The notes below the pieces were generated by a model. It made no database searches and was not told the origin of the DNA. It worked only from the letters and a program-made list of their open reading frames with translations. Below are positions 1 to 64,000 of a stretch of DNA of 64,000 nucleotides, in pieces. Position numbers and translations under genes: made by a program. Source of the DNA: Asanoa siamensis. Lineage in GTDB: Bacteria; Actinomycetota; Actinomycetes; Mycobacteriales; Micromonosporaceae. Location: the NCBI RefSeq assembly GCF_016862555.1, contig NZ_BONE01000003.1, positions 62,001 through 126,000 on the forward strand. The letters run 5' to 3'. Position 1 is the stretch's first letter; the number at the start of each line of letters is the position of its first letter.

Positions 1-1
1 C

Positions 2-1153
2 ACCGGTGCGTTCAGCCTCGGTGATCCGCGCGAGGTCCGCGCGATGCTGGCCGCCCTCGTCCTGCCACCGGCCGCCGCCCTGCGCGCCCTGCCGTGGGTG
101 CGGGCCGGGCTGCGCGCCAGGTTCGCCGGTCGCCCCGGCCTGCCCACCCGCGTGCTCGCCGTCACCGCCGTATCGGTCAGCCTGCTGCTCGTCTTCGGCG
201 CCCTGTTCTCCTCCGCCGACGCCGCCTTCGCCGACCTCGTCGACCGGTTCGTCCCCGTCGTCGACGACGGCGCGATCGCCCGCGTGCTCGTGCTCTTCCC
301 GATCCTCTTCGCCACCCTCGCCGGCGCGGCGTTCATCCTGATCGCCCCGCCCACCGTCGAGCGGCCGACGGAGACCACCGCACGGTTCGCCTTCCGCCGC
401 CTCGACTGGGCCATCCCGGTCGCCCTGCTCGACCTGCTCTTCCTCGCCTTCGTCGCGGTGCAGGCCACCGTCCTGTTCGGCGGCAGCCGGCACGTCCTCG
501 ACCCCGGCGGTCCCACCTTCGCCGACTACGCCCGCGGCGGCTTCTGGCAGCTGCTCGCCGTCACCGCACTGACCCTGGTCGTGCTGGCGGTCGCCGGGCG
601 GTGGGCACCGAAGGCCGGCCGCGCCGATCGCGCCACGATCCGGCTCCTGCTCGGCGCCCTGGCCGTGCTCGCGCTCGTCGTCGTGGCGAGCGCGACCCAC
701 CGGATGAACGTCTACGAGCAGGCGTACGGCTACACCCGCCTGCGCGTCTTCGTCACGGCCGTCGAACTCGGCCTCGGCGCGCTCTTCGTCGCCGTGCTCG
801 TCGCCGGCCTCAAGCTGCGCGGCGCCTGGCTGCCCCGGGCGGCCCTCGCGATCGCCACCGGCGGCCTGCTCGCGCTCGCGATCCTCAACCCCGACCGGTT
901 CATCGCCGACCGCAACGTCGACCGGTACGAGAGCACGGGCCGGATCGACCTCTCCTACCTCAGCACGCTCTCCGCCGACGCCGTACCCGCGCTCGACCGT
1001 CTCACCGGCGACGACCGCGCGTGCGCCCTGTGGCGCATCGCCCGCAAGCTCGACGCCGCCCCCGACGACTGGCGGTCCGCCAACACCGCCCGCCACGAGG
1101 CCCGTACGCTGCTCGCGCGCGACCCGGCCGGCGACTGCGCGGTGATCAGATGA
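2..1153 (+). CDS. DUF4153/DUF4173-type integral membrane protein, 5' partial
   Basis: This is the C-terminal 383 residues of a membrane protein; the reading frame stays open to the first base of the window, so the start lies upstream. At least seven hydrophobic segments are visible, ending with a short soluble tail. The segment around His-Arg-Met-Asn-Val-Tyr-Glu, followed by a Tyr-Gly-Tyr-Thr-Arg-Leu-Arg motif and another helix, is typical of the DUF4153/DUF4173 family. The family has no established biochemical role. The C-terminal soluble tail (DAVPALDRL and on) probably lies on one face of the membrane. An internal ATG at 44 exists but is not the natural start. Confidence 0.8.
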   Translation, partial: TGAFSLGDPREVRAMLAALVLPPAAALRALPWVRAGLRARFAGRPGLPTRVLAVTAVSVSLLLVFGALFSSADAAFADLVDRFVPVVDDGAIARVLVLFPILFATLAGAAFILIAPPTVERPTETTARFAFRRLDWAIPVALLDLLFLAFVAVQATVLFGGSRHVLDPGGPTFADYARGGFWQLLAVTALTLVVLAVAGRWAPKAGRADRATIRLLLGALAVLALVVVASATHRMNVYEQAYGYTRLRVFVTAVELGLGALFVAVLVAGLKLRGAWLPRAALAIATGGLLALAILNPDRFIADRNVDRYESTGRIDLSYLSTLSADAVPALDRLTGDDRACALWRIARKLDAAPDDWRSANTARHEARTLLARDPAGDCAVIR

Positions 1154-1196
1154 GTCCCCACTACCGCGACCGGGTGTGATCGGGGACACTGCCGGC

Positions 1197-1571
1197 ATGA
1201 CGCATGGGCGGCGCACGCGCGTGGTGCTGGCCGACGTGCACCCCATGACGCACGATCCCGACCGCACCCGCGTCGAGCTCGCCGAGCAGACCCAGGTGGG
1301 CCAGGCGCTCGTCCGCGGCCTGGTCCGCGCCCAGCTCGCCCTCGCGCTGCGGCTCTCGCTCGTCGTCGCGATCGGGCTGGGCGGGCTGCCGCTGCTGTTC
1401 GCCGTCGCCCCCGAGATCAGCACCGCCCGGCTGGCCGGCATCGACCTACCCTGGCTGCTGCTCGGGGTCGCCGCGTTCCCGTTCCTGGTCGTCGTCGGCT
1501 GGGCCTACGTGCGCCTCGCCGAGCGCAACGAGCAGGACTTCGTCGCGGTGGTCCGCCGCCCGGAGCGCTGA
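1197..1571 (+). CDS. small two-helix membrane protein, probable symporter partner
   Basis: A protein of 124 residues with a charged N-terminus, two hydrophobic helices (about residues 50-72 and 85-107) and a short charged tail rich in Glu and Arg. Its stop codon TGA (1569-1571) abuts the GTG start of the sodium:solute symporter, so the two are certainly cotranscribed. This position mirrors the DUF485 protein before the second symporter at 8.1 kb, although sequence similarity between the two is weak. It may be an accessory or stabilising subunit of the transporter; that is inference. ATG 1197 was chosen over GTG 1176; ATG 1245 is a third possibility and would remove 16 residues. Confidence 0.7.
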   Translation: MTHGRRTRVVLADVHPMTHDPDRTRVELAEQTQVGQALVRGLVRAQLALALRLSLVVAIGLGGLPLLFAVAPEISTARLAGIDLPWLLLGVAAFPFLVVVGWAYVRLAERNEQDFVAVVRRPER

Positions 1572-3221
1572 GTGGGCAACCCGTACGTCGTCCCGGCCAT
1601 CGTCGTGGTCACGCTGGTCACGGTCGCGATCGGCTTCTACGGCCTCAAGCTGGCCCGCACCACGAGCGACTTCCTGGTCGCGTCCCGCAGCGTCAGCCCG
1701 ACCTGGAACGCGGCCGCGATCGGGGGCGAATACCTCTCCGCCGCGAGCTTCCTCGGCGTGGCCGGCCTGATCCTCAAGTACGGCGTCGACGTGCTCTGGT
1801 ACCCGGTCGGCTTCGCCGCCGGCTACCTGGCCCTGCTGCTCTTCGTGGCCGCCCCGCTGCGCCGGTCGGGCGCGTTCACCCTGCCCGACTTCTGCCAGCT
1901 CCGGCTCGGCTCGCGCGGGCTGCGCAAGCTCGCCACGGCCTTCGTGGTGTTCATCGGCTGGCTCTACCTGGTGCCGCAACTCCAGGGCGCCGGGCTGACG
2001 CTGACCACGGTCACCGGGCAGCCGTACGCCCTCGGTGCCCTGCTCGTCGGCGCCGTCGTCACCTGCAACGTCGCGCTCGGAGGCATGCGGGCGATCACCT
2101 TCGTGCAGGCCTTCCAATACTGGCTGAAGCTGACCGCGCTGCTGGTCCCGGCGATCTTCCTGCTGCTGCAGTGGCAGGCCGACGGGCGCCCGGCGGTGGC
2201 CGCCCCGGACGGCCCTGTGTTCCATACCGCGACGAGCGTCGTCATCGAACACGACGCGACACTGACGCTGGCCGACGGCTCGACGGTCGTGGTCCAGACG
2301 GGCCAGCGGCTCGAGTTCGCCGCCGGCGAGCCCGTGCCCGAGGTGTCCACGGTCGACGAGACCCGCGGGCCCGACTGGCTGCTGCCCGGCGACAGCGACA
2401 CGGGCCTGTTCGCGACCTACTCGCTGATCCTCGCGACGTTCCTCGGCACCATGGGCCTCCCGCACGTGCTCGTGCGCTTCTACACCAACCCCGACGGCAA
2501 CGCCGCCAGGCGTACGACGCTGGTGGTGCTCTGTCTGGTCGGGCTCTTCTATCTCCTGCCGACCCTGTACGGCGTGCTCGGCCGCGTCTACACACCGCAG
2601 TTGCTGATGACCGGGCGCACCGACGCCGTGGTCGTGCTGCTGCCCGGCGCGGCGCTCGGCAGCGGCCTGACCGGCCAGTTGCTCGCGGCGCTGGTGGCCG
2701 CCGGCGCGTTCGCCGCCTTCCTGTCCAGCTCGTCCGGGCTGCTGACGAGCGTCGCCGGGGTCATCTCGACCGACGTGATCGGCCGCGGCTCGGTGCGCGA
2801 CTTCCGGCTGGCCACCGTGATCGCCGGGGTCGCACCGATCGTGCTGTCGCTGACGATCGAGAGTCTCGACGTGTCACAGGTGGTCGGCCTGGCGTTCGCC
2901 GTCGCCGCGTCCACCTTCTGCCCGCTGCTCGTGCTCGGGATCTGGTGGCGCGGGCTGACCGCGCGCGGCGCCGCGGCGGGCGTGCTGACCGGCGGTGGCG
3001 CGGCCGGCGGGGCGGTGCTGCTCACGGTGCTCGGGCCGCCGCTCACCGGCTGGCCGGCCGCCCTGGTCAGCCAGCCCGCGGCGTGGACCGTACCCCTGGC
3101 CTTCGCGGTGATGGTGGTCGTGTCGCTGGCCAGCCGCAGCCGGGTCCCGGCGGACGTCGGCGCGGTGATGCTGCGCCTGCACGCGCCGGAAAGTGTGCTG
3201 TCCGGTACCACCCGACGGTGA
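1572..3221 (+). CDS. sodium:solute symporter family protein (acetate/carboxylate type)
   Basis: A 549-residue inner-membrane symporter of the SSS family with about 13 hydrophobic helices. Family marks seen are the N-terminal GGEYLSAASFLG segment and the mid-protein GLPHVLVRFYTNP motif, which is characteristic of the ActP/MctC acetate and monocarboxylate branch. An unusual soluble insertion of about 75 residues (roughly 207-280) rich in Thr, Asp and Glu sits between two helices and is absent from the second symporter in this window. The GTG start directly follows the stop of the small membrane protein. Substrate is likely a short-chain carboxylate carried with Na+, but cannot be fixed from sequence. 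Confidence 0.85.
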   Translation: MGNPYVVPAIVVVTLVTVAIGFYGLKLARTTSDFLVASRSVSPTWNAAAIGGEYLSAASFLGVAGLILKYGVDVLWYPVGFAAGYLALLLFVAAPLRRSGAFTLPDFCQLRLGSRGLRKLATAFVVFIGWLYLVPQLQGAGLTLTTVTGQPYALGALLVGAVVTCNVALGGMRAITFVQAFQYWLKLTALLVPAIFLLLQWQADGRPAVAAPDGPVFHTATSVVIEHDATLTLADGSTVVVQTGQRLEFAAGEPVPEVSTVDETRGPDWLLPGDSDTGLFATYSLILATFLGTMGLPHVLVRFYTNPDGNAARRTTLVVLCLVGLFYLLPTLYGVLGRVYTPQLLMTGRTDAVVVLLPGAALGSGLTGQLLAALVAAGAFAAFLSSSSGLLTSVAGVISTDVIGRGSVRDFRLATVIAGVAPIVLSLTIESLDVSQVVGLAFAVAASTFCPLLVLGIWWRGLTARGAAAGVLTGGGAAGGAVLLTVLGPPLTGWPAALVSQPAAWTVPLAFAVMVVVSLASRSRVPADVGAVMLRLHAPESVLSGTTRR

Positions 3222-3231
3222 CCGGGACCGA

Positions 3232-3237
3232 TACGGT
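3232..3237 (+). promoter_or_regulatory. -10 hexamer TACGGT close to start codon
   Basis: TACGGT ends 6 nt before the GTG of the ABC ATPase gene at 3244. The spacing puts the expected transcription start on or next to the start codon, so the messenger would be leaderless. No Shine-Dalgarno sequence is needed or clearly present. Confidence 0.45.
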
Positions 3238-3243
3238 CAAGGG

Positions 3244-4002
3244 GTGACGACGGTGAAGGACGCCCTGGTGCTGCGGGGACTGGCCAAGAGCTTCGACGGC
3301 AAGGTCGCGGTCGGCGGTGTCGACCTCGACGTGCCGGCCGGCTCGTTCTACGGTCTGCTCGGTCCCAACGGCGCCGGCAAGACGACCACGCTCTCGATGG
3401 CGGTCGGCCTGCTGCGGCCCGACCACGGCCAGGCCTGGGTGCTCGGCCACGACGTGTGGCGCGACCCGATCCAGGCCAAGCGGCTGTTCGGCGTGCTGCC
3501 TGACGGGGTCCGCCTGTTCGACCGGCTCAGCGGCGCCGAGTTGCTCGCCTACCACGGCTTGCTGCGCGGCATGGACCCCGCGGTCGTCGACCAGCGCGCC
3601 CGCGAGTTGCTCGACGTGCTCGCGCTCGCGGACGCCGGAAACACCCTGGTCGTCGACTACTCGGCCGGCATGAAGAAGAAGATCGGGCTCGCCTGCGCGC
3701 TGCTGCACGCGCCGCGACTGCTCGTCCTCGACGAGCCGTTCGAGGCCGTCGACCCGGTCGCGGCCGCGCTGATCCGCGACATCCTCCAGCGATACGTCGC
3801 CGGCGGCGGCACCGTGATCTTCTCCAGCCACGTGATGGCGGTCGTCGAGCGGCTCTGCACCCACGTCGCGATCCTGGCCGACGGTGTCATCAAGCGCGTC
3901 GGCACGCTCGCCGAGGTGACCGGCGAACGTTCGCTCGAAGACGTGTTCGTCGAGGTCGTCGGCGGGCGCACGGCGACCGGGGAGGAGCTGGCGTGGCTCT
4001 GA
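3244..4002 (+). CDS. ABC transporter ATP-binding protein
   Basis: A 252-residue ABC ATPase. Walker A is GPNGAGKT (about residues 39-46), the signature loop is the divergent YSAGMKKK, Walker B is LLVLDEPFEAVD and the switch His lies in FSSHVM. The family couples ATP hydrolysis to export or to lipid or drug translocation. The downstream gene overlaps it by 10 bp and encodes the membrane subunit, so this is a two-gene ABC-2 exporter. GTG 3244 was chosen because it has a -10 element 6 nt upstream and matches the normal N-terminus; the open frame reaches 51 nt further. Substrate unknown. Confidence 0.9.
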   Translation: MTTVKDALVLRGLAKSFDGKVAVGGVDLDVPAGSFYGLLGPNGAGKTTTLSMAVGLLRPDHGQAWVLGHDVWRDPIQAKRLFGVLPDGVRLFDRLSGAELLAYHGLLRGMDPAVVDQRARELLDVLALADAGNTLVVDYSAGMKKKIGLACALLHAPRLLVLDEPFEAVDPVAAALIRDILQRYVAGGGTVIFSSHVMAVVERLCTHVAILADGVIKRVGTLAEVTGERSLEDVFVEVVGGRTATGEELAWL

Positions 4003-5693
4003 CCGGGCAGGCCACGCAGGCCACCGAGGTCGCCGCCGCCCCGCGCGCGGTGTCGCCCCGCCACTTCGTCCGGCTCAAGCTGCGGATCATGGGCAACAGC
4101 TTCCGCGGCCAGGTGTGGCGGGTCGTGCTGTTCTCGTTCGGCATCCTGTTCGGCCTCATCTACGCCACCGCCGGCTTCTTCGCGGCGGCCGCGGCCGGGC
4201 TCGCCGGCAACACCGACGCCGCGTTCCTGGTCGCCGCGGCCGGCGGTGGCGTGGTCGCGCTCTCCTGGACCCTGCTGCCCCTGCTGTTCTTCGGCGTCGA
4301 CGAGACCATCGACCCGTCGCGGTTCGCGCTGCTGCCGCTGCCCCGCCGCACGCTGGTGGTCGGCCTGCTGACCGCGGCGCTGATCGGCGTCCCCGCGGCC
4401 GCCACCCTGATCGCGACCGCCGGGCTGGTGCTCTCCGCGGGCGCACTGGGCGGCGCCGGCGCGGCGGTGGTGCAGGCGCTCGGCGTGCTGCTCGGCCTGG
4501 TCTTCTGCGTCGCGGTCAGCCGGGCGGTGACCAGCGCCTTCGCCAACCTGCTGCGCTCGCGCCGCACCCGCGACCTGGCCGCCGTGCTGCTCGCGGTCTC
4601 CGCCGCGCTGATCGGCCCGCTGCAGATCGCCATCAACCGGGCGAGCACCAACACCGACTGGCGGCGGTTCCTGCCGCTCTCCGAGGTCATCGGCTGGACG
4701 CCGTTCGGCGCCCCGTACACGGCGGGTTTCGAGGCGGCGGCCGGGCACTGGCTCGCGGCGCTGGCGAAGCTCGCGCTCGTGGTCGCGGCGATCGCCGTGC
4801 TGCTCTGGTGGTGGTCGCGCACGATCGAGACGGCGATGGTCGGCACCGCGAGCCTCGGTCCGGCAGCCCGGCAGGGCACCCCCGGCGCCCCCGTCGACCA
4901 GCTCTTCCCGCGGATCCTGCGGTGGGCCCGGCGCGACCGGTTCGGCGCGATCCTGGCTCGCGAGGTGCGCTACTGGTGGCGGGACGCCCGCCGGCGGTCC
5001 AACCTGATCACGTTCGCGGTGGCCGCCCTGTTCGTCTCGGCGATGGTCAACTTCGGCGAGGCGATCTGGGGCACGGAGGCCGGCGAGCCCGCCCGCGACG
5101 TGGCGGCCTCGCCGCTCACCTTCACGCTCTCGATGATCTTCGTGGGCACGCTGGCCGCGGTGACGCTGGCCAACCAGTTCGGCTTCGACGGCAGCGCGTA
5201 CGCCAACGACATCATCGCGGGCGTGCCGGGGCGCACCCAGATCGCCGCCCGGGCCGCCGCGTTCACGGTCTACGTGCTGCCGCTGGTCGTGCTGATCGCG
5301 GTGATCATCGGCGTGCTGGTCGGAGAGCCGACCTGGATCCCGATGGCGCTCGGCACGCTGGTCGGCACGTTCGGCTGCGGCCTGGCGGCCAACTCGATGC
5401 TCTCGGTGATCGGCGCCTACGCCCTGCCGGAGACGTCGAACCCGTTCGCGCTCAACACCGGCGCCGGCATGGCCCGCGGCCTGCTGAGCATCCTCTCGAT
5501 GGTGATCGGCGTCGTGCTCGCCGTGCCGCTGCTGCTCGGCGCGCTGTTCGCGGGTGACGTCTGGCTCTGGGTCGCCTTGCCCGTCGGCCTGGCCTACGGC
5601 GCCGGGGCGGCCTGGCTCGGCAGCGTGATCGTCGGCGACGTCCTCGACCGGCGGATGCCCGAACTGCTGCTGACCATCACGCCCCGCCGCTAG
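3993..5693 (+). CDS. ABC-2 type transporter permease
   Basis: A 566-residue membrane protein with two sets of about six helices separated by a charged cytoplasmic stretch (about residues 270-330, containing RWARRDRFGAI and a Trp-Trp-Arg-Asp-Ala-Arg-Arg-Arg segment). It is the membrane half of the exporter whose ATPase precedes it with a 10-bp overlap, GTG start inside the ATPase 3' end. Bacterial ABC-2 permeases of this long actinobacterial type export unknown compounds; no specificity can be claimed. The residues near the N-terminus up to about 30 are soluble and positively charged. Confidence 0.85.
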   Translation: MALTGQATQATEVAAAPRAVSPRHFVRLKLRIMGNSFRGQVWRVVLFSFGILFGLIYATAGFFAAAAAGLAGNTDAAFLVAAAGGGVVALSWTLLPLLFFGVDETIDPSRFALLPLPRRTLVVGLLTAALIGVPAAATLIATAGLVLSAGALGGAGAAVVQALGVLLGLVFCVAVSRAVTSAFANLLRSRRTRDLAAVLLAVSAALIGPLQIAINRASTNTDWRRFLPLSEVIGWTPFGAPYTAGFEAAAGHWLAALAKLALVVAAIAVLLWWWSRTIETAMVGTASLGPAARQGTPGAPVDQLFPRILRWARRDRFGAILAREVRYWWRDARRRSNLITFAVAALFVSAMVNFGEAIWGTEAGEPARDVAASPLTFTLSMIFVGTLAAVTLANQFGFDGSAYANDIIAGVPGRTQIAARAAAFTVYVLPLVVLIAVIIGVLVGEPTWIPMALGTLVGTFGCGLAANSMLSVIGAYALPETSNPFALNTGAGMARGLLSILSMVIGVVLAVPLLLGALFAGDVWLWVALPVGLAYGAGAAWLGSVIVGDVLDRRMPELLLTITPRR

Positions 5694-5706
5694 AAAGAAT
5701 GGGCCG

Positions 5707-6231
5707 GTGAACAACCCGATCGAACCCGGCGCCCAGATCCACGGCACCGACCCGTTCGCCACCCCCGAGGGGGCCCGCTCGCCGATCCGCCGGTTCCGCG
5801 GCCGGCTGGCCTCGCCGGTGACACTCTGGACGGCGCCGGGGCCGGCGGGATTCACCGTCTCGTCGACGCTGGTGGTCGACGGCGACCCCGGGCGGCTGCT
5901 CGGCGTGCTCGACGACGAGTCCGACCTGTGGACGGCGCTCTCGGCGGCCGGCCGGTTCGCGGTCGCGCCGCTCGGCCCGACCCACCGCCAGCTCGCCGAC
6001 CGCTTCGCGGGCCTGATGCCGGCGCCCGGCGGCCTGTTCCAGGGTGGTTCGTGGACCGAGACGCCCTACGGCCCGGTGCCCGCCGACGCCGCCGCCTGGG
6101 CCGGCTGCCGCCTCGACAACGCCCGCGAGCTCGGCTGGGGCCTGCTGGTCGAGGCCACCATCGAGCAGGTGGAGATCGTCAGCGAGGCACCCCCACTGAT
6201 CCACTACCGCGGTCGATATCTCGCGAGCTGA
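5707..6231 (+). CDS. flavin reductase domain protein (putative)
   Basis: A 174-residue soluble protein. The pattern SPVTLWTAPGPAGFTVSST near residues 38-56, followed by a Leu-Gly-Val-Leu-Asp-Asp-Glu-Ser-Asp strand and the segment RFAVAPLGPTHRQLADRFAG, is that of the FMN-binding split barrel of flavin reductase-like proteins. Such proteins bind FMN and reduce it with NAD(P)H or serve as oxygenase partners. It starts 13 nt after the ABC permease stop and may be cotranscribed, but has no oxygenase neighbour. A tight GTG start at 5707 fits the spacing. Confidence 0.7.
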   Translation: MNNPIEPGAQIHGTDPFATPEGARSPIRRFRGRLASPVTLWTAPGPAGFTVSSTLVVDGDPGRLLGVLDDESDLWTALSAAGRFAVAPLGPTHRQLADRFAGLMPAPGGLFQGGSWTETPYGPVPADAAAWAGCRLDNARELGWGLLVEATIEQVEIVSEAPPLIHYRGRYLAS

Positions 6232-6286
6232 ACGCAACCGGCGGCGTGGCTCACCGGTGTCCCCTCCAGACACGGGGAGGCAGCCT

Positions 6287-6802
6287 ATGGAGACGGTCCG
6301 GGTGACCCGGCCTGATGGCCGCACCGACACCTTCGACGCGTTCTACGCCGCGAACTTCGACCGGCTCGTGCTCCAGTTGTACGCGTACACGGCGGACGTC
6401 TCGGCCGCGCAGGACGCGGTGCAGGAGGCGTTCAGCCGCGCCTGGGCCCGCTGGGACCGGGTCGCCGGCTACGACGAACCGGCGGCCTGGGTCCGCCGCG
6501 TGGCGATGAACGTCGCCACCAACCGGTGGCGGCGGGTGCAGGCCGCCCGCGCGCACGCCCGCTTCCACCGCGCGGAGTCGGTGCCGCCGCCGAGCCCCGA
6601 CCGGGCCGCGCTGGCCCGGGCGTTGCGCGCCCTGCCACCGCGGCAGCGCCGGGCGATCGTGCTGTTCCACATCGCCGACCTCTCGATCGGGGAGATCGCG
6701 GCCCAGGAGGGAGTACCCGACGGCACCGTCAAGGCCTGGCTGCACCGTGGCCGGGCCGCCCTGGCCACCCTGCTGACCGACGAGGAGGACCGCCGTGGAT
6801 GA
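6287..6802 (+). CDS. ECF-type RNA polymerase sigma factor (SigE-like)
   Basis: A 171-residue extracytoplasmic-function sigma factor. Region 2 is seen in FDAFYAANFDRLVLQLYAY and DAVQEAFSRAWARWDRV (about residues 13-60); region 4 in RALPPRQRRAIVLFHIADL and GTVKAWLHRGRA forms the helix-turn-helix that reads the -35. ATG 6287 was chosen because a strong GGGAGG (6275-6280) precedes it by 6 nt. The next gene overlaps by 8 bp and encodes a membrane-anchored protein, probably its regulator. Target promoters are not visible in the window. Confidence 0.9.
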   Translation: METVRVTRPDGRTDTFDAFYAANFDRLVLQLYAYTADVSAAQDAVQEAFSRAWARWDRVAGYDEPAAWVRRVAMNVATNRWRRVQAARAHARFHRAESVPPPSPDRAALARALRALPPRQRRAIVLFHIADLSIGEIAAQEGVPDGTVKAWLHRGRAALATLLTDEEDRRG

Positions 6803-7607
6803 GCAGCGCCTGGACGACGTGTTCGACCGGTTCCGGGGCGGGGCGCCGCTGGCGGTGGCGGCCGGCGCCGACGCGGCCCGGGAGGCGTTTCGCCGCCGCC
6901 GGCACACCCGCGCGGTGGTGGCCGGTGCTTTCGCCGCCCTCGCCGTCGCCGCACCGTCCGTGGCCTTCGCGGCCGGGGCGTTCGACCGGACCCCGCCGCC
7001 ACCGGGCGTGATCGCCAGCGACCCGCCGGCCCGCACGACCGAGCCCACCCAGCGGACGACCGCGCCGCCGACCACGCCGCCGAGCACGCCGCCGCGGCCC
7101 ACCGAGCCCGCGGACGTCCCCGCCGCAGCCCTGCTCCGGGAGCTCGACGTGCCCGCCGGCTACCGCTACCGGGGCGACGCGGTCGACGGGGACTGGAGCC
7201 TCGCCGCGATCGCCGCGTCCTGCGACCCACCGCGGGGCGTCGAGCCGCCGGGGGTCGCCCAGCGCGGCGCCGCCTTCCGCCGCGGCCCCGACGAGAGCCT
7301 CCTGCAGGTCGTCGAGCGGATGCCCACGTCGAGCGCCGCCCGGCAGTGGCTCGACGAGTTGCCCGACCGGCTCGGCACCGACTGCGGCCGGGTGCGCTTC
7401 GCGGTGGTGGCCGAGGACTTCGCCGGCGACGGGTCGCTCGTCGTGCGCGCCACCGCGGACGGCGGGGAGCCCAACCTGTACGTGTTCGTACGCCAGGGTC
7501 CGCTGCTCACCCAGATCTGGCAGAAGCACCAGGTGACCGTCGGGGTCGCGGAAGATCTCGGGCGGGCGGCCGCCGACCGGCTCTGCCAGGGCACCGCCGC
7601 CTGCTAG
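6795..7607 (+). CDS. membrane-anchored partner of the ECF sigma factor, putative anti-sigma
   Basis: A 270-residue protein with a short cytoplasmic N-terminus (about 40 residues), one transmembrane helix (about residues 43-65), a Pro/Thr-rich linker (about 70-105) and a C-terminal extracytoplasmic domain with five Cys, among them CDPPRG, a single Cys in TDCGR and CQGTAAC at the end. Gene order and the 8-bp overlap with the sigma gene suggest an anti-sigma or sensor role, but the zinc anti-sigma motif HxxxCxxC is absent. The outer domain is not one I recognise. Start is GTG. Confidence 0.65.
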   Translation: MDEQRLDDVFDRFRGGAPLAVAAGADAAREAFRRRRHTRAVVAGAFAALAVAAPSVAFAAGAFDRTPPPPGVIASDPPARTTEPTQRTTAPPTTPPSTPPRPTEPADVPAAALLRELDVPAGYRYRGDAVDGDWSLAAIAASCDPPRGVEPPGVAQRGAAFRRGPDESLLQVVERMPTSSAARQWLDELPDRLGTDCGRVRFAVVAEDFAGDGSLVVRATADGGEPNLYVFVRQGPLLTQIWQKHQVTVGVAEDLGRAAADRLCQGTAAC

Positions 7608-7632
7608 GCCACCACTCGCGCCGTTCACCGGC

Positions 7633-7646
7633 GTGACGCGGGTCAC
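7633..7646. promoter_or_regulatory. candidate CRP-type palindrome upstream of the symporter operon
   Basis: GTGA-N6-TCAC at 7633-7646 matches the core of the CRP/FNR-family recognition site (GTGA N6 TCAC), with the arms extended to GTGAC-GCGG-GTCAC. It lies 132 bp upstream of the DUF485-symporter operon start. Acetate uptake genes are CRP-controlled in enteric bacteria and actinobacterial CRP proteins use this core, so regulation by cAMP-CRP is plausible, not shown. Confidence 0.4.
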
Positions 7647-7778
7647 TCGGCGCAGCCATCCGTCCGTTGGGCGCAGGTGGCTGCGCCGGCCGCGCCAGGG
7701 CTTCCGGGGCCGCGTGGACCGTTCCTACGGTGCCGCTGTTCGACCTTGTCCCTACGCCCCTGCGAAGGTGGTGACCAC

Positions 7779-8135
7779 ATGAGTACGGAGGCGAGAGACA
7801 CCGCTCCCACGGAGACCCCCGAGGACCGGTATCTGGCCATGCAACGTTCCCCGGAGTTCGGCAACCTGCGCAAAGCGTTCCGCGGCTTCGTGTTCCCGAT
7901 GACCGTCGCGTTCTTCGTCTGGTACGCGCTCTACGTCATCCTGTCCGCGTACGCGCGCGACTTCATGAGCATCCGGATCGGCGACAGCCACATCAACGTG
8001 GCATTGATCTTCGGCCTGCTCCAGTTCGTCTCGACCTTCCTGATCGCGTGGTTCTACTCGCGGTACGCGAGCCGCAAGGTCGACCCGCTCGCCGACACGA
8101 TCCACGCCGAGTTGGAGGAGACGCGCAGTGAGTAA
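7779..8135 (+). CDS. DUF485 domain membrane protein
   Basis: A 118-residue protein with two transmembrane helices (about residues 40-62 and 75-97), an N-terminal polar region containing the LAMQRSPEFGNLRKAFRGFVFP segment split around residue 30, and a charged tail. This is the DUF485 family (YjcH), nearly always encoded next to ActP-type acetate symporters. Its gene overlaps the symporter start by 8 bp. The function of YjcH is unknown; a role in symporter assembly or activity is usual inference. ATG 7779 is preceded by GAAGGTGGTG, a fair ribosome site. Confidence 0.9.
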   Translation: MSTEARDTAPTETPEDRYLAMQRSPEFGNLRKAFRGFVFPMTVAFFVWYALYVILSAYARDFMSIRIGDSHINVALIFGLLQFVSTFLIAWFYSRYASRKVDPLADTIHAELEETRSE

Positions 8136-9804
8136 GCTCCTCGCGGCCGAGGCCGCCGGCGGCAGCACCGCCCGTACCCTCACGATCATCCTGTTCCTGG
8201 TCTTCGTGGCCATCACGCTGGCGATCACCGTCTGGGCGAGCCGGCAGACCAAGACGGCGACCGACTTCTACGCCGGCGGCCGATCGTTCTCGGGCTTCCA
8301 GAACGGCATGGCGATCGGCGGCGACTACATGTCGGCGGCGTCGTTCCTCGGCATCGCCGGCATCATCGCGCTCAACGGCTACGACGGGTTCCTCTACTCG
8401 ATCGGCTTCCTGGTGGCCTGGCTGGTCGCCCTGCTCCTGGTCGCCGAACTGCTGCGGAACTCGGGCCGCTACACGATGGCCGACGTGCTCGCGTTCCGGA
8501 TGCGCCAGCGGCCGGTCCGCACGGCCGCGGCGGTCTCCACGATCACCGTGTCGATCTTCTACCTGCTGGCCCAGATGGTCGGCGCCGGCGCGCTGGTCGC
8601 GCTGCTGCTCGGCATCAAGCCCGGCACGACGTTCATGGGCATGGACGCGGACGCCGCCAAGATCGCCACGATCGTGCTGGTCGGCGCCCTGATGATCGTC
8701 TACGTGACGGTCGGCGGCATGAAGGGCACGACGTACGTCCAGATCGTCAAGGCGTTCCTGCTGATGACCGGCGCGCTGCTGATGACGATCCTCGTGCTGG
8801 CGGTCTTCAGGTTCAACCTGTCGTCGCTGCTCGGCGACGCGGCGCAGTCGTCCGGCAAGGGCGAGGCCTTCCTCGAACCAGGGTTGCGCTACGGCGTGGA
8901 AGTCGCCGGCAACGCGACACAGACCTTCTACAACAAGATGGACCTGCTGTCGCTCGGCATCGCCCTGGTGCTCGGCACCGCCGGCCTGCCGCACATCCTG
9001 ATCCGTTTCTACACGGTGCCGACGGCGCGGGCGGCCCGCAAGAGCGTGCTCTGGGCGATCGGCATCATCGGCACGTTCTACCTGTTCACGCTGGCCCTCG
9101 GCTTCGGTGCCGCGGCCCTGGTGGGCAGCGAGGCGATCACCGCACAGGACCGGGCGGGCAACACGGCGGCTCCACAGTTGGCCGCGGAACTCGGCCGGCG
9201 CTTCTTCGGCGGTGAGATCGGCAGCGCGACACTGCTGGCCATCATCGCCGCGGTCGCGTTCGCGACGATCCTCGCGGTCGTCGCCGGCCTGACGCTGGCG
9301 TCGTCGTCGAGCCTCGCGCACGACTTCTACGCCAACGTGCTCAAGAAGGGCGAGGCGTCGGAGCGGCAGGAGGTGAACGTCGCCCGGATCTCCGCGCTGG
9401 TGATCGGCGCCGTGTCCATCCTGCTGTCGATCTTCGCGCAGAACCTCAACGTGGCGTTCCTCGTCGCGCTGGCGTTCGCGGTCGCCGCCTCCGGCAACCT
9501 GCCGGCGATCCTCTACAGCCTGTTCTGGAAGCGGTTCAACACGTCCGGTGCGGTCTGGGCGATCTACGGTGGTCTGATCTCCGCCGTGGTGCTCGTGTTC
9601 TTCTCACCGGTCGTCTCCGGCGGCGCCACCTCGATGTTCCCGGACTCCGACTGGCAGTGGTTCCCGCTGTCCAACCCGGGTCTCATCTCGATCCCGTTCG
9701 GCTTCTTCTGCGGCTGGCTGGGGACGGTCCTGTCCAAGGAGCGTGACGACGCCAAATACGCGGAGTTGGAAGTTCGCTCCCTGACGGGCTCGGGCGCGCA
9801 CTGA
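8128..9804 (+). CDS. actP: cation acetate symporter
   Basis: A 558-residue SSS-family symporter of the ActP (YjcG) branch, about 13 helices. Motifs include GGDYMSAASFLGIAG (about residues 64-78), the Asn-Gly-Tyr-Asp-Gly-Phe-Leu-Tyr-Ser-Ile-Gly segment, and GLPHILIRFYTVPTARAAR, which is nearly diagnostic of acetate/propionate permeases. It acts in the cytoplasmic membrane, importing acetate or a similar monocarboxylate with a cation. The upstream DUF485 gene overlaps by 8 bp; a strong GC-rich terminator follows. The other symporter at 1.6 kb is a distant paralogue. Confidence 0.88.
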   Translation: MSKLLAAEAAGGSTARTLTIILFLVFVAITLAITVWASRQTKTATDFYAGGRSFSGFQNGMAIGGDYMSAASFLGIAGIIALNGYDGFLYSIGFLVAWLVALLLVAELLRNSGRYTMADVLAFRMRQRPVRTAAAVSTITVSIFYLLAQMVGAGALVALLLGIKPGTTFMGMDADAAKIATIVLVGALMIVYVTVGGMKGTTYVQIVKAFLLMTGALLMTILVLAVFRFNLSSLLGDAAQSSGKGEAFLEPGLRYGVEVAGNATQTFYNKMDLLSLGIALVLGTAGLPHILIRFYTVPTARAARKSVLWAIGIIGTFYLFTLALGFGAAALVGSEAITAQDRAGNTAAPQLAAELGRRFFGGEIGSATLLAIIAAVAFATILAVVAGLTLASSSSLAHDFYANVLKKGEASERQEVNVARISALVIGAVSILLSIFAQNLNVAFLVALAFAVAASGNLPAILYSLFWKRFNTSGAVWAIYGGLISAVVLVFFSPVVSGGATSMFPDSDWQWFPLSNPGLISIPFGFFCGWLGTVLSKERDDAKYAELEVRSLTGSGAH

Positions 9805-9811
9805 GTCACAT

Positions 9812-9841
9812 GGGCCCCGGCGGTGCACACCGCCGGGGCCC
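9812..9841 (+). terminator. GC-rich hairpin terminator
   Basis: A perfect 14-bp inverted repeat (9812-9825 and 9828-9841; arms begin GGGCCCCGG and end CCGGGGCCC) lies 8 nt after the symporter stop codon. There is no T-run, as is common for actinobacterial terminators. It separates the symporter operon from the epimerase gene. Confidence 0.7.
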
Positions 9842-9885
9842 CTGTCAAGGGCAACCCGGGCCCGACGGTAGATCCGCTTCATCGG

Positions 9886-9891
9886 TAGTCT
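9886..9891 (+). promoter_or_regulatory. -10 hexamer TAGTCT close to start codon
   Basis: TAGTCT ends 7 nt upstream of ATG 9899 of the epimerase gene, giving the leaderless-promoter geometry seen at several other genes in this window. Confidence 0.4.
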
Positions 9892-9898
9892 TGGGCTC

Positions 9899-10876
9899 AT
9901 GGTGGTTGCCCAACGCTTCGGAGCCGGTCATCGCATCCTTGTGACAGGAGGCGCCGGCTTCGTCCCGTCCCACCTGATCGATGTGCTCATCGCCCGCGGT
10001 TGCGCGGTCGTCGCGGTCGACAACTTCGTCACGGGCTCCAAGGAGAACGTCACCCACCTCGTCGACCACCCGCAGTTCACGCTGGTCGAGGCCGACGTCG
10101 CCGACGGGCTGCCGACGCACCACCCGGCGCTCGACGGCCGGTTCGACGCGATCCTGCACATGGCGTCGCCGGCGAGCCCCAAGGACTTCACCACGCTGCC
10201 GATCGAGATCCTGCGCGTCGGCTCGATCGCCACGCTGCACCTGCTCGAGCGCGCGGTCGCCGACGGTGCCCGGTTCCTGATGGCGTCGACGTCGGAGGCC
10301 TACGGCGACCCGCTGGTGCACCCGCAGGTCGAGACCTACTGGGGCAACGTCAACCCGGTCGGCATCCGCAGCGTCTACGACGAGGCCAAGCGCTTCTCCG
10401 AGGCGTCCACCATGGCCTACCACCGCTACCGCGGGCTCGACGCCGCGATCGTGCGGATCTTCAACACGTACGGGCCGCGGATGCGTCCCGACGACGGCCG
10501 GGCGATCCCGACGTTCATCTCCCAGGCGCTGCGCGGCGAGCCGATCACCGTGCACGGCAACGGCGCGCAGACGCGCTCCATCTGCTACGTCGACGACCTG
10601 GTCCGCGGCATCCTGCTGCTGCTCGACTCGACCGAGACCGGTCCGATCAACTGCGGCGACGAGCACGAGATGTCGATGAAGGACCTGGCCGAGACGATCG
10701 TGCGGCTGACCGGCAGCGCCTCCACGGTGACCTTCACGTCACGCACCGCCGACGACCCGGAGATGCGCCGCCCCGACCTCACGCTGGCGCGCACCAAGCT
10801 CGGCTTCGCACCGACGGTCTCCCCGGAAGAGGGTCTCCGCCGCACCATCGAAGACTTCCAGCGCCGCGCCGTTTAA
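9899..10876 (+). CDS. NAD-dependent epimerase/dehydratase (UDP-glucuronate decarboxylase-like)
   Basis: A 325-residue extended short-chain dehydrogenase. The Rossmann motif reads TGGAGFVPSH (about residues 16-25), followed by the NAD-ribose Asp in VVAVDNFVTGSKENV. The catalytic Tyr-Lys pair is in SVYDEAKRF, and the Thr/Ser partner in MASTSEAYGDP. Sequence features (NVNPVGIRSVYDEAKR, NTYGPRM, CYVDDLVRGI) resemble UDP-xylose synthases, which oxidise and decarboxylate UDP-glucuronate, so a role in cell-surface sugar supply is likely. Odd point: the third glycine of GxxGxxG is Pro here. Two cell-wall LCP genes follow, consistent with envelope glycan metabolism. Confidence 0.8.
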   Translation: MVVAQRFGAGHRILVTGGAGFVPSHLIDVLIARGCAVVAVDNFVTGSKENVTHLVDHPQFTLVEADVADGLPTHHPALDGRFDAILHMASPASPKDFTTLPIEILRVGSIATLHLLERAVADGARFLMASTSEAYGDPLVHPQVETYWGNVNPVGIRSVYDEAKRFSEASTMAYHRYRGLDAAIVRIFNTYGPRMRPDDGRAIPTFISQALRGEPITVHGNGAQTRSICYVDDLVRGILLLLDSTETGPINCGDEHEMSMKDLAETIVRLTGSASTVTFTSRTADDPEMRRPDLTLARTKLGFAPTVSPEEGLRRTIEDFQRRAV

Positions 10877-10978
10877 GGCATAACGGCAGGTCAACGCGGA
10901 AATTTTTACCTACCAAGTTCGTGCCGTGCCGGCGTTGGTTGTGAGCCGTACCTAGGTTTGCTTCGTACCCTGGGTCAC

Positions 10979-12193
10979 ATGTCTGCGACCACGTCATCGT
11001 CCGGCGGCACCTCCGGCCGCGCCTCGGTGCCCGGCCGTACGTCCAGCGCCCGCGTCTCGGCGGCCCCGACCGGCGGCCGCATCAGCGGGCGGGCGCACGT
11101 GCCGGGAGCACGCACCGAGGCCCGCCCCCGCATCGGCGGTGGTGGTCCCGGCGGCCCCGGTGGTCCGCGCGGCCCGCGCCGCCCGGGCGCGCCCTACCGC
11201 AAGGGTCCACAGCCCAAGTGGGGCCGGATCGCCCTGGTCGCGGTCGTCGGCCTGGTGGTGCTGGGCCTGCTCGGCGCCGGCGGCACGTGGATCTACGTGC
11301 GCGCGCTCAACGGCAACATCGGCCGCACCGACCCGTTCTCCGAGATCACCGACGGCCGGCCGGTCAAGACGGCCGAGGGCGCGCTCAACATCCTGATGGT
11401 CGGCACCGACTCCCGAGACCCGGACGCGGCGCTCGACAAGGCCGGCCAGTGGCGGGCCGACACGATCATCGTCATGCACATCCCGGCCTCGCAGGACAAG
11501 GCCTACCTGGTCTCGATCCCCCGCGACCTCTACGTGCCGGTGCCGAAGTCGGCCAAGGCCGAGTGCGCCAACTCCGAGCGCCACAAGGTCAACTCCGCGT
11601 TCGCCTTCGGCGGGCTGCCCCTGGCCGTGCGTACCGTCGAGTGCTTCACCGACGTCCGGATGGACCACGTCATGGCGATCGACTTCGCGGGGTTCAAGGA
11701 GGTCACCGACGCGCTCGGCGGTGTGGACCTCAAGGTCGAGCGGACGACCAAGTCGATCCACAAGCCCTTCCGCACCTTCCAGAAGGGCGTCAACCACATG
11801 AACGGCGAAGAGGCCCTCGACTGGGTCCGCCAGCGCAAGCAGTTCCCCGACGGCGACTTCGCCCGGATGCGGCACCAGCAGGAGTTCCTTCGCGCGCTGA
11901 TGGACAAGGCCGCGAGCAGCGGCACGCTGACCAACCCCGGCAAGCTCAACAGCTTCCTCAAGGCGGTCACCAACGCGGTGACGGTCGACGAGGGGTTCTC
12001 GCTGGTCGACATGGCACTGCAGTTCCGCAACCTGCGGGGCGAGAACCTCGAGTTCCTGACCAGCCCCCACAGCGGCAGCCAGACGATCGGCGGCGAGTCC
12101 GTGGTGGTCTCCGACAAGACCAAGGCGCTGGCCATGTACAAGGCCATCAACGAAGACAAGATGGCCGAGTGGGCGGCAGCCAACAAGAAGTAA
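10979..12193 (+). CDS. LytR-CpsA-Psr (LCP) family protein
   Basis: A 404-residue cell-wall glycopolymer ligase. A long cytoplasmic N-terminal tail of about 75 residues rich in Gly, Pro, Arg and Ser precedes one transmembrane helix (about residues 83-105). The extracytoplasmic LCP domain shows the Asp/Arg signature in GTDSRDPDA, RADTIIVMHIPAS and SIPRDLYVPVPK, which in the family hold the polyprenyl-pyrophosphate lipid and Mg2+. LCP enzymes transfer teichoic-acid-like or arabinogalactan-like polymers to peptidoglycan. ATG 10979 is preferred over the upstream 10958. A second, shorter LCP gene follows. Confidence 0.88.
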   Translation: MSATTSSSGGTSGRASVPGRTSSARVSAAPTGGRISGRAHVPGARTEARPRIGGGGPGGPGGPRGPRRPGAPYRKGPQPKWGRIALVAVVGLVVLGLLGAGGTWIYVRALNGNIGRTDPFSEITDGRPVKTAEGALNILMVGTDSRDPDAALDKAGQWRADTIIVMHIPASQDKAYLVSIPRDLYVPVPKSAKAECANSERHKVNSAFAFGGLPLAVRTVECFTDVRMDHVMAIDFAGFKEVTDALGGVDLKVERTTKSIHKPFRTFQKGVNHMNGEEALDWVRQRKQFPDGDFARMRHQQEFLRALMDKAASSGTLTNPGKLNSFLKAVTNAVTVDEGFSLVDMALQFRNLRGENLEFLTSPHSGSQTIGGESVVVSDKTKALAMYKAINEDKMAEWAAANKK

Positions 12194-12267
12194 CAATTAC
12201 CCCGATCCGGACGAATGACAAGGCTGGCCCTGGCCCGACATATCCGACTTAAGCTGTCGCTAGCGCG

Positions 12268-13329
12268 ATGCGGCGGGGGTCGGGAGGGGCCATCAGCTCA
12301 GGACGCAAGGGGGAGCAGCGGCCACCGGACGGTGGGCCGGCCAGTCGGCCGCGCTGGGCCAAGATCCTGATCGTCGTGGGTGTCGCCCTGGCCGTCCTGG
12401 CCGGTCTCAGCCTCGGCGGGCTCAAGCTGCTCTCCGAGCGCCTCAACGACGCGCTGCAGAAGGCCGACCTGCTCGACTCCGGCGCCCGGTCGGGCAACGG
12501 GGAGTTGCACGGGCCGCTCAACTATCTGCTGATCGGGTCGGACCAAAGGGACGCGAACCCCACCATGGGACATCGGGCCGATTCCATCGTGATCGTCAAC
12601 ATACCGGCGGGGCTCGACCGGGCGTACCTGATCTCGATCCCCCGTGACCTGCGGGTCGCCATCCCGCCCTGGCCGGCGTCGAACTACAAGGGCGGACAGG
12701 ACAAGATCAACGCCGCCTTCCAGTACGGCGGTGCCGACGGCGCCAAGCTGCTCTCCGCGACCGTCACGAACCTCACCGGCGTGCGCTTCGACGGTGCCGC
12801 GATCGTCGACTTCACCGGCTTCAAACGCGTCGTCGACCTGCTCGGCGGCGTCGACGTCTGCGTGGACCGGCAGGTCACCTCCATCCACACGGGCCACGTC
12901 TTCCCCGTCGGTTGCTACCGGATGGACGGCGCGAAGTCCCTCGACTACGCGCGGCAGCGCTACGGCCTGCCCCGGGGTGACTACGACCGGCAGCGCCACC
13001 AGCAGCAGATCCTCAAGGGGATCGCCAAGAAGCTCACCGACCCCACCGTGCTGGCCAACCCGATCAAGCTGGACCAGACGGTCCGGGCCATCGGGGCGAC
13101 CATGACCGTCGACACGAACGGCGTACCCCTGAACGATCTGGTCATCTCGTTCCGCAACATGCGGGCCGAGAACGTCTACGGGATCCGGATCCCGTCCACC
13201 GGCGCCCGCATCGACGGCACCTCCTACAACGTGCTCACCCCGGACGCGGACCTGCTGTTCAAGGCGGTCCGGGAGGGCGACGTCGCAGCCTGGGCGGCCG
13301 CCAACCCCAAGTGGGTGCTGAGCATCTAG
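12268..13329 (+). CDS. LytR-CpsA-Psr (LCP) family protein
   Basis: A 353-residue paralogue of the preceding LCP protein with a short charged N-terminal tail, one transmembrane helix (about residues 31-53) and an LCP domain. Conserved residues appear in LIGSDQRDANP, HRADSIVIVNIPAG and SIPRDLRVAIPP, and the lipid-pocket Arg in LDYARQRYGLPRGDY. Adjacent placement with a 74-nt gap suggests a tandem duplication in an envelope locus. Each LCP gene in actinobacteria may attach a different polymer or work redundantly; which applies here is unknown. Two Cys at VDVCVDRQV and FPVGCYRMD could form an extracytoplasmic disulfide. Confidence 0.88.
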   Translation: MRRGSGGAISSGRKGEQRPPDGGPASRPRWAKILIVVGVALAVLAGLSLGGLKLLSERLNDALQKADLLDSGARSGNGELHGPLNYLLIGSDQRDANPTMGHRADSIVIVNIPAGLDRAYLISIPRDLRVAIPPWPASNYKGGQDKINAAFQYGGADGAKLLSATVTNLTGVRFDGAAIVDFTGFKRVVDLLGGVDVCVDRQVTSIHTGHVFPVGCYRMDGAKSLDYARQRYGLPRGDYDRQRHQQQILKGIAKKLTDPTVLANPIKLDQTVRAIGATMTVDTNGVPLNDLVISFRNMRAENVYGIRIPSTGARIDGTSYNVLTPDADLLFKAVREGDVAAWAAANPKWVLSI

Positions 13330-13332
13330 GCT
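13327..13332 (+). promoter_or_regulatory. -10 hexamer TAGGCT inside previous stop codon
   Basis: TAGGCT at 13327-13332 uses the TAG stop of the LCP gene and ends 7 nt before GTG 13340 of the rhodanese gene. The geometry predicts a leaderless transcript, making the rhodanese gene independently expressible. Confidence 0.45.
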
Positions 13333-13339
13333 TGGCTGC

Positions 13340-13678
13340 GTGTGGAGACCAGAACCGGTTCCGTGGGTCGCCGCGGACGATGTGCCGGAGGACGCCTATC
13401 TGCTCGACGTCCGTGAGGACGACGAGTGGCGGGCCGGGCACGCCCCGGGCGCGCACCACGTGCAGATGATGGAGGTGCCGGCCCGGCTGGCCGACGTGCC
13501 GACCGACGCCGACGTCGTGGTCGTCTGCCGGATGGGCGGCCGCTCGGCCCAGGTCGTGACCTACCTGTCCAAGCAGGGCTGGGACAACGTACGCAACCTC
13601 GACGGCGGCATGGAGGCCTGGCAGTCCGCCGGCCGTCCCATGGTCAGCGAAGACGGCCAACCGGCCCGCGTGGTCTGA
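13340..13678 (+). CDS. rhodanese-like domain protein
   Basis: A 112-residue single-domain rhodanese. The substrate loop CRMGGRS (Cys about residue 60) carries the catalytic Cys that takes a sulfane sulfur, and the domain-typical LLDVREDDEWRAGHAPGA and NLDGGMEAW segments flank it. Small single-domain rhodaneses transfer sulfur from thiosulfate or persulfides to acceptors; the partner is unknown. Sulfur for molybdopterin synthase is one possibility given the Moco genes elsewhere in the window, but they are 26 kb away. Starts with GTG 10 nt after the LCP stop. Confidence 0.88.
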   Translation: MWRPEPVPWVAADDVPEDAYLLDVREDDEWRAGHAPGAHHVQMMEVPARLADVPTDADVVVVCRMGGRSAQVVTYLSKQGWDNVRNLDGGMEAWQSAGRPMVSEDGQPARVV

Positions 13679-13685
13679 GCCCACG

Positions 13686-14459
13686 GTGGGCGAGTCGCCG
13701 TTGATCTTCGCGCACCGCGGTTCCTCCGCGGTGCTGCCCGAACACACGCTCCCGGCCTACCAGCGAGCCCTCGACGAGGGCGCCGACGGCGTGGAGTGCG
13801 ACGTGCGGCTCACCCGCGACGGGCACCTCGTCTGCGTGCACGACCGGCGGCTCGACCGCACCAGCAACGGCACGGGCCGGGTCAGCCGGCGCACCCTGGC
13901 CGAGCTCGCCGAACTCGACTTCGGCAGGTGGCCCGACAGCGACGTCCCGGCCGATCCGGACCGCGGCCGGCTGCTCACCCTCGACCGCCTGCTCGGCACG
14001 GTCCGCGACGCGGGGCGCGAGTTGCAGGTGCTGATCGAGACCAAGCACCCGACCCACCACGGCGGCGACGTCGAGCGCGCGCTCGCCGCCCTGCTCCGCC
14101 GGCACGGCCTCGACCAGCCGCGGGACAGCGAGCGGGTGGCGGTGACGGTGATGTCGTTCTCCGCGCTGGCCGTGCGCCGGATGCGCGAGCTCGCGCCCGG
14201 CCTGCCCACGGCGTTGCTGATGGAGCTGCTGCCCTCGACGCTGCGCGGCACCCTGCCGTTCGGCGCCCGGATCGCCGGTCCCGGCATCCACCTGGTCAAG
14301 GCCCGGCCGCGGCTGGTCCGCACGCTGCAGGCCGCCGGCAACAAGGTCTACGTCTGGACGGCCAACGAGCCCGACGAGATCGACCTCCTTATCGACCTGG
14401 GTGTCGACGGCATCATCACCGACCGCCCCGGGTTCGTCCTGAAGCACATCGGCCGCTGA
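13686..14459 (+). CDS. glycerophosphodiester phosphodiesterase
   Basis: A 257-residue GDPD enzyme (UgpQ type) that splits glycerophosphodiesters to glycerol-3-phosphate and an alcohol. Active-site marks are FAHRGSS (catalytic His), LPEHTLPA (metal Glu), GVECDVRLTRDG (Glu-x-Asp metal pair) and VHDRRLDRTSNGTG (second His). The C-terminal VYVWTANEPDEIDLLIDLG and DGIITDRPG complete the TIM-barrel signature. No signal peptide is seen, so a cytoplasmic location is expected. GTG start 7 nt after the rhodanese stop suggests cotranscription. Confidence 0.9.
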   Translation: MGESPLIFAHRGSSAVLPEHTLPAYQRALDEGADGVECDVRLTRDGHLVCVHDRRLDRTSNGTGRVSRRTLAELAELDFGRWPDSDVPADPDRGRLLTLDRLLGTVRDAGRELQVLIETKHPTHHGGDVERALAALLRRHGLDQPRDSERVAVTVMSFSALAVRRMRELAPGLPTALLMELLPSTLRGTLPFGARIAGPGIHLVKARPRLVRTLQAAGNKVYVWTANEPDEIDLLIDLGVDGIITDRPGFVLKHIGR

Positions 14460-14499
14460 CCCTTTTGCAGTGCGCCCCGGGTTGGGCACACTCGGGACC

Positions 14500-15960
14500 A
14501 TGCCCGCGCGCCCGGACTTCGCCTCCTTCATCGCCGGCCACGCCGAGGTGATCGAGCGGATCAACTCGGGCGAGGCGGGCCTGCCGATCCTCGACGTCGT
14601 CCTGCGCCTCGCCGAACAGGCACTGGGTGCGGCGGGCATGACCTTCGCGGAGTACGGCCCGTCCGGCGGCCGGATCGTCGCGGCGACCGGGGCGGCCGAG
14701 TGGGCGTTGGGCCGCCCGGTCGACAAGGAGTCACCGACCACGAAGCGGCTGCTGACGGGCCTGCGTACGCAGGTGCTCTCGCTCGACCGCATCGAGGGGA
14801 AGTTCCCCGACCAGGCGACCGGCCAGGGCCTGCACACGATGCTCGTCACCCGGGCGATGCTGGGCCGGCTGGTGGTCGGCAGCGTGCAGGCGTTCTACCG
14901 CGAGGTCGAGGACCTGCCGACCATCGAGCACCACAGCCTCATCGAGTTCGTGGCGATCAACCTGGCACACATGTACGGGCACCAGGCCGGCCTCCCGGTG
15001 CACGGCGACGGCCCCGTCGTCGCCGCCCTGGCCGACGGGCTCGCGATCATCGACTTCGACCGCAAGGTGCGGCTGTGGAACCCGGCGGCCGAGGAGGTCA
15101 CCGGGCTGTCCGCCGCCGACGTGCTGAACGCGACGCTGCCGTTCCCCATCCCGGTGCTCGGCCAGACGCTCGACCACCGGCTCGCCGACGGTCGCTGGCT
15201 GAAGATCACCGCGAGCGAGCTGGCCGGCACCGTCGACTCGGTCGTCGTCACGTTCCGCGACATCAGCGACCAGCACCGCCGCGACGGCGACCGCGACCTG
15301 TTCGTCGCGCTGACCAGCCACGAGCTGCGCACGCCGGTCACCGTGATCAAGGGGTACGCGGACACGCTCAACAGCCACTGGGACGAGCTGCCGGAGTACG
15401 AGCGCCGGCACGCGGCCGACGTGATCGGGCAGCGCGCGGGCGAGCTCGCGAAGCTGGTCGACCGGCTGCTCTCCGCGGCCGACCAGAGTGGCCCGACCGC
15501 CGGCTCGCCGCCCAGCCCGTTCGACCTCGTCGAGGCGCTCCGGGTGGCCGAGCGTGACCTGCCCACCGCCCTGCGCCGGCGGCTGCTCGTCCGGCTGCCC
15601 GTCGACCTGCCGAAGGCGGTCGGCGACCGGAGCACGATCTCGACGATCCTGACGGAGCTCGTGACCAACGCCGACAAGTACAGCGTCGACGGCACCGCGA
15701 TCGAGCTGACCGCGCTCAGTGACGAGCGCACGGTGGTCTTCCGCGTTTCCGATCGGGGCATCGGGGTACGACCCGAACATGTGGAGCGGGCGTTCGACCG
15801 GTTCTGGCAGGCCGAATCGGGTGACCGGCGGAGGTACCCGGGTGCCGGACTAGGCCTGTATTTGGTACGAAGGGTAATAGAGCGACAGAACGGATGGGTG
15901 TCGCTGCGGCCCCGGGAGGGCGGCGGCACCGTCGCGGAGGTGCGACTCCCCCGCGGCTAG
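14500..15960 (+). CDS. PAS/GAF sensor histidine kinase (soluble)
   Basis: A 486-residue sensor kinase without transmembrane segments. Domain order: GAF-like region (about residues 10-165), PAS (about 170-265, with DGLAIIDFDRKVRLWNPAAE), HisKA with the phospho-His box SHELRTPVTVIKGY (about residue 278), and HATPase_c with N box LVTNADKYSVDG, G1 box FRVSDRGIGVRPEHV and G2 box GAGLGLYLV. It autophosphorylates His and passes phosphate to a response regulator, none of which is adjacent. ATG 14500 was preferred over GTG 14470. An RsbW-like ATPase gene starts 18 nt downstream and may act in the same pathway. Confidence 0.85.
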   Translation: MPARPDFASFIAGHAEVIERINSGEAGLPILDVVLRLAEQALGAAGMTFAEYGPSGGRIVAATGAAEWALGRPVDKESPTTKRLLTGLRTQVLSLDRIEGKFPDQATGQGLHTMLVTRAMLGRLVVGSVQAFYREVEDLPTIEHHSLIEFVAINLAHMYGHQAGLPVHGDGPVVAALADGLAIIDFDRKVRLWNPAAEEVTGLSAADVLNATLPFPIPVLGQTLDHRLADGRWLKITASELAGTVDSVVVTFRDISDQHRRDGDRDLFVALTSHELRTPVTVIKGYADTLNSHWDELPEYERRHAADVIGQRAGELAKLVDRLLSAADQSGPTAGSPPSPFDLVEALRVAERDLPTALRRRLLVRLPVDLPKAVGDRSTISTILTELVTNADKYSVDGTAIELTALSDERTVVFRVSDRGIGVRPEHVERAFDRFWQAESGDRRRYPGAGLGLYLVRRVIERQNGWVSLRPREGGGTVAEVRLPRG

Positions 15961-15977
15961 TTCATTGGAGGCGGGCG

Positions 15978-16400
15978 GTGACGACGGCGGTGGCCGAGCG
16001 GTCCTGGCAGGCAGTGGTGCCCCATCACGCGCGCGGCGCACGCGCCGCACGGCACCAGCTGACCACGGAGCTGACCGGCACGGTCCCCGACGAGCTGCTC
16101 GCCGACGTCGTCGCGGTGGCCGGTGAGCTGGTGGTCAACGCGGTGCGGCACGCCCGCCCGCTGCCCGGCGGCGTGATCAAGGTGGCCTGGGACGTGTCCC
16201 CCGCGGGGGTGGTCGGGGTCCGGGTCACCGACGGCGGCGGCCGGGCCCGCCCGAACCCCCGCCGTGCCGGCCCGACCGCGCTGGACGGCCGAGGGTTGCA
16301 GATCGTCTCGGCGCTGGCCGACCGCTGGGGCGTCGAGCACGAAGGCGCCGACCAGAGCGTCTGGGCCGAGCTGGGCGAGCACTCCCACTCCCTGGCGTGA
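15978..16400 (+). CDS. RsbW-like HATPase domain protein (anti-sigma/serine kinase type)
   Basis: A 140-residue single HATPase_c domain. The N box reads AGELVVNAVRHARP, the G1 region VRVTDGGGRARPNPRRA and the G2 region GRGLQIVSALADRWGV, as in RsbW/SpoIIAB-type proteins that bind ATP and phosphorylate anti-anti-sigma factors or bind sigma factors. Actinobacteria carry many such orphan proteins. The GTG start was chosen because GGAGG at 15967-15971 precedes it by 6 nt; the open frame extends 84 nt further into the kinase gene. Proximity to the kinase hints at one signalling unit. Confidence 0.8.
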   Translation: MTTAVAERSWQAVVPHHARGARAARHQLTTELTGTVPDELLADVVAVAGELVVNAVRHARPLPGGVIKVAWDVSPAGVVGVRVTDGGGRARPNPRRAGPTALDGRGLQIVSALADRWGVEHEGADQSVWAELGEHSHSLA

Positions 16401-16440
16401 AACGCCACCCCGCGACCGCCCGGCTACGCAAGGGTGGCAA

Positions 16441-16446
16441 TAGGCT
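16441..16446 (+). promoter_or_regulatory. -10 hexamer TAGGCT close to start codon
   Basis: TAGGCT ends 8 nt before ATG 16455 of the DUF5926 gene; no ribosome-binding site lies between, so a leaderless transcript is expected. Confidence 0.45.
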
Positions 16447-16454
16447 GTCTCCCC

Positions 16455-17333
16455 ATGAGTAAGAAGCGCCGGATCAAGAACGACGGCACCCCCAAGCGGG
16501 AGAAGCAGCAGGACATGTTCTCGGCGCGGCCGTTCGAGGGCCTCGTCGACGAGGTCGAGTGGATCGCGCTGCGCGAGCTGGTCCCGGCCGCCTCCGCGCC
16601 GCTGACCCTGGCGCCGCAGCTCGTCGAGGAGTTCGGCGACCGGAAGGTCATCCTCGCCACGGTGCTGCCGATGGCCTGGCCGGCGATGACCAAGCCGGAC
16701 GGCCGGGTGTTCCTCGGCCTCCAGCGGCACGTGCAGTCCGGTGATGTCTCCCGCGACCTCGCCGTGGCGCTGGTCCGCGCGCTGCAGACCAAGCCGGGCA
16801 GCCCCGTCTCCGTGCCGGCGCACGCCGGTGTCGGCCCACGGCTGCAGGACCTGATCGTCGACGGCCCGCTCGACGTCACGCTGCACGAGGGCTTCGAGTT
16901 CTGGCTCGACGACGACGCCGGCGACGACGCCAACGTGAAGGCATCGCTCGAACGGGCGAACGCGTCCATCTACCCGACGGTGCGGCTGGCCGCGGCGAAG
17001 GCCGCGTACTGGTGCCGGGTCCCGGACCGCGGGCACATCCGCTGGGTGCTGCCCGACGACGAGGACGCCGCGCTGGCCGCCCTGGCCCGCCTCTCCGCCG
17101 CCGGCGACCTGCTGCTGGGCGAGGGCACCAAGTTCGCCGGAATGTTCCGGGCGCACGGGCTGCTGGTCCCGGTCTGGGACATCCCGCGCGACCCGGAGGC
17201 CGCCGAGTGGGAAGCGCCGGTCGAGGCGTTCGCCAAGCGCTACGCGGACGCGCTCGCCGACACCTCCCCGCTCGACGCCGCCGCCCGCCGGTCGCGCCAG
17301 GGCCTGGTCGGCCGCCAGCTCACCCTGCGCTAG
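16455..17333 (+). CDS. DUF5926 family protein
   Basis: A 292-residue soluble protein starting with the basic segment [16 protein letters not shown] and then [20 protein letters not shown], the pattern of the actinobacteria-restricted DUF5926 family (formerly described as topoisomerase-II-like or SEC-C-associated in automated annotation). No catalytic residues are evident. It overlaps the convergent arginine deiminase gene by 14 bp at the 3' end, so read-through from either gene would produce antisense RNA to the other. Biological role unknown. Confidence 0.8.
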
Positions 17334-18531
17334 TCGGTTCCCGGAGCATCGGGCACGACATACAGCGTGGTCCGCCCCGGCCCGAGCCCAGCTCGGAGCC
17401 GGGGATCCGGATCACCTCGATGCCGGCCCGCTCGAGCTGCGCGTTGGTCTCCACGTTGCGCTCGTAGGCGACGCACAGCCGCGGGGCGATGGCCAGGGTG
17501 TTGTTGCCGTCGTCCCACTGCTCGCGCTCGGCGGTGACCGGGTCCAGGCCCGTGTCGATGACCCGCAGCGTGCCGATGTCCATCGCGTCGGCCGCCGCGC
17601 GCAGGAAGGGTGCCGGGCCGTCGACCTGCGGCTCACCGTCGGCGCCGGCGATCACGGTGTACGCCTGGAGCGAGTGCGCGTACTTCGGATACATGATGAC
17701 CGCGTCGGCGTCGACCATCGTCACGATCGTGTCCAGGTGCATCGTGGCCCGCTCCTGGGCAATCGGCACGACCAGGATCGTGTGCGCGAGTTGGGCGCCG
17801 AACACCCGCCGGGCCAGCCGCTCCGCGCCCGCCGGCGTGGTCCGCTCGCCGACCCCGATCGCGATCACGCCCTCGGCCAGCAGCAGCACGTCGCCGCCCT
17901 CGACCGGCTCCAGGGCGGGGTCGTAGAGCATCCGGGTGCCGACGAACCGCGGGTGGTAGCGGTAGATCGCGTCGGTCAGCGTGGTCTCCCGGCGCCGGGC
18001 CGGCATGGCCAGGCTGGTCACGGCCGCCCGGTCGCGCACCCAGACGGACGAGTCCCGGGTGAACAGCAGGTTGGGCAGCGGGTCGATGACGAACTCGTTG
18101 CTCGGCATCAGCGTGTAGACCAGGCCGCCCGGTCGGTCGGCGCTCGTCCGCAACTCGTCGTGGGCCAGCCCGCCGATCAGCACCGCGGCCAGCGCCACGG
18201 GATCCAGATAGGTGAGATGGTCGGCGACCCGGCGGCGCAGGGTGTCACCCAACCGGGTGTCGTCGACGACGCCGGCCGTGAGTTCGGCGCGGGCCTCCGG
18301 CACGGCGAGGGTCTCGGCCAGCAACTGGGACACGTAGAGGACCTCGACGCCACGTGCGCGCAGGGCCGCCGCGAAGGTATCGTGTTCCTCTTGGGCTCGA
18401 CCGACCCACGGGATGCCGTCGAACAGCAGCGAATCGTTGTTTCGCGGGGTCAGGCGGGCTAACTCCCGGCCGGGGCGGTGCAGCAGCACAGTGCCCAACC
18501 GGCCAACTTCGCTTCCGACATAGTGCGTCAC
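17320..18531 (-). CDS. arcA: arginine deiminase
   Basis: A 403-residue cytoplasmic enzyme that hydrolyses L-arginine to citrulline and ammonia. Guanidine-modifying superfamily marks are [30 protein letters not shown] (substrate Asp), [14 protein letters not shown] (catalytic His) and the C-terminal [18 protein letters not shown] carrying the nucleophilic Cys (near residue 393). Length matches bacterial ArcA. GTG 18531 was chosen because mature ArcA N-termini read [12 protein letters not shown]; the frame extends upstream to 18609. No arcB, arcC or arcD neighbours exist, so it is an orphan arginine-degrading gene, with a palindrome upstream that resembles an ARG box. Confidence 0.92.
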
Positions 18532-18583
18532 AAGGCCCGAGCCTAGGCCGTGGTTGTCACCATCCGGGAAAAGAGCCGTACGG

Positions 18584-18598
18584 TGAATGTGGCATTCA
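18584..18598. promoter_or_regulatory. ARG-box-like palindrome upstream of arcA
   Basis: TGAAT-GTGGC-ATTCA at 18584-18598 is a perfect 5-bp inverted repeat (6 bp counting TGAATG/CATTCA). The ArgR half-site in the family consensus is TGAAT-N4-ATTCA; here the spacer is 5. It lies about 55 bp upstream of the chosen arcA start and inside the longer open frame. Confidence 0.35.
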
Positions 18599-18692
18599 TC
18601 CGCACTCATTCCCCCGCAGCATCTTGCCTGAGTACCGGTGTCGCCACGTACGGTAGCTAGACAGCCAAAGCTCGCCCTTGCCGGAGGCAGCG

Positions 18693-19415
18693 ATGACCGT
18701 ATTTCCTGCGCGTCGAGCCGTCCCCATCACCCCCCGACGAGCTCTGCCGAGCGCAGAATCCCCCCAGCCCGACCTGATCGACGCCCGCTCACGCCCGCTC
18801 GACTGGGCGCGCCGCAGGCGGGCAGAGCGCGACGCACGCCGCATCGAAGCGGCCGGCGCCCGTGCTCTCAACCGCATCGAGCACCTCGGCCCGTCGTGGC
18901 ACATCGTGGAATGGCCCCGCACCGACTCGTTCGACGCCCTGTTCACGGGCGCCGACGACCAGGCGGGCTTCCTGGTGATCGGGCCGAGTGGCCTGTTCGC
19001 CGTGACGATCGCCGACCACGGCCGGTCCCGCGTGATGGTCGCCGGAGACGTCGTCCAGATCAGCGGCAAGCGCCCGCCCTACATCTCGGAGGCGCGGCGT
19101 GACGCCAAGCGGGCCGCGAAGGCACTCAGCTCCGCGATCGGGCACACCATCCCGGTCACCCCGGTGCTGGTATTCGTCGGTTCTGGCGTCATCAGCGTCT
19201 ACGGGCTGCCCAAGGACTGTCTGATCGCGACCCACCGCGAGCTCGACCGCCTGCTCGTGGCCGGTGGCGACCGGATCAGCCCCAGCACCGCCGAGAAGCT
19301 GTCGCAGGTGGCCAGCCAGCCCAGCACGTGGCTGAACGTGGCACACAGCGGCGGCGGCTACCGGTGGTACGAAGACGGGCGCACCGCCTCGACCAAACTC
19401 GCCACCCGCCGTTGA
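18693..19415 (+). CDS. degenerate NERD-domain-like protein
   Basis: A 240-residue protein with a basic N-terminal third ([19 protein letters not shown]) and a NERD-like core: [13 protein letters not shown], later [16 protein letters not shown] and [21 protein letters not shown] proteins normally carry a nuclease motif with Glu-x-Lys after the Gly-Pro-x-Gly turn, but here that stretch reads TIADHG, so nuclease activity is doubtful. ATG 18693 is preferred because GGAGG at 18681-18685 precedes it by 7 nt. Location cytoplasmic. Function unknown; divergent from arcA. Confidence 0.6.
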
Positions 19416-19524
19416 CCGCGCTGCGGCAACCATCCGCAGCACTGGCCGACTGGAGGGTCGTCGGCACGCGAATCACCGGTTAGCGTGACGGTGGGGCAAC
19501 TGCCGGCGATGCACAGGAGGCGCG

Positions 19525-20034
19525 GTGGCGCACGTCGAACTTGAGCTCGAGGTTCTGGCACCAGGCGAGTCCGAGGGCGTCGAGCCGACCACAGGCGCGC
19601 CCGCTGGCACGGCGTGGGCGCCACTCGCGTGGACGCCACCTGCCCCGCCGACCAGCTTCGACCGCTGGGCCGAGACGGTGTTCGCGGCAGACGAGCCCTG
19701 CCTGGTCATCGACGCCGAGATGACCATCGTCGCCGCGTCCGCCAGCTGCTGCGAGCTGCTGGGCCTGGCCGACCCGCGGGCCGCCGTGGGCCGCCCGCTC
19801 CTCGACGCGGGCCTCCGCCTGGTCGACTTCACCGCGGCGCGTACGGAGCTGACCAACATCGAGGTCGACAAGATCCCGCCACTGCTCGCGGTCACCTCGG
19901 GCCGGCAGGCCAGGGGCTTGCTCCGCGTCCAGTCCCACCACGGCGAGGGCGACGCGACGGTCGACGCGATCGCGACCCCCCTCCACGTCGAGGGCGCGGT
20001 AGCGGGCTCCCTGACCTTCTTCGCCACGGTCTAG
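19525..20034 (+). CDS. PAS-domain-like protein
   Basis: A 169-residue protein with an N-terminal acidic, Pro/Thr/Ala-rich tail (about residues 1-45) and one PAS-like domain: EPCLVIDAEMTIVAASASC, CELLGLADPRAAVGRPL, and a final TPLHVEGAVAGSLTFFATV strand. PAS domains sense ligands or mediate contacts. No output domain is attached, so it probably acts by binding a partner. GTG start with GGAGG (19515-19519) 5 nt upstream. Confidence 0.6.
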   Translation: MAHVELELEVLAPGESEGVEPTTGAPAGTAWAPLAWTPPAPPTSFDRWAETVFAADEPCLVIDAEMTIVAASASCCELLGLADPRAAVGRPLLDAGLRLVDFTAARTELTNIEVDKIPPLLAVTSGRQARGLLRVQSHHGEGDATVDAIATPLHVEGAVAGSLTFFATV

Positions 20035-20136
20035 GCCGACTCTCGCGCGGCGCCGCAACAGCGCGCCGGCGCCGCGACAGTTCAGCCCGCCCGGATGCGA
20101 TGACGCAGGCGACGGCCGCGTCGGGTTCGCGGTTCT

Positions 20137-21363
20137 CTAGTCGCTCACCTCGGCGCGGCGGCGGAGGAGGTAGCGGCGTTCCGGGTCCGCGGTGACCAGG
20201 GCCAGCGCCTCGTCGTAGGCCGCCGTCGCCTCGGGCCTGCGGTCCAGGCGGCGTAGCAGGTCCGCGCGCGTTGCCGGCAGCAGGTGGTAACCGCGCAAGG
20301 CCCCCGTCGCCGCGAGGCGGTCGACCAGGGCCAGACCCGCCTGCGGGCCGTCGGCCATCGCCACCGCGACCGCGCGGTTGAGCTCGACCACCGGTGACGG
20401 TGTCAGCTTCGCCAACTCGGCATACAGGCCCGCGATCTCCGTCCAGTCGGTGTCCGCCGCCGTCGGTGCTGTCGCGTGGACCGCGGCGATCGCCGCCTGG
20501 ATCTGGTACGGGCCCGGGCGGCCTCGGCGCAGCGCGCGGCGCAGCAGGTCGTCGGCCGCCGCGATCCGGCGGACGTCCCAGCGCGAGCGGTCCTGGTCGG
20601 CCAGCGCCACCAACTCGCCCGCGGCGTCCAGGCGGGCCGCCCGCCGGGCGTCGTGCAGCACCATCAGCGCCAGCACACCCGCCGCCTCGGGTTCGTCGGG
20701 CATCAGCGCAACCAGCACCTCGGCCAGCCGGATCGCCTCGGCGGTCAGGTCGACCCGGACGAGGTCGGCGCCGGCCGTGGCCGCGTACCCCTCGTTGAAC
20801 AGGAGATAGACCACCGCGAGCACGGCGGCGAGCCTGTCCGGCAGCAGGTGGTCCGGCGGCACCCGGAACGGGATGCCGGCGTTTCGGATCTTGCCCTTCG
20901 CCCGGAACAGCCGCTGCGCCATGGACTTCTCCGGGAGCAGGAACGCCCGGGCGATCTCCGCGGTGGTCAGGCCGGCCAGCGTACGCAGGGTGAGCGCCAC
21001 CTGGGCCTCCCGGGCCAGCGCCGGGTGGCAGCAGGTGAAGATCAGCTCGAGCCGGTCGTCGGGGATCCCGTACGGCACCAGCGGTTCCGGCTGCGACATC
21101 CGGGCCACCTCCCGCAGCTTCTCGGCCTCGACGGCCGCCCGGCGTACCCGATCCAGTGCCCGGTTCCGCGCGGTCACCACCAGCCAGCCGCCGGGGCGCG
21201 TGGGAACGCCCTCGTGCGGCCAGCGCTCCAGCGCCTTGGCGAAGGCGTCCTGGGCGCACTCCTCCGCGAGGTCCCAGTCGCCGGTCAGCCTGATCACCGC
21301 CGCCACCACGCGGCCCCATTCCGCGCGGTAGACGGCGGCAACCTCGGCGCCGATGTCGGTCAT
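20137..21363 (-). CDS. ECF sigma factor with C-terminal extension (ECF41/42-like)
   Basis: A 408-residue sigma factor, far longer than ordinary ECF proteins. Region 2 appears in [20 protein letters not shown] and [13 protein letters not shown]; region 4 in [33 protein letters not shown] (two parts). About 220 extra residues follow with TPR-like helices ([44 protein letters not shown]). This layout, together with a DGPF (YciI-type) gene directly upstream with a 4-bp overlap, defines the ECF42-like group, whose activity is thought to be set by the C-terminal extension and not an anti-sigma factor. Inference for targets: oxidative or DNA stress genes are unknown here. Confidence 0.88.
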
Positions 21364-21710
21364 TCGGTCCAGAACGGGCGCACGTCGACCATCCCCGCCC
21401 AGGCCATCGGGTGCTTCGCGGCGATCTCGATCGCCTCGTCCAGGTTCTCCGCCTCGATGATGTCGAAGCCGGCGATCTGCTCCTTGGTCTCCGCGTACGG
21501 CCCGTCGAGCACGACAACCTCACCGTCGCGTACCCGCACCGTGGTGGCGTCGGCGCCGGGGCGCACCCGGTTGCCGCTGAGCCGGGCGCCTTTCCCGTCC
21601 ATCTCGGTGACCCATTCCTCGACGGGCATCGGCCCGCCGGCCGCCTCGACGGACTCCGCGCCCGGCTCGTTGCCCGGCGCCTCGGTGCAGATCAGAAAGA
21701 GGTACTTCAT
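21360..21710 (-). CDS. DGPF-domain (YciI-like) protein
   Basis: A 116-residue YCII/DGPF protein: [12 protein letters not shown] at the start, [19 protein letters not shown] and [11 protein letters not shown] later, the standard pattern. Its ATGA overlap with the downstream sigma gene (21360-21363) shows the pair is one operon and translationally coupled. YciI-type proteins are dimeric with a ferredoxin-like fold; their substrate is unknown, but they typically accompany ECF42-like sigma factors. The gene is preceded by GAAGGAAACCCGAG, a weak ribosome site. Confidence 0.9.
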
Positions 21711-21816
21711 CTCGGGTTTCCTTCCACTTCGTGTGCGCGTCCTTCGCCATACGACGAACGAGATAGCTCCCCCACTACCGGCGGCGAAAAAGTTCTTCCG
21801 GGCGCCCCGCTGGTCG

Positions 21817-21822
21817 TACTCT
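21817..21822 (+). promoter_or_regulatory. -10 hexamer TACTCT close to start codon
   Basis: TACTCT ends 7 nt before ATG 21830 of the ACT-domain gene, matching the leaderless geometry found for other genes here. Confidence 0.4.
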
Positions 21823-21829
21823 TCCTGTC

Positions 21830-22225
21830 ATGCCCGCTCTTGATCTTTTGCCGGAGGACTACGCGGTTTGCCGGCTTCCGGCCGGGTCGGCGCTCCCGCC
21901 CGGCCTGGTCGGTGGCGGCAACGGGGACCGCCCCGGTGTGGTGTCGGTGACCTGGACCGCCGACGAGGTCTCGGTGATCTGCCGAGCCGACCTGGTGCCC
22001 GACGGCGCGACCGCGGAGGCGCCGTGGCGCTGCCTGCGCGTCGAAGGCCCGCTGGACTTCGCGCTGACCGGCGTGCTGGCCTCGATGGTCGGCCCGCTCG
22101 CCGCCGCGCGCGTCAACATCATGGCCTTCTCCACGTACGACACGGACTATCTTCTGGTGCCCAGCGTCCGGCTGGCGGAAGCGGTGGCGACGCTCGACCG
22201 GGCCGGCCATCCCGTCACCACCTGA
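21830..22225 (+). CDS. ACT-domain protein
   Basis: A 131-residue protein with an N-terminal segment (LLPEDYAVCRLPAG) and a C-terminal ACT domain: EGPLDFALTGVLASMVGPL, AARVNIMAFSTYDTDYLLVP and LDRAGHPVTT. ACT domains bind small molecules, often amino acids, and regulate enzymes. This CASTOR-like ACT_7 family is widespread in bacteria with unknown targets. It lies beside prephenate dehydratase, which has its own ACT domain, but the genes face opposite directions, so no link is proven. Confidence 0.75.
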   Translation: MPALDLLPEDYAVCRLPAGSALPPGLVGGGNGDRPGVVSVTWTADEVSVICRADLVPDGATAEAPWRCLRVEGPLDFALTGVLASMVGPLAAARVNIMAFSTYDTDYLLVPSVRLAEAVATLDRAGHPVTT

Positions 22226-22280
22226 GCGGGCATACGATGACCCGGCCCGCACCCACGTCGATGCCCCACCCCGAGGTACC

Positions 22281-22775
22281 GTGCGCAGCCCCACCCGAAT
22301 CCTGCCGATCGTCACGGTCGCGACGATCGCCCTGGGCGTGGCCGGCTGCGGCACGCCGCCGGAGCTGAACCCGCCTGGTTCGACGGTACCCAGCCCGTCG
22401 GCGACCGCCAGCGCACCGCCCAGCACGCTGCCGCCGCAACCTCCGCCGCCGCCACCGCCGAGCCCGACCGCGACCGGCTTCTCGGAGAGCTACGCGGTCG
22501 CCTGCGGCGGCCGGCCCTCCGGCGCCCAGATCATCACGCTGCTCAAGCGGCGTGGGCTGCTCCCCTCGTCCTACCGGAGTCAGCCGACCACCGGGCCGAT
22601 GTGCTCCGGCGACTGGCAATGGACGGTCCTCGACACCAGCAACGGGCCGATCCAGGCGGTCAGCGAGCTGTCGGGCAACACGCTGCGCCTGATCACCGCG
22701 GGCACCGACGTCTGCACGGTCGAGGTGCGGGCGGGCGCACCCGCCGGCATCCGCACGGCGATCGGGTGTGTCTAG
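22281..22775 (+). CDS. proline-rich secreted lipoprotein
   Basis: A 164-residue protein with a 22-residue signal peptide ending in the lipobox LGVAGC, so it is expected to be anchored to the outer leaflet of the membrane. A Pro/Ser/Thr spacer (about residues 30-63, with a run of nine prolines interrupted once) leads to a small domain with four Cys (ACGGRPSG, PMCSGDWQW, DVCTVEV, IGCV). The fold is not recognised. GTG start. Confidence 0.65.
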   Translation: MRSPTRILPIVTVATIALGVAGCGTPPELNPPGSTVPSPSATASAPPSTLPPQPPPPPPPSPTATGFSESYAVACGGRPSGAQIITLLKRRGLLPSSYRSQPTTGPMCSGDWQWTVLDTSNGPIQAVSELSGNTLRLITAGTDVCTVEVRAGAPAGIRTAIGCV

Positions 22776-22781
22776 GCCCTT

Positions 22782-23729
22782 CTAGCCCTTGCGGATGCGG
22801 TCGAGCCAGGCCGCCGCGTCGGCGTAGTCCAGATCGGACTGACCGGGTGGGGCCGGCACGGGATCGTCGCTCTGCGCGTCGGTCAGGCGGTGCCGGGGGT
22901 ACGAGCCGAGAAAGCGCACGTCCGCGCTCACCCGGCGCAGACCGCGCAGTGCCTCGCCCATCCGGTCGTCGGCGACGTGCCCGGTGCAGTCGAGGAAGAA
23001 CGCGTACCGGCCGAGCGCCTCGCCCGTCGGGCGGGACTCGATCCGGGTCAGGTTGACCCCGCGGACCGCGAGTTCCATCAGCACCCCGAGCAGCGCGCCG
23101 ACCCGGTCGTGGGCGATGTAGACGGCGAGCGAGGTGCGGTCGTCGCCCGTCGGCGGCGGAGGGGTGCCCGGGCGGGAGACCAGCACGAACCGGGTGACCG
23201 CGTCGCCGTGGTCGGCGATCTTCTCGGCCAGCACCGTGAGCCGCTGCTGGGTGGCGCCGATCGGCGCGCAGATCGCCGCGTCGTGCTCGCCCGCGGCGGC
23301 ACTGCGGGCGGCGGCCCCGTTGGAGAGCACGTCGACCACGACGGCGTCCGGCAGGTTGTCACGCAGCCAGCCGCGGCACTGGGTGGACGCCTGCGGATGC
23401 GCGGCGACGGAGCGGATGTCGCGCAGCGCGACGCCGGGGCGGGCGGCGAGCACGAACTCGACCGGCAGCACCACCTCGCGGGTGATCACCAGCGGCGAGC
23501 CGGCCGCCATCTCGTCGAGGGTGACGCCGACGCCGCCGCCGATCGAGTTCTCCAGCGGCACCAGGGCCGCGTCGGCGTCGCCCGAGCGCACGGCGTCGAG
23601 CGCCTCACCGACGCTGCGGGCCGGCGTGCGCTGCCCGCGCTCGGCGGCCGGGATCGTGCGCAGCGCCTGCTCGGCGAAGGTCCCCTCGGGCCCGAGGAAG
23701 ACATATCGGGTGGGCGGCGTTCCGGGCAT
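22782..23729 (-). CDS. pheA: prephenate dehydratase
   Basis: A 315-residue monofunctional prephenate dehydratase that converts prephenate to phenylpyruvate in phenylalanine synthesis. Substrate motifs are FLGPEGTFAEQAL, PLENSIGGGVGVTLDEMA and the Thr-Arg-Phe catalytic segment DAVTRFVLVSR. A C-terminal ACT domain (about residues 205-280; SLAVYIAHDRVGALLGVLMEL and the ESRPTG signature) gives feedback control by phenylalanine. ATG 23729 was preferred over an upstream start that would add 49 low-complexity residues; a -10 TACGCT sits 6 nt upstream of it. Confidence 0.92.
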   Translation of the reverse strand: MPGTPPTRYVFLGPEGTFAEQALRTIPAAERGQRTPARSVGEALDAVRSGDADAALVPLENSIGGGVGVTLDEMAAGSPLVITREVVLPVEFVLAARPGVALRDIRSVAAHPQASTQCRGWLRDNLPDAVVVDVLSNGAAARSAAAGEHDAAICAPIGATQQRLTVLAEKIADHGDAVTRFVLVSRPGTPPPPTGDDRTSLAVYIAHDRVGALLGVLMELAVRGVNLTRIESRPTGEALGRYAFFLDCTGHVADDRMGEALRGLRRVSADVRFLGSYPRHRLTDAQSDDPVPAPPGQSDLDYADAAAWLDRIRKG

Positions 23730-23735
23730 AAACCC

Positions 23736-23741
23736 AGCGTA
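23736..23741 (-). promoter_or_regulatory. -10 hexamer TACGCT close to pheA start
   Basis: On the minus strand TACGCT (AGCGTA at 23736-23741 on the plus strand) ends 6 nt before ATG 23729, again the leaderless arrangement. It also supports the shorter start of pheA. Confidence 0.45.
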
Positions 23742-23818
23742 ATCGGCGGACAGAGCGCTACGGGCGAAGGGGTTGGTGGCGAGCGCCCCGCCGACCGCCA
23801 CCAGACACCGTGAAGCGC

Positions 23819-23887
23819 CCGGTGCTGCGGTGTGGTGAGGACGCTGCGACGAAGTCGTCAGCGCCCGGAGCCACACCGCAGCACCGG
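23819..23887. terminator. large nested inverted repeat between AIM24 gene and pheA
   Basis: Perfect 17-bp arms at 23819-23835 and 23871-23887 (CCGGTGCTGCGGTGTGG and its complement) enclose a 35-nt loop that itself can fold through GCTG-CGAC and GTCG-TCAGC. It lies 39 nt beyond the AIM24 stop codon on the minus strand, so it probably terminates that transcript; there is no U-tract. It also sits in the pheA upstream region, so a regulatory role for pheA is possible. Confidence 0.6.
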
Positions 23888-23925
23888 AAGGGGCGCGAAG
23901 CCGCCGCGCCGGAGGCGCGGCCAGC

Positions 23926-24654
23926 TCAACTGAACAGGCCGCCGAGCACGCCGCCCTGCTGCTGGCCGCCGCCGGCGCCGGCGATGCCCTGGGGCGGCTC
24001 CTCGGAGGGCTGCACGACGACGAAGCCCTGGCCGGCGAAGCTCATCGTGAACGCCTCGCCGGTGGACCGGCCGAGCAGCGTGCCGATGCCGAGTTGCTCG
24101 GCGCGGTGGTAGCCGGTCTGCAGGCTTGCCGACCAGCAGATCGCGGCCTGCGGGTCGACGTAGGTGGGCTGGTCGACCGAGAGCACGACCGGCGTGCCCT
24201 TGGTGGTGATGGCGATCCGGCCCTGGCCCGTGAAGACGCAGTTGAACAGGCCGGCCGAGGAGAGCATGCCCATGCCCTGGACCATCTTGATGTCGTACTG
24301 CAGCGTCGAGTCGAAGGCCAGCACGTTGGCGCCGTTGATCGACAGCGCGTCGCCGTGGTCGAGGTCGATCAGGTGGATGTCGGCGGCCCGGTCGCCCAGG
24401 AAGACGTCGCCGCGGCCGCTGATCTTCATCAGCGGCACGCCCTCGCCGGTCAGCTTCTGCTTGAGGAACTTGCCGACGCCGCCGGAGCCCAGCGCCTGGA
24501 ACTGCACCTGGCCTTGGTAGGCGACCATCGACCCGGTGCGCGCCATGCACTCACCGTTCAGCTCGATCTTGACCATCTTGGAGTTCTGCAGCCGGATGCC
24601 TGGCTGGTCGGACTCCTTCTCCAGGTTCTCCGCGGAGAACAGGGCGCTACGCAT
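23926..24654 (-). CDS. AIM24 family protein
   Basis: A 242-residue protein of the AIM24/TIGR00266 family: QNSKMVKIELNGECMARTG near the start, AYQGQVQFQALG and the double-stranded beta-helix repeats GDVFLGDRAADIHLIDLDHG and AGLFNCVFTGQGRIAITTKG, then a Gly/Gln-rich C-terminal tail (about residues 225-242). The family forms a beta-helix barrel of unknown function, in bacteria often near tellurium-resistance-like loci, which are not seen here. It is transcribed alone. Confidence 0.85.
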   Translation of the reverse strand: MRSALFSAENLEKESDQPGIRLQNSKMVKIELNGECMARTGSMVAYQGQVQFQALGSGGVGKFLKQKLTGEGVPLMKISGRGDVFLGDRAADIHLIDLDHGDALSINGANVLAFDSTLQYDIKMVQGMGMLSSAGLFNCVFTGQGRIAITTKGTPVVLSVDQPTYVDPQAAICWSASLQTGYHRAEQLGIGTLLGRSTGEAFTMSFAGQGFVVVQPSEEPPQGIAGAGGGQQQGGVLGGLFS

Positions 24655-24750
24655 CTGGGCGTTCCTCCATGACCGGGGGTGTGATTGCTGCCCAAGAGCG
24701 TAGGTAGCCTGCGCAAACGCGAGATCGCGACTGTCGCAAAAACGTCTGTT

Positions 24751-25110
24751 TCAGCCCCAGCCCAGCTCGTGCAGGCGCTCGTCGTCGATGCCGAAGTGGT
24801 GGGCGATCTCGTGCACCACGGTCACCGCCACCTCGTCGACCACGTCCTCGTCGGTGTCACAGATCGACAGGATCGGCAGGCGGTAGATGGTGATCCGGTC
24901 CGGCAGGACCCCAGCATAGTTCCAGCCGCGGTCGGTGAGGGCGTGGCCCTCGTAGAGGCCGAGCAGCCGCGTGCCCGGCGGCGACCTGTCCTCGACCAGG
25001 ATCACCACGTTGCTCATGAGGGAGAGCAGCTCTTCGGGCACCTCGTCGAGGGCGTCGGCCACGAGCTCCTCGAAGCGCTCGCGACTCATCTCGACCGGCA
25101 CGGCTCCCAT
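24751..25110 (-). CDS. small zinc metallopeptidase family protein (zincin fold)
   Basis: A 119-residue protein of the metallopeptidase/COG3824 family, with the zincin motif HEIAHHFGIDD (His-Glu-x-x-His plus downstream Asp) near residues 100-110. An acidic N-terminal helix (SRERFEELVADALDEVPEELL) precedes the core. It is a minimal single-domain zincin; substrates are unknown. ATG 25110 was kept; ATG 25089 (eight residues shorter in the lead) is an alternative since neither has a strong ribosome site. Confidence 0.8.
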   Translation of the reverse strand: MGAVPVEMSRERFEELVADALDEVPEELLSLMSNVVILVEDRSPPGTRLLGLYEGHALTDRGWNYAGVLPDRITIYRLPILSICDTDEDVVDEVAVTVVHEIAHHFGIDDERLHELGWG

Positions 25111-25156
25111 TGTGCCGTGCCGGTCGGGACGATGCGGGACGCCGCCGGCGCAGGGC

Positions 25157-25585
25157 TCAGGCGAGGCGGGCGGTCAGGGTGATCTCGGCGCCGGGGGACA
25201 GCAGGCGCGAGATCGGGCAGTTTTCCTTGGCACCCTGGGCGATCTTCTGGAACTCCCCGTCCTCGAGGCCCGGGACGTCGCCCACGGTCTCCAGGTCGAT
25301 CCGGGTCACGGTCATGCCGGCGTCGGTCTTGTCGAGGTGCACCTTGGCCGTCGTCTCGACGGAGGTGGGCGTGTGACCCGCGTCGGCGAGACCCTTCGAG
25401 AAGGCCATCGAGAAGCAGCCGGCGTGCGCGGCGGCGATGAGCTCCTCGGGGTTGGTGCCCTCACCCTCCTCGAAGCGCGACTTGAAGCTGTAGTTCCCCT
25501 CGAAACCGCCCTTGCCGGTGCGGATCGTGCCGGAACCTTCGGTCAGGTTGCCCGACCAGCGGGCGGAAGAACTGCGGATTGGCAT
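25157..25585 (-). CDS. OsmC/Ohr family peroxiredoxin
   Basis: A 142-residue OsmC-type peroxidase. The two redox Cys are in AHAGCFSMAFSKGL (about residue 57) and KENCPISRLL (about residue 122), and the N-terminal RWSGNLTEGSGTIRTG matches OsmC. It reduces organic hydroperoxides in the cytoplasm with thiol electrons. The gene ends 46 nt downstream of the metallopeptidase start region and could share its transcript; a divergent oxidoreductase pair starts 39 nt away on the other strand. Confidence 0.9.
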   Translation of the reverse strand: MPIRSSSARWSGNLTEGSGTIRTGKGGFEGNYSFKSRFEEGEGTNPEELIAAAHAGCFSMAFSKGLADAGHTPTSVETTAKVHLDKTDAGMTVTRIDLETVGDVPGLEDGEFQKIAQGAKENCPISRLLSPGAEITLTARLA

Positions 25586-25623
25586 GCCCTCGACGCTAGT
25601 CCACCCTGCGGCATGATTGCTGG

Positions 25624-26274
25624 ATGCGGATCGGCATCCTCGGGACCGGCACCGTTGGCCTCACGTTCGGCACGCGGCTTCGCAATCTTGACCATGACGT
25701 CACCGTCGGTGCGCGCGAACTGGGCAATCCGCGCGCGGTGGAGTGGGCCGAAGCACACGCGGCGGCCTGCGGGACCTTCGCCGACGCGGTCTCGGGCGCC
25801 GAACTCGTGATCAACGCCACCGCCGGGCAGTACGCCGTCGACGCGCTGGAGATGGCCGGCGGCAACCCGGCCCTGGCCGGCAAGGTGCTGCTCGACGTCA
25901 GCAACCCGCTCGACTTCTCCACCGGCGAGATGCGGCTGAGCGTCTGCAACACCGACAGCGTCGGCGAGCAGATCCAGCGCGCGTTCCCGGACGCCCGGGT
26001 CGTCAAGAGCCTCAACACCGTCAACGGCAGCGTGATGGTCGAGCCGAGCCTGGTGCCCGGCGCGCACACGATGTTCGTCGCCGGCAACGACGCCGACGCC
26101 AAGCGTGTGGTGGTCGGCCTGCTGGGCGAGTTCGGTTGGGCCGCCAAGGACGTGCTGGACCTGGGCGACATCACGGGATCCCGGGGCATGGAGATGTACC
26201 TGCCGCTGTGGGTCTCGATCCTGCGGGCGGTCGACGGCAACCTGGCCTTCAACATCAAAGTGGTCGAAGGGTGA
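25624..26274 (+). CDS. NADPH-dependent F420 reductase-like protein
   Basis: A 216-residue NAD(P)-binding protein of the F420-dependent NADP reductase family. The dinucleotide fold GILGTGTVGLTFGTRL starts at residue 4; the later LLDVSNPLDF and KSLNTVNGSVM segments are family marks. Typical enzymes shuttle hydride between F420 and NADP. Actinobacteria use F420, which fits. Its stop overlaps the next gene by 4 bp (GTGA), so both are translated together, suggesting that the flavoprotein uses the same cofactor pool or pathway; that is inference. Confidence 0.8.
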   Translation: MRIGILGTGTVGLTFGTRLRNLDHDVTVGARELGNPRAVEWAEAHAAACGTFADAVSGAELVINATAGQYAVDALEMAGGNPALAGKVLLDVSNPLDFSTGEMRLSVCNTDSVGEQIQRAFPDARVVKSLNTVNGSVMVEPSLVPGAHTMFVAGNDADAKRVVVGLLGEFGWAAKDVLDLGDITGSRGMEMYLPLWVSILRAVDGNLAFNIKVVEG

Positions 26275-27866
26275 CGACCCCCTACGACGTCATCGTCATC
26301 GGCGGTGGCCACAACGGTCTGGTGGCCGCCGGCTATCTGGCCCGGGCCGGCCGCCGGGTGCTGGTGCTCGAACGCCGTGACACCGTCGGTGGAGCCGCCG
26401 TCTCCGAGCACCCGTTCGGCCCGGATTTCACGGTCACGAGCCTCTCGTACGTGGTCAGCCTGTTGCCCGCCGACATGGTGCGCGACCTGCGCCTGGTCGA
26501 GCACGGCTACCACGTCTACCCGCAGGGGCCCTACTTCGCGCCCCGGGCCGACGGCCGGGCCCTGCGCCTGCCCGACGACCCCGCCGCGCGGCACCGGGAG
26601 ATCAGCCGGTTCTCGGCCCGCGACGCCGACGCGTACGAGCGCTGGGAGGCCTGGCTCTCGCACCTCGGCCGGCTGGTGGGGCCGCTGCTGCACGAGATCC
26701 CGCCGAAGCTCGGCTCGAAGCGGCCGCTCGACCTGGCGGGCCAGGCGGGGCTCGCGGCCCGGCTGCGCCGCGTCGACGTACGCGCCGCCGTGGACCTGAC
26801 CCGGCTCTTCACGGCGAGCATCGCCGACCTGGTGGAGGACCGCTTCGAGTCCGACGCGATGCGCGGGCTGCTCAGCGTCTCCGGCGTGATCGGCACCTGG
26901 GCCGGACCGCGCAGCGCCGGCACCGGTTTCGTCACCCTGCACCACCACCTCGACCAGACCGGCGGCCAGCAGGCCGGATGGGGCTTCCCGCGCGGCGGCA
27001 TGGGCGGCGTCACCGCGGCGATGGCCGCCGCCGCCCGGTCCTTCGGCGCGGAGATCCGGACGGGGTCGCCGGTCGCCCGGATCGACACCCGCGGCGGCGC
27101 GGTGGTCGGGGTGACCCTCGCCGACGGCACCGAACTGCGGGCACCGACCGTGATCACCACCGCCCACCCGCGGATCTCCTTCCTCGACCTGCTCGACCGC
27201 GCCGTGCTGCCCGCCGACTTCGTCGCCGACATCGAGGCGTGGCGCAGCCGGTCGGGCACCGTGAAGGTGAACTTCGCGGTCGACCGGTTGCCCACCTTCA
27301 CGAGCCATCCCGCGTACGCGCCGGAGGTGCACGGGGGCACGATCGTGCTGGCCGAGTCGATCGACGACCTGGAGGGCGCCTACCAGGAGGCGGTGACCGG
27401 CCGGCCGGCGACGCTGCCGTTCGCGGACATCTGCGTCCCGTCGGTGTTCGACCCGACCCTCGCGCCCGAGGGCAAGCACGTGGTCAGCGCGTTCACCCAG
27501 TGGGTCCCGCACACCTACGCCGCGCAGCCGCACACCGCGGATCTCGACGCGTACGCGGACCGGTTGGTCGCCCGCCTCGAATTGGTGGCGCCGGGTTTCA
27601 CTGATTCCGTGCTCGGGCGCCAGGTCATCGGTCCACACACGATGGAGCAGGAGTACGGCCTGGTCGGCGGCAACATCTTCCACGGCGAACTGACGCCGGG
27701 GCAGATGTTCCACGGCCGGCCCGCGGCCGGTTACGCCGACCTGCGTACGCCGATCCGGGGTCTCTACCAGGCGGGCAGCGCGACGCACGGCGGCGGCGGC
27801 GTGACGGGCATCCCGGGCCGCAACGTGGTCCGCCAGATCATCCGCGACCGGCGCCGCCGACCCTGA
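26271..27866 (+). CDS. phytoene-desaturase-like FAD oxidoreductase
   Basis: A 531-residue flavoprotein of the phytoene dehydrogenase/PYROXD2 family. The N-terminal FAD fold VIVIGGGHNGLVAAGYLARAG lies at residues 8-28; GWGFPRGGMGGVTAAM and the C-terminal GLYQAGSATHGGGGVTGIPG close the FAD domain. It has no neighbours for carotenoid synthesis, so a desaturase role is not supported; PYROXD2-like proteins have unknown substrates. GTG start overlapping the F420 reductase-like gene by 4 bp. Confidence 0.8.
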   Translation: MTTPYDVIVIGGGHNGLVAAGYLARAGRRVLVLERRDTVGGAAVSEHPFGPDFTVTSLSYVVSLLPADMVRDLRLVEHGYHVYPQGPYFAPRADGRALRLPDDPAARHREISRFSARDADAYERWEAWLSHLGRLVGPLLHEIPPKLGSKRPLDLAGQAGLAARLRRVDVRAAVDLTRLFTASIADLVEDRFESDAMRGLLSVSGVIGTWAGPRSAGTGFVTLHHHLDQTGGQQAGWGFPRGGMGGVTAAMAAAARSFGAEIRTGSPVARIDTRGGAVVGVTLADGTELRAPTVITTAHPRISFLDLLDRAVLPADFVADIEAWRSRSGTVKVNFAVDRLPTFTSHPAYAPEVHGGTIVLAESIDDLEGAYQEAVTGRPATLPFADICVPSVFDPTLAPEGKHVVSAFTQWVPHTYAAQPHTADLDAYADRLVARLELVAPGFTDSVLGRQVIGPHTMEQEYGLVGGNIFHGELTPGQMFHGRPAAGYADLRTPIRGLYQAGSATHGGGGVTGIPGRNVVRQIIRDRRRRP

Positions 27867-27913
27867 TCAACGCATCGACCCGCGACCGGCCCCACCATGT
27901 CATGCTGGGCCAC

Positions 27914-28660
27914 ATGTCCGCTGACGAGACCGGCCCCGCCGTCGTGGAGTTCGGTGACGACGACGCCTCCGACGGGTCCGATCGCACCGTCGTCGGCCGC
28001 TTGCGCCGGCTGGTCGGCGACCGCTGGCACCTGCTGGCCGGCGCCGTGCTCGCCGCGGCCGCGGGGTTCGTGTCGCTGGTCGCGACCTGGTACTCGATGA
28101 CTATGCCCGTCGGCGAGCCCGACCCGACCACGGGCCAGCCGAGCGACCAGGCGCTCCCGTTCACCGTCACGGACCTCGGCGTCCTGGGCAACGCCTACGT
28201 GCTCGGCCTCCTGCTGCTCGCGGTGACGGTCGTGCTCACCCTGTTCGGCCCGCCGCCCGGCCGCCGCTACACCCGGCTGGCCGGCATCAGTTTGGCGGGT
28301 GGTCTGGTGGGCGTGCTGGTGGCGCTCACGTCCAGCCTCGGCAAGTCCATGGAACGCAACTTCTTCTACGGTTCCGAGGGCACGTTCGAGGTCGACACCA
28401 CCACCGGTCTCTACGCCGCTTACCTGGCGGTCGTCCTCGCGGGTTCCGTGCTGGTCGCCGTCGGCCGGCTGTCGTTCGCCGACCTGCCGCCGGCCGCGGC
28501 GCCGGCGGCGCACCCGGGCGCCGACTGGGCCTGGCAGCGCCCCCGCCAGGTTCGCGACGAGATGGCCGACGAGGTCGCCGCCGCCGCGCCGCTCGACCTC
28601 ACCGTGCAGCCGTCCCGGCCGTTCGCCCGACCGAACGGCGACGACGACCGCACCCGGTGA
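27914..28660 (+). CDS. four-helix membrane protein of unknown function
   Basis: A 248-residue protein: acidic cytoplasmic N-terminus, about four transmembrane helices (about residues 40-62, 92-112, 120-140 and 160-180) and a soluble C-terminal tail of about 65 residues rich in Ala, Pro and Asp. Not recognised. ATG 27914 is favoured over 27902 because CATGCT, a near -10 hexamer, lies 7 nt upstream of it. The gene precedes serS by 45 nt on the same strand. Confidence 0.6.
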   Translation: MSADETGPAVVEFGDDDASDGSDRTVVGRLRRLVGDRWHLLAGAVLAAAAGFVSLVATWYSMTMPVGEPDPTTGQPSDQALPFTVTDLGVLGNAYVLGLLLLAVTVVLTLFGPPPGRRYTRLAGISLAGGLVGVLVALTSSLGKSMERNFFYGSEGTFEVDTTTGLYAAYLAVVLAGSVLVAVGRLSFADLPPAAAPAAHPGADWAWQRPRQVRDEMADEVAAAAPLDLTVQPSRPFARPNGDDDRTR

Positions 28661-28691
28661 TATCGGCGCGACCAGCGACAGTGGCCACCGG

Positions 28692-28697
28692 TACGCT
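28692..28697 (+). promoter_or_regulatory. -10 hexamer TACGCT close to serS start
   Basis: TACGCT ends 8 nt before GTG 28706. There is no T-box leader or ribosome site in the short gap, so serS would be transcribed without leader. Confidence 0.45.
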
Positions 28698-28705
28698 GAT
28701 TTACC

Positions 28706-29971
28706 GTGATTGACCTTCGACTGCTCCGTGACGACCCTGATGTTCTGCGCGCCAGCCAGCGGGCCCGGGGTGAGTCCGAGTCCGCCGTCGACGACCTGAT
28801 CGGGGCCGACGAGTCGCGGCGGACGGCCGTGCAGCACTTCGAGGGTCTGCGGGCCGAGCAGAAGCAGCTCGGCAAGCAGGTGCCGCGGGCGACCGGCGCC
28901 GAGAAGGAAGCCCTGCTCGCCCGCACCAAGGAGCTCTCGGGCGAGGTCAAGACCGCCGAGGCGGCGGTCACAGAGGCCGAGGCGGCGCTGCGCGCGGCCC
29001 AGCTGCGGCTCTCCAACGTCGTCGAGGACGGCGCCCCGGCGGGCGGCGAGGACGACTACGTCGTGCTGCGCGAGGTGGGCACCAAGCCCGACATCGCGGA
29101 GCCCCGCGACCACCTGGAGCTCGGCGAGCTGCTGGGCGCGATCGACGTCGAGCGTGGCGCCAAGGTGTCGGGCAGCCGCTTCTACTACCTGACCGGCGTC
29201 GGCGCGCTGCTCCAGCTCGGCCTGCTGCAGATGGCCATCGCCCAGGCCGTCGAATACGGCCTGACCCCGTCGATCGTGCCGGCGCTGGTCAAGCCCGAGG
29301 CGATGGAGGGCACCGGCTTCCTCGGCGCGCACGCCAGCGAGGTCTACCGGCTCGAGGCCGACGACCTCTACCTGGTCGGCACGAGCGAGGTGCCGCTCGC
29401 GGCCTACCACAGCAACGAGATCCTCGACCTCGGCGAGCCGGTCCGCTACGCGGGCTGGTCGAGCTGCTTCCGGCGGGAGGCCGGCTCGTACGGGCGGGAC
29501 GTGCGCGGCATCATCCGCGTGCACCAGTTCGACAAGGTCGAGATGTTCTCCTACTGCCGGCCGGAGCAGGCCCACGACGAGCACCTGCGGCTGCTGGCCT
29601 GGGAAGAGGAGATGCTGGCCAAGGTCGAGGTCCCCTATCGGGTGATCGACACGGCGGCGGGCGACCTCGGCAGCAGCGCGGCGCGCAAGTACGACTGCGA
29701 GGCGTGGGTGCCGTCGCAGGGGCGCTACCGCGAGGTGACGTCGACGTCCAACTGCACGACGTTCCAGGCGCGCCGGCTCAACATCCGCTACCGCGACGAG
29801 GCGGGCAAGCCGCAGATCGCCGCGACGCTCAACGGCACCCTGGCGACCACCCGGTGGATCGTGCCGATCCTGGAGAACCACCAGCGGCCCGACGGTTCGG
29901 TGACGGTGCCCAAGGCGCTGCAGCCCTATCTGGGCGGTCGCGACGTGCTGGAGCCGGTCAAGCGGTCCTGA
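28706..29971 (+). CDS. serS: seryl-tRNA synthetase
   Basis: A 421-residue class II synthetase that charges tRNA-Ser and tRNA-Sec with serine. The N-terminal long coiled coil (about residues 30-105) binds the tRNA; the catalytic domain has motif 2 [21 protein letters not shown] (split about residue 270), the class II core [16 protein letters not shown] and motif 3 [18 protein letters not shown]. Length and arrangement match bacterial SerRS. GTG start. The downstream two HAD genes are transcribed in the same direction with a 150-nt gap. Confidence 0.95.
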
Positions 29972-30121
29972 CCTCGCTGTGCCGCCCTGGGCGTAGGTGG
30001 CCCGGCCGCGACGATTTCTCCCAAACGTCATGGCTGGGCTACCCAGTGCGAGGTACGGTTGCTGCCCGGCCGCTCGCGGCTCGCTCCGGGCAGCCGTCCC
30101 GGGTCGGGGCGAGGAGGAGCC

Positions 30122-30943
30122 ATGCCCCGACCGGGCCTGCCGAAACTGGTCGCCACCGACCTCGACGGCACGATCGTCCACAACGACGACACCGTGTCCG
30201 CGTACACCCATGAGGTTCTTGATCGGGTGCGGGCCGCGGGCATCCCTGTCGTGGGCGCGACCGGGCGGGGCCCGCGGTTGGCCGAACTGACCCGCAACGA
30301 CATCCGCGACGCGGATTTCCTCGTGATGGCCAACGGCGGTCGGGTCGTGGACCAGACCGATCCCCTCGACCCGATCGTGCTGCGCGACGCCCGGCTGCCC
30401 GGCCGGGTGCTGGCCGCGGTGATCACCGAGTTGGAGTCGGCGGTCGGGCCGCTCACGGTCATGGTCGAGGCGCTCGACGGGCACGACGACCCGCTCTGGG
30501 GCGACCCGGACCCGTCCTGGCGCTATCCCGACCGGTTGGAGCCGCGCAGCCGCACCGAGTGCTTCGCCGGCGACGTGATCAAGGCCTTCGCCCGGGCGCC
30601 GGGGCACGACGTCGACGAACTGCTGGCCGCGGCCGCGCGGATCGTGTCGCCGACGGTCGCCACCGTGACCCAGGCGGGGCTGGGCTTCATCGAGATCCTC
30701 CCGCCCGGCGTCGACAAGGCCACCGGCCTCGCGGTCGTCACCGAGGCGATCGGCGTCGACCCGGGCGACGTGCTGGTCTTCGGCGACATGCCCAACGACC
30801 TGGGGATGTTCGCCTGGGCAGGCTGGGGCCGGGTGGCCGTGGCCAACGCGCACCCGCTGGTCCGGGCCGCCGCCGACGAGATCACCTCGAGCAACGAGGA
30901 AGACGGTGTGGCGGTTTACCTCGACCGGCTACTGTCACGATGA
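30122..30943 (+). CDS. HAD-superfamily hydrolase (Cof type)
   Basis: A 273-residue Cof-type phosphatase. HAD motif I is VATDLDGTIVHND (catalytic Asp pair, residues 12-14), motif II GATGRG, motif III has Lys in DKATGLAV and motif IV VFGDMPNDLGMF. The next gene encodes a paralogue with 4-bp overlap. Cof phosphatases act on sugar phosphates or cofactors. ATG 30122 was chosen because GAGGAGG precedes it by 5 nt; the frame extends further upstream. Substrate unknown. Confidence 0.88.
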   Translation: MPRPGLPKLVATDLDGTIVHNDDTVSAYTHEVLDRVRAAGIPVVGATGRGPRLAELTRNDIRDADFLVMANGGRVVDQTDPLDPIVLRDARLPGRVLAAVITELESAVGPLTVMVEALDGHDDPLWGDPDPSWRYPDRLEPRSRTECFAGDVIKAFARAPGHDVDELLAAAARIVSPTVATVTQAGLGFIEILPPGVDKATGLAVVTEAIGVDPGDVLVFGDMPNDLGMFAWAGWGRVAVANAHPLVRAAADEITSSNEEDGVAVYLDRLLSR

Positions 30944-31734
30944 TGTTGATCGCCACGGACCTCGACGGCACCCTGCTGCGTGCCGACAAGACGATCAGCG
31001 CCCGGACCTCCGCCGTGCTGGAGCGCGCCGCGGCCGCCGACCTGCCGGTGGTGCTGGTGACCGGGCGGCCCATCCGCTGGCTGCGGATGGTCTACCAACA
31101 GCTCGCCACGCCCCTGCCGGCCGTCTGCGCCAACGGGGCTGTGGTCTACGACCCGGCCCGTGACCAGGTGCTGCGGGCCGACCCGCTGGCACCCGAGGGG
31201 CTCGCCGAGATCGCCCGCCGGCTGGCCGAGGAGGTGCCGGAAGCGGTGCTCGCCGTCGAGGTCATGGACGGGCGGGAGATGCGGCACCACATCGACTACC
31301 CGATGCGCTGGGACACCGAGCACGGCGGCGTCGAGGCCGTCCAGGCGGTCGCGGAGCTGCTCACCCAGCCCGCGGTCAAGCTGCTCGTACGCGCCGGCGA
31401 GCGGGACCCCGACGAGTTCAGCGCGCTGGTCGGCAAGACCCTGGCCGGGGTCGCGGAGGCGACCCACTCGTCGACGTCCGGGCTGGTCGAGGTCTCCGCG
31501 TCCGGCGTGACGAAGGCGGCCGGGCTGGCCTGGTACTGCGACCGGCTCGGCGTGCCCGCCGCTTCCGTCACGGCGTTCGGCGACATGCCCAACGACGTGC
31601 CGATGCTGGCCTGGGCCGGGCGCGCGGTGGCCGTGGGCAACGCCCACCCGGCGGTCAAGGAGGTCGCCGACGAGGTCGTAGCCAGCAACGAGGACGACGG
31701 TGTGGCGGCCTATCTGGAGTCGGTGCTGCCCTAG
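30940..31734 (+). CDS. HAD-superfamily hydrolase (Cof type)
   Basis: A 264-residue Cof-type phosphatase paralogous to the preceding one: motif I IATDLDGTLLRADKTIS, motif II VLVTGRPIRWL, motif III KAAGLAWY and motif IV AFGDMPNDVPML. The ATGA overlap with the upstream gene (30940-30943) shows coupling. The two phosphatases differ in the cap domain, so different substrates are likely. The gene ends 14 nt before the convergent bpa gene. Confidence 0.88.
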   Translation: MMLIATDLDGTLLRADKTISARTSAVLERAAAADLPVVLVTGRPIRWLRMVYQQLATPLPAVCANGAVVYDPARDQVLRADPLAPEGLAEIARRLAEEVPEAVLAVEVMDGREMRHHIDYPMRWDTEHGGVEAVQAVAELLTQPAVKLLVRAGERDPDEFSALVGKTLAGVAEATHSSTSGLVEVSASGVTKAAGLAWYCDRLGVPAASVTAFGDMPNDVPMLAWAGRAVAVGNAHPAVKEVADEVVASNEDDGVAAYLESVLP

Positions 31735-31747
31735 GGTCTGTCCTGCC

Positions 31748-32341
31748 CTAGAGATATTGGCCGGTGCCGCGGCCCTCGGTGCCGGGCTGCTGGCCGCCGG
31801 GGAGGCCGGGGATCACGCCCGGCACGGCGCCCGGTGGCAGGGCCGGGCGGCCGCCGCCGCCACCGCGCATCTGCTCGAGCTGCATGCGGGCAGCCATCTG
31901 CTGGGCCACCAGCGCGGCCTGGATGCCGTGGAACAGCCCCTCCAGCCAGCCGACGAGCTGAGCCTGGGCGACCCGCAGCTCGCCCTCGCTCGGCGTCGAC
32001 GTCTCGCTGAACGGCAGCGAGAGCCGCTCGAGCTCGTCGCGCAGCTCCGGCGAGAGGCCGTCCTCCAGCTCGACGATCGACCGCTGGTGGATGTCGCGCA
32101 GGCGGGCCCGGCTGGCTTCGTCCAGCGGCGCCGCGCGTACCTCTTCCAGCAGTTGCTTGATCATGCTGCCGATCCGCATGACCTTGGCGGGCTGCTCGAT
32201 CTGGCGGCCCGGGTCTTCCTCGCCGGCGCCGTCCGCGTCGACCGTGCCGACGGGGCGGCCGTCCGGCCCGACCACCACGACGGTGCCCGACCGACGGTTG
32301 CCTTCGACCTGCTCGTCCGGCGCTCCTGGGGTCTCGGTCAT
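31748..32341 (-). CDS. bpa: bacterial proteasome activator
   Basis: A 197-residue homologue of Bpa/PafE (DUF2587). The helical core is RIGSMIKQLLEEVRAAPLDE, LRDIHQRSIVELEDGLSPEL and VAQAQLVGWLEGLFHGIQAALVAQQ, which in the family assembles a ring that opens the 20S proteasome gate without ATP. The protein ends in Gly-Gln-Tyr-Leu, the C-terminal docking tail shared with Mpa. The N-terminal tail (about residues 1-50) is acidic and disordered; a Gly/Pro region separates the helices from the tail. ATG 32341 was preferred over 32350. It is evidence that the organism has a mycobacterial-type proteasome. Confidence 0.9.
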   Translation of the reverse strand: MTETPGAPDEQVEGNRRSGTVVVVGPDGRPVGTVDADGAGEEDPGRQIEQPAKVMRIGSMIKQLLEEVRAAPLDEASRARLRDIHQRSIVELEDGLSPELRDELERLSLPFSETSTPSEGELRVAQAQLVGWLEGLFHGIQAALVAQQMAARMQLEQMRGGGGGRPALPPGAVPGVIPGLPGGQQPGTEGRGTGQYL

Positions 32342-32407
32342 GCGCTCCATCTTTCCCCACCGCCCGCCGGCTGTGCTCACGGGACCCGGCAAGCTAGCGT
32401 TCCGCGC

Positions 32408-33217
32408 ATGCCCGCGCGCGAACCCGACCCCCGCGACGTGCTGGTCCTGCCGGCGCCGCCGCCGGACGCCGTCGTGCGTTATGGGCCGCACGCCGATCAT
32501 GTCGCGGATGTCCGCCTGGGCGGCACCGGACCGCTCGTGGTGATGATCCACGGCGGTTTCTGGCGGGCGGAGTACGACCGCGCGCACACCGGGCACCTGG
32601 CGGCGGCGCTGGCCGCCGAGGGCTATCCGGTGGCGCAGGTCGAATACCGGCGCACCGGGCCGGGTGCCGAGGGTGGCTGGCCGGCGACCTTCGACGACGT
32701 GCTGGCCGGCGTGGCCGCGCTGCCGGAGCTGGTGGCCGAAGCGGCGCACGCCCTCGGCCGGCCCGCGCCCGCCGCGGCGCCGCCGCTGCTGATCGGGCAT
32801 TCGGCCGGGGGGCATCTCGCCCTCTGGTACGCGGCCCACGCGCCGGCTGAGGCGGCGCCCGGTGGGGTGCTGGCGCTGGCTCCGGTCGCGGATCTCGCCG
32901 AGGCGTACCGGCTGGATCTTGACGAGGGAGCGGTCGAGGCGCTGCTCGGAGGTGCTCCCGGTGACTTCCCGGAGGCGTACGCGGGGGCGTCTCCCGTTCC
33001 GGCGCGTGCCCTGTCGTTACCCTGTGTGATCATCCACGGAACGACGGATGTGCAGGTGCCGATCGAGCTGAGCCGCCGGTTCGTGGTGGCGGCGCGGGCG
33101 GCGGATGCCGAAATCGCGCTCCACGAACTTCCCGAAGTTGGGCATTTCGAGTTGATCGATCCCCGTTCGGCCGCCTGGCGAAAGGTGACGGAGGCGTTGC
33201 GGTCCTTGCGGCGGTGA
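32408..33217 (+). CDS. alpha/beta hydrolase (carboxylesterase type)
   Basis: A 269-residue alpha/beta hydrolase: oxyanion motif MIHGGFWRAEYDRAH near residue 43, nucleophile elbow GHSAGGHLALWYA (Ser about residue 132), and His in the final EVGHFELIDP. The HGGFW pattern places it with esterases of the kynurenine formamidase/BD-FAE type; exact substrate is unknown. ATG 32408 begins a good N-terminus; the frame extends 236 codons upstream without support. Bpa is on the other strand with a 66-bp divergent gap. Confidence 0.82.
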   Translation: MPAREPDPRDVLVLPAPPPDAVVRYGPHADHVADVRLGGTGPLVVMIHGGFWRAEYDRAHTGHLAAALAAEGYPVAQVEYRRTGPGAEGGWPATFDDVLAGVAALPELVAEAAHALGRPAPAAAPPLLIGHSAGGHLALWYAAHAPAEAAPGGVLALAPVADLAEAYRLDLDEGAVEALLGGAPGDFPEAYAGASPVPARALSLPCVIIHGTTDVQVPIELSRRFVVAARAADAEIALHELPEVGHFELIDPRSAAWRKVTEALRSLRR

Positions 33218-33303
33218 TCACCTTTATTGACGCAGCGTCGCTGAGACGGTAGGAACCCGAGGGAGTGTGGCAATTAGCCCACCGGTCGGAGAGGGTCGGT
33301 TCC

Positions 33304-34503
33304 GTGTCGCAGATGGATCGTCGCAAAGCGTTGCGGTTGTTCGCGGGATTGGGTGCCGCGGGCTTCCTCGCCGGTTGCGGCACGGGCTCAGCCGGCGAGG
33401 CCGCCGAGGCCAATGAGTTGGTCAGCGACGAGCCGATCAAAATCGGTCTTATCGCCCCTCAGACGGCGGGCTACAAGGACATCGGCGACGAGATCGCCCG
33501 CGGGTTCAACCTCTACCTCGAGATGAACGACCAGCGGCTGGGCGGCCACCAGGTGCAGCTCCTGGTCGCCGACGAGGGCGAGACCGTCGAGTCCGGCAAG
33601 GCCGCCCTGGACGGCCTGCTCAAGCAGGGCGTGCTGGCCCTGACCGGCGTCGTCAACTCGACCGTGATGCTGGGCATCCGGGACACCGTCGAGCAGGCCC
33701 GGATCCCGTTGATCGGGTCGGCCGCCTCGCCGTCGGCGCTGCAGAGCGTCGTCTACATCTGGCGCACGTCCTATGTGAACAACGAGGCGGGGCAGGCGCT
33801 CGGTCGGTACGTGGCCGAGAACGTCGGCGGCAAGGTCGGCATCATCGCGCCCGACTACGAGGCCGGGCGCGACGCGGTCGAGGGCTTCCGGACCGCGTTC
33901 GGCACCACCCAGACCCGGATGGCCGCGCCTGTCTGGACCGAGTACGTCGCCGAGCCGACCAAGACCTTCTTCCGGGCCAAGATCGACCAGGTGCGGCGGA
34001 CCAACCCGGAGGCCATCTACTGCTTCTACAGTGGACAGGCGGCGGTCGAGTTCCTGCGGCAGTTGCGCGCCGACGGCTACACGGGCCAGGTCTACGCGCC
34101 CGGCTTCCTCACCGAGGGCGCGGTGCTGCGCGAGTTGAAGCGCAACGAGGCCAAGGGTGTCTACACGGCCCTGAACTACTCGCCGGACCTCAACAACGCG
34201 GCCAACCGCGCGTTCGCGACCGCGTACCGCAGCGCCTACGAGGCGACGCCGAGCGGCTACGCGGTCGCCTCCTACGACGCGGCTCAGGTGATCGACAAGG
34301 CGGTGCGGCTCGCCGGGGCGAACCCGACACCGCAGGAGGTCAACCTCGCGATGGGCAAAATCGGACTCGTGGCCAGCCCGCGCGGTGACTGGCAGTTCAA
34401 CCAGACCCGGACCCCGCAGCAGAAGTGGTACCTCCGCCAGGTGCAGAACGACGGCCCGGTGCTGGCCAACGTGCTGATCAACGAGCTGGCGACGCTGGGC
34501 TGA
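33304..34503 (+). CDS. periplasmic-binding-type substrate-binding lipoprotein (branched-chain amino acid family)
   Basis: A 399-residue extracytoplasmic binding protein. A twin-arginine-like RRKALRLFAGLGAAGF signal ends at a lipobox LAGC, so it is exported folded via Tat and lipid-anchored. The mature part has the LivJ-type Leu/Ile/Val-binding fold: KIGLIAPQTAGYKDIG, GVVNSTVMLGIRD, GKVGIIAPDYEAGRDAVEGF and GYAVASYDAAQVIDKAV. There are no transporter genes next to it, so it may feed a distant permease or act as a sensor. GTG 33304 was preferred over GTG 33265 and ATG 33313. Confidence 0.8.
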   Translation: MSQMDRRKALRLFAGLGAAGFLAGCGTGSAGEAAEANELVSDEPIKIGLIAPQTAGYKDIGDEIARGFNLYLEMNDQRLGGHQVQLLVADEGETVESGKAALDGLLKQGVLALTGVVNSTVMLGIRDTVEQARIPLIGSAASPSALQSVVYIWRTSYVNNEAGQALGRYVAENVGGKVGIIAPDYEAGRDAVEGFRTAFGTTQTRMAAPVWTEYVAEPTKTFFRAKIDQVRRTNPEAIYCFYSGQAAVEFLRQLRADGYTGQVYAPGFLTEGAVLRELKRNEAKGVYTALNYSPDLNNAANRAFATAYRSAYEATPSGYAVASYDAAQVIDKAVRLAGANPTPQEVNLAMGKIGLVASPRGDWQFNQTRTPQQKWYLRQVQNDGPVLANVLINELATLG

Positions 34504-34509
34504 GCGTTC

Positions 34510-35322
34510 CTAGGGTCGCAGCTCCGCTACGCAGCACTTGACGCTGCCGCCGCCCTTCTTCAGCTCGCTCAGCTCGACGAGGACGGGGGTGTAGCCGGCC
34601 GCGGTCAGCTTCGCCGCGAGACCGGTCGCCTCGGCGTTGAGCACGACGTTGCGGCCGTCGCTGACCAGGTTGAGGCCGAAGGCCAGGGCGTCGGCCTCGT
34701 CGGCCAGCAGCGCGTCGGGGAAGAGCTGGGCCAGGATGCGCTGGGAGCCCGCGGAGAAGGCGCCCGGGTAGTAGGCGATGTTCCCGTCGTCGAGGGCCGC
34801 CAGGGCGACGTCGAGGTGGTAGAAGCGCGGGTCGACGAGCTGGAGCGAGATCGCCGGGCGCCCGAGGGCTTCCTGAGCGTGGCTGTGCGCGACGGCCTCG
34901 GTGCGGAAGCCGTAGCCGGCGAGGATCATCCCGCCGTACGCGTCGGGCAGGTAGGCGAAGTCGCCCTCACCCTCGTTGATCTCGGTCGGCTCGACGTACG
35001 CCCAGGTGCCCTGCTCCTCGTAGAAGGCGCGGTGGGCGGCTGCCTCGGCGGTGCGCTGCGGGTAGCGGAAGCGGGCGCCGAACGCCGTGCCGTCGACCGT
35101 GAACGCGCCGTTGGCGGCGTAGACCATGTCGGGCAGGCCGTCCTGCGCGGGGAGCACGTGGACGGTGTGCCCGAGCCGGGCGAGCGTCTCGCGCAACAGC
35201 TGCCACTGCTTCAACGCGAGTTCGACATCTACCGGCGCACTCGTGTCCATCCACGGGTTGATCGCGTACGCCACCGTGAAACGCTCCGGCGGGCACATGA
35301 GATATGTCCGCTTACGCGACAT
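34510..35322 (-). CDS. dimethylargininase (DDAH) / amidinotransferase family
   Basis: A 270-residue guanidine-modifying enzyme, with YLMCPPERFTVAYAINPWMD at the start, the substrate-binding NGAFTVDGTAFGARF and EGEGDFAYLP, catalytic His in FYHLDVALAALDDG, and the nucleophilic Cys in GGGSVKCCVAEL near the C-terminus. The family hydrolyses N-methylated arginine or arginine to citrulline. It is a second citrulline-producing gene besides arcA. The divergent Lrp-type regulator 83 bp away probably controls it. ATG 35322 was chosen: AAGGA lies about 10 nt upstream and the N-terminus then matches the family. Confidence 0.85.
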   Translation of the reverse strand: MSRKRTYLMCPPERFTVAYAINPWMDTSAPVDVELALKQWQLLRETLARLGHTVHVLPAQDGLPDMVYAANGAFTVDGTAFGARFRYPQRTAEAAAHRAFYEEQGTWAYVEPTEINEGEGDFAYLPDAYGGMILAGYGFRTEAVAHSHAQEALGRPAISLQLVDPRFYHLDVALAALDDGNIAYYPGAFSAGSQRILAQLFPDALLADEADALAFGLNLVSDGRNVVLNAEATGLAAKLTAAGYTPVLVELSELKKGGGSVKCCVAELRP

Positions 35323-35404
35323 CCGCTCGTCCTTCACGATCACCATGATCAGGTACTCTTCGTGGTCAAGACAGCCGAATCTCTTGCTTGGAAGAGGCGA
35401 AACG

Positions 35405-35863
35405 TTGCAGATCGACGAGGTGGACCAGCGAATCATTGCGTCGCTCGTCGCGGACGCGCGGTCCTCGTACTCGGAGATCGGTGAACGGGTCTCGCTCTCG
35501 GCCCCGGCGGTGAAGAGGCGCGTCGATCGACTGCGGGCCGCAGGGGTGATCAAGGGCTTCACGGCGGTGGTCGACCCGGCGGCCGTGGGGTGGACGACGG
35601 AGGCGTTCGTCGAGCTCTACTGCACGGGCCGGACGACGCCGGCGCAGCTGACGGTGGCGACGAGGAGGCATCCGGAGGTGGTGGGGGCCTACACGGTGTC
35701 GGGCGAGGCGGACGCGCTGGTCCATTTACGGGCGGCGGACATCGCGCATCTGGAGCAGGCGCTGGAGCGACTGCGGGCGGAGCCGTTCGTGACCTCGACG
35801 CGAAGCATGATCGTGCTGAGCCGGCTGGTGGACGCCCCGAACGTGGTGCCGGCGCCGAACTGA
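35405..35863 (+). CDS. Lrp/AsnC family transcriptional regulator
   Basis: A 152-residue regulator: N-terminal winged helix QIDEVDQRIIASLVADARSS with the HTH LSAPAVKRRVDRLRAAGVI, then a RAM ligand-binding domain (AYTVSGEADALVHLRAADI). Lrp proteins respond to amino acids. It is divergently transcribed from the dimethylargininase gene with an 83-bp shared promoter region, so it probably regulates arginine or citrulline metabolism. TTG start at 35405, supported by GAAGAGG about 8 nt upstream. The recognition site is not obvious. Confidence 0.88.
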   Translation: MQIDEVDQRIIASLVADARSSYSEIGERVSLSAPAVKRRVDRLRAAGVIKGFTAVVDPAAVGWTTEAFVELYCTGRTTPAQLTVATRRHPEVVGAYTVSGEADALVHLRAADIAHLEQALERLRAEPFVTSTRSMIVLSRLVDAPNVVPAPN

Positions 35864-35905
35864 CCCGGCGGGAACGCGGTCGGGGCGCGCGGCGTCAAAC
35901 CCGGC

Positions 35906-37798
35906 ATGACGAAGGCCAGTCGCGGTGCGATCGCCGTTGCCGCCGTGTTGCTCGTGTCCGGGTGCACCGCCGGTTCACCCCCGCCGGCCTCGTCTCCCCC
36001 GCCTCCGCCGCCGGCGGCGCCCGCGCCCGCGTTCCAGCTCGTCGCGTTCGACTCGTGTGCCGACGTGCTGGCCTCCGTGAAGAAGGCGGCCAAGGAGTCG
36101 GTGACGCCGTGGGGTTTCCCTGACGGGTTCGGCCGGGCCTGGGCGTCCGCGCGGGCCGCCGGTGCCGCGCCGGAGTCGCTCAATGCCCGCGACGCCGTCG
36201 AGAAGGGCGACACCGGCTTCTCGGGCACCAACACCCACGAGGCGGGTGTCGACGAGCCCGACCTGGTGAAGACCGACGGGCGACGGATCGTGACGGTCAG
36301 CGGCCAGGTGTTGCGGGTGGTCGACCCCGCCTCCCGCCGGTTGACCGGCACCGTCGACCTCGGCGGCGACGAGTTGCCGCTGATCGACCCGCAACTGCTG
36401 CTCTCCGGCGACCGGGCCATGGTGCTCACCGCGGTGCCGTCGCGGGTCGAGCCGGGCCGCGAGGCTGTCCGCGAGAGCCTGGTCCCGTGGGCCGCGACCA
36501 CCGTCCGGCTGATCACGGTCGACCTGGTCGGGCTGTCGGTGGTCGGCTCCTACACTCTCGACGGCTCGCTGGTCGACGCACGCCAGGTGGGCACGACCGC
36601 ACGGATCGTGGTGCGCTCGCGCCCGCGGATCACCTTCCCCTATCGGGAGCAGGGCACCGACGCCCAGCGCCTACGCGACAACCGGGCGACGATTGACCGG
36701 TCCACAATCGACGATTGGCTGCCACGCTGGTCGTCGCTCAACGGCGGGTCACGCGACGGCGGCCGGATCGACTGCGGGGCGCTGCGCAGGCCCGACGTCT
36801 TCTCGGGCACGTCGCTGCTGACGGTGCTGAGCTTCGACATCGGCGGCGCGTACGGCACCGGCGACCCGACCACGATCCTGGCCGACGGCGATCTGGTCTA
36901 CAGCAACGGCCCCAGCCTCTATGTGGCCAACGACCAGCGCTGGCGCACGTTCCAGACGGACCTGGTCCGGACCTCGCCCGGACGACCGCAGGACCTCTCG
37001 ACGGTGATCTACCGCTTCGACGTGTCCGCGGCCGGACCACCGCGCTACGTCGCCGCCGGTTCGATCCCCGGCAATGTGCTCAACCAGTACGCGATGTCGG
37101 AGTTCGACGGCCACCTGCGCGTGGCGACCACGCTGGCGTCGAACGAGTCGTCTGTCTACGTGTTGCGCGTAAGCGACCTGGCCCGGGTGGGCATGGTCGG
37201 CGGTCTGGGCAAGGGAGAGCGAATCTACAGTGTCCGGTTCGCGGGCGTGGTCGGCTACGTGGTGACGTTCCGGCAGACGGACCCTCTCTACACTGTGGAC
37301 CTCTCCAATCCGATGGCGCCGGCGGTGCGGGGCGAGCTGAAGATAAACGGATACTCCGCCTATTTGCACCCGGCGCCCAACGGCCGCCTGATCGGGGTAG
37401 GCCAGGACGCGGACGAACGCGGCATGACGCTCGGCACCCAGGTGTCACTTTTCGACGTCTCGAACCTGTCGACCCCCACGCGGGTGGCTCAGCATCGCAT
37501 CCCCGGCAGCTATTCGGAGGCCGAGCACGACCCACACGCGTTCCTCTACTGGGAGCGGACGGGCTTGCTGGTCGTCCCGGTGAACACAGGTGGCCAGCAG
37601 GAAATGCTTGCGCTGCACCTCTCGGGTTCGAAGCTGACGTCGCTGGGCACGGTGCGGCATGCAATGGGCAAGCTCGACTATCCACCGATGATCCGCCGGT
37701 CCCTGATGGTCTCCGGGACACTGTGGACGGTGTCGGAGGCCGGCATGCGGGCGACGGATCCTACGTCCATGCGCGACCAGGGGTGGATCGCCTTCTAG
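35906..37798 (+). CDS. secreted beta-propeller lipoprotein (COG4880-like)
   Basis: A 630-residue exported protein: signal peptide with lipobox LVSGC, a Pro-rich spacer (about residues 24-48), then repeated beta-propeller blades. Repeats such as RIVTVSGQVLRVVDPASRR, DLVYSNGPSLYVAND and VVGYVVTFRQTDPLYTVDLS fit the archaeal/bacterial secreted C-terminal beta-propeller family. Activity is unknown; such propellers bind ligands or proteins at the cell surface. ATG 35906. A convergent gene ends 223 bp downstream, across a low-complexity GGCGCA repeat. Confidence 0.75.
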   Translation: MTKASRGAIAVAAVLLVSGCTAGSPPPASSPPPPPPAAPAPAFQLVAFDSCADVLASVKKAAKESVTPWGFPDGFGRAWASARAAGAAPESLNARDAVEKGDTGFSGTNTHEAGVDEPDLVKTDGRRIVTVSGQVLRVVDPASRRLTGTVDLGGDELPLIDPQLLLSGDRAMVLTAVPSRVEPGREAVRESLVPWAATTVRLITVDLVGLSVVGSYTLDGSLVDARQVGTTARIVVRSRPRITFPYREQGTDAQRLRDNRATIDRSTIDDWLPRWSSLNGGSRDGGRIDCGALRRPDVFSGTSLLTVLSFDIGGAYGTGDPTTILADGDLVYSNGPSLYVANDQRWRTFQTDLVRTSPGRPQDLSTVIYRFDVSAAGPPRYVAAGSIPGNVLNQYAMSEFDGHLRVATTLASNESSVYVLRVSDLARVGMVGGLGKGERIYSVRFAGVVGYVVTFRQTDPLYTVDLSNPMAPAVRGELKINGYSAYLHPAPNGRLIGVGQDADERGMTLGTQVSLFDVSNLSTPTRVAQHRIPGSYSEAEHDPHAFLYWERTGLLVVPVNTGGQQEMLALHLSGSKLTSLGTVRHAMGKLDYPPMIRRSLMVSGTLWTVSEAGMRATDPTSMRDQGWIAF

Positions 37799-37830
37799 GA
37801 TGTGCATAGGCGGGGGACCCCGCAGGCACG

Positions 37831-37877
37831 AGGCGCAGGCGCAGGCGCAGACGCCCGCAGGCACAGGCGCAAGCGCG
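37831..37877. repeat. GGCGCA-type low-complexity repeat in convergent gap
   Basis: A run of imperfect hexamers (GGCGCAGGCGCAGGCGCAG, then GGCACAGGCGCAAGCGC) lies between the convergent ends of the beta-propeller gene (37798) and the TY-Chap-like gene (38022). The whole gap of 223 bp has no supported gene; it may form structured RNA and end both transcripts. Confidence 0.5.
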
Positions 37878-38021
37878 GACGCCCCGCCGCCGCCCGCGCA
37901 AGGCACGACCGCAGGGCCCTGGCAACGCACGGGCGCGTGGGGTAGTTCTGCGGCGTGCTGATGATGCGCGGCGTTCGTTGCGCGTCTGCCAGCGGCACGC
38001 CGCGCCAGTTGGTGCTTTTGC

Positions 38022-39119
38022 TTAGAGGTACATGCCCGTCTTGGGCTCCTGCGCGGTCGTGCGGTGGGGTGGCTTGTCGCCCTCGCCGAAGAAGCGCTTG
38101 CCGCCGAACTCGCCGTGTAGGCGGTCGTCGAGTTCGTCGGCCAGGCCCGTCATGACCTGGACGGCGAGCATCAGGTGGGTCGCCTGGAAGTTGCGGCCGA
38201 AGACGGGGATCGACGCCCAGACGGTGTCGTTGGTGCAGTAGAGGCGGCCGATCGGCATGCGGTTGGTCAGCTCGGAGAGCTTCACGTACAGCTGCTCGGT
38301 CGGGTCGACCTCGGTGAGCACCGGCGAGAAGACGTCGACCAGCGGCGGGTTGTCCCGGACGCGTACGAAGACCATGGCCGAGCCGGCCCTGATGCCGATG
38401 TCGCCGTCGGAGTCGAGCGTGAGCTGGTCCGGCTCGGACTTCATCAGCGCGGCGACCACGGTGCGCACGCGCTCCTCGAGCGCCACGCTGTCGTCGTCGG
38501 CCGGCTGCTGCTCACCGCGGGCGGCGATCGCCTGGCCGGCCTTAATGGCGCTGTCGAGGTCGAGGCTCCCGGCCAACTCGGGGCGCGCGGTGGCGAGCGG
38601 CTCGACGGGGATCGGCTCATCCTCGGCGTCGTGCACGAGGTAGACGAGGAAAGCGGGGTGCGGGGCGCCGTAGACGTCGCGCAACGTACGCGAAACGGTC
38701 GTGGCGATCCGGGACGCGTCCTTGATCGGCGCATGCAACCCGAACTGCTCACCGGAATCCGGCAACACCCCGGGCGGCGACCACCCGAGCGCGACAAGAT
38801 CGGCTACCGCGCCCCGGTCGAGCCGGTAGCCCTCCGGCAGCGACGCGTTGCCGACCGCGAGCGCGCGCACCATGCCGTCGCTGACGATCTGAAGCTCGAC
38901 CGAGTAGACGGCAGCACCGGTGCCCGAGGCGGTCGGATCCAGCGTCAGCTCGACGCGCGAGCCGACCGGAAGCCCGGGAAGCACCGTCGACAGCGCCCGC
39001 GCGAAGTCACGCCACGCCTCGATGACCTTGCCCCGCAGGTCAGCCGTGCTCGCCTCGTCGAGCAGGATGGCATCGGCAAAGCCTTCGTCGCCCGTACTCG
39101 CTAGCTGCGCTGACGTCAT
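38022..39119 (-). CDS. TY-Chap/YbjN-like putative peptide chaperone ending in a proteasome-type tail
   Basis: A 365-residue soluble protein with two related type III chaperone/YbjN-like halves: an N-terminal domain (about 25-180; SRVELTLDPTASG, PAFLVYLVHD) and a C-terminal domain (about 215-345; VFVRVRDNPPLVDVFSPVL, LYVKLSELTNRMPIGRLYC, ATHLMLAVQVMTGLADELDD). Such domains are proposed to hold peptides or unfolded chains. The extreme C-terminus is Lys-Thr-Gly-Met-Tyr-Leu after a disordered linker, matching the HbYX/GQYL class of 20S proteasome docking tails. GGAGG at the -10 position supports ATG 39119. The docking role is inference. Confidence 0.75.
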   Translation of the reverse strand: MTSAQLASTGDEGFADAILLDEASTADLRGKVIEAWRDFARALSTVLPGLPVGSRVELTLDPTASGTGAAVYSVELQIVSDGMVRALAVGNASLPEGYRLDRGAVADLVALGWSPPGVLPDSGEQFGLHAPIKDASRIATTVSRTLRDVYGAPHPAFLVYLVHDAEDEPIPVEPLATARPELAGSLDLDSAIKAGQAIAARGEQQPADDDSVALEERVRTVVAALMKSEPDQLTLDSDGDIGIRAGSAMVFVRVRDNPPLVDVFSPVLTEVDPTEQLYVKLSELTNRMPIGRLYCTNDTVWASIPVFGRNFQATHLMLAVQVMTGLADELDDRLHGEFGGKRFFGEGDKPPHRTTAQEPKTGMYL

Positions 39120-39555
39120 GATCGCCTCCGTCCGTCAGCCACACCCTACCCACGGCACCGGTCGGCACGGATAGGCCGGTGTGAGTCGGATAACCGCATT
39201 ACACCGCGCTTCCGCCCGCTCCTCGGACCGAGCCCGGGGCCCAAGCCCCGACCCTAGGCCAAACCCATGATCAACGCGTTCCCCGGGGGGACACGCGCCC
39301 TCGTACGAGCCAACAACGCCATCACCCAAACGACCACCCAAATCCACCATCCGAAGCGAACCCGAAGATTTCGCGGTTTTCGGCAGCAGACGCCCGCAGG
39401 GTCTTCTTGCCTGCCACCGACAACCGTGTCCCGGCGGCCCTGCGGTCGCTGGCCGGCTTGACAATGATCCGGCGTATGGGCCGTGGTCGGTTAGCGGCGG
39501 CGTTCGGACGGGCAGGGGCATAGCCTCGTAGCAGGTCTGGTCTGGAAGGAGCACC
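39120..39555. other. 436-bp gap without gene
   Basis: No supported coding region. The left part holds the promoter of the TY-Chap-like gene (ACCCTA at 39143-39148, TAGGGT on the minus strand, about 24 nt from the start). The right part includes TTGACA at 39458-39463 and the mobA ribosome site GGAAGGAG (39544-39551). The centre has lower GC (CACCCAAATCC region) and reads as non-coding. Confidence 0.5.
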
Positions 39556-40164
39556 GTGGCGAGGTTCGCGGCCGTCGTGTTGGCGGGCGGCAGTGCCCGG
39601 CGGATGGGCGGATCCGACAAGCCGTCCGTGCTCGTGGCCGGGATCTCGATGCGCGACCGGGTGCTGTCCGCCGTCGCCGCGGCGGAACCGCGCGTGGTCG
39701 TCGGCGGACGCTCCGATGTGCCGGACGGCGTGCGCTGGACCCGCGAGGAGCCACCCGGTGGCGGACCGGTCGCCGCCCTCGCCGCCGGACTCGCGACGGT
39801 GGACCCGGGCGCGGAAGAGGTGGTCGTCGTAGCCGGCGACCTACCGATGCTGACGACGGCAGCCGTACACGACCTGCGCGAAGCTCTGTCCACTGCGGAC
39901 GGATCACTGTTCGTCGACCGCGACGGCCGGCGGCAGTTGCTGTGCGGGGTATGGCGGACCGCGGCCCTGCGCCGCCGCCTGACCGAGATGGCCGCAGCGC
40001 AGCCCGGCGGGGTAGCCGGCGCGTCGATGCGCGCCCTGATCGAACCCCTCGACGTGGTCGACGTTTCGTGGGCGGGAGAAGATCCGCCGCCGTGGTTCGA
40101 CTGCGACACCGATGACGACCTCCGTAAGGTGCGGGAATGGCTGACAGCGAAAACCACGGGATAA
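39556..40164 (+). CDS. mobA: molybdenum cofactor guanylyltransferase
   Basis: A 202-residue nucleotidyltransferase that attaches GMP to molybdenum cofactor. The signature VVLAGGSARRMGGSDK (Gly-rich loop with Arg and Lys) is at residues 7-22, followed by VVVAGDLPML (metal Asp) and the C-terminal PPPWFDCDTDDDL. The next gene overlaps its end by 28 bp in another frame. It belongs to a Moco group with fdhD, moaA and moaD nearby. GTG start with GGAAGGAG 5 nt upstream. Confidence 0.85.
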   Translation: MARFAAVVLAGGSARRMGGSDKPSVLVAGISMRDRVLSAVAAAEPRVVVGGRSDVPDGVRWTREEPPGGGPVAALAAGLATVDPGAEEVVVVAGDLPMLTTAAVHDLREALSTADGSLFVDRDGRRQLLCGVWRTAALRRRLTEMAAAQPGGVAGASMRALIEPLDVVDVSWAGEDPPPWFDCDTDDDLRKVREWLTAKTTG

Positions 40165-40421
40165 CGCTCGACGAGTGGGTCAAGGCGGCCTGCGCACACC
40201 TGGGCATCGACCCGTCCGACGCCCAGGTGCCGCTGGTGCTCAACCTGGCCAAGGACGTCGCCCACAACACCGTCCGACCGGCGGCACCGGTCACCGCCTA
40301 CCTGCTGGGCCTCTCCGTCGGTCGCGGTGCCGACCCCCGCACGACCGCGGCCGAGTTGACCGCGCTCGCGACCGGCCAATCCGACGCCGGGCCGGCAGGC
40401 GAACGAGCCACCGACCGCTGA
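40137..40421 (+). CDS. DUF6457 domain protein
   Basis: A 94-residue acidic helical protein: LDEWVKAACAHLGID, VPLVLNLAKDVAHNTVRPAAPV and GLSVGRGADPRTTAAELT. DUF6457 is frequently encoded with or fused to molybdopterin guanylyltransferase, and here the start overlaps mobA by 28 bp. A role in Moco handling is likely by association only. Its final codons lie inside the first copy of a 32-bp repeat, two further copies of which follow the stop. Confidence 0.8.
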   Translation: MADSENHGITLDEWVKAACAHLGIDPSDAQVPLVLNLAKDVAHNTVRPAAPVTAYLLGLSVGRGADPRTTAAELTALATGQSDAGPAGERATDR

Positions 40422-40551
40422 CGCCACCTCACGGCCACGAACCCCCGCCCGACCCCCCGGGCCACCGACCGCTGACGCCACCTCACGGCCACCCCGAACC
40501 CCTGACCCAAACCCGCCGAGCCACCCACCGCTGACGCCATCACGCGGCCAC
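40407..40551. repeat. three copies of a 32-bp element after the DUF6457 gene
   Basis: Copies at 40407-40438, 40461-40492 (identical to the first, starting GCCACCGACCGCTGACG) and 40520-40551 (diverged). The first copy contains the TGA stop of the DUF6457 gene, so the 3' end of the gene was duplicated into the gap. Spacing 54 and 59 bp. Confidence 0.7.
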
Positions 40552-40952
40552 CCCGAATCCTCGGCCGAACCGTCCGAGCCGTCGCGTGACCTTGGCCGCG
40601 GTCAACCCTGGCCACGACCGGTCAGTCGGCCATCATCGGCAGGAGTGCCCCGCGCCGGCCGGGGGACGCCCACCCGCTGCGACAAGTCACCGCGGTGGGT
40701 CGGCGGCCCCTGGATGCAGCGGTCGACCGAGCTTCATGCCCAGCAGAAGCGCGTTTCCTACCCGGTGCCTCCTTCCCCGCAGCGGGTCGTGAGAGCGACC
40801 CAGCGACCGCCGCGCCTCCAGTCCGTCGGGGACCCGGGCCCGAGCGCCCCGAGCCCGAGCGCCTTCGCACTGCGCGGGCCAGCGGCCGAGGTCCGCGCCG
40901 GTTTGCCGGTCATCCGTGCGCGTCGTAGCGCCAGCAGGGGCAGGATGGTGGC
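40422..40952. other. 531-bp gap without supported gene
   Basis: After the repeat (to 40551) the sequence has high GC and no credible open frame with a ribosome site. No Moco or cobalamin riboswitch core could be recognised. The fdhD promoter is probably at its right end (CAGGAT at 40941-40946, 6 nt from the GTG). Confidence 0.4.
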
Positions 40953-41837
40953 GTGGGACGCGTAACCGACAGGCGGGAGATCGTGCGTATCGACCTCTCG
41001 ACCGGCACCGCCGTGCGCCGGATGGACTCGATCTCCGGTGAGGAGCCGCTCGAGATCCGGGTGGGTAGCCGCGCCGACGGGCCAGGGCCCCGGCGGCCGC
41101 TCGCCGTCACCATGCGTACTCCGGGTGACGACATCGATCTCGCCATCGGGTTCCTGCTGACCGAAGGCGTGATCCGCGACGCCGGCGACATCGTCACCGC
41201 CCAGCTGTGCGCAGGCACGGACACTCCCAACACCTACAACGTGGTCGACATCGTGCTCGCCGACGACGTGCCCGCGCCCGACACCGATCCCGCTCGTGCG
41301 TTCTACACGACCAGTTCCTGCGGCGTCTGCGGCAAGGCGAGCATCGACGCGATCCGTACCCGGTCGCCGTGGCAACTCGCCGAGAGCGGGATGACCATCT
41401 CCGCCCACCAGCTCGCGGCCCTGCCCGAGCGGCTGCGGGCCGCCCAGCGGGCGTTCGACCGTACCGGTGGACTGCATGCCGCCGGACTGTTCACCGCCGA
41501 CGGCGAGCCGGTGCTGGTGCGTGAGGACGTCGGGCGGCACAACGCCGTCGACAAGGTCATCGGACGGGCCGTCGCGGAGCACCGCTTGCCGCTGCGCGAC
41601 CATGTGTTGCTCGTGTCCGGGCGCGCCAGTTTCGAGCTCACGCAGAAGGCGTGGATGGCCGGAATCCCGCTGCTGGCCGCCGTGTCGGCGCCGAGTTCGC
41701 TCGCCGTCGACCTGGCGCAGGAAGCCGGCATGACGCTGGTCGGCTTCCTGCGTGGCGTGACCATGAACGTGTACGCCGGCGCCCACCGCGTCACCCAGGC
41801 CGATCCCGAGCGCACGGCGACGCAGGCGGCCGGCTGA
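40953..41837 (+). CDS. fdhD: sulfur carrier protein FdhD
   Basis: A 294-residue protein that transfers sulfur to the molybdenum cofactor for formate dehydrogenase maturation. The Cys motif SSCGVCGKASIDAI (two Cys, CGVCG, about residue 129) accepts sulfur from a Cys desulfurase. Family marks: EEPLEIRV, DIDLAIGFLLTEGVI, REDVGRHNAVDKVIG, LVSGRASFELTQKAW. No formate dehydrogenase gene is in the window. GTG start 40953 matches the family N-terminus and has CAGGAT 6 nt upstream. Confidence 0.93.
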   Translation: MGRVTDRREIVRIDLSTGTAVRRMDSISGEEPLEIRVGSRADGPGPRRPLAVTMRTPGDDIDLAIGFLLTEGVIRDAGDIVTAQLCAGTDTPNTYNVVDIVLADDVPAPDTDPARAFYTTSSCGVCGKASIDAIRTRSPWQLAESGMTISAHQLAALPERLRAAQRAFDRTGGLHAAGLFTADGEPVLVREDVGRHNAVDKVIGRAVAEHRLPLRDHVLLVSGRASFELTQKAWMAGIPLLAAVSAPSSLAVDLAQEAGMTLVGFLRGVTMNVYAGAHRVTQADPERTATQAAG

Positions 41838-41927
41838 GACCCGCCCGGCGACATCGGCGGTCGCGAGCAATCGCGAAGCGACGACCCAGACCAGAGCGAC
41901 CCATCGCTCCCACATCACGCACCACCC

Positions 41928-43067
41928 TCAGCTCGCCTGTTCGAGGCCGGTGTGCGGACCGATCCAGCGGCGCCGAACGCGTCGCTCCCGGCTGGACGGG
42001 GAGTGCCGCTGCCGGTCGGCCGCCTCCACCATGGCCGACGGTGGGAGGCACTGCTCGAGGACGTCGTCGACCATGAGTGCCAGGCCGTACTCCGGGTCGA
42101 CCGCGAGCGCTCGTTCCACGGCGATGGTCGCCAGCGCACCGAGACCGACCCGCCAGGCAGCGAAGGCGAGCAGGCTGGCCGGCGCGGCCGCGAGCGGCGG
42201 GTCGACGCGACGGACCACGTCGCTCCAGAGGTCGACCTGCCACTCGTCGTCGGTGGTGTGCTCCCACGCGTGGTCGCGCACGGGCAGGTGGACCAGCAGC
42301 ACGCTCAGCCAGGCCACCTCGTCGTCGGTGAGCCGACCGCCGGCTCGATAGCGGTCGGCCGCGTCGTCGACCGCCTCGTCGCCCGCGGCCCGCAGTGCTC
42401 TCGCCACACGGGCATTCGCCTGCACGGCGGCGCCGGCCGCCCGCGGCGTCATCGGGCGCAGCCGGGTCGAACCGCGGTCTGCCGCTGCCCGGGTGCGGTC
42501 GACGAGGGCCGTCAGACGGGCGTCGGCCCTGGCCGTGGCCTCGGTCATCGGGGCACGGTCGGGGCCGGTGACCGGTGCGATGGAGTCCGCGACGGCTTCC
42601 CGGTCGGGCAGCGCGACCCGGCCCGCGTAGACGGCGGCCGCGCCGACGCAGGTCGTGGTCGGGTCGAACGGCTGGCCCTCGGGCGGGCAGCAGTTCGGGT
42701 TGGCGCAGACGTAGGACCAGTAGCGGCCGTCCTGCACGCGGAGCACGTCGAGCATGGTGATGTCGGTGGACCGCAGCGCCACGCACACCGCCTCGGCGAT
42801 CGGTGTCACGGCGTTCGACGGTCCGTACCCGATGATCGCGATCGCGTCGACGGTGTCGCGGACCAGCACCGCGACCAGGCGACGAGCGGCTTCGTCCACG
42901 GATGCCGCGCTCGGTAGATCGCCGCGCGCCACGAAACGGACGCGGTCGCCGACGATCGCGAGGACCACGATGCTCTCGGTCGGATAGAAACCGAGCAAAT
43001 AGGGCACCGACGCGATGAGGTCGGCGCAGGAACGCACTGTGATGGGTGGCGCCTCGGTAGCGGTCAT
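41928..43067 (-). CDS. DUF4192 domain protein
   Basis: A 379-residue actinobacterial DUF4192 protein. Family motifs are ADLIASVPYLLGFYPTES near the start, VLVRDTVDAIAIIGYG, the Cys segment YVCANPNCCPPEGQPFD (about residues 137-153) that may bind metal, and the helical C-terminal half with LSVLLVHLPVRDHAWEH. Role unknown. ATG 43067 was preferred over 43166, which would put the N-terminus into the DnaA-box region. Transcribed away from the GNAT gene upstream. Confidence 0.85.
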   Translation of the reverse strand: MTATEAPPITVRSCADLIASVPYLLGFYPTESIVVLAIVGDRVRFVARGDLPSAASVDEAARRLVAVLVRDTVDAIAIIGYGPSNAVTPIAEAVCVALRSTDITMLDVLRVQDGRYWSYVCANPNCCPPEGQPFDPTTTCVGAAAVYAGRVALPDREAVADSIAPVTGPDRAPMTEATARADARLTALVDRTRAAADRGSTRLRPMTPRAAGAAVQANARVARALRAAGDEAVDDAADRYRAGGRLTDDEVAWLSVLLVHLPVRDHAWEHTTDDEWQVDLWSDVVRRVDPPLAAAPASLLAFAAWRVGLGALATIAVERALAVDPEYGLALMVDDVLEQCLPPSAMVEAADRQRHSPSSRERRVRRRWIGPHTGLEQAS

Positions 43068-43120
43068 GGCGCGGAAGCTTGGTCGACGGCGGTGGGTGAT
43101 CGCCACCGTACGGACCGCAG

Positions 43121-43168
43121 CTGTGGATAACTTCGTACGCCGACGCGGGCGGCACGAGTTATCCACAG
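43121..43168. promoter_or_regulatory. convergent pair of perfect DnaA boxes
   Basis: CTGTGGATAACT at 43121-43132 and AGTTATCCACAG at 43157-43168 form perfect 12-bp inverted arms with a 24-bp centre. Each arm contains TTATCCACA, the 9-mer DnaA box, in opposite orientation. It lies in a 144-bp gap between the DUF4192 start and the GNAT stop. There is no dnaA or origin-type gene near. The arms could also form an RNA hairpin, but without a T-run. Confidence 0.6.
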
Positions 43169-43211
43169 GCCGCCGTGAAGATCCCCGCGTCGGCCCCGCG
43201 GAACGGGAGAC

Positions 43212-43718
43212 TCAGCCCCGGAAGCGCAGCCCGTGCAGATCGATCTCGATGTCGTCCACGGTGGACGGCGCCGGGCGCAGGTCCAGGCTGAGCTCGACAG
43301 CGGAGAGGAGGTCGAAACCAGCGGCATGAAGCGACTTCATGGCTTCGACGTTGCGCGACTCCGGTCGGATGGTCAGTCGCGCGAGCGACCGTTTCCTGGC
43401 CTCACCGGTCACGTGCTTGAGCAACGCGGCACCGACGCCCGACCCACGACGCTGGGTGGCCACCACGATCGGTTCGACCTCGCCGCTGGTGCCCTGCATA
43501 AGCAGGCCGACGAGACCGATCACGCCGTTCTCGCCGTCCTCGGCCACCCAGATCCCCGAGAGGTCGAGCCGGGTCAGATAGTCCTCGAAGCCGGCGCCCG
43601 GGTCCGGGCCGGCGGACTGCCCGTAAAGACCGCTCCGCCGCTCCGCGAGCTCGACCCAGAGCGCCCGACCCGCGGCATGGTCTCCGGGACGATACGGGCG
43701 GACCACCACATCCGTCAT
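43212..43718 (-). CDS. GNAT-family N-acetyltransferase
   Basis: A 168-residue acetyltransferase. Motif A, IVVATQRRGSGVGAALLKHVTGEARKR (split, about residues 85-112), is the acetyl-CoA loop; a GLVGLLMQGTSGEVEPIVV strand precedes it. The substrate is unknown. ATG 43718; the frame continues upstream to 43790. The divergent fructosamine-kinase-like gene starts 71 bp away. Confidence 0.88.
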   Translation of the reverse strand: MTDVVVRPYRPGDHAAGRALWVELAERRSGLYGQSAGPDPGAGFEDYLTRLDLSGIWVAEDGENGVIGLVGLLMQGTSGEVEPIVVATQRRGSGVGAALLKHVTGEARKRSLARLTIRPESRNVEAMKSLHAAGFDLLSAVELSLDLRPAPSTVDDIEIDLHGLRFRG

Positions 43719-43788
43719 GTCCTCATGCTTACTCTCCGAATCGACCCGGCGGAACCCGACGCACAAGAGGGGTCCAGACTTGGACGTC

Positions 43789-44679
43789 ATGGACCTGGCC
43801 TATCTCCGGTCACATCCGCACCATCTGCCCACGTTTCTCAAGCATCAGCGGATCCGGGAGACCCCGGTGGCGGGTGGCAGCATCGCCGCCGCCAGCCGGC
43901 TGACGCTCGACGACGGGGCGTCGCTGTTCGTCAAGACCTGGCCGGAGCAGTCGTCGACGCCGGCGCCCGACGGGTTCTTCACGACGGAGGCGGCCGGCCT
44001 CGACTGGCTCCGGGTTCCGGGCGGTCCGCCGCTGCCGGAGGTGCTGGTCGCGCTGCCGGAGATGCTCGCGCTGGAGTGGCTCGACGCCGGCCGACCGAGC
44101 CCGGCCGGGGCGGAGCGGTTCGGTCGCGAACTGGCGATCATGCATCGCGCCGGAGCGCCGGCCTTCGGTGCGGAGTGGCCCGGCTTCATCGGTGCGTTGC
44201 CGCAGGACAACACGCTGTCCGACGAGTCGTGGCCGAGGTGGTTCGCCGAGTCGCGACTACGGCCCTACCTGCGGCTGTCGGCGGATGGTGGCGCTCTCTC
44301 AGCGGACGACGTCACCGCCACGGAACGGGTGCTCAGCCAGATCGACGATTACGGCGGGGTCGAGGCACCGTCGCGGGTGCACGGCGACCTGTGGCCGGGC
44401 AACCTCTTCTGGGGGACCGAGGGCCGCGCGTGGCTTGTCGATCCGGCGGCGCACGGTGGTCATCGGGAGACCGATCTCGCGCAGTTGGCGCTCTGGGGTG
44501 GGACTCCCCACCTGGACCGGATCATCGACGCGTACGAGGAGGAGTGGCCGCTCGACGACGGCTGGCGGCAGCGGGTGCCGTTGCATCAGCTGCATCTGCT
44601 GCTGGTGCACACCGCGTTGTTCGGCGCGGCCTACCGGTCCGAGGTGCGGCAGGCGGTCGACAGCTTGCTCCGCTCGTAG
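43789..44679 (+). CDS. fructosamine kinase family protein
   Basis: A 296-residue kinase-like protein of the fructosamine/ketosamine-3-kinase family, which phosphorylates sugar amines on glycated proteins so the sugar is removed. Seen are the ATP-binding GGSIAAASRLTLDDGASLFVK segment near residue 30, HGDLWPGNLFWGTEG (catalytic Asp, about residue 200) and VDPAAHGGHRETDLAQ (metal Asp). ATG 43789 (MDLAYLRSHPHH) was preferred; an upstream frame would add 24 residues of no known pattern. Confidence 0.85.
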   Translation: MDLAYLRSHPHHLPTFLKHQRIRETPVAGGSIAAASRLTLDDGASLFVKTWPEQSSTPAPDGFFTTEAAGLDWLRVPGGPPLPEVLVALPEMLALEWLDAGRPSPAGAERFGRELAIMHRAGAPAFGAEWPGFIGALPQDNTLSDESWPRWFAESRLRPYLRLSADGGALSADDVTATERVLSQIDDYGGVEAPSRVHGDLWPGNLFWGTEGRAWLVDPAAHGGHRETDLAQLALWGGTPHLDRIIDAYEEEWPLDDGWRQRVPLHQLHLLLVHTALFGAAYRSEVRQAVDSLLRS

Positions 44680-44790
44680 CGCCTCGCGGAGGCAGAGCGG
44701 TCATCGTCGATCAAGGCCATACCGTCGTGTACGAGTGGCTCTGGTGGACTGGGCCTTTTGTGGGAATCCACGGGATCGAGCGTTACGCGA

Positions 44791-44796
44791 TACGGT
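44791..44796 (+). promoter_or_regulatory. -10 hexamer TACGGT close to moaA start
   Basis: TACGGT ends 6 nt before GTG 44803, the leaderless pattern, and supports that start over the upstream 44758. Confidence 0.5.
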
Positions 44797-44802
44797 CGAG
44801 CG

Positions 44803-45840
44803 GTGACGATGTCCGAGGTCCGCGCCACCGATGGGGTGCTGGCAGACCGCTTCGGGCGGGTAGCTACCGATCTGCGGGTGTCGCTGACGGATCGGTGCAA
44901 CCTCCGCTGCACCTACTGCATGCCCGCCGAGGGGCTCGCGTGGCTCCCGCGGGAAGAGTTGTTGAACGACGCCGAGATTGTGCGTTTGGTCCGTATCGCG
45001 GTGGAGCGGCTTGGTGTGACGGATGTCCGGTTCACCGGCGGCGAGCCGCTGATCCGGCCGGGTCTGGTCGACATCGTGCGCGCGTGTGCCGAGCTGCTGC
45101 CACGGCCGCGGATGTCGGTCACCACCAACGGGATCGGGCTCGAGCGGCTGGCGCCGGCGCTGAAGAGCGCGGGGCTCGATCGGGTCAACGTCTCCCTGGA
45201 CACGCTGGATCCGGCGCGGTTCAAGGAACTCACCCGGCGCGACCGGCACGACGCCGTTGTCGCCGGCCTGACGGCCGCAGCCGAGGCGGGCCTGGTGCCG
45301 GTGAAAATCAACTCGGTGCTGATGCGCGGTGTCAACGACGACGAGGCGCCGGAGTTGGTGCGGTTCGCGTTGTCGCACGGCTACGAGCTGCGGTTCATCG
45401 AGCAGATGCCGCTCGACGCCCAGCACAGCTGGGACCGGGGCACGATGGTCACGGCCGACGAGATTCTCGCGGCGTTGCGGGCCAGCTACACGCTGCTGCC
45501 CGACCCGGTGGAGCGCGGTGGTGCGCCGGCGGAGACGTGGGTCGTGGACGGCTACACGGCCAGCGACGGCGGCCCCGCGCGGGTCGGCGTGATCGGCAGC
45601 GTGACGCGGCCGTTCTGCGGCGACTGCGACCGGACGCGGCTGACCGCGGACGGGCAGATCCGCAACTGTCTGTTCGCGACGGACGAATCGGACCTGCGTG
45701 GCGCGCTACGCGCGGGTGCGACCGACGAAGAGCTCGCCACCCGGTGGCAGGCCGCGATGTGGGGCAAGCGTGCCGGTCACGGCATCGACGACCCGTCGTT
45801 CCTGCAGCCAGCCCGCCCGATGTCCGCTATCGGCGGATAA
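44803..45840 (+). CDS. moaA: GTP 3',8-cyclase (Moco biosynthesis)
   Basis: A 345-residue radical SAM enzyme that starts molybdenum cofactor synthesis from GTP together with MoaC. The N-terminal 4Fe-4S motif DRCNLRCTYCMP (three Cys) and FTGGEPLIRPG bind SAM; the C-terminal cluster is PFCGDCDRTRLTADGQIRNC, and the protein ends in Gly-Gly, both needed for GTP binding and turnover. Length is normal. GTG 44803 was chosen; ATG 44809 is close. The moaC partner is 14 kb away on the other strand. Confidence 0.95.
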   Translation: MTMSEVRATDGVLADRFGRVATDLRVSLTDRCNLRCTYCMPAEGLAWLPREELLNDAEIVRLVRIAVERLGVTDVRFTGGEPLIRPGLVDIVRACAELLPRPRMSVTTNGIGLERLAPALKSAGLDRVNVSLDTLDPARFKELTRRDRHDAVVAGLTAAAEAGLVPVKINSVLMRGVNDDEAPELVRFALSHGYELRFIEQMPLDAQHSWDRGTMVTADEILAALRASYTLLPDPVERGGAPAETWVVDGYTASDGGPARVGVIGSVTRPFCGDCDRTRLTADGQIRNCLFATDESDLRGALRAGATDEELATRWQAAMWGKRAGHGIDDPSFLQPARPMSAIGG

Positions 45841-46061
45841 ATCCGCGACCACGCGAACCGGCACGAGGCCGCCGGGGCATCGTCACCAGCGGCGACGAAA
45901 CGCCAATCGCACCACCCGCACACCGCCCACCCGGCCGAAGCCGCCGGCACGGCGAAATGCAATCCGCACGACCCGCACACCGCCAACGCCGGTGACGGCG
46001 TGCGGGCGGCGATGTGTGGTGGCGCGAATTCCGCGTGACGGTGGGAGATAGGCTGATCGGC
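45841..46061. other. 220-bp gap with a 58-bp imperfect duplication
   Basis: Two similar segments (about 45892-45927 and 45952-45984) share a final GACCCGCACACCGCC-like sequence with period about 58 bp. On the minus strand each copy would read Cys-Gly-x-Cys, but no ribosome site or start supports a gene. TAGGCT at 46049-46054 is the moaD promoter. Confidence 0.5.
46049..46054 (+). promoter_or_regulatory. -10 hexamer TAGGCT close to moaD start
   Basis: TAGGCT ends 7 nt before ATG 46062; no ribosome-binding site in between, so the transcript is expected to be leaderless. Confidence 0.5.
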
Positions 46062-46337
46062 ATGGGTAATCCCGTCGACGGGTTGGCGTCGGGGGTCGTG
46101 ACCGTCCGGTTCTTCGCCGGGGCGCGGGCGGCCGCCGGGGTCGCGGAGACCAGCGTGGCCGCTGGGTTGACGCAGGACGGCTTCGTCGCGGAGCTGGCCG
46201 GGCGGCATGGTGAGCGGCTCGCCACCGTGCTCAAGGCCGCGAGCTTTCTGGTCGACGGCGTCGCTTGGCGGGACGGTCAGCGGCCGTTGCCGGCCGGGGC
46301 CGAGGTTGACGTCCTTCCGCCGTTCGCGGGTGGGTAA
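46062..46337 (+). CDS. moaD: molybdopterin synthase small subunit (MoaD/ThiS type)
   Basis: A 91-residue ubiquitin-fold sulfur carrier: VTVRFFAGARAAAGVAETSV at the start and the C-terminal LPPFAGG, whose terminal Gly-Gly becomes a thiocarboxylate that donates sulfur to precursor Z together with MoaE. MoaE is encoded in the minus-strand operon at 57.3 kb. Its stop abuts the GTG of the metallophosphoesterase gene, so they are cotranscribed. An alternative ThiS-like role cannot be excluded, but Moco context is strong. Confidence 0.85.
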   Translation: MGNPVDGLASGVVTVRFFAGARAAAGVAETSVAAGLTQDGFVAELAGRHGERLATVLKAASFLVDGVAWRDGQRPLPAGAEVDVLPPFAGG

Positions 46338-47708
46338 GTGGGCGTCGTTCTGTTCGTCGGCTTCGCCTTCGTCGCTATCGGTCTGATCCACTTCTACCTC
46401 TGGAAACGGCTCGTCAAGGACGTGACGCGGCCCGGGCGCTGGCGGCGTTTCGGTGCCGGCCTCGCGATCGTGCTCGGGTTGCTGGTGCCGGCCACCCTGA
46501 TCGGTACGCGCACGGGTGCGACGGCCCTGGCCTGGCCCGGGTACCTGTGGATCGCCCTGATGTTCTATCTGCTCGTGGTGCTGGCCCTGCTGGAGATCCC
46601 GATGCTGCTCGTGCGCATCGCGCTCCGCCGCCGCGCCGCCGCCGCCGACGACTCGTCCGCGAGCGACGTCGACGAGCACCTCGCCGCCCACGTGCCGGCG
46701 GCGGCCACCGCGGGCCGGGCGGGCGACGACGCGACTACCGACGCGTCCGTCACCACGGCTGTGGACGCGACAGGCGATCACCCGGCAGCCGACAAGCAAG
46801 CGAACGACGTCGAACCCGCGATCGGTGTTCCGTCCGCCGGGTCGGCAACAAACAACCCAGGCGAACCCGCGGGGATGCAGCGGCGGGTGCTCCTCGCGCG
46901 CGGCGCCGCGATCTTCGCGGGCCTGACCGCCGCCGGTATCACCGGCTACGGCGCCCGGACCGCGTTGAGTGCCCCGCGGATCGATCGTGTGCAGATCACC
47001 CTGGCCAAGCTGCCCAGGGCCATGGACGGCTTCCGGATCGCCACCGTCTCTGACATCCACCTCGGGCCCCTGGCCGGCCGCGCCCACACCGAGCGCATCG
47101 TGTCCGTCATCAACCGCACCCAGGCCGACCTCGTCGCCGTCGTCGGGGACCTCGTCGACGGCACCGTGCAGGAGCTCGGTGCCGCCGCCGCGCCGCTGCG
47201 GGACATCCAGTCCAGGCACGGTGCGTTCTTCGTGACCGGGAACCACGAGTACTACTCCGGCGCCGAGGAGTGGCTCGCCGAGGTCGAGCGGCTCGGGATC
47301 CGGACCCTGCGCAACCAGCGTCAGCTCATCACCGCCGCCGGTGGGGCGATCGATCTCGCCGGGGTCAACGACGTCGCCGGTAAGGGGACCAGCACCGGTG
47401 GGCCGGACATCCCGGGCACGCTGCGCGACCGCGACACGAACATTCCCGTCGTCCTGCTCGCGCACCAGCCCATCCAGGTGCACGAGGCCGCCAAGAACAA
47501 CGTCGACCTGCAGCTCTCCGGCCACACCCACGGCGGGCAGATGGTGCCGTTCAACCTGCTGGTGCGGCTCGAACAACCGGTGGTCAACGGCTACGCCACG
47601 TTCGACGACACCCAGCTCTACGTGACCAACGGCGCCGGGTTCTGGGGGCCGCCCGTACGCGTCGGTGCGCCCCCGCAAGTCACCGTCGTGGAGCTTCGTA
47701 GTCCCTGA
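46338..47708 (+). CDS. membrane-anchored metallophosphoesterase
   Basis: A 456-residue protein: N-terminal membrane part (three helices, about residues 1-20, 35-55 and 65-90), an Ala/Thr/Asp-rich low-complexity linker (about 95-175), a further hydrophobic segment and then a calcineurin-like phosphoesterase domain: VSDIHLGPLAG, VGDLVDG, GNHEYYSG, LLAHQPIQV and GHTHGGQMVPFN give the binuclear-metal ligands. Substrate unknown, possibly phospholipid or nucleotide. Starts directly after moaD with GTG. Confidence 0.85.
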   Translation: MGVVLFVGFAFVAIGLIHFYLWKRLVKDVTRPGRWRRFGAGLAIVLGLLVPATLIGTRTGATALAWPGYLWIALMFYLLVVLALLEIPMLLVRIALRRRAAAADDSSASDVDEHLAAHVPAAATAGRAGDDATTDASVTTAVDATGDHPAADKQANDVEPAIGVPSAGSATNNPGEPAGMQRRVLLARGAAIFAGLTAAGITGYGARTALSAPRIDRVQITLAKLPRAMDGFRIATVSDIHLGPLAGRAHTERIVSVINRTQADLVAVVGDLVDGTVQELGAAAAPLRDIQSRHGAFFVTGNHEYYSGAEEWLAEVERLGIRTLRNQRQLITAAGGAIDLAGVNDVAGKGTSTGGPDIPGTLRDRDTNIPVVLLAHQPIQVHEAAKNNVDLQLSGHTHGGQMVPFNLLVRLEQPVVNGYATFDDTQLYVTNGAGFWGPPVRVGAPPQVTVVELRSP

Positions 47709-47763
47709 CGGCTGTGCGACACGCCGCACCACGGTGGACGGTCACCGCATTGCCGGGCAGGGC

Positions 47764-50700
47764 ATGGCACTATGCACCGTGCTCCCGTACTCCGCCGCAC
47801 CCTTCGTCGCGGATCTGCACATCCACTCCAAGTACTCCCGCGCCTGCAGCCGCGACCTCACCCTGCCCAACCTCGCGCTGTGGGCCCGCCGCAAAGGCGT
47901 CACCCTCCTCGGCACCGGCGACTTCACCCACCCCGCCTGGTCAGACCACCTGCGGGAGCATCTCGAACCGGCCGAACCCGGACTCTTCCGGCTCAGCCGC
48001 GACGCCGAGCAGGCGATCACGAAGCAACTCCCGCCGCGCCTGGCCAGCAGCGAGGAACAGGTCCGCTTCGCGCTCTCCGTCGAGATCTCCACGATCTACA
48101 AGCGCGACGACCGCACCCGCAAGGTGCACCACCTGATCTACCTGCCCGACCTCGACGCCGTCGGGCGGTTCAACACGGCGCTCGGCCGGATCGGCAACCT
48201 CGCCTCCGACGGCCGCCCGATCCTCGGCCTCGACTCCCGCGACCTCCTGGAGATCACCCTCGAGGCGAGCCCCGACGGCTTCCTGGTCCCCGCGCACATC
48301 TGGACGCCCTGGTTCTCGGCCCTCGGCAGCAAGTCCGGCTTCGACGCGATCGCCGACTGCTACGCCGACCTCGCCGACCACATCTTCGCCGTCGAGACCG
48401 GCCTCAGCTCCGACCCGGCGATGAACTGGCGCGTCTCCAGCCTCGACCGCTACCAACTGGTGTCCAACTCGGACGCCCACTCCCCGCCGGCCCTGGCCCG
48501 CGAGGCCACGATCCTCCAGACCGACCTGGACTACTACGCCGTACGCGAAGCCCTCCGCACCGGCCACGGCCTCGCCGGAACTCTCGAGTTCTTCCCGGAA
48601 GAGGGCAAGTACCACGCCGACGGCCACCGCCTCTGCGGCGTCAACTGGGAACCCGCCCGGACCCGCGCCGCCGGCGGCCTGTGCCCGGAATGCCACAAAC
48701 CCCTCACCGTCGGCGTGCTCAGCCGCGTCGAGGACCTGGCCGACCGGCACGACGGACAGACCCGCCTCGACCCCAAGCCGGTCCAGCACCTCCTCGCCCT
48801 CGCCGAGATCCTGGGCGAGATCGCCGGCGTCGGCCCGCGCTCCAAAACCGTCGAGGGCAAGCTCAACACCCTGATCGCCACCCTGGGCCCCGAGCTGACC
48901 ATCCTGCGCGACACCCCGCTCGACGAGATCAAGAAGGCCGGCGGCGACCACCTCGAGGAAGCCATCAGCCGGCTGCGCCGCGGCGACGTGCACCGCACCC
49001 CCGGCTACGACGGCGCGTACGGCGTGATCCGCGTCTTCGACAAGCACGAGTTGCCCACCGGCCACCAGCAGGCCGACACGCTGTTCGACGTGCCGACGCA
49101 GCCGCAGCAACCGAAACGCAAGAAGGTCACCGCCCCCGACCGCCCGTCCGAGCAGTCGGCCCGGCGCGGCCCGGTCAAGCGCGTCGAACCCGCCATCCCG
49201 CCACCACCCCAGGTCTCCCCGCACGAGCCGTTCGAACCGATGCTCGCCGGCATGGAGGAGGTCGGCACCGGCCTGCTCGACCGGCTCGACGCGATGCAGC
49301 GGGTCGCGGCCTCGGCACCCGGCGGTCCGATGCTGATCGTCGCGGGCCCCGGCACGGGAAAGACCCGTACGCTCACCCACCGGATCGCCTACCTCTGCGC
49401 CGAGCTGGGCGTCTTCGCCGAGCACTGCCTCGCGATCACGTTCACCCGGCGGGCCGCCGAGGAGCTGCGGACACGGCTCGACGGCCTGCTCGGCCCGGTC
49501 GCCGCCGACGTCACCGTCGCGACCTTCCACTCGCTCGGCCTCACCATCCTGCGCGAGAACGCGACCGCCGTCGGCCTGCCGCCCACCTTCCGGATCGCCG
49601 ACGACACCGAACGGGAAACGGCCCGCAAGGAAGCCGGCGACGACGCCGCGAGCTACGTGAAGCTCCTCCGCGCCCAAGACCTGGTCGACCTCGACGAGCT
49701 GGTCACCCTGCCGCTGGAACTGCTGCGCCAGGACCCCGACCTGGTCGACCGCTACCAGGCCCGCTGGCGGTGGATCTTCGTCGACGAGTACCAGGACGTC
49801 GACGAGACCCAGTACGAGCTGCTGCGCCTGCTCTGCCCGCCCGACGGCAACCTGTGCGCGATCGGCGACCCCGACCAGGCGATCTACTCGTTCCGCGGTG
49901 CCGACGTCGGCTACTTCCTGCGCTTCGCCGAGGACTTCACCGACGCCCGGCCGGTCCGCCTGACCCGCAATTACCGGTCCTCCGCGCCGATCCTGGCCGC
50001 CGCCGTGCAGGCCATCGCGCCGAGTTCCCTGGTCCGCGGCCGCCGCCTCGACCCCGCCCGCCTCGACCCCGAGGCCCCGCTGGTCGGCCGCTATCCCGCC
50101 GTCTCCGCCACGGACGAGGCCGACTTCGTCGCCCGTACCATCGACGATCTGGTCGGTGGCCTGTCCCACCGCTCGCTCGACTCGGGCCGGATCAGCGGCA
50201 ACGCCGCCGGCGTCTCGTTCTCCGACATCGCCGTCCTCTACCGCACCGACCAGCAGTCGGCGCCGATCCTCGACGCGCTCTCCCGGGCCGGCATCCCGGT
50301 GCAGAAGCGCTCGCACAACCGGCTCCGCGACCGCGCCGGCGTCGCCGCCATCGCCCGCGAGCTACGCCTGGCCACGCAAAACCCAACAAGCCAGACAAAC
50401 CCAGCAAGCCAGACCCACGACCTGGCCACCCGCGTACGCCAGACCGGTCAGCTCCTGGCCGACCGGTTCGCCACGCCCACCTTGGACAGCAGCAGCACAC
50501 CGAGCCCGGCCGACGTCTGGTCAGCCGTCGAGGTGCTCACCCCGCTCGCCCGCCGCTGCGGCGACGATCTCGAGCAGTTCCTCGCCCAGCTCGCCACCGG
50601 CGCCGAGGTCGACGCGCTCGACTCGCGCGCCGAGGCGGTCACGCTGCTCACCCTGCACGCGGCCAAGGGCCTCGAGTTCCCGGTCGTCTTCCTCGTCGGC

Positions 50701-50967
50701 TGCGAGGACGGCCTGCTTCCGCTGCGCCTGTTCGACGGCCGCACCAGCGACGACGACCTCGCCGAGGAGCGCCGGCTGTTTTTCGTCGGCCTGACCAGGG
50801 CACAGGACCGGCTCTACGTCTCGCACGCCCAGCGCCGCTTCCGGCTCGGCGCCGAACGCGAGACCGGGCCGTCGCCGTTCCTCGATGCGATCGACGCCGG
50901 GCTGTTCGAGCGGCTCGGCGCGACCGAGGAACGCCGGCCCAAGGACCGTCAGCTCCGCCTGATCTGA
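47764..50967 (+). CDS. EndoQ-like PHP nuclease fused to UvrD/Rep helicase
   Basis: A 1067-residue protein. Residues 15-430 form an EndoQ-type nuclease: PHP metal motifs DLHIHSKYSRAC, GTGDFTHP and VSNSDAHSPP, then a zinc finger with Cys 291, 307 and 310 (HRLCGVNWEP, GGLCPECHKP). A linker (about 440-500) leads to a superfamily 1 helicase: Walker A GPGTGKT (528-534), DEYQD (674-678), GDPDQAIYSFRGAD, LTRNYRSS, HAAKGLEFPVVFLVG and VGLTRAQDRLYVSH. EndoQ cuts 5' of deaminated bases. Fusion implies coupled cleavage and unwinding in repair. Start ATG 47764; GTG 47779 is a plausible alternative. Confidence 0.85.
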   Translation: MALCTVLPYSAAPFVADLHIHSKYSRACSRDLTLPNLALWARRKGVTLLGTGDFTHPAWSDHLREHLEPAEPGLFRLSRDAEQAITKQLPPRLASSEEQVRFALSVEISTIYKRDDRTRKVHHLIYLPDLDAVGRFNTALGRIGNLASDGRPILGLDSRDLLEITLEASPDGFLVPAHIWTPWFSALGSKSGFDAIADCYADLADHIFAVETGLSSDPAMNWRVSSLDRYQLVSNSDAHSPPALAREATILQTDLDYYAVREALRTGHGLAGTLEFFPEEGKYHADGHRLCGVNWEPARTRAAGGLCPECHKPLTVGVLSRVEDLADRHDGQTRLDPKPVQHLLALAEILGEIAGVGPRSKTVEGKLNTLIATLGPELTILRDTPLDEIKKAGGDHLEEAISRLRRGDVHRTPGYDGAYGVIRVFDKHELPTGHQQADTLFDVPTQPQQPKRKKVTAPDRPSEQSARRGPVKRVEPAIPPPPQVSPHEPFEPMLAGMEEVGTGLLDRLDAMQRVAASAPGGPMLIVAGPGTGKTRTLTHRIAYLCAELGVFAEHCLAITFTRRAAEELRTRLDGLLGPVAADVTVATFHSLGLTILRENATAVGLPPTFRIADDTERETARKEAGDDAASYVKLLRAQDLVDLDELVTLPLELLRQDPDLVDRYQARWRWIFVDEYQDVDETQYELLRLLCPPDGNLCAIGDPDQAIYSFRGADVGYFLRFAEDFTDARPVRLTRNYRSSAPILAAAVQAIAPSSLVRGRRLDPARLDPEAPLVGRYPAVSATDEADFVARTIDDLVGGLSHRSLDSGRISGNAAGVSFSDIAVLYRTDQQSAPILDALSRAGIPVQKRSHNRLRDRAGVAAIARELRLATQNPTSQTNPASQTHDLATRVRQTGQLLADRFATPTLDSSSTPSPADVWSAVEVLTPLARRCGDDLEQFLAQLATGAEVDALDSRAEAVTLLTLHAAKGLEFPVVFLVGCEDGLLPLRLFDGRTSDDDLAEERRLFFVGLTRAQDRLYVSHAQRRFRLGAERETGPSPFLDAIDAGLFERLGATEERRPKDRQLRLI

Positions 50968-51084
50968 GTCGCGCGGCACGCCAGGGGTAGGTTTGGCGCG
51001 GTTCCGGGAGGTGAGCCCTGCCCGGTTAGCCGCTACGGTGACCAGAGCCAGCGATGAGAACTCCCTCGGCCAGGAGGAACGTCC

Positions 51085-52017
51085 ATGTCGAACTACGGAC
51101 CGCCGAACGGTGGGCCGTACGCGGGCCAGCCGAACGACCCGTACGGCCAGCCATCGGACCCGTGGGGTGGCCAGGACCCATGGGGCGGTCAGCCGCAGTC
51201 CAGCCCACCCGGCGGACCGGGCTCACCCAGCTACGGCGGCGGCGACTACGGCCAGGGCAACCCCGACTACGGCCAGGGCGGCGGCAATCCCGGCTACGGC
51301 CAGGGCGGCGGCAATCCCGGCTACGGGCAAGGCGGCAACCCCGGCTACGGCGGCAACCCCGGCTACGACAACCCTCCCGGCTACGGCGGCCAACCGAGCT
51401 ACGGCCAGCCCGGCTACGACCAGCCGAACTACGGGCAGCCAGGCTACGGGGGCGGTCAGCCCACCTACGCCGGCCAGCCCGGCTACGGGCAGCCCACCCA
51501 GCAGTACGACCAGAACTTCCCGCAGTACGGCACCGAGCCGAACTGGACCACGCCCGAGGAACCGCCGCGCAAGAAGCGCTTCAGCCCGGTCCTCGCCCTG
51601 GTCATCACGCTCGCGGTGCTGGTGTGCGGCGGCGGCGCGGCGGCGGTCTACTACGCCGGCCGCCCGGAGGAGAAGCCCCCGGTCACCACCGCCGGCGAGC
51701 CAACCGCGTCGGCCGAGGCGACCAAGGCCGCGGAGCAGAGCGCCAAGCCCGACCCGGAGTCGTCGGCCGACGCCCGCTTCGTCAAGAAGGGGCAGTGCGT
51801 CAAGAACGTCGGCAGCACCAGCGACCCCAAGCTCGAGATCGCCAAGTGCGGCGTGAAGACCTACCAGGTGCTGGCCCGCTTCGACGCGGCCACGACCGGC
51901 CAGGACGACGCGGAGAAGAAGTGCAAAGAGGTCGAGGGCTACACCGACTGGTACTTCTTCGACAGCCCGCTCGACCTCAACGACTACGTGCTCTGCCTGA
52001 AGCTACGTAACACCTAG
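51085..52017 (+). CDS. Gly/Tyr/Pro-rich membrane protein, LppU-like
   Basis: A 310-residue protein: residues 1-155 are low-complexity Gly-Tyr-Gly-Gln and Asn-Pro-Gly-Tyr repeats (NPGYGQGG in tandem), then a KKR stop and one transmembrane helix (about residues 172-195), and an extracytoplasmic domain with Cys in QCVKNVG, AKCGVKTY, KCKEVEGY and DYVLCLKL. The layout is like actinobacterial LppU-type proteins. The repeats probably lie in the cytoplasm. ATG 51085 has AGGAGG (51074-51079) upstream. Confidence 0.7.
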   Translation: MSNYGPPNGGPYAGQPNDPYGQPSDPWGGQDPWGGQPQSSPPGGPGSPSYGGGDYGQGNPDYGQGGGNPGYGQGGGNPGYGQGGNPGYGGNPGYDNPPGYGGQPSYGQPGYDQPNYGQPGYGGGQPTYAGQPGYGQPTQQYDQNFPQYGTEPNWTTPEEPPRKKRFSPVLALVITLAVLVCGGGAAAVYYAGRPEEKPPVTTAGEPTASAEATKAAEQSAKPDPESSADARFVKKGQCVKNVGSTSDPKLEIAKCGVKTYQVLARFDAATTGQDDAEKKCKEVEGYTDWYFFDSPLDLNDYVLCLKLRNT

Positions 52018-52140
52018 GCGAAGCTAGCGCCATCTAGCTGAAAACGTAGAGAGTCCTAGACGACGCGAGACCGCGACACGCCGTACCCGCATCTACGCGT
52101 TTCTAGGGTCTTTCCTAGATCGACCGATACGGTCATCGAC
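52018..52140. promoter_or_regulatory. CTAG-rich promoter region of the AAA ATPase gene
   Basis: Counting one in the previous stop, six CTAG tetranucleotides (52014, 52024, 52034, 52056, 52103, 52115) occur in about 105 bp, although CTAG is rare in most of the window. TACGGT at 52128-52133 ends 7 nt before ATG 52141 and is the likely -10 of a leaderless transcript. Confidence 0.5.
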
Positions 52141-53346
52141 ATGGATCCGGTGCGCAACCCCTACGCACCCGGCGCCGGCCAGCGTCCACCCGAGCTGGCC
52201 GGTCGCGACCGTGAGCTCGACGTCTTCGACGTCGTGCTGGAGCGGGTCGCCCGCGGCCGGCCCGAGCGCAGCCTGGTGCTCACCGGCCTGCGCGGCGTCG
52301 GCAAGACCGTGCTGCTCAACTCGTTGCGCTCCCAGGCCATCGGCCGGCTCTGGGGCACGGGCAAGATCGAGGCCCGGCCCGACCAGTCGCTGCGCCGCCC
52401 GGTCGCGGCCGCGCTGCACATGGCCGTGCGTGAGCTGGCGCCCCGGCACCGCGCGCCGGACCGGATCGACGACTTCCTCGGCGTGCTGAAGGCGTTCGCG
52501 CTGCGCGCCAACCAGGCCAACGCCAAGCTGCGCGACCGCTGGCAACCCGGCATCGACGTGCCGGTCAAGAACGGCCGGGCCGACTCCGGCGACATCGAGA
52601 TCGACCTGGTGGAGCTGTTCACCGACGCGGCCGCCGTGGCCACCGACGTGGGCACCGGCGTCGCCCTCTTCATCGACGAGATGCAGGACGTCCCGCCGGA
52701 CGACATCTCCGCCCTCTGCGCCGCGTGCCACGAGCTGTCGCAACTCGGCGCCCCGCTGATCGTGGTCGGCGCCGGCCTGCCGCACCTGCCGGCCGTGCTC
52801 TCGGCCGCCAAGTCCTACTCGGAGCGACTCTTCCGCTACCAGCGGATCGACCGGCTCGACCGGATCGCGGCCGACCAGGCACTCGGCGCGCCGGCGGCCC
52901 GGGAGGAGGTCGACTACGAGCCGAAGGCGCTCGACCTGCTCTACGAGAAGTCGGGCGGATACCCCTACTTCGTCCAGGCGTACGGGAAGGCGACCTGGGA
53001 CCACGCCCCGCGTACCCCCATCACCGCCGACGACGTCAAGGTGGCCGCGCCCGAAGCGGAGGCCGAGCTGGCGGTCGGGTTCTTCGGGTCCCGCTTCGAG
53101 CGCGCGACGCCGGCGGAACGCGAATACATGCGCGCGATGGCCGGGCTCTCGGTCAACAGCGGCTCCGACGACATGGACATCGCGGTCGCGACGGCGGAGG
53201 TCGCCCAGGCGCTCGGCCGCAAGCCGGCCAGCCTGTCACCGGCCCGTGACGCCCTCATCAAGAAGGGCCTCATCTACTCCGGCGAGCGCGGCACGGTCGC
53301 CTTCACGGTGCCCCACTTCGGACGGTATCTGCGCACGCAACCTTGA
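52141..53346 (+). CDS. AAA ATPase of the Orc1/Cdc6-related type
   Basis: A 401-residue ATPase with Walker A LRGVGKTVLL (about residues 50-59) and Walker B VALFIDEMQD (about 175-184), then a winged-helix-like C-terminus (about 300-400). The N-terminal PFAPG-type region reads PYAPGAGQRPPELAGRDREL. The class is widespread in actinobacteria with no established function and may bind DNA. The leaderless-type promoter and the CTAG cluster precede it. It is transcribed alone. Confidence 0.7.
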   Translation: MDPVRNPYAPGAGQRPPELAGRDRELDVFDVVLERVARGRPERSLVLTGLRGVGKTVLLNSLRSQAIGRLWGTGKIEARPDQSLRRPVAAALHMAVRELAPRHRAPDRIDDFLGVLKAFALRANQANAKLRDRWQPGIDVPVKNGRADSGDIEIDLVELFTDAAAVATDVGTGVALFIDEMQDVPPDDISALCAACHELSQLGAPLIVVGAGLPHLPAVLSAAKSYSERLFRYQRIDRLDRIAADQALGAPAAREEVDYEPKALDLLYEKSGGYPYFVQAYGKATWDHAPRTPITADDVKVAAPEAEAELAVGFFGSRFERATPAEREYMRAMAGLSVNSGSDDMDIAVATAEVAQALGRKPASLSPARDALIKKGLIYSGERGTVAFTVPHFGRYLRTQP

Positions 53347-53401
53347 CCGCGTCGCACCGTTTGGGGGATACACGCCCGCGTGACGGGGTAAGAGTTATGG
53401 C

Positions 53402-54010
53402 ATGAGTCCCGTACGTACGGTCGCGCGCCTGTTCCTCAGCACGATCTTCGTCGTCAGTGGCGCCCGCTCCATCGCCCGCCCGACGCCGTGGGTGCCGAGG
53501 GCCCAGAAGGTGAGCGAGAAGGTCGGCCCGCTCTTCGAGAAGGCCAGCCCGAAGCTGCCGACCGACGCCGAGTCGCTGGTGCGGATCGCCGGCGCGGCCC
53601 AGGTCGCGGCCGGGTTCATGCTCGCGACCGGCCGTTTCACCCGGCCCGCCGCGCTGGTGCTCGCCGGCACGCTGGTGCCGACGACCCTCGTCGCGCATCC
53701 GTTCTGGACGGTCAAGGACCCGGTCGAGCGCCGCCACCAGGAGACCCACTTCCTGAAGAACGTGGGTCTGCTCGGCGGGCTGCTGATGGCCGCGGCCGAC
53801 ACCAAGGGTCGTCCGGGCCTGGCCTGGCGCGCGAGCCACTACGCGGGGCACAGCCGGCACGCCCTCGAGCACGGCCGGCACAACCTGGAGCACGGGCTGC
53901 ACTCGATCGGGCAGAGCGGCCAGTCGGTGCGCCGGGCGGCCAAGACGGCGCGCCGCGAGGCCAGGATCGCGTACCGCGCCGCGGCGGCCGGGCGGCGGTT
54001 GCCCAGCTAA
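53402..54010 (+). CDS. DoxX family membrane protein
   Basis: A 202-residue DoxX-type protein: helices at about residues 8-25, 68-92 and 115-135, with PTPWVPRAQKVSEKVGPL near the start and a long basic C-terminal tail (SVRRAAKTARREARIAYRAAA). The family takes part in quinone-linked or thiol redox metabolism in membranes, function often unclear. It is preceded by TAAGAG at 53389-53394, 7 nt from ATG 53402. Confidence 0.82.
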   Translation: MSPVRTVARLFLSTIFVVSGARSIARPTPWVPRAQKVSEKVGPLFEKASPKLPTDAESLVRIAGAAQVAAGFMLATGRFTRPAALVLAGTLVPTTLVAHPFWTVKDPVERRHQETHFLKNVGLLGGLLMAAADTKGRPGLAWRASHYAGHSRHALEHGRHNLEHGLHSIGQSGQSVRRAAKTARREARIAYRAAAAGRRLPS

Positions 54011-54125
54011 CGCCAGCTGAATCCGACAACAACGACCCGAAACGTATGAACCAGTCGCCCTGCGTTAACGCGGACGAAATGTCGCGAACTAGTGTGGGAT
54101 CGGACACGGTCAGATAACGCGCCGG

Positions 54126-54135
54126 GTGACGTCAC
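54126..54135. promoter_or_regulatory. palindrome GTGACGTCAC near the GT87 promoter
   Basis: A perfect 10-bp palindrome sits upstream of TAGGCT (54147-54152), where the -35 of this promoter would be. It could be an operator for a dimeric regulator acting on the glycosyltransferase gene at 54203. Confidence 0.4.
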
Positions 54136-54202
54136 ACGAGCCCCTCTAGGCTCGATACAGACCTGGACGGCACGTTACAAAGGGTACGGGGGTGGCCACG
54201 CC

Positions 54203-55672
54203 ATGCCGGCGACCGTCGGAAGACGGACCGACCGCCTCGTCCCGACCAGCAGCCCTGTCCGTGGGATCTATCGTCGAAACGTTGTGCGCCTCGGCCTCCT
54301 GGCCGGCGCGTTCATCACGGCCTGGTACGCCATCGGTGCGTTCGGACGGCCGTACAACTTCTTCGACATGAAGATCTACCACGGCGCGGTTGTGTGGTGG
54401 GCGAGCGGACGCGATCTCTACGCATTTGCAGCGCCGGACACCGGGCTGGGGTTCACCTACCCACCCTTCGCCGGCGTGCTCATGCTGCCGATGTCGCGTG
54501 TGTCGTTCGGGGCCGCGGCCTGGATCAACGTGGCGGCGAGCCTGCTCGCGCTCGCGGTGGTCATGTGGGCGCTGCTCGGCCCGATCGCCCGCCGCTACGG
54601 CTGGTCACGCTGGTTCGCCACGGGGCTCGCGGTCGCCGCGGCCGCCGCCATCGAGCCCGTGCGTGAGACCTTCGGCTACGGCCAGATCAACCTGCTGCTG
54701 TTCCTGCTGATCATGGCGGACATGGTCGCGCTGCGCTGGCGCGCCCGGGCCAGCGCCGGCTTCGTGCCGACCGGTGGCGCGCTCGTCCGCTTCATCCGCG
54801 GCGGCTCGTGGGCGGGTGTCGGCATCGGCCTCGCCGCCTCGATCAAGCTGACCCCCGCGCTCTTCGTGGTCTACCTGCTGGTCACCCGCCAGTGGCGCGC
54901 CGCGACCACGGCGGTCGCGACGGCGATCGGCGTCAGCGCGGCCACGTTCCTGGTGGCCGGCAAGGACTCGGCCGCGTACTTCCTCCGGGTGATCTGGGAG
55001 ACCGAGCGCGTCGGCGCCGCCGACATGACGCCCAACCAGTCGCTGGCCGGCGTGCTGGCCCGTCTCTACGACACGGCCGAGGCGCCGACGCTGCTCTGGC
55101 TGTCGTTCGCGGTGCTGATGCTCGCCGTGGGCCTGTCCCGCGCGGCCCGCGCCCACGCCGACGGCGACGAGTTGACGGCGTTCGCCCTGGTCGGCCTCAC
55201 GGCCAACGTGATCAGCCCGATCTCGTGGTCGCACCACCTGGTCTTCGTGATCCCGGCGATCGTGGTCCTGGCCGACGCGGCGATGCGCCGCCGGGACGCC
55301 AGCCGCGGCCTGGAGAGCGGCCGCCGCCTGACCCGCCGGGGCCTGACCCCGAGCGCGGGCATGAGCGGCCCGGCCCAACTCCGCACACCGATCTGGTTCC
55401 CGGCGCTGACGGGCCTCCGCCACGCGAGCGCCGCGCTGGCCGTCTACGTGCTGTTCCTGGTCTCGCCGATCTGGCCGTACGAGCACCAACTGCCCGAGTT
55501 CTCCCACTACGAGGACGGCCTATGGGGCGCCCTGATGGAGAACTCGCTGGCACTCGCGCTGATCATCCTGGTCGCCACCCTGCCGTGGCGCCCGGGCGCG
55601 GAGCCGGCGTTCTACCCGGAGCGCTTCCGCGTCGACCGCCGCGCGATTCACCAACAGCAGGTCAAGAGCTAG
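54203..55672 (+). CDS. GT87-type polyprenyl-phosphate mannosyltransferase
   Basis: A 489-residue membrane glycosyltransferase of the DUF2029/GT87 family (like PimE): about ten helices, with the catalytic loop FFDMKIYHGAVVWW near residue 55 (aspartate after the first helix), SRDLYAFAAPDTGLGFTYPPFAG around residue 75, IKLTPALFVVYLLVTR, and ISWSHHLVFVIP. Family members transfer mannose from polyprenyl-phosphate-mannose to lipid glycans in the outer leaflet. ATG 54203 was chosen; the open frame extends to 54092. Confidence 0.8.
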   Translation: MPATVGRRTDRLVPTSSPVRGIYRRNVVRLGLLAGAFITAWYAIGAFGRPYNFFDMKIYHGAVVWWASGRDLYAFAAPDTGLGFTYPPFAGVLMLPMSRVSFGAAAWINVAASLLALAVVMWALLGPIARRYGWSRWFATGLAVAAAAAIEPVRETFGYGQINLLLFLLIMADMVALRWRARASAGFVPTGGALVRFIRGGSWAGVGIGLAASIKLTPALFVVYLLVTRQWRAATTAVATAIGVSAATFLVAGKDSAAYFLRVIWETERVGAADMTPNQSLAGVLARLYDTAEAPTLLWLSFAVLMLAVGLSRAARAHADGDELTAFALVGLTANVISPISWSHHLVFVIPAIVVLADAAMRRRDASRGLESGRRLTRRGLTPSAGMSGPAQLRTPIWFPALTGLRHASAALAVYVLFLVSPIWPYEHQLPEFSHYEDGLWGALMENSLALALIILVATLPWRPGAEPAFYPERFRVDRRAIHQQQVKS

Positions 55673-55761
55673 ATCCTTGCCCGGGCCCGGCGGGGGCGCG
55701 ACCGTCGCTCCCGCCGGGCACCGCTCGCTCCGCTTCGCTGCCAGGCCCGCGGTGGTCAGGC

Positions 55762-56754
55762 TTATCCGACTTTCAGCGCGAGCTTCCCGAGGTAGTGATC
55801 GTTCAGCGCGCGATGCGCGTCGGCGGCTCGCTCCAACGGAAAGGTCCGCGCGACGTGGACCTCGAACGCGCCCGACTCGATGATGGCGTTCAGCCGGTCC
55901 GTGGCGGTTCGGCTTCGGTCCCCGTCGTAACCGACGACCTTCGATGTCGTGGGCACGGGCAGGACGCCGTTCGGCCAGGCGATCCGTCCGGAGGCCTTGA
56001 CCGCGCGCAGGGCGCGTTCGGCGATCTCGCCGCCCACCGTGACGAGAGCCCCGTCCAGTCCCTCGGGCGCGAACTCGGTCGCCGCGGCCGGCACGTCGTC
56101 CCTGCGACCGTCGATGGCCGCGTCGGCGCCCAGCCGCCGGGCCAGGGCGACGCCGTCGGCGCCCAGCCGCCGGGCCAGGGCGACGCCGTCGGCGCCGGAG
56201 GCCACGGCCAACACGCGGATGCCGCTGTGCCGCGCGAGTTGCACGGCCAGGTGCCCGATGCCGCCGCTGGCACCGAAGACCATGAGGCTGTCACCCGCGC
56301 GCAGGTCGAGCCGGTCGAGGCCGGTCAAGGCCGTGAGGGCGTCCCAGGCCATCGCGCCGGCCTGTTCGGTCGGCATCCGGGCGGGCACACGCGCCACGAA
56401 CTCCGCCGCCACCACGACGTAGTCGGCGTAGGCGCCACCCCGCGGCAGCGGCATCGTGGCCGCGTAGACACGCTCGCCGACCTCGAACCCGGTGACGTCG
56501 CGGCCGACCGCGGCGACCGTGCCCGCCGCGTCCCAGCCGAGGACGTAGGGGAAGGACGACGGGACGCCGAACACGCCGTCGTAGTCACCGTTCCGCTCGG
56601 CCGCGTCCCACGATCCGACCCCGGCGAACTCGACCCGCGTGAGGACGTCGCCGGCACCGACCTCAGGGACTGGTATCCGGCGCAGCGAGAGTTCGTCGAC
56701 TCCGCCGAACCGGTCCAGAACCACCGCGTTCATCGTCGAGCCACTGCCGCCCAT
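55762..56754 (-). CDS. NADP-dependent quinone-oxidoreductase-like protein (zinc-less MDR)
   Basis: A 330-residue MDR-family protein without zinc ligands. Rossmann motif FGASGGIGHLAVQLARHSG is near residue 157. An exact tandem duplication of 11 residues, DGVALARRLGA twice (two 33-bp units at about 56135-56200), sits in the nucleotide domain and is not a family feature. ATG 56754 was chosen because GGGAGG precedes it with 4-5 nt spacing. The divergent MarR gene probably controls it through two palindromes. Confidence 0.8.
   Translation of the reverse strand: MGGSGSTMNAVVLDRFGGVDELSLRRIPVPEVGAGDVLTRVEFAGVGSWDAAERNGDYDGVFGVPSSFPYVLGWDAAGTVAAVGRDVTGFEVGERVYAATMPLPRGGAYADYVVVAAEFVARVPARMPTEQAGAMAWDALTALTGLDRLDLRAGDSLMVFGASGGIGHLAVQLARHSGIRVLAVASGADGVALARRLGADGVALARRLGADAAIDGRRDDVPAAATEFAPEGLDGALVTVGGEIAERALRAVKASGRIAWPNGVLPVPTTSKVVGYDGDRSRTATDRLNAIIESGAFEVHVARTFPLERAADAHRALNDHYLGKLALKVG
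56135..56200. repeat. in-frame 33-bp tandem duplication
   Basis: Two head-to-tail exact 33-bp copies within the oxidoreductase gene encode the repeat DGVALARRLGA. The reading frame is kept, so the protein carries an extra 11 residues next to the dinucleotide-binding loop. Confidence 0.85.
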
Positions 56755-56770
56755 CGATCCTCCCAATTTA

Positions 56771-56818
56771 CTTGAGTTAATCAAGGATCATTGGATCACA
56801 GGTAGTTGAGCGGATCAA
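56771..56818. promoter_or_regulatory. two MarR-type operators
   Basis: TTGA-N5-TCAA occurs at 56772-56784 (CTTGAGTTAATCAAG) and 56806-56818 (TTGAGCGGATCAA). Centres are 34 bp apart. Together they cover the divergent gap between the oxidoreductase and the MarR genes. Such pairs are the usual binding sites of autorepressing MarR dimers. Confidence 0.6.
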
Positions 56819-56834
56819 GTAATCCCCTAAACTG

Positions 56835-57263
56835 ATGGCCATGGCGCTACCGAACGGCCCCGTTACCGCCTCGTCCGAGGCGGAGACCGTCCTCTTCGAC
56901 CTGGTCGACGTGTACGACCGCGCCTACGAGGCAGCCGCGGCCGAGCTGTCGCTGAGTTCCGCGCAGGCATGCGTGCTCGGGCGGCTGGACACGCCTCGCC
57001 GGATGGGCGCCCTGGCCGAGGACCTCGGCTGCGACGCCTCCAACATCACCCAGATCGTCGTGCGGCTCGAGGCACTCGGCCTCGCGGCTCGCGAACCGGA
57101 TCCCGCGGATCGCCGCGGACGACTCGTCGCGCGTACCCCCCGAGGAGACGAGGTCAATCGACGGTTCGCGACGGCCTTCACGTTCGCCCGCACGGCCGTC
57201 GGCCGGCTGTCACCCGACGAACAGGACCTGTTGACGGCGCTGCTGCGAAAGGCGCTGGGCTGA
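56835..57263 (+). CDS. MarR family transcriptional regulator
   Basis: A 142-residue winged-helix regulator: LSLSSAQACVLGRLDTPR, HTH MGALAEDLGCDASNITQIV and wing ADRRGRLVARTPRG. It probably represses itself and the divergent oxidoreductase gene via the TTGA-N5-TCAA sites. The inducer is unknown, likely an electrophile or quinone, as with other MarR/oxidoreductase pairs (inference). ATG 56835. Confidence 0.88.
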   Translation: MAMALPNGPVTASSEAETVLFDLVDVYDRAYEAAAAELSLSSAQACVLGRLDTPRRMGALAEDLGCDASNITQIVVRLEALGLAAREPDPADRRGRLVARTPRGDEVNRRFATAFTFARTAVGRLSPDEQDLLTALLRKALG

Positions 57264-57271
57264 GCCGGCGC

Positions 57272-57682
57272 CTACGGGCAGTTGACCCATTCCTCGGTGC
57301 CGTCGGCGAATACCTGGCGCTTCCAGATCGGGAGGCGGGCCTTGGCCTCGTCGACCAGGCGGCCGCAGGCCGCGAACGCCGCACCGCGGTGGGCCGTGCT
57401 GACCGCGGCCACCAGGGCCACGTCGCCGATCTTCAGGGCGCCGACGCGATGGGACACCGCTACCGCGTGAACCTCGGGCTCTTTGGAGATCTCCGCCGCG
57501 ACCTCGCGCAGCACCTCGAGCGCCGACGGGTGGCCTTCGTAGTCGAGCGAGACCACCGCGCGGCCGCCGTCGTGGTCGCGGACCACGCCCTGGAACGAGA
57601 CCACCGCGCCCGCGCGCGGGTCGGCGACCGCCGCCTCGTGTGCGGCGAGGTCGAGCGGGTCGGACGTCACGGTGACGATCAC
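57272..57682 (-). CDS. moaE: molybdopterin synthase large subunit
   Basis: A 136-residue MoaE that builds the dithiolene of molybdopterin from precursor Z with MoaD. Family marks: GAVVSFQGVVRDHDGG, LDYEGHPSALEVL, HRVGALKIGDVALVAAV and the catalytic Lys in RLPIWKRQVFADG. It is the last gene of the minus-strand operon; its GTG start overlaps the moeA stop by 4 bp. MoaD is at 46 kb. Confidence 0.93.
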   Translation of the reverse strand: MIVTVTSDPLDLAAHEAAVADPRAGAVVSFQGVVRDHDGGRAVVSLDYEGHPSALEVLREVAAEISKEPEVHAVAVSHRVGALKIGDVALVAAVSTAHRGAAFAACGRLVDEAKARLPIWKRQVFADGTEEWVNCP

Positions 57683-58908
57683 GGTCGTTCTCCCGGGAGT
57701 AGCGGCAACGGTACGAACGGTACCCGCGCGCCCGGCTCGCCCGTGGTGCCCGGCGCGATCACGGCGAAACCGTGTGCCATCGCCAGCCCGCGCAGCATCG
57801 CCGAACCGACGTGGCGCAGCGGGCGGGCCGTGCCCGAGGCCGGGTCGACGTGTACGAGGGCCAGGTGCGTGTAGTTGCCCCGGCCCGGCACCGGCTCGGC
57901 CAGCTCGACCGAGCCGAGCTCGGGCAGCGCGCGCCCGCGCAGGCCCGCGAGCAGCGGCTCGACCAGCGAGGCGAGCGCGACCAGTGCCGACTGTGGATTG
58001 CCGGGCAGGCCCGCGACGAACCGGACCCGGCCGTCGTCGCCGGTCACGCGGGCGACCAGCATCGGGAAGCCCGGCCGCACCGCGACGGTGTTGACCAGGT
58101 ATTCGGCGCCGAGTGCCGCGAGTGCCGGGTGCAGGTGGTCGACCGGGCCGTGCATGGTGCCGCCGGTCGTGCAGACCAGGTCGGCGTCGGCCAGCGCCGA
58201 GCGGATCGCCGCCACGTGCGCGTCGAGCGTGTCCTCGACCGGGCCGACCACGGCTCCGGGTGCGATCGCACAGCCGTACCGCCGGAGCAGGGCCGGGACG
58301 TTCGGACCAAGCGCGTCCCGCACACGGCCGTCGCCGGGCGGACCCTGGGTGAGCAACTCGTCGCCGAACACCCGCAGCGCCGCCCGCGGCCGGGGCCGCA
58401 CGGCGAGCGTGTCGTAGCCACAGGACGCCGCCAGCCCGAGCACACCCGGGTCGACCGGCGTGCCGGCCGGGACGAGCAGCTCGCCGAGCTCGGCCTCCTC
58501 ACCGGGCCGGCGCCACTCGACGGTCTCCCGCAGCCGGCCGGTGATCCGGCCGTCGTCGGTGCGGGCCGACTCCTCGACCCGGAGCACCGCCTCGGCGCCG
58601 GGCGGCAGCATCCCGCCGGTGGCGATCTCGACGGCCGTGCCGTCGTCGGGCAGCGGCGCGGAGGAGTTGCCGGCGAGCACGGCGCCGACCAGCCGCCAGG
58701 GCGCCGGGCCACGGACGGCGTAGCCGTCCACACTCGACGTCGGAAAGGCCGGCAGCGTGGTCAGCGTGACCAGGTCCTGCGCGAGCGTGAGGCCGTCGGC
58801 CTCGTCGACCGGCACCTCGACGGGCGGCACCGCGGCCGCACGCCCGGCCTCGTGCATCATCGTGCGGGCGGCGGCCCAGGTGGTGGTCGCGACAGTTTCG
58901 GCGGTCAC
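57679..58908 (-). CDS. moeA: molybdopterin molybdenumtransferase
   Basis: A 409-residue MoeA that inserts molybdate into adenylylated molybdopterin. Seen: TTLPAFPTSSVDGYAV, IATGGMLPPGAEAVLRVEE, CTTGGTMHGPVDHLHPA (nucleotide-binding), LPGNPQSALVALASL. Length normal. GTG start with AGCCTA (TAGGCT on the minus strand, 58915-58920) 6 nt upstream, so it has its own promoter inside the operon, 28 nt downstream of the mog stop. Confidence 0.92.
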   Translation of the reverse strand: MTAETVATTTWAAARTMMHEAGRAAAVPPVEVPVDEADGLTLAQDLVTLTTLPAFPTSSVDGYAVRGPAPWRLVGAVLAGNSSAPLPDDGTAVEIATGGMLPPGAEAVLRVEESARTDDGRITGRLRETVEWRRPGEEAELGELLVPAGTPVDPGVLGLAASCGYDTLAVRPRPRAALRVFGDELLTQGPPGDGRVRDALGPNVPALLRRYGCAIAPGAVVGPVEDTLDAHVAAIRSALADADLVCTTGGTMHGPVDHLHPALAALGAEYLVNTVAVRPGFPMLVARVTGDDGRVRFVAGLPGNPQSALVALASLVEPLLAGLRGRALPELGSVELAEPVPGRGNYTHLALVHVDPASGTARPLRHVGSAMLRGLAMAHGFAVIAPGTTGEPGARVPFVPLPLLPGERP

Positions 58909-58914
58909 CCTGCG

Positions 58915-58920
58915 AGCCTA
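58915..58920 (-). promoter_or_regulatory. -10 hexamer TAGGCT upstream of moeA
   Basis: Minus-strand TAGGCT ends 6 nt before the GTG of moeA at 58908, in the 27-nt gap after mog, indicating an internal leaderless promoter. Confidence 0.5.
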
Positions 58921-58935
58921 TCGCCGCGACGTGTT

Positions 58936-59421
58936 CTAGAGGTTGGGCGCGGGATGATCTCCGCCGCGGAGTTGGTCGACCGCGTGCACCAGGATCGGGC
59001 CCAGCACCGCGAGGCCGTCGCGGGCGCCGCCCTTCGAGCCGGGCAGGTTGATCACCAGGGTGCGGCCGGCCACGCCGGCGACGCCGCGGGACAGGGCCGC
59101 CGCGGGGATCTGCTCGCGGCTGTGGGCCCGGATCGCCTCGGCGATGCCCGGCACCTCGTAGTCGAGCAGCAGCTTGGTCATCTCGGGCGTCTGGTCGGTC
59201 GGCGTGATGCCGGTGCCGCCGCTGGTCACGACGACCTCGATGCCCTCGGCGATGGACATCCGCAGCGCCTGCGCGACCGGTTCGCCGTCGGGCACCACGA
59301 TCGGCTCGCCGACCTCGCAGCCGATCTGCCGCAGGCCCTCGACCAGGATCGGGCCGCTGGTGTCCGCGTAGACCCCGGCGGCCGCACGGTTGGAAGCCAC
59401 GATCACACGGGCGCGGATCAC
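58936..59421 (-). CDS. mog: molybdopterin adenylyltransferase (MogA/MoaB type)
   Basis: A 161-residue protein that adenylates molybdopterin before MoeA acts. Motifs: VIVASNRAAAGVYADTSG, VVTSGGTGITPTDQTPE and VINLPGSKGGARD. Its GTG start at 59421 overlaps the moaC stop by 4 bp (GTGA); a longer frame to 59442 is less likely. Between it and moeA is a 27-nt gap. Confidence 0.9.
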   Translation of the reverse strand: MIRARVIVASNRAAAGVYADTSGPILVEGLRQIGCEVGEPIVVPDGEPVAQALRMSIAEGIEVVVTSGGTGITPTDQTPEMTKLLLDYEVPGIAEAIRAHSREQIPAAALSRGVAGVAGRTLVINLPGSKGGARDGLAVLGPILVHAVDQLRGGDHPAPNL

Positions 59422-59903
59422 TGCTCGTCCTCCCTGTCCCACAGGCCGGTCTTGCCGCCTTCCTTGCGCAGCACCCGGATGTCGGTGATCGCCGCGGCCG
59501 GGTCGACCGCCTTGACCATGTCGACCAGGGCCAGCCCGGCGGTCGCGACGGCGGTCAGCGCTTCCATCTCGACTCCGGTGCGGTCGGCGGTACGCGTGAC
59601 CGCGGTGATCTCCACGGTCGTCTCGCCGATCTCGAAGTCGACGGTCACCCCGGTCAGGGCGATCGGATGGCAGAGCGGCACCAGGTCGGGTGTCTTCTTC
59701 GCGCCCATGATGCCCGCGATCCGGGCGACCGCCAGCGCGTCGCCCTTGGGGAGGCCCTCGCGGCGCAGGAGGTCGATCACCTCGGCGGTGGTGCGCAGCC
59801 GGCCGGCGGCGGTGGCCCGCCGGGCGGAGACATCTTTCGCGGAGACGTCGACCATGCGAGCGGCTCCGCTCTCGTCGACGTGCGTCAGGTTGGTCTCACC
59901 CAC
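59418..59903 (-). CDS. moaC: cyclic pyranopterin monophosphate synthase
   Basis: A 161-residue MoaC that forms cyclic pyranopterin phosphate from the MoaA product. Motifs: RMVDVSAKDVSARRATAAG, KKTPDLVPLCHPIALTG, GVEMEALTAVATAGLALVD and the Lys/Asp in VKAVDPAA. It is the first gene of the minus-strand operon moaC-mog-moeA-moaE. GTG start with TAGGCT (minus, 59910-59915) 6 nt upstream. Confidence 0.95.
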   Translation of the reverse strand: MGETNLTHVDESGAARMVDVSAKDVSARRATAAGRLRTTAEVIDLLRREGLPKGDALAVARIAGIMGAKKTPDLVPLCHPIALTGVTVDFEIGETTVEITAVTRTADRTGVEMEALTAVATAGLALVDMVKAVDPAAAITDIRVLRKEGGKTGLWDREDEQ

Positions 59904-59909
59904 GCTGTG

Positions 59910-59915
59910 AGCCTA
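59910..59915 (-). promoter_or_regulatory. -10 hexamer TAGGCT of the moaC operon
   Basis: Minus-strand TAGGCT (AGCCTA on the plus strand) ends 6 nt before the moaC GTG, so the operon transcript is expected to be leaderless. Confidence 0.5.
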
Positions 59916-60025
59916 TCGGGACCAGCGGGCACCGTGCGGTACCAACGGTTTCCCCCGCAGTTATATCGATCTCGTAGTATCGCACAAATTTTGTCCGCTG
60001 CTCGGACGGTTTGTTAATGCACCCT

Positions 60026-60035
60026 GAATGCATTC
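60026..60035. promoter_or_regulatory. perfect palindrome GAATGCATTC
   Basis: Ten-bp perfect palindrome in the lower-GC gap between moaC and the GGDEF-EAL gene. A related element is present at 60314-60342, so a shared DNA-binding protein is plausible. Confidence 0.4.
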
Positions 60036-60313
60036 GCCGCTCGCCCGGAAGGAGCATAGACCGTTGTCCGATCGGCTACGCAGCGTGTCAGTTCGATGGT
60101 CAGTCACCGGGGTTTGATCCGGCCTTATCGGGATTGGTCCAAGTATGCAGATGCGGAGCGTTGACATAAGTCACGCGAGCAGGGGTGGTCCCTTACCGCT
60201 TCTAGGCCGAGAATATGCAGTGCCACCCATTGCCCACGCACCGCACACAATCGCTGACTGCCCGCTCGGTTCCGATTCCATAGAGCGGTTCGGACCGAAT
60301 CGTACAAACCGCA

Positions 60314-60342
60314 CTGACGTGAATGCGCTATGCATTCGTCAG
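60314..60342. promoter_or_regulatory. long inverted repeat with GAATGC/GCATTC core
   Basis: Arms CTGACGTGAATGC and GCATTCGTCAG pair over 11 bp with a 2-nt bulge; the loop is GCTAT. It could act as an operator or an RNA hairpin. Confidence 0.45.
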
Positions 60343-60569
60343 CGAACGCATCGTTACAAAACGCCGTGCAGTTAGCGAATACTGCTCATATCGACATTTC
60401 TCGGTTCAAATCAGGCCGCGATCAACTTAGTCTGCTCCCATCGCCGGAACAAGCCGGCCGGAGACCTGGAGCGGGTTATGTACGCGAACGACTGGAACTG
60501 ACCCCGATCAGCGAGGTCACGGTCCGGTAGGATGTCGTCACTCGTGGGTGGCGTTCTGATGGGGACCGA

Positions 60570-63098
60570 TTGACCGGCGAACCAAGATCTCACCACAACG
60601 CGACCGATCGGCAGCTGAGGCTGCTCGTCGGTCTCGTGGTGTTTGCGGCGGCTATCGCGGTCACGGCGTCCGTTTATGCCATTGTCACGAAAATGGTGGA
60701 ATATCCGTCGTCGTTGGTGATCGGCACGCTGATCGTCGCGGCAACGGCCTCCAACCGGGCAATGCTGAACGTGCGTATCGGCTCCAACAGATACGGCCAG
60801 TCGTGGACCGAGATCGTCACGCTCGTCGGTCTGGCCGTCGTCCCACCGCCGTGGGTGGTGGTCTCCACCGCGGTGGGCATCCTGATCGGTCGCATCCTCA
60901 ATCGACTCAGTCCGATGAAGGTGGCATTCGGCGCCGCCAAGGACACCTTGTCCGCGGCGGCTGGCGCGGCCGTTGTCTACGCCAGCGGTGCCGCGTTCAC
61001 GGGCACCTACCCGCAATTCCATCTCGGGGCGATGGTGCTCGCGTTCGTCGCCGTCACCGTCCTCGACGAGTTGCTCGTCCACCCCGTCGTCGCGCTGGCC
61101 ACCAGGACGCCGCTGAGCCAGCAGTTCCGGCGCTATCTCGACATCCGCATCTGGCTCGCGCTCGCCCGGCTCCTCGTCACGGTCTTCATCGTCTGGCTCC
61201 TGTCGGTCAACCGTGACGCCCAGGTGCTGCTGGTCGCGCCGCTGCTGATCCTGACCCTGCACCTGTGGTACTCGAGTCGCATCCGCAAGCGCGACGAGCG
61301 CACCTCGTGGCAGCGGCTGGCCAGTTCGGCCGAGGCGCTCAACGACGTCGACCTGCGCCGGGTCATGGAGGTCGCGGTCGAGTGGAGCCCAGACCTCTTC
61401 TCGGCCGATGGTGCGGAGGTCGAGGTCTTCCATCCGCCGACCCGGGTGCGCGGCACCGGGGGCAAGATCGACCCGGCCGGCGACGGCGAATGGCCGAGCG
61501 ACGCCTACGTCATCACCACGGTGCTAGAGGACCGCATCAACAAGAACGCCATCGGCGAGTTGCGGTTGCGCTTCAGCGGCCCGGTGCAGCTCAACGAGAT
61601 GGAGATCTACAAGCTGCGCACCTTCGCCTCGGCGCTGAACACCGCGATCCACAACGCCTCCGCGTACGCCGAGTTGGAGCGCATCGCGATCGTGCACGCG
61701 CACGACGCGGCGCACGACGCGCTGACTGGGCTGGCGAACCGGCGCCAACTGCTCGACCAGGGTCAGCGGCTGATCGCCGAGGGGCACTCCGACGGCGTGA
61801 TCGCCCTGCTGCTCCTGGATCTCAACCACTTCAAGGAAGTCAACGACACGCTCGGCCACGCGGCCGGTGACGACGTGCTCAAGCAGGTGGCCGACCGGCT
61901 CAAGGCGGCCGCCCACGGCGGCGACCTCGTCTCCCGGCTCGGCGGCGACGAGTTCGCGGTGCTGCTCACCGGGCTGCCCGCGCCGGCGATCGCGGCCTAC
62001 CGGGCCGATCGGCTGATCGCGGCGCTGCGTGAGCCGATCGAGGTCGAGGGCATGCGGATCAGCATCGAGGCCAGCGGCGGCATCGCCGCGGTGCCGTCCA
62101 GTGGTGGCATCGCCGAGTTGCTCCGCCGCGCGGACGTCGCGATGTACCAGGCCAAGCGGTCCGGCCAGCGGATCGCCACCTACTCGCACGCGCGCGACAC
62201 CGCCGACATCGGGCGGTTCGCGATCGCCGGCGGCATGTCCAGCGCGGTCGCCGACGGCACCCTCACCGTCGACTTCCAGCCGATCGTCGATCTGGCCAGC
62301 GGCGAGGTGCTGACGGCCGAGGCGCTGGCCCGCTGGCACCATCCTGACCACGGCACCGTCGACCCGTTGCGATTCCTGGAGACCGTGGAGCGCAACGGTC
62401 TGCTGCCCGCCTTCGCCGAGGCCGTACTCGATCAGGCGCTGTTGGCTTGTGTGTCCTGGCGGGAGGCCGGCTTCGACCTGCCGGTCGCCGTCAACGTGGC
62501 GCCGCGCAGCCTGCTCGACCCGCGGTTCCCCGGCTCGGTGATGACCCGGCTGCGGACTCACGACCTGCCGCCCGACCGGCTCATCCTCGAGCTGACCGAG
62601 ACGCTGACGATCAGCCAGCTCGAGGTGGTCGACCAGGTCCTCGGCCGGCTCCGCGACGAGGGCGTGCGGCTGGCGCTCGACGACTTCGGCACCGGCTACT
62701 CGTCGCTGTCGGTGCTGTCCCGGATCCCCGTACACGAGCTGAAGATCGATAGTCAGTTCGTCACGTCGATGGAGACCTCGCCGGAGGCGGGCGCGGTCAT
62801 CCGCTCGACCGTCGACCTCGGCCGCAGCCTCGACCTCGCGGTGGTGGCCGAGGGCGTCGACAGCGAGCCGCAGCGGCGCGCGCTCTGGGAGCTCGGCGTC
62901 ACCGCCGGCCAGGGCCAGCTGTTCGCCCGGCCGATGACCGCCGCACGACTGCTCGCGTCGCTGCACCGCGGCTCCGGTGGGCGGCCCGGCACGCTCGCAC
63001 CGGCGCTGCACGACGAGGGCGCCGTCATCCGGCTCAGCCCGCACCGGCGCCCGGTGCCGCGACAGCGCGGCGAGCGTTTGCCACACTTGGGCGGATGA
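60570..63098 (+). CDS. GGDEF-EAL dual-domain c-di-GMP protein
   Basis: An 842-residue membrane protein: about six N-terminal helices (residues 17-235, MASE-like sensor), a GAF-like stretch (about 250-375), GGDEF (458-462, RLGGDEF intact) and EAL (584-586, TAEALARWHHP intact; NVAPRSL, LDDFGTGYSSL, LKIDSQFV and AEGVDS present). Both synthetic and degrading sites appear complete. The I-site RxxD before GGDEF reads His-Gly-Gly-Asp, so product inhibition may be lost. TTG start; its stop overlaps the next gene by 4 bp (ATGA). Confidence 0.92.
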   Translation: MTGEPRSHHNATDRQLRLLVGLVVFAAAIAVTASVYAIVTKMVEYPSSLVIGTLIVAATASNRAMLNVRIGSNRYGQSWTEIVTLVGLAVVPPPWVVVSTAVGILIGRILNRLSPMKVAFGAAKDTLSAAAGAAVVYASGAAFTGTYPQFHLGAMVLAFVAVTVLDELLVHPVVALATRTPLSQQFRRYLDIRIWLALARLLVTVFIVWLLSVNRDAQVLLVAPLLILTLHLWYSSRIRKRDERTSWQRLASSAEALNDVDLRRVMEVAVEWSPDLFSADGAEVEVFHPPTRVRGTGGKIDPAGDGEWPSDAYVITTVLEDRINKNAIGELRLRFSGPVQLNEMEIYKLRTFASALNTAIHNASAYAELERIAIVHAHDAAHDALTGLANRRQLLDQGQRLIAEGHSDGVIALLLLDLNHFKEVNDTLGHAAGDDVLKQVADRLKAAAHGGDLVSRLGGDEFAVLLTGLPAPAIAAYRADRLIAALREPIEVEGMRISIEASGGIAAVPSSGGIAELLRRADVAMYQAKRSGQRIATYSHARDTADIGRFAIAGGMSSAVADGTLTVDFQPIVDLASGEVLTAEALARWHHPDHGTVDPLRFLETVERNGLLPAFAEAVLDQALLACVSWREAGFDLPVAVNVAPRSLLDPRFPGSVMTRLRTHDLPPDRLILELTETLTISQLEVVDQVLGRLRDEGVRLALDDFGTGYSSLSVLSRIPVHELKIDSQFVTSMETSPEAGAVIRSTVDLGRSLDLAVVAEGVDSEPQRRALWELGVTAGQGQLFARPMTAARLLASLHRGSGGRPGTLAPALHDEGAVIRLSPHRRPVPRQRGERLPHLGG

Positions 63099-64000
63099 TC
63101 ACCTGGTCCCGGCTCGACCGCGCGGCCGGCGGGCTGGCCTTCGACCTCGGCCTCTACTCGCTGTCCGCGGGCTTCGCCGCGATCACCGCGGTCACCTCGA
63201 CGCTGCTGCCGCACCGCGCCTGGGGTGCGATCGCGGCCTGGGGGTACGCGGCCGCCGCGCTCGCCGTGCTCGTGCAGTGGCTGGTCGGCAACCGTGACCC
63301 GCGGCTGCGCGCCGCGATCACCGGGCTCGCCTGGATCGCCACCGCGTGGGTGCCGATGCTCGTGCAGAGCGTCGAACGGGCCGGCGGGCGCACCGACCGC
63401 GCGCAGGAGGAGGTGCTGGTCGTCGAGGACGGCGGGAGCAGGCTGCTGCAGCACGCGACGCCGTACCTCTCCGACGACACCATCGCCCGGCTGCCCGCCG
63501 ACGAACGGCTGCTCGGCTATCTGCCGTACCAGCCGGGCATGTCGTTGTTCGGTCTGCCGCGCGCCCTCTTCGGTGACGCCTGGTGGACGGACGCCCGGAT
63601 CTGGTTCCTGCTCGCCACCGTGGCCACGCTCGCCGTCGCCGTCACGCTGGTCCGCGGGCCGCGGCTGCTGCGCGCGGTGCAGCTCACCACGGTGCTGCCG
63701 GTGTGCGCGCTGACCGTCGCGACCGGCGGTGACGACATTCCCGTGCTCGCGCTCTGCCTGCTGGCGCTGGTGCTCTGCCACCGGGAGCGCTGGGGCTGGG
63801 CGGGTGTCGCGGCCGGGCTCGCCGCCGCGCTCAAGCTGTTCGCCCTGCCGATCATCGCCGTCCTGCTGATCCACGCGCTGGTCCGCGGGCGGCTCGGGCG
63901 GTTCGCGATCGGCGCCATCGGGTTGCCGGTGCTCGCGATCGTGCCGCCGCTGCTGCGCGATCCGCGGGCCCTGTTCGACAACGTGATCGGGTTCCCGCTC
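63095..64000 (+). CDS. multi-helix membrane protein, GT87/DUF2029-like, 3' partial
   Basis: The first 302 residues of a membrane protein that runs off the window. It begins MITWSRLDRAAGG and has several helices; YQPGMSLFGLPRALFGDAWW and DDIPVLALCLLALVLCH followed by GLAAALKLFALPIIAV are the pattern of GT87-like glycosyltransferases, in which the Ala-Ala-Leu-Lys-Leu-Phe segment is characteristic. Start overlaps the c-di-GMP gene stop by 4 bp, so the two are cotranscribed and c-di-GMP may couple to surface glycan synthesis (inference). Confidence 0.75.
   Translation, partial: MITWSRLDRAAGGLAFDLGLYSLSAGFAAITAVTSTLLPHRAWGAIAAWGYAAAALAVLVQWLVGNRDPRLRAAITGLAWIATAWVPMLVQSVERAGGRTDRAQEEVLVVEDGGSRLLQHATPYLSDDTIARLPADERLLGYLPYQPGMSLFGLPRALFGDAWWTDARIWFLLATVATLAVAVTLVRGPRLLRAVQLTTVLPVCALTVATGGDDIPVLALCLLALVLCHRERWGWAGVAAGLAAALKLFALPIIAVLLIHALVRGRLGRFAIGAIGLPVLAIVPPLLRDPRALFDNVIGFPL

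Follow-up and report, generated by a model that had tools for sequence, protein, structure and literature searches.

The regulators of the bacterial proteasome named in the accessible parts of two reviews are Mpa/ARC, Bpa/PafE and Cpa (PMC12288473, PMC8223512), and Cpa is described in the part seen of the latter as lacking the GQYL motif (PMC8223512). Bpa was discovered through a search for such C-terminal ends in Mycobacterium tuberculosis (PMC4254994, seen in part). In M. tuberculosis, two PrcA residues, Arg26 and Lys52, are in contact with Bpa Tyr173 and Leu174, according to the accessible part of one paper (PMC11953334), and two papers, likewise seen in part, describe the Gln of the GQYL tail as non-essential or freely changeable (PMC12288473, PMC6017811).

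An earlier note on the window, i.e., the whole stretch of 64,000 nucleotides of Asanoa siamensis DNA that was analysed, had described a TY-Chap/YbjN-like protein ending in KTGMYL. The features of this locus are the following:

38022..39119, minus strand: gene of a 365-aa protein with a TY-Chap3 and a TY-Chap1 domain, from an ATG start to a TAA stop
38646..39020, minus strand: TY-Chap3 domain, residues 34-158 (Pfam PF22552, E 5e-26, 92.1 bits)
38085..38480, minus strand: TY-Chap1 domain, residues 214-345, CesT/YbjN-like fold (Pfam PF22551, E 9e-44, 148.7 bits)
38037..38084, minus strand: linker of variable sequence, residues 346-361, predicted to be disordered at its end (from 110 linkers and pLDDT)
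38022..38036, minus strand: C-terminal Gly-Met-Tyr-Leu and stop codon, the proposed 20S docking tail
about 31748..32341, minus strand: bpa (bacterial proteasome activator), 197 aa, ending in GRGTGQYL (PF10759)
35906-37798, plus strand: beta-propeller protein (Pfam)
39556-40164, plus strand: MobA-like transferase (Pfam)
40953-41837, plus strand: FdhD (Pfam)

The open reading frame (window:38022-39119:-) was free of internal stops and its product ended in EPKTGMYL; frame 1 of the plus strand across the same positions was interrupted by stops, and the start region of the gene was similar among congeneric relatives. Both domains exceeded their curated Pfam cut-offs, which are 27 bits for TY-Chap1 as well as for TY-Chap3. 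A Pfam scan up to E 1 detected no other domain in the 365-aa protein, neither the BPA profile (PF10759) nor an AAA ATPase domain, and the Chap-C domain (PF22554) was also absent from the Pfam scan. No match was obtained in an NCBIfam search, and a single remote one when plasmids were searched with the protein as query. In structural models, the TY-Chap1 domain adopted the fold of class I type III secretion (T3SS) chaperones and YbjN, the TY-Chap3 region (residues 19-180; AlphaFold) reached a mean pLDDT of 85, and residues 355-365, including the tail, had a pLDDT below 50 in the single-chain model, i.e., they are predicted to be disordered. Translation, Pfam and fold model therefore agree with the description of the protein and of its end, and the assignment of chaperone-type domains was borne out by the two Pfam matches and the modelled chaperone fold of TY-Chap1. 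The placement of the tail behind a linker predicted to be disordered and the statement that Met-Tyr-Leu obeys the hydrophobic-Tyr-X (HbYX) rule held as well, the former with the low pLDDT at 355-365 and the 110 variable linkers.

The note had also pointed to a nearby Bpa gene ending in GTGQYL. This gene matched PF10759, its tail was read as stated, and its stop codon lies 6.3 kb from that of the TY-Chap gene on the same strand. Bpa was found in 77 of 80 named TY-Chap loci, 1.9-8.1 kb away. Elsewhere, in some genera, the two genes are separated by tens to hundreds of kb or located on separate contigs, and Bpa is absent from the fetched stretches of families f13 and f35, so that the linkage looks like inherited gene order. 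An operon with bpa was considered and rejected, since the TY-Chap gene stands alone. No promoter-like site was returned by a promoter scan at the locus, and of terminator-like sites the scan gave two, both of them on the plus strand.

Conservation of the tail in orthologues, the check proposed in the note, was observed in 145 of 146 distinct full-length homologues, which ended in GMYL (140), GQYL (3) or GGYL (2). This set comprised the open reading frames (ORFs) of the fetched loci that span the family profile with E <= 1e-40 (192 records, 146 of them distinct), after exclusion of eight partial matches, the TY-Chap1-only paralogues. The sole exception, L209, was a distant 628-aa protein ending in IALG. 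One relatives search supplied the best 80 of 204 relatives, and the order panel had 73 full-length rows, of which 54 were fetched and read; the matches of all 73 extend to the last model position. In the first panel, a match was found in 34 of 61 relatives and reached the C-terminus in 32 (30 loci plus L287 and L288), with GMYL in 29 of these proteins and GQYL in three.

The linkers of the 145 tailed homologues comprised 110 distinct sequences of 13-21 residues, and the codons of the tail showed synonymous changes only: GGC 112, GGG 29, GGT 3 and GGA 1 for Gly, TAC 112 and TAT 33 for Tyr, and CTC 103, CTG 35, CTA 4 and TTG 3 for Leu. In these 145 rows, which were selected for YL ends, so that positions -1 and -2 are invariant by selection, position -4 was invariably Gly (pairwise identity 1.00) and position -3 was Met, Gln or Gly. 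Positions -5 and -6 were mostly Thr and Arg, and the pairwise identity at positions -9 to -14 was 0.12-0.24. The presence of GxYL in 145 of 146 proteins, behind 110 linkers and with free synonymous change, indicates strong purifying selection on the tail. Judging by this conservation, the tail is a selected feature, and it is probably a proteasome-docking motif.

The number of sites adds nothing to this case: within one genome alone, the tail is not beyond chance. The pattern used (Gly-[Lys/Ile/Met/Gln/some Leu codons]-Tyr-Leu-TRR, with the codons of position -3 partly covered) occurred at five sites in the 8.78-Mb genome of the host against six for the backward pattern; two of the five read TGG, which is not a stop, and the others were Bpa, Mpa and the TY-Chap gene. 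In the 61 relatives, the GMYL pattern occurred at 46 sites against 19 for the backward control, distributed among the TY-Chap gene (29), TGG codons (7) and real stops elsewhere (10), so that the 17 sites outside the TY-Chap gene are no excess in number. Pattern counts were consequently rejected as proof of specificity, the controls being equal, and since the site counts are no higher than the control, the more-than-chance case rests on conservation. A chance resemblance without function could appeal to the missing excess in the host genome; it is nevertheless extremely improbable, because Gly, Tyr and Leu are kept in all but one of the homologues despite the scrambled linker, and as regards selection on the tail it is already refuted by that conservation.

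The ORFs of at least 100 aa in the fetched loci that were not selected by tail were also surveyed. GxYL ends were found in 252 of 12,229 distinct ORFs, namely TY-Chap proteins (119), Bpa (102), Mpa-type AAA proteins (30, identified by their P-loop string) and one GroES-like protein. Among the remaining 11,977 ORFs, 0.13 such ends were expected from residue frequencies and none was observed, a figure that stands for the background of DNA of such composition, since six-frame ORFs are mostly not genes. For the 80 named loci, the ORFs of at least 100 aa number 8,805, of which 157 end in GxYL; these are the 80 TY-Chap and 77 Bpa proteins.

The genome of the host carries prcB, Mpa and Bpa, and the same genes are widespread in its relatives (of 61 relatives, 60 have prcB and 57 have Mpa above cut-off, and all have Bpa). 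All 30 Mpa loci and 106 of the 107 Bpa loci gave a GQYL end; the remaining Bpa, at locus L170 (G038), ends in GQSL. Genome G057 has Bpa with no prcB match and no Mpa above cut-off, owing to loss or to an assembly gap, and G256, G647 and G746 have two prcB genes each above cut-off; G256 also lacks the TY-Chap gene, which the rest of the listed genomes in its genus carry. prcB was found in every tested host of the tailed full-length protein and in 68 of the 70 genomes chosen, some of which have the TY-Chap gene and some not, and the two genomes with no prcB (G440 and G562) contain only remote, tail-less TY-Chap homologues. However, prcB is above cut-off in 308 of 394 genomes of the class anyway; since most relatives have the 20S proteasome, its co-occurrence with the tail does not discriminate and was rejected as evidence. 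The TY-Chap gene itself is accessory: it is missing from 6 of the 37 family genomes that have prcB and Bpa (one of the six, G010, being 69% complete) and from 10 listed genomes of genus g12 that nonetheless carry prcB.

Another order supplied the GGYL pair, found in two genomes of its family f35 with roughly 34-38% identity; three genomes of that order were examined, and two had the protein. A midpoint-rooted tree of the TY-Chap1 domain with 51 rows, which has several long branches, placed the GGYL pair (100/98) next to a group of 44 other sequences (100/97). The three GQYL proteins formed one clade (100/96) among GMYL rows, and six tail-less paralogues formed one clade (100/100) within the GMYL sequences, with two further tail-less paralogues also nested inside at weak forks. 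None of the eight partial TY-Chap1 paralogues ends in GxYL. These Micromonosporaceae paralogues (L270-L277), which lie in the tailed clade yet are tail-less, contain TPR-like parts (in the three scanned) or stop directly after the domain (L273, L274). The simplest reading of the tree would be an old G-x-Y-L end, a single Met to Gln change and loss in duplicated copies.

The class panel contributed 23 stop-terminated TY-Chap ORFs, and apart from the f35 pair none of them ends in GxYL; prcB was found in nearly all hosts of the remote homologues although the tail is mostly absent from them; the tail thus marks a single branch of the family. One homologue, L207, has TY-Chap3 and TY-Chap1 in the same order followed by a C-terminal Chap-C domain. 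The phylum panel (396 genomes) gave no additional full-length homologue. Three of the six TY-Chap1-type loci newly fetched from it, from other families and with the TY-Chap1 domain only, end in GHGAYL (L310:1297-1926:+), EPGGYL (L312) and PAGYI (L313), i.e., in GAYL, GGYL and AGYI, and the other three end otherwise.

A tail kept for another reason, i.e., another partner, fold-back on the TY-Chap domains or protection from C-terminal proteolysis, with a convergent likeness to GQYL, was weighed against docking. Such a reading gains from the fact that docking is argued from sequence, the 20S co-occurrence being non-discriminating, and from the frequency of HbYX ends, which amount to 0.72% of bacterial proteins in the part seen of the ProEnd paper (PMC11475706). 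It is nonetheless unlikely, since three orthologues carry the exact GQYL, the end is often preceded by Thr-Gly, a feature shared with Mpa and Bpa, and the modelled tail is disordered rather than packed; moreover, GxYL ends in the fetched loci otherwise belong only to proteasome activators and to one GroES-like protein.

Docking on the 20S proteasome is well supported by sequence, and the TY-Chap protein is probably a hitherto undescribed 20S partner. Because the Gln of GQYL is dispensable and Met-Tyr-Leu fits the HbYX rule, GMYL should dock as well. The host PrcA has Arg24 and Lys50 where the aligned M. tuberculosis protein has Arg26 and Lys52. The best reading, which is favoured with moderate confidence, is that of an ATP-independent adaptor or activator of chaperone type that would hand clients to the 20S core. 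Its two tandem TY-chaperone domains, one of them CesT/YbjN-like, would hold unfolded segments, and the flexible linker of 13-21 residues would present the C-terminal GMYL for insertion between alpha subunits, into the same pockets as the GQYL of Bpa and Mpa, with the tail Leu near Lys50 and the Tyr near Arg24. The client would thereby be tethered at the pore, and the gate might be opened. We infer 20S binding, client binding and delivery rather than inhibition.

The main rival shares the docking and differs in its outcome: the protein would restrict the use of the proteasome or set its timing, either by competing for the alpha-ring pockets with Bpa and Mpa or as a chaperone in the assembly or quality control of half proteasomes. 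Conservation of the tail serves this alternative equally, eukaryotes and archaea have assembly factors that depend on HbYX, according to the accessible part of one paper (PMC4254994), and a non-ring protein would suit these roles better than that of a pore. Its probability is nevertheless rather low, as 6 of the 37 proteasome-bearing family genomes are without the gene, so that assembly cannot generally require it. In addition, actinobacterial cores form through alpha-beta heterodimers, according to the part seen of a further source (PMC10452565), and TY-Chap1 resembles client-binding chaperones.

Similar ends were also detected on other families. Nine of the ten other real-stop sites in the relatives were fetched; these proteins, which were selected by their tails, comprised three DUF5925-AAA ATPases, one GroES-like protein, one unknown and four short doubtful ORFs. 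The ATPases, from G011, G028 and G056, end in NTGMYL, PTGMYL and DGGMYL, and the GroES-like protein ends in GSGMYL. The unknown is a 490-aa ORF of G011 (L324:578-2047:+) with no Pfam match and the end VGMYL; G011 also carries TY-Chap and DUF5925-AAA proteins with GMYL. Without selection by tail, Nonomuraea gerenzanensis has a DUF5925-AAA protein ending in STGLYL and a GroES-like protein ending in GTGLYL, and G042 has a GroES-like protein ending in ATGLYL, whose gene follows bpa downstream at a distance of about 0.4 kb and is read from the same strand. In all, the DUF5925-AAA loci L325:433-2133:-, L328:336-2054:+, L330:878-2077:+ and L333 end in TGMYL, TGMYL, GGMYL and TGLYL (three of the four found by tail), and the GroES-like loci L149:706-1098:-, L331:1733-2059:+ and L334:301-594:+ in TGLYL, SGMYL and TGLYL, with Cpn10 (Pfam) in L149 and L331.

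Additionally, the AAA proteins of the mycobacteriophages Myrna (L335), ScoobyDoobyDoo (L343) and Phabba (L344), of the Myrnavirus group, end in VGQYL; these tails are from three phages, and 24 remoter AAA records (<60% identity) and the ordinary plasmid GroES matches were left out. DUF5925 was found in both phage AAA proteins scanned (Myrna and ScoobyDoobyDoo), and the Myrnavirus AAA genes adjoin genes annotated as nicotinamide/nicotinate phosphoribosyl transferase. The Myrnavirus AAA ATPase is a possible phage-made proteasome cap. The sequences hint at five families with one code, namely Mpa, Bpa, TY-Chap, DUF5925-AAA ATPases and GroES-like co-chaperonins. Whether GxYL (x = Q, M, L, G, A) could be a general docking code of the actinobacterial proteasome, shared by five or more unrelated families of chaperone type and perhaps by a Myrnavirus unfoldase that may plug into the host proteasome, seems to us evenly balanced; the AAA, GroES-like and phage tails of the same type make this broader code testable.

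TY-Chap domains and the docking motif are each known; in the literature searched, no report of the two combined was found. Nor was TY-Chap described as a proteasome partner in that literature, which includes the accessible parts of PMC13091356 and PMC6466877 and outside which subscription papers largely lie. The term YbjN does not occur in the text seen of the ProEnd paper (PMC11475706), whose database may list such proteins uncommented. If the proposed function is true, bacterial proteasomes have further lineage-specific caps, here with a chaperone fold, and if the broader code is true, the proteasome would be a hub common to many swappable caps.

Compared with the known systems, the TY-Chap protein shares with Bpa/PafE the lack of an ATPase domain, a G-x-Y-L end after a flexible linker, genomes and neighbourhood. 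By contrast, Bpa is a dodecamer of four-helix bundles (PMC11953334, seen in part), whereas the TY-Chap protein has two alpha/beta domains and mostly a GMYL tail, and it is accessory where Bpa is general. A GQYL-type tail is also common to Mpa/ARC (TIGR03689), from which the protein differs by having no AAA domain. The TY-Chap1/TY-Chap3 proteins of ADP-ribose-linked conflict systems have, in the part seen of their description (PMC9503650), the same two Pfam domains, which L207 carries in the same order. However, L207 ends in Chap-C and the tailed family in a linker of 13-21 aa plus GMYL, and the tailed gene described here, compared with those of the conflict systems, adjoins MobA-like and FdhD genes. 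With respect to the class I T3SS chaperones (CesT, SycE, ExsC) and to YbjN/AmyR/DR1245, a second TY-Chap domain and the GxYL tail are added. Finally, HbYX-dependent assembly chaperones, such as Pba1-Pba2, and Cpa are likewise proteasome partners besides Mpa and Bpa, with domains unrelated to TY-Chap.
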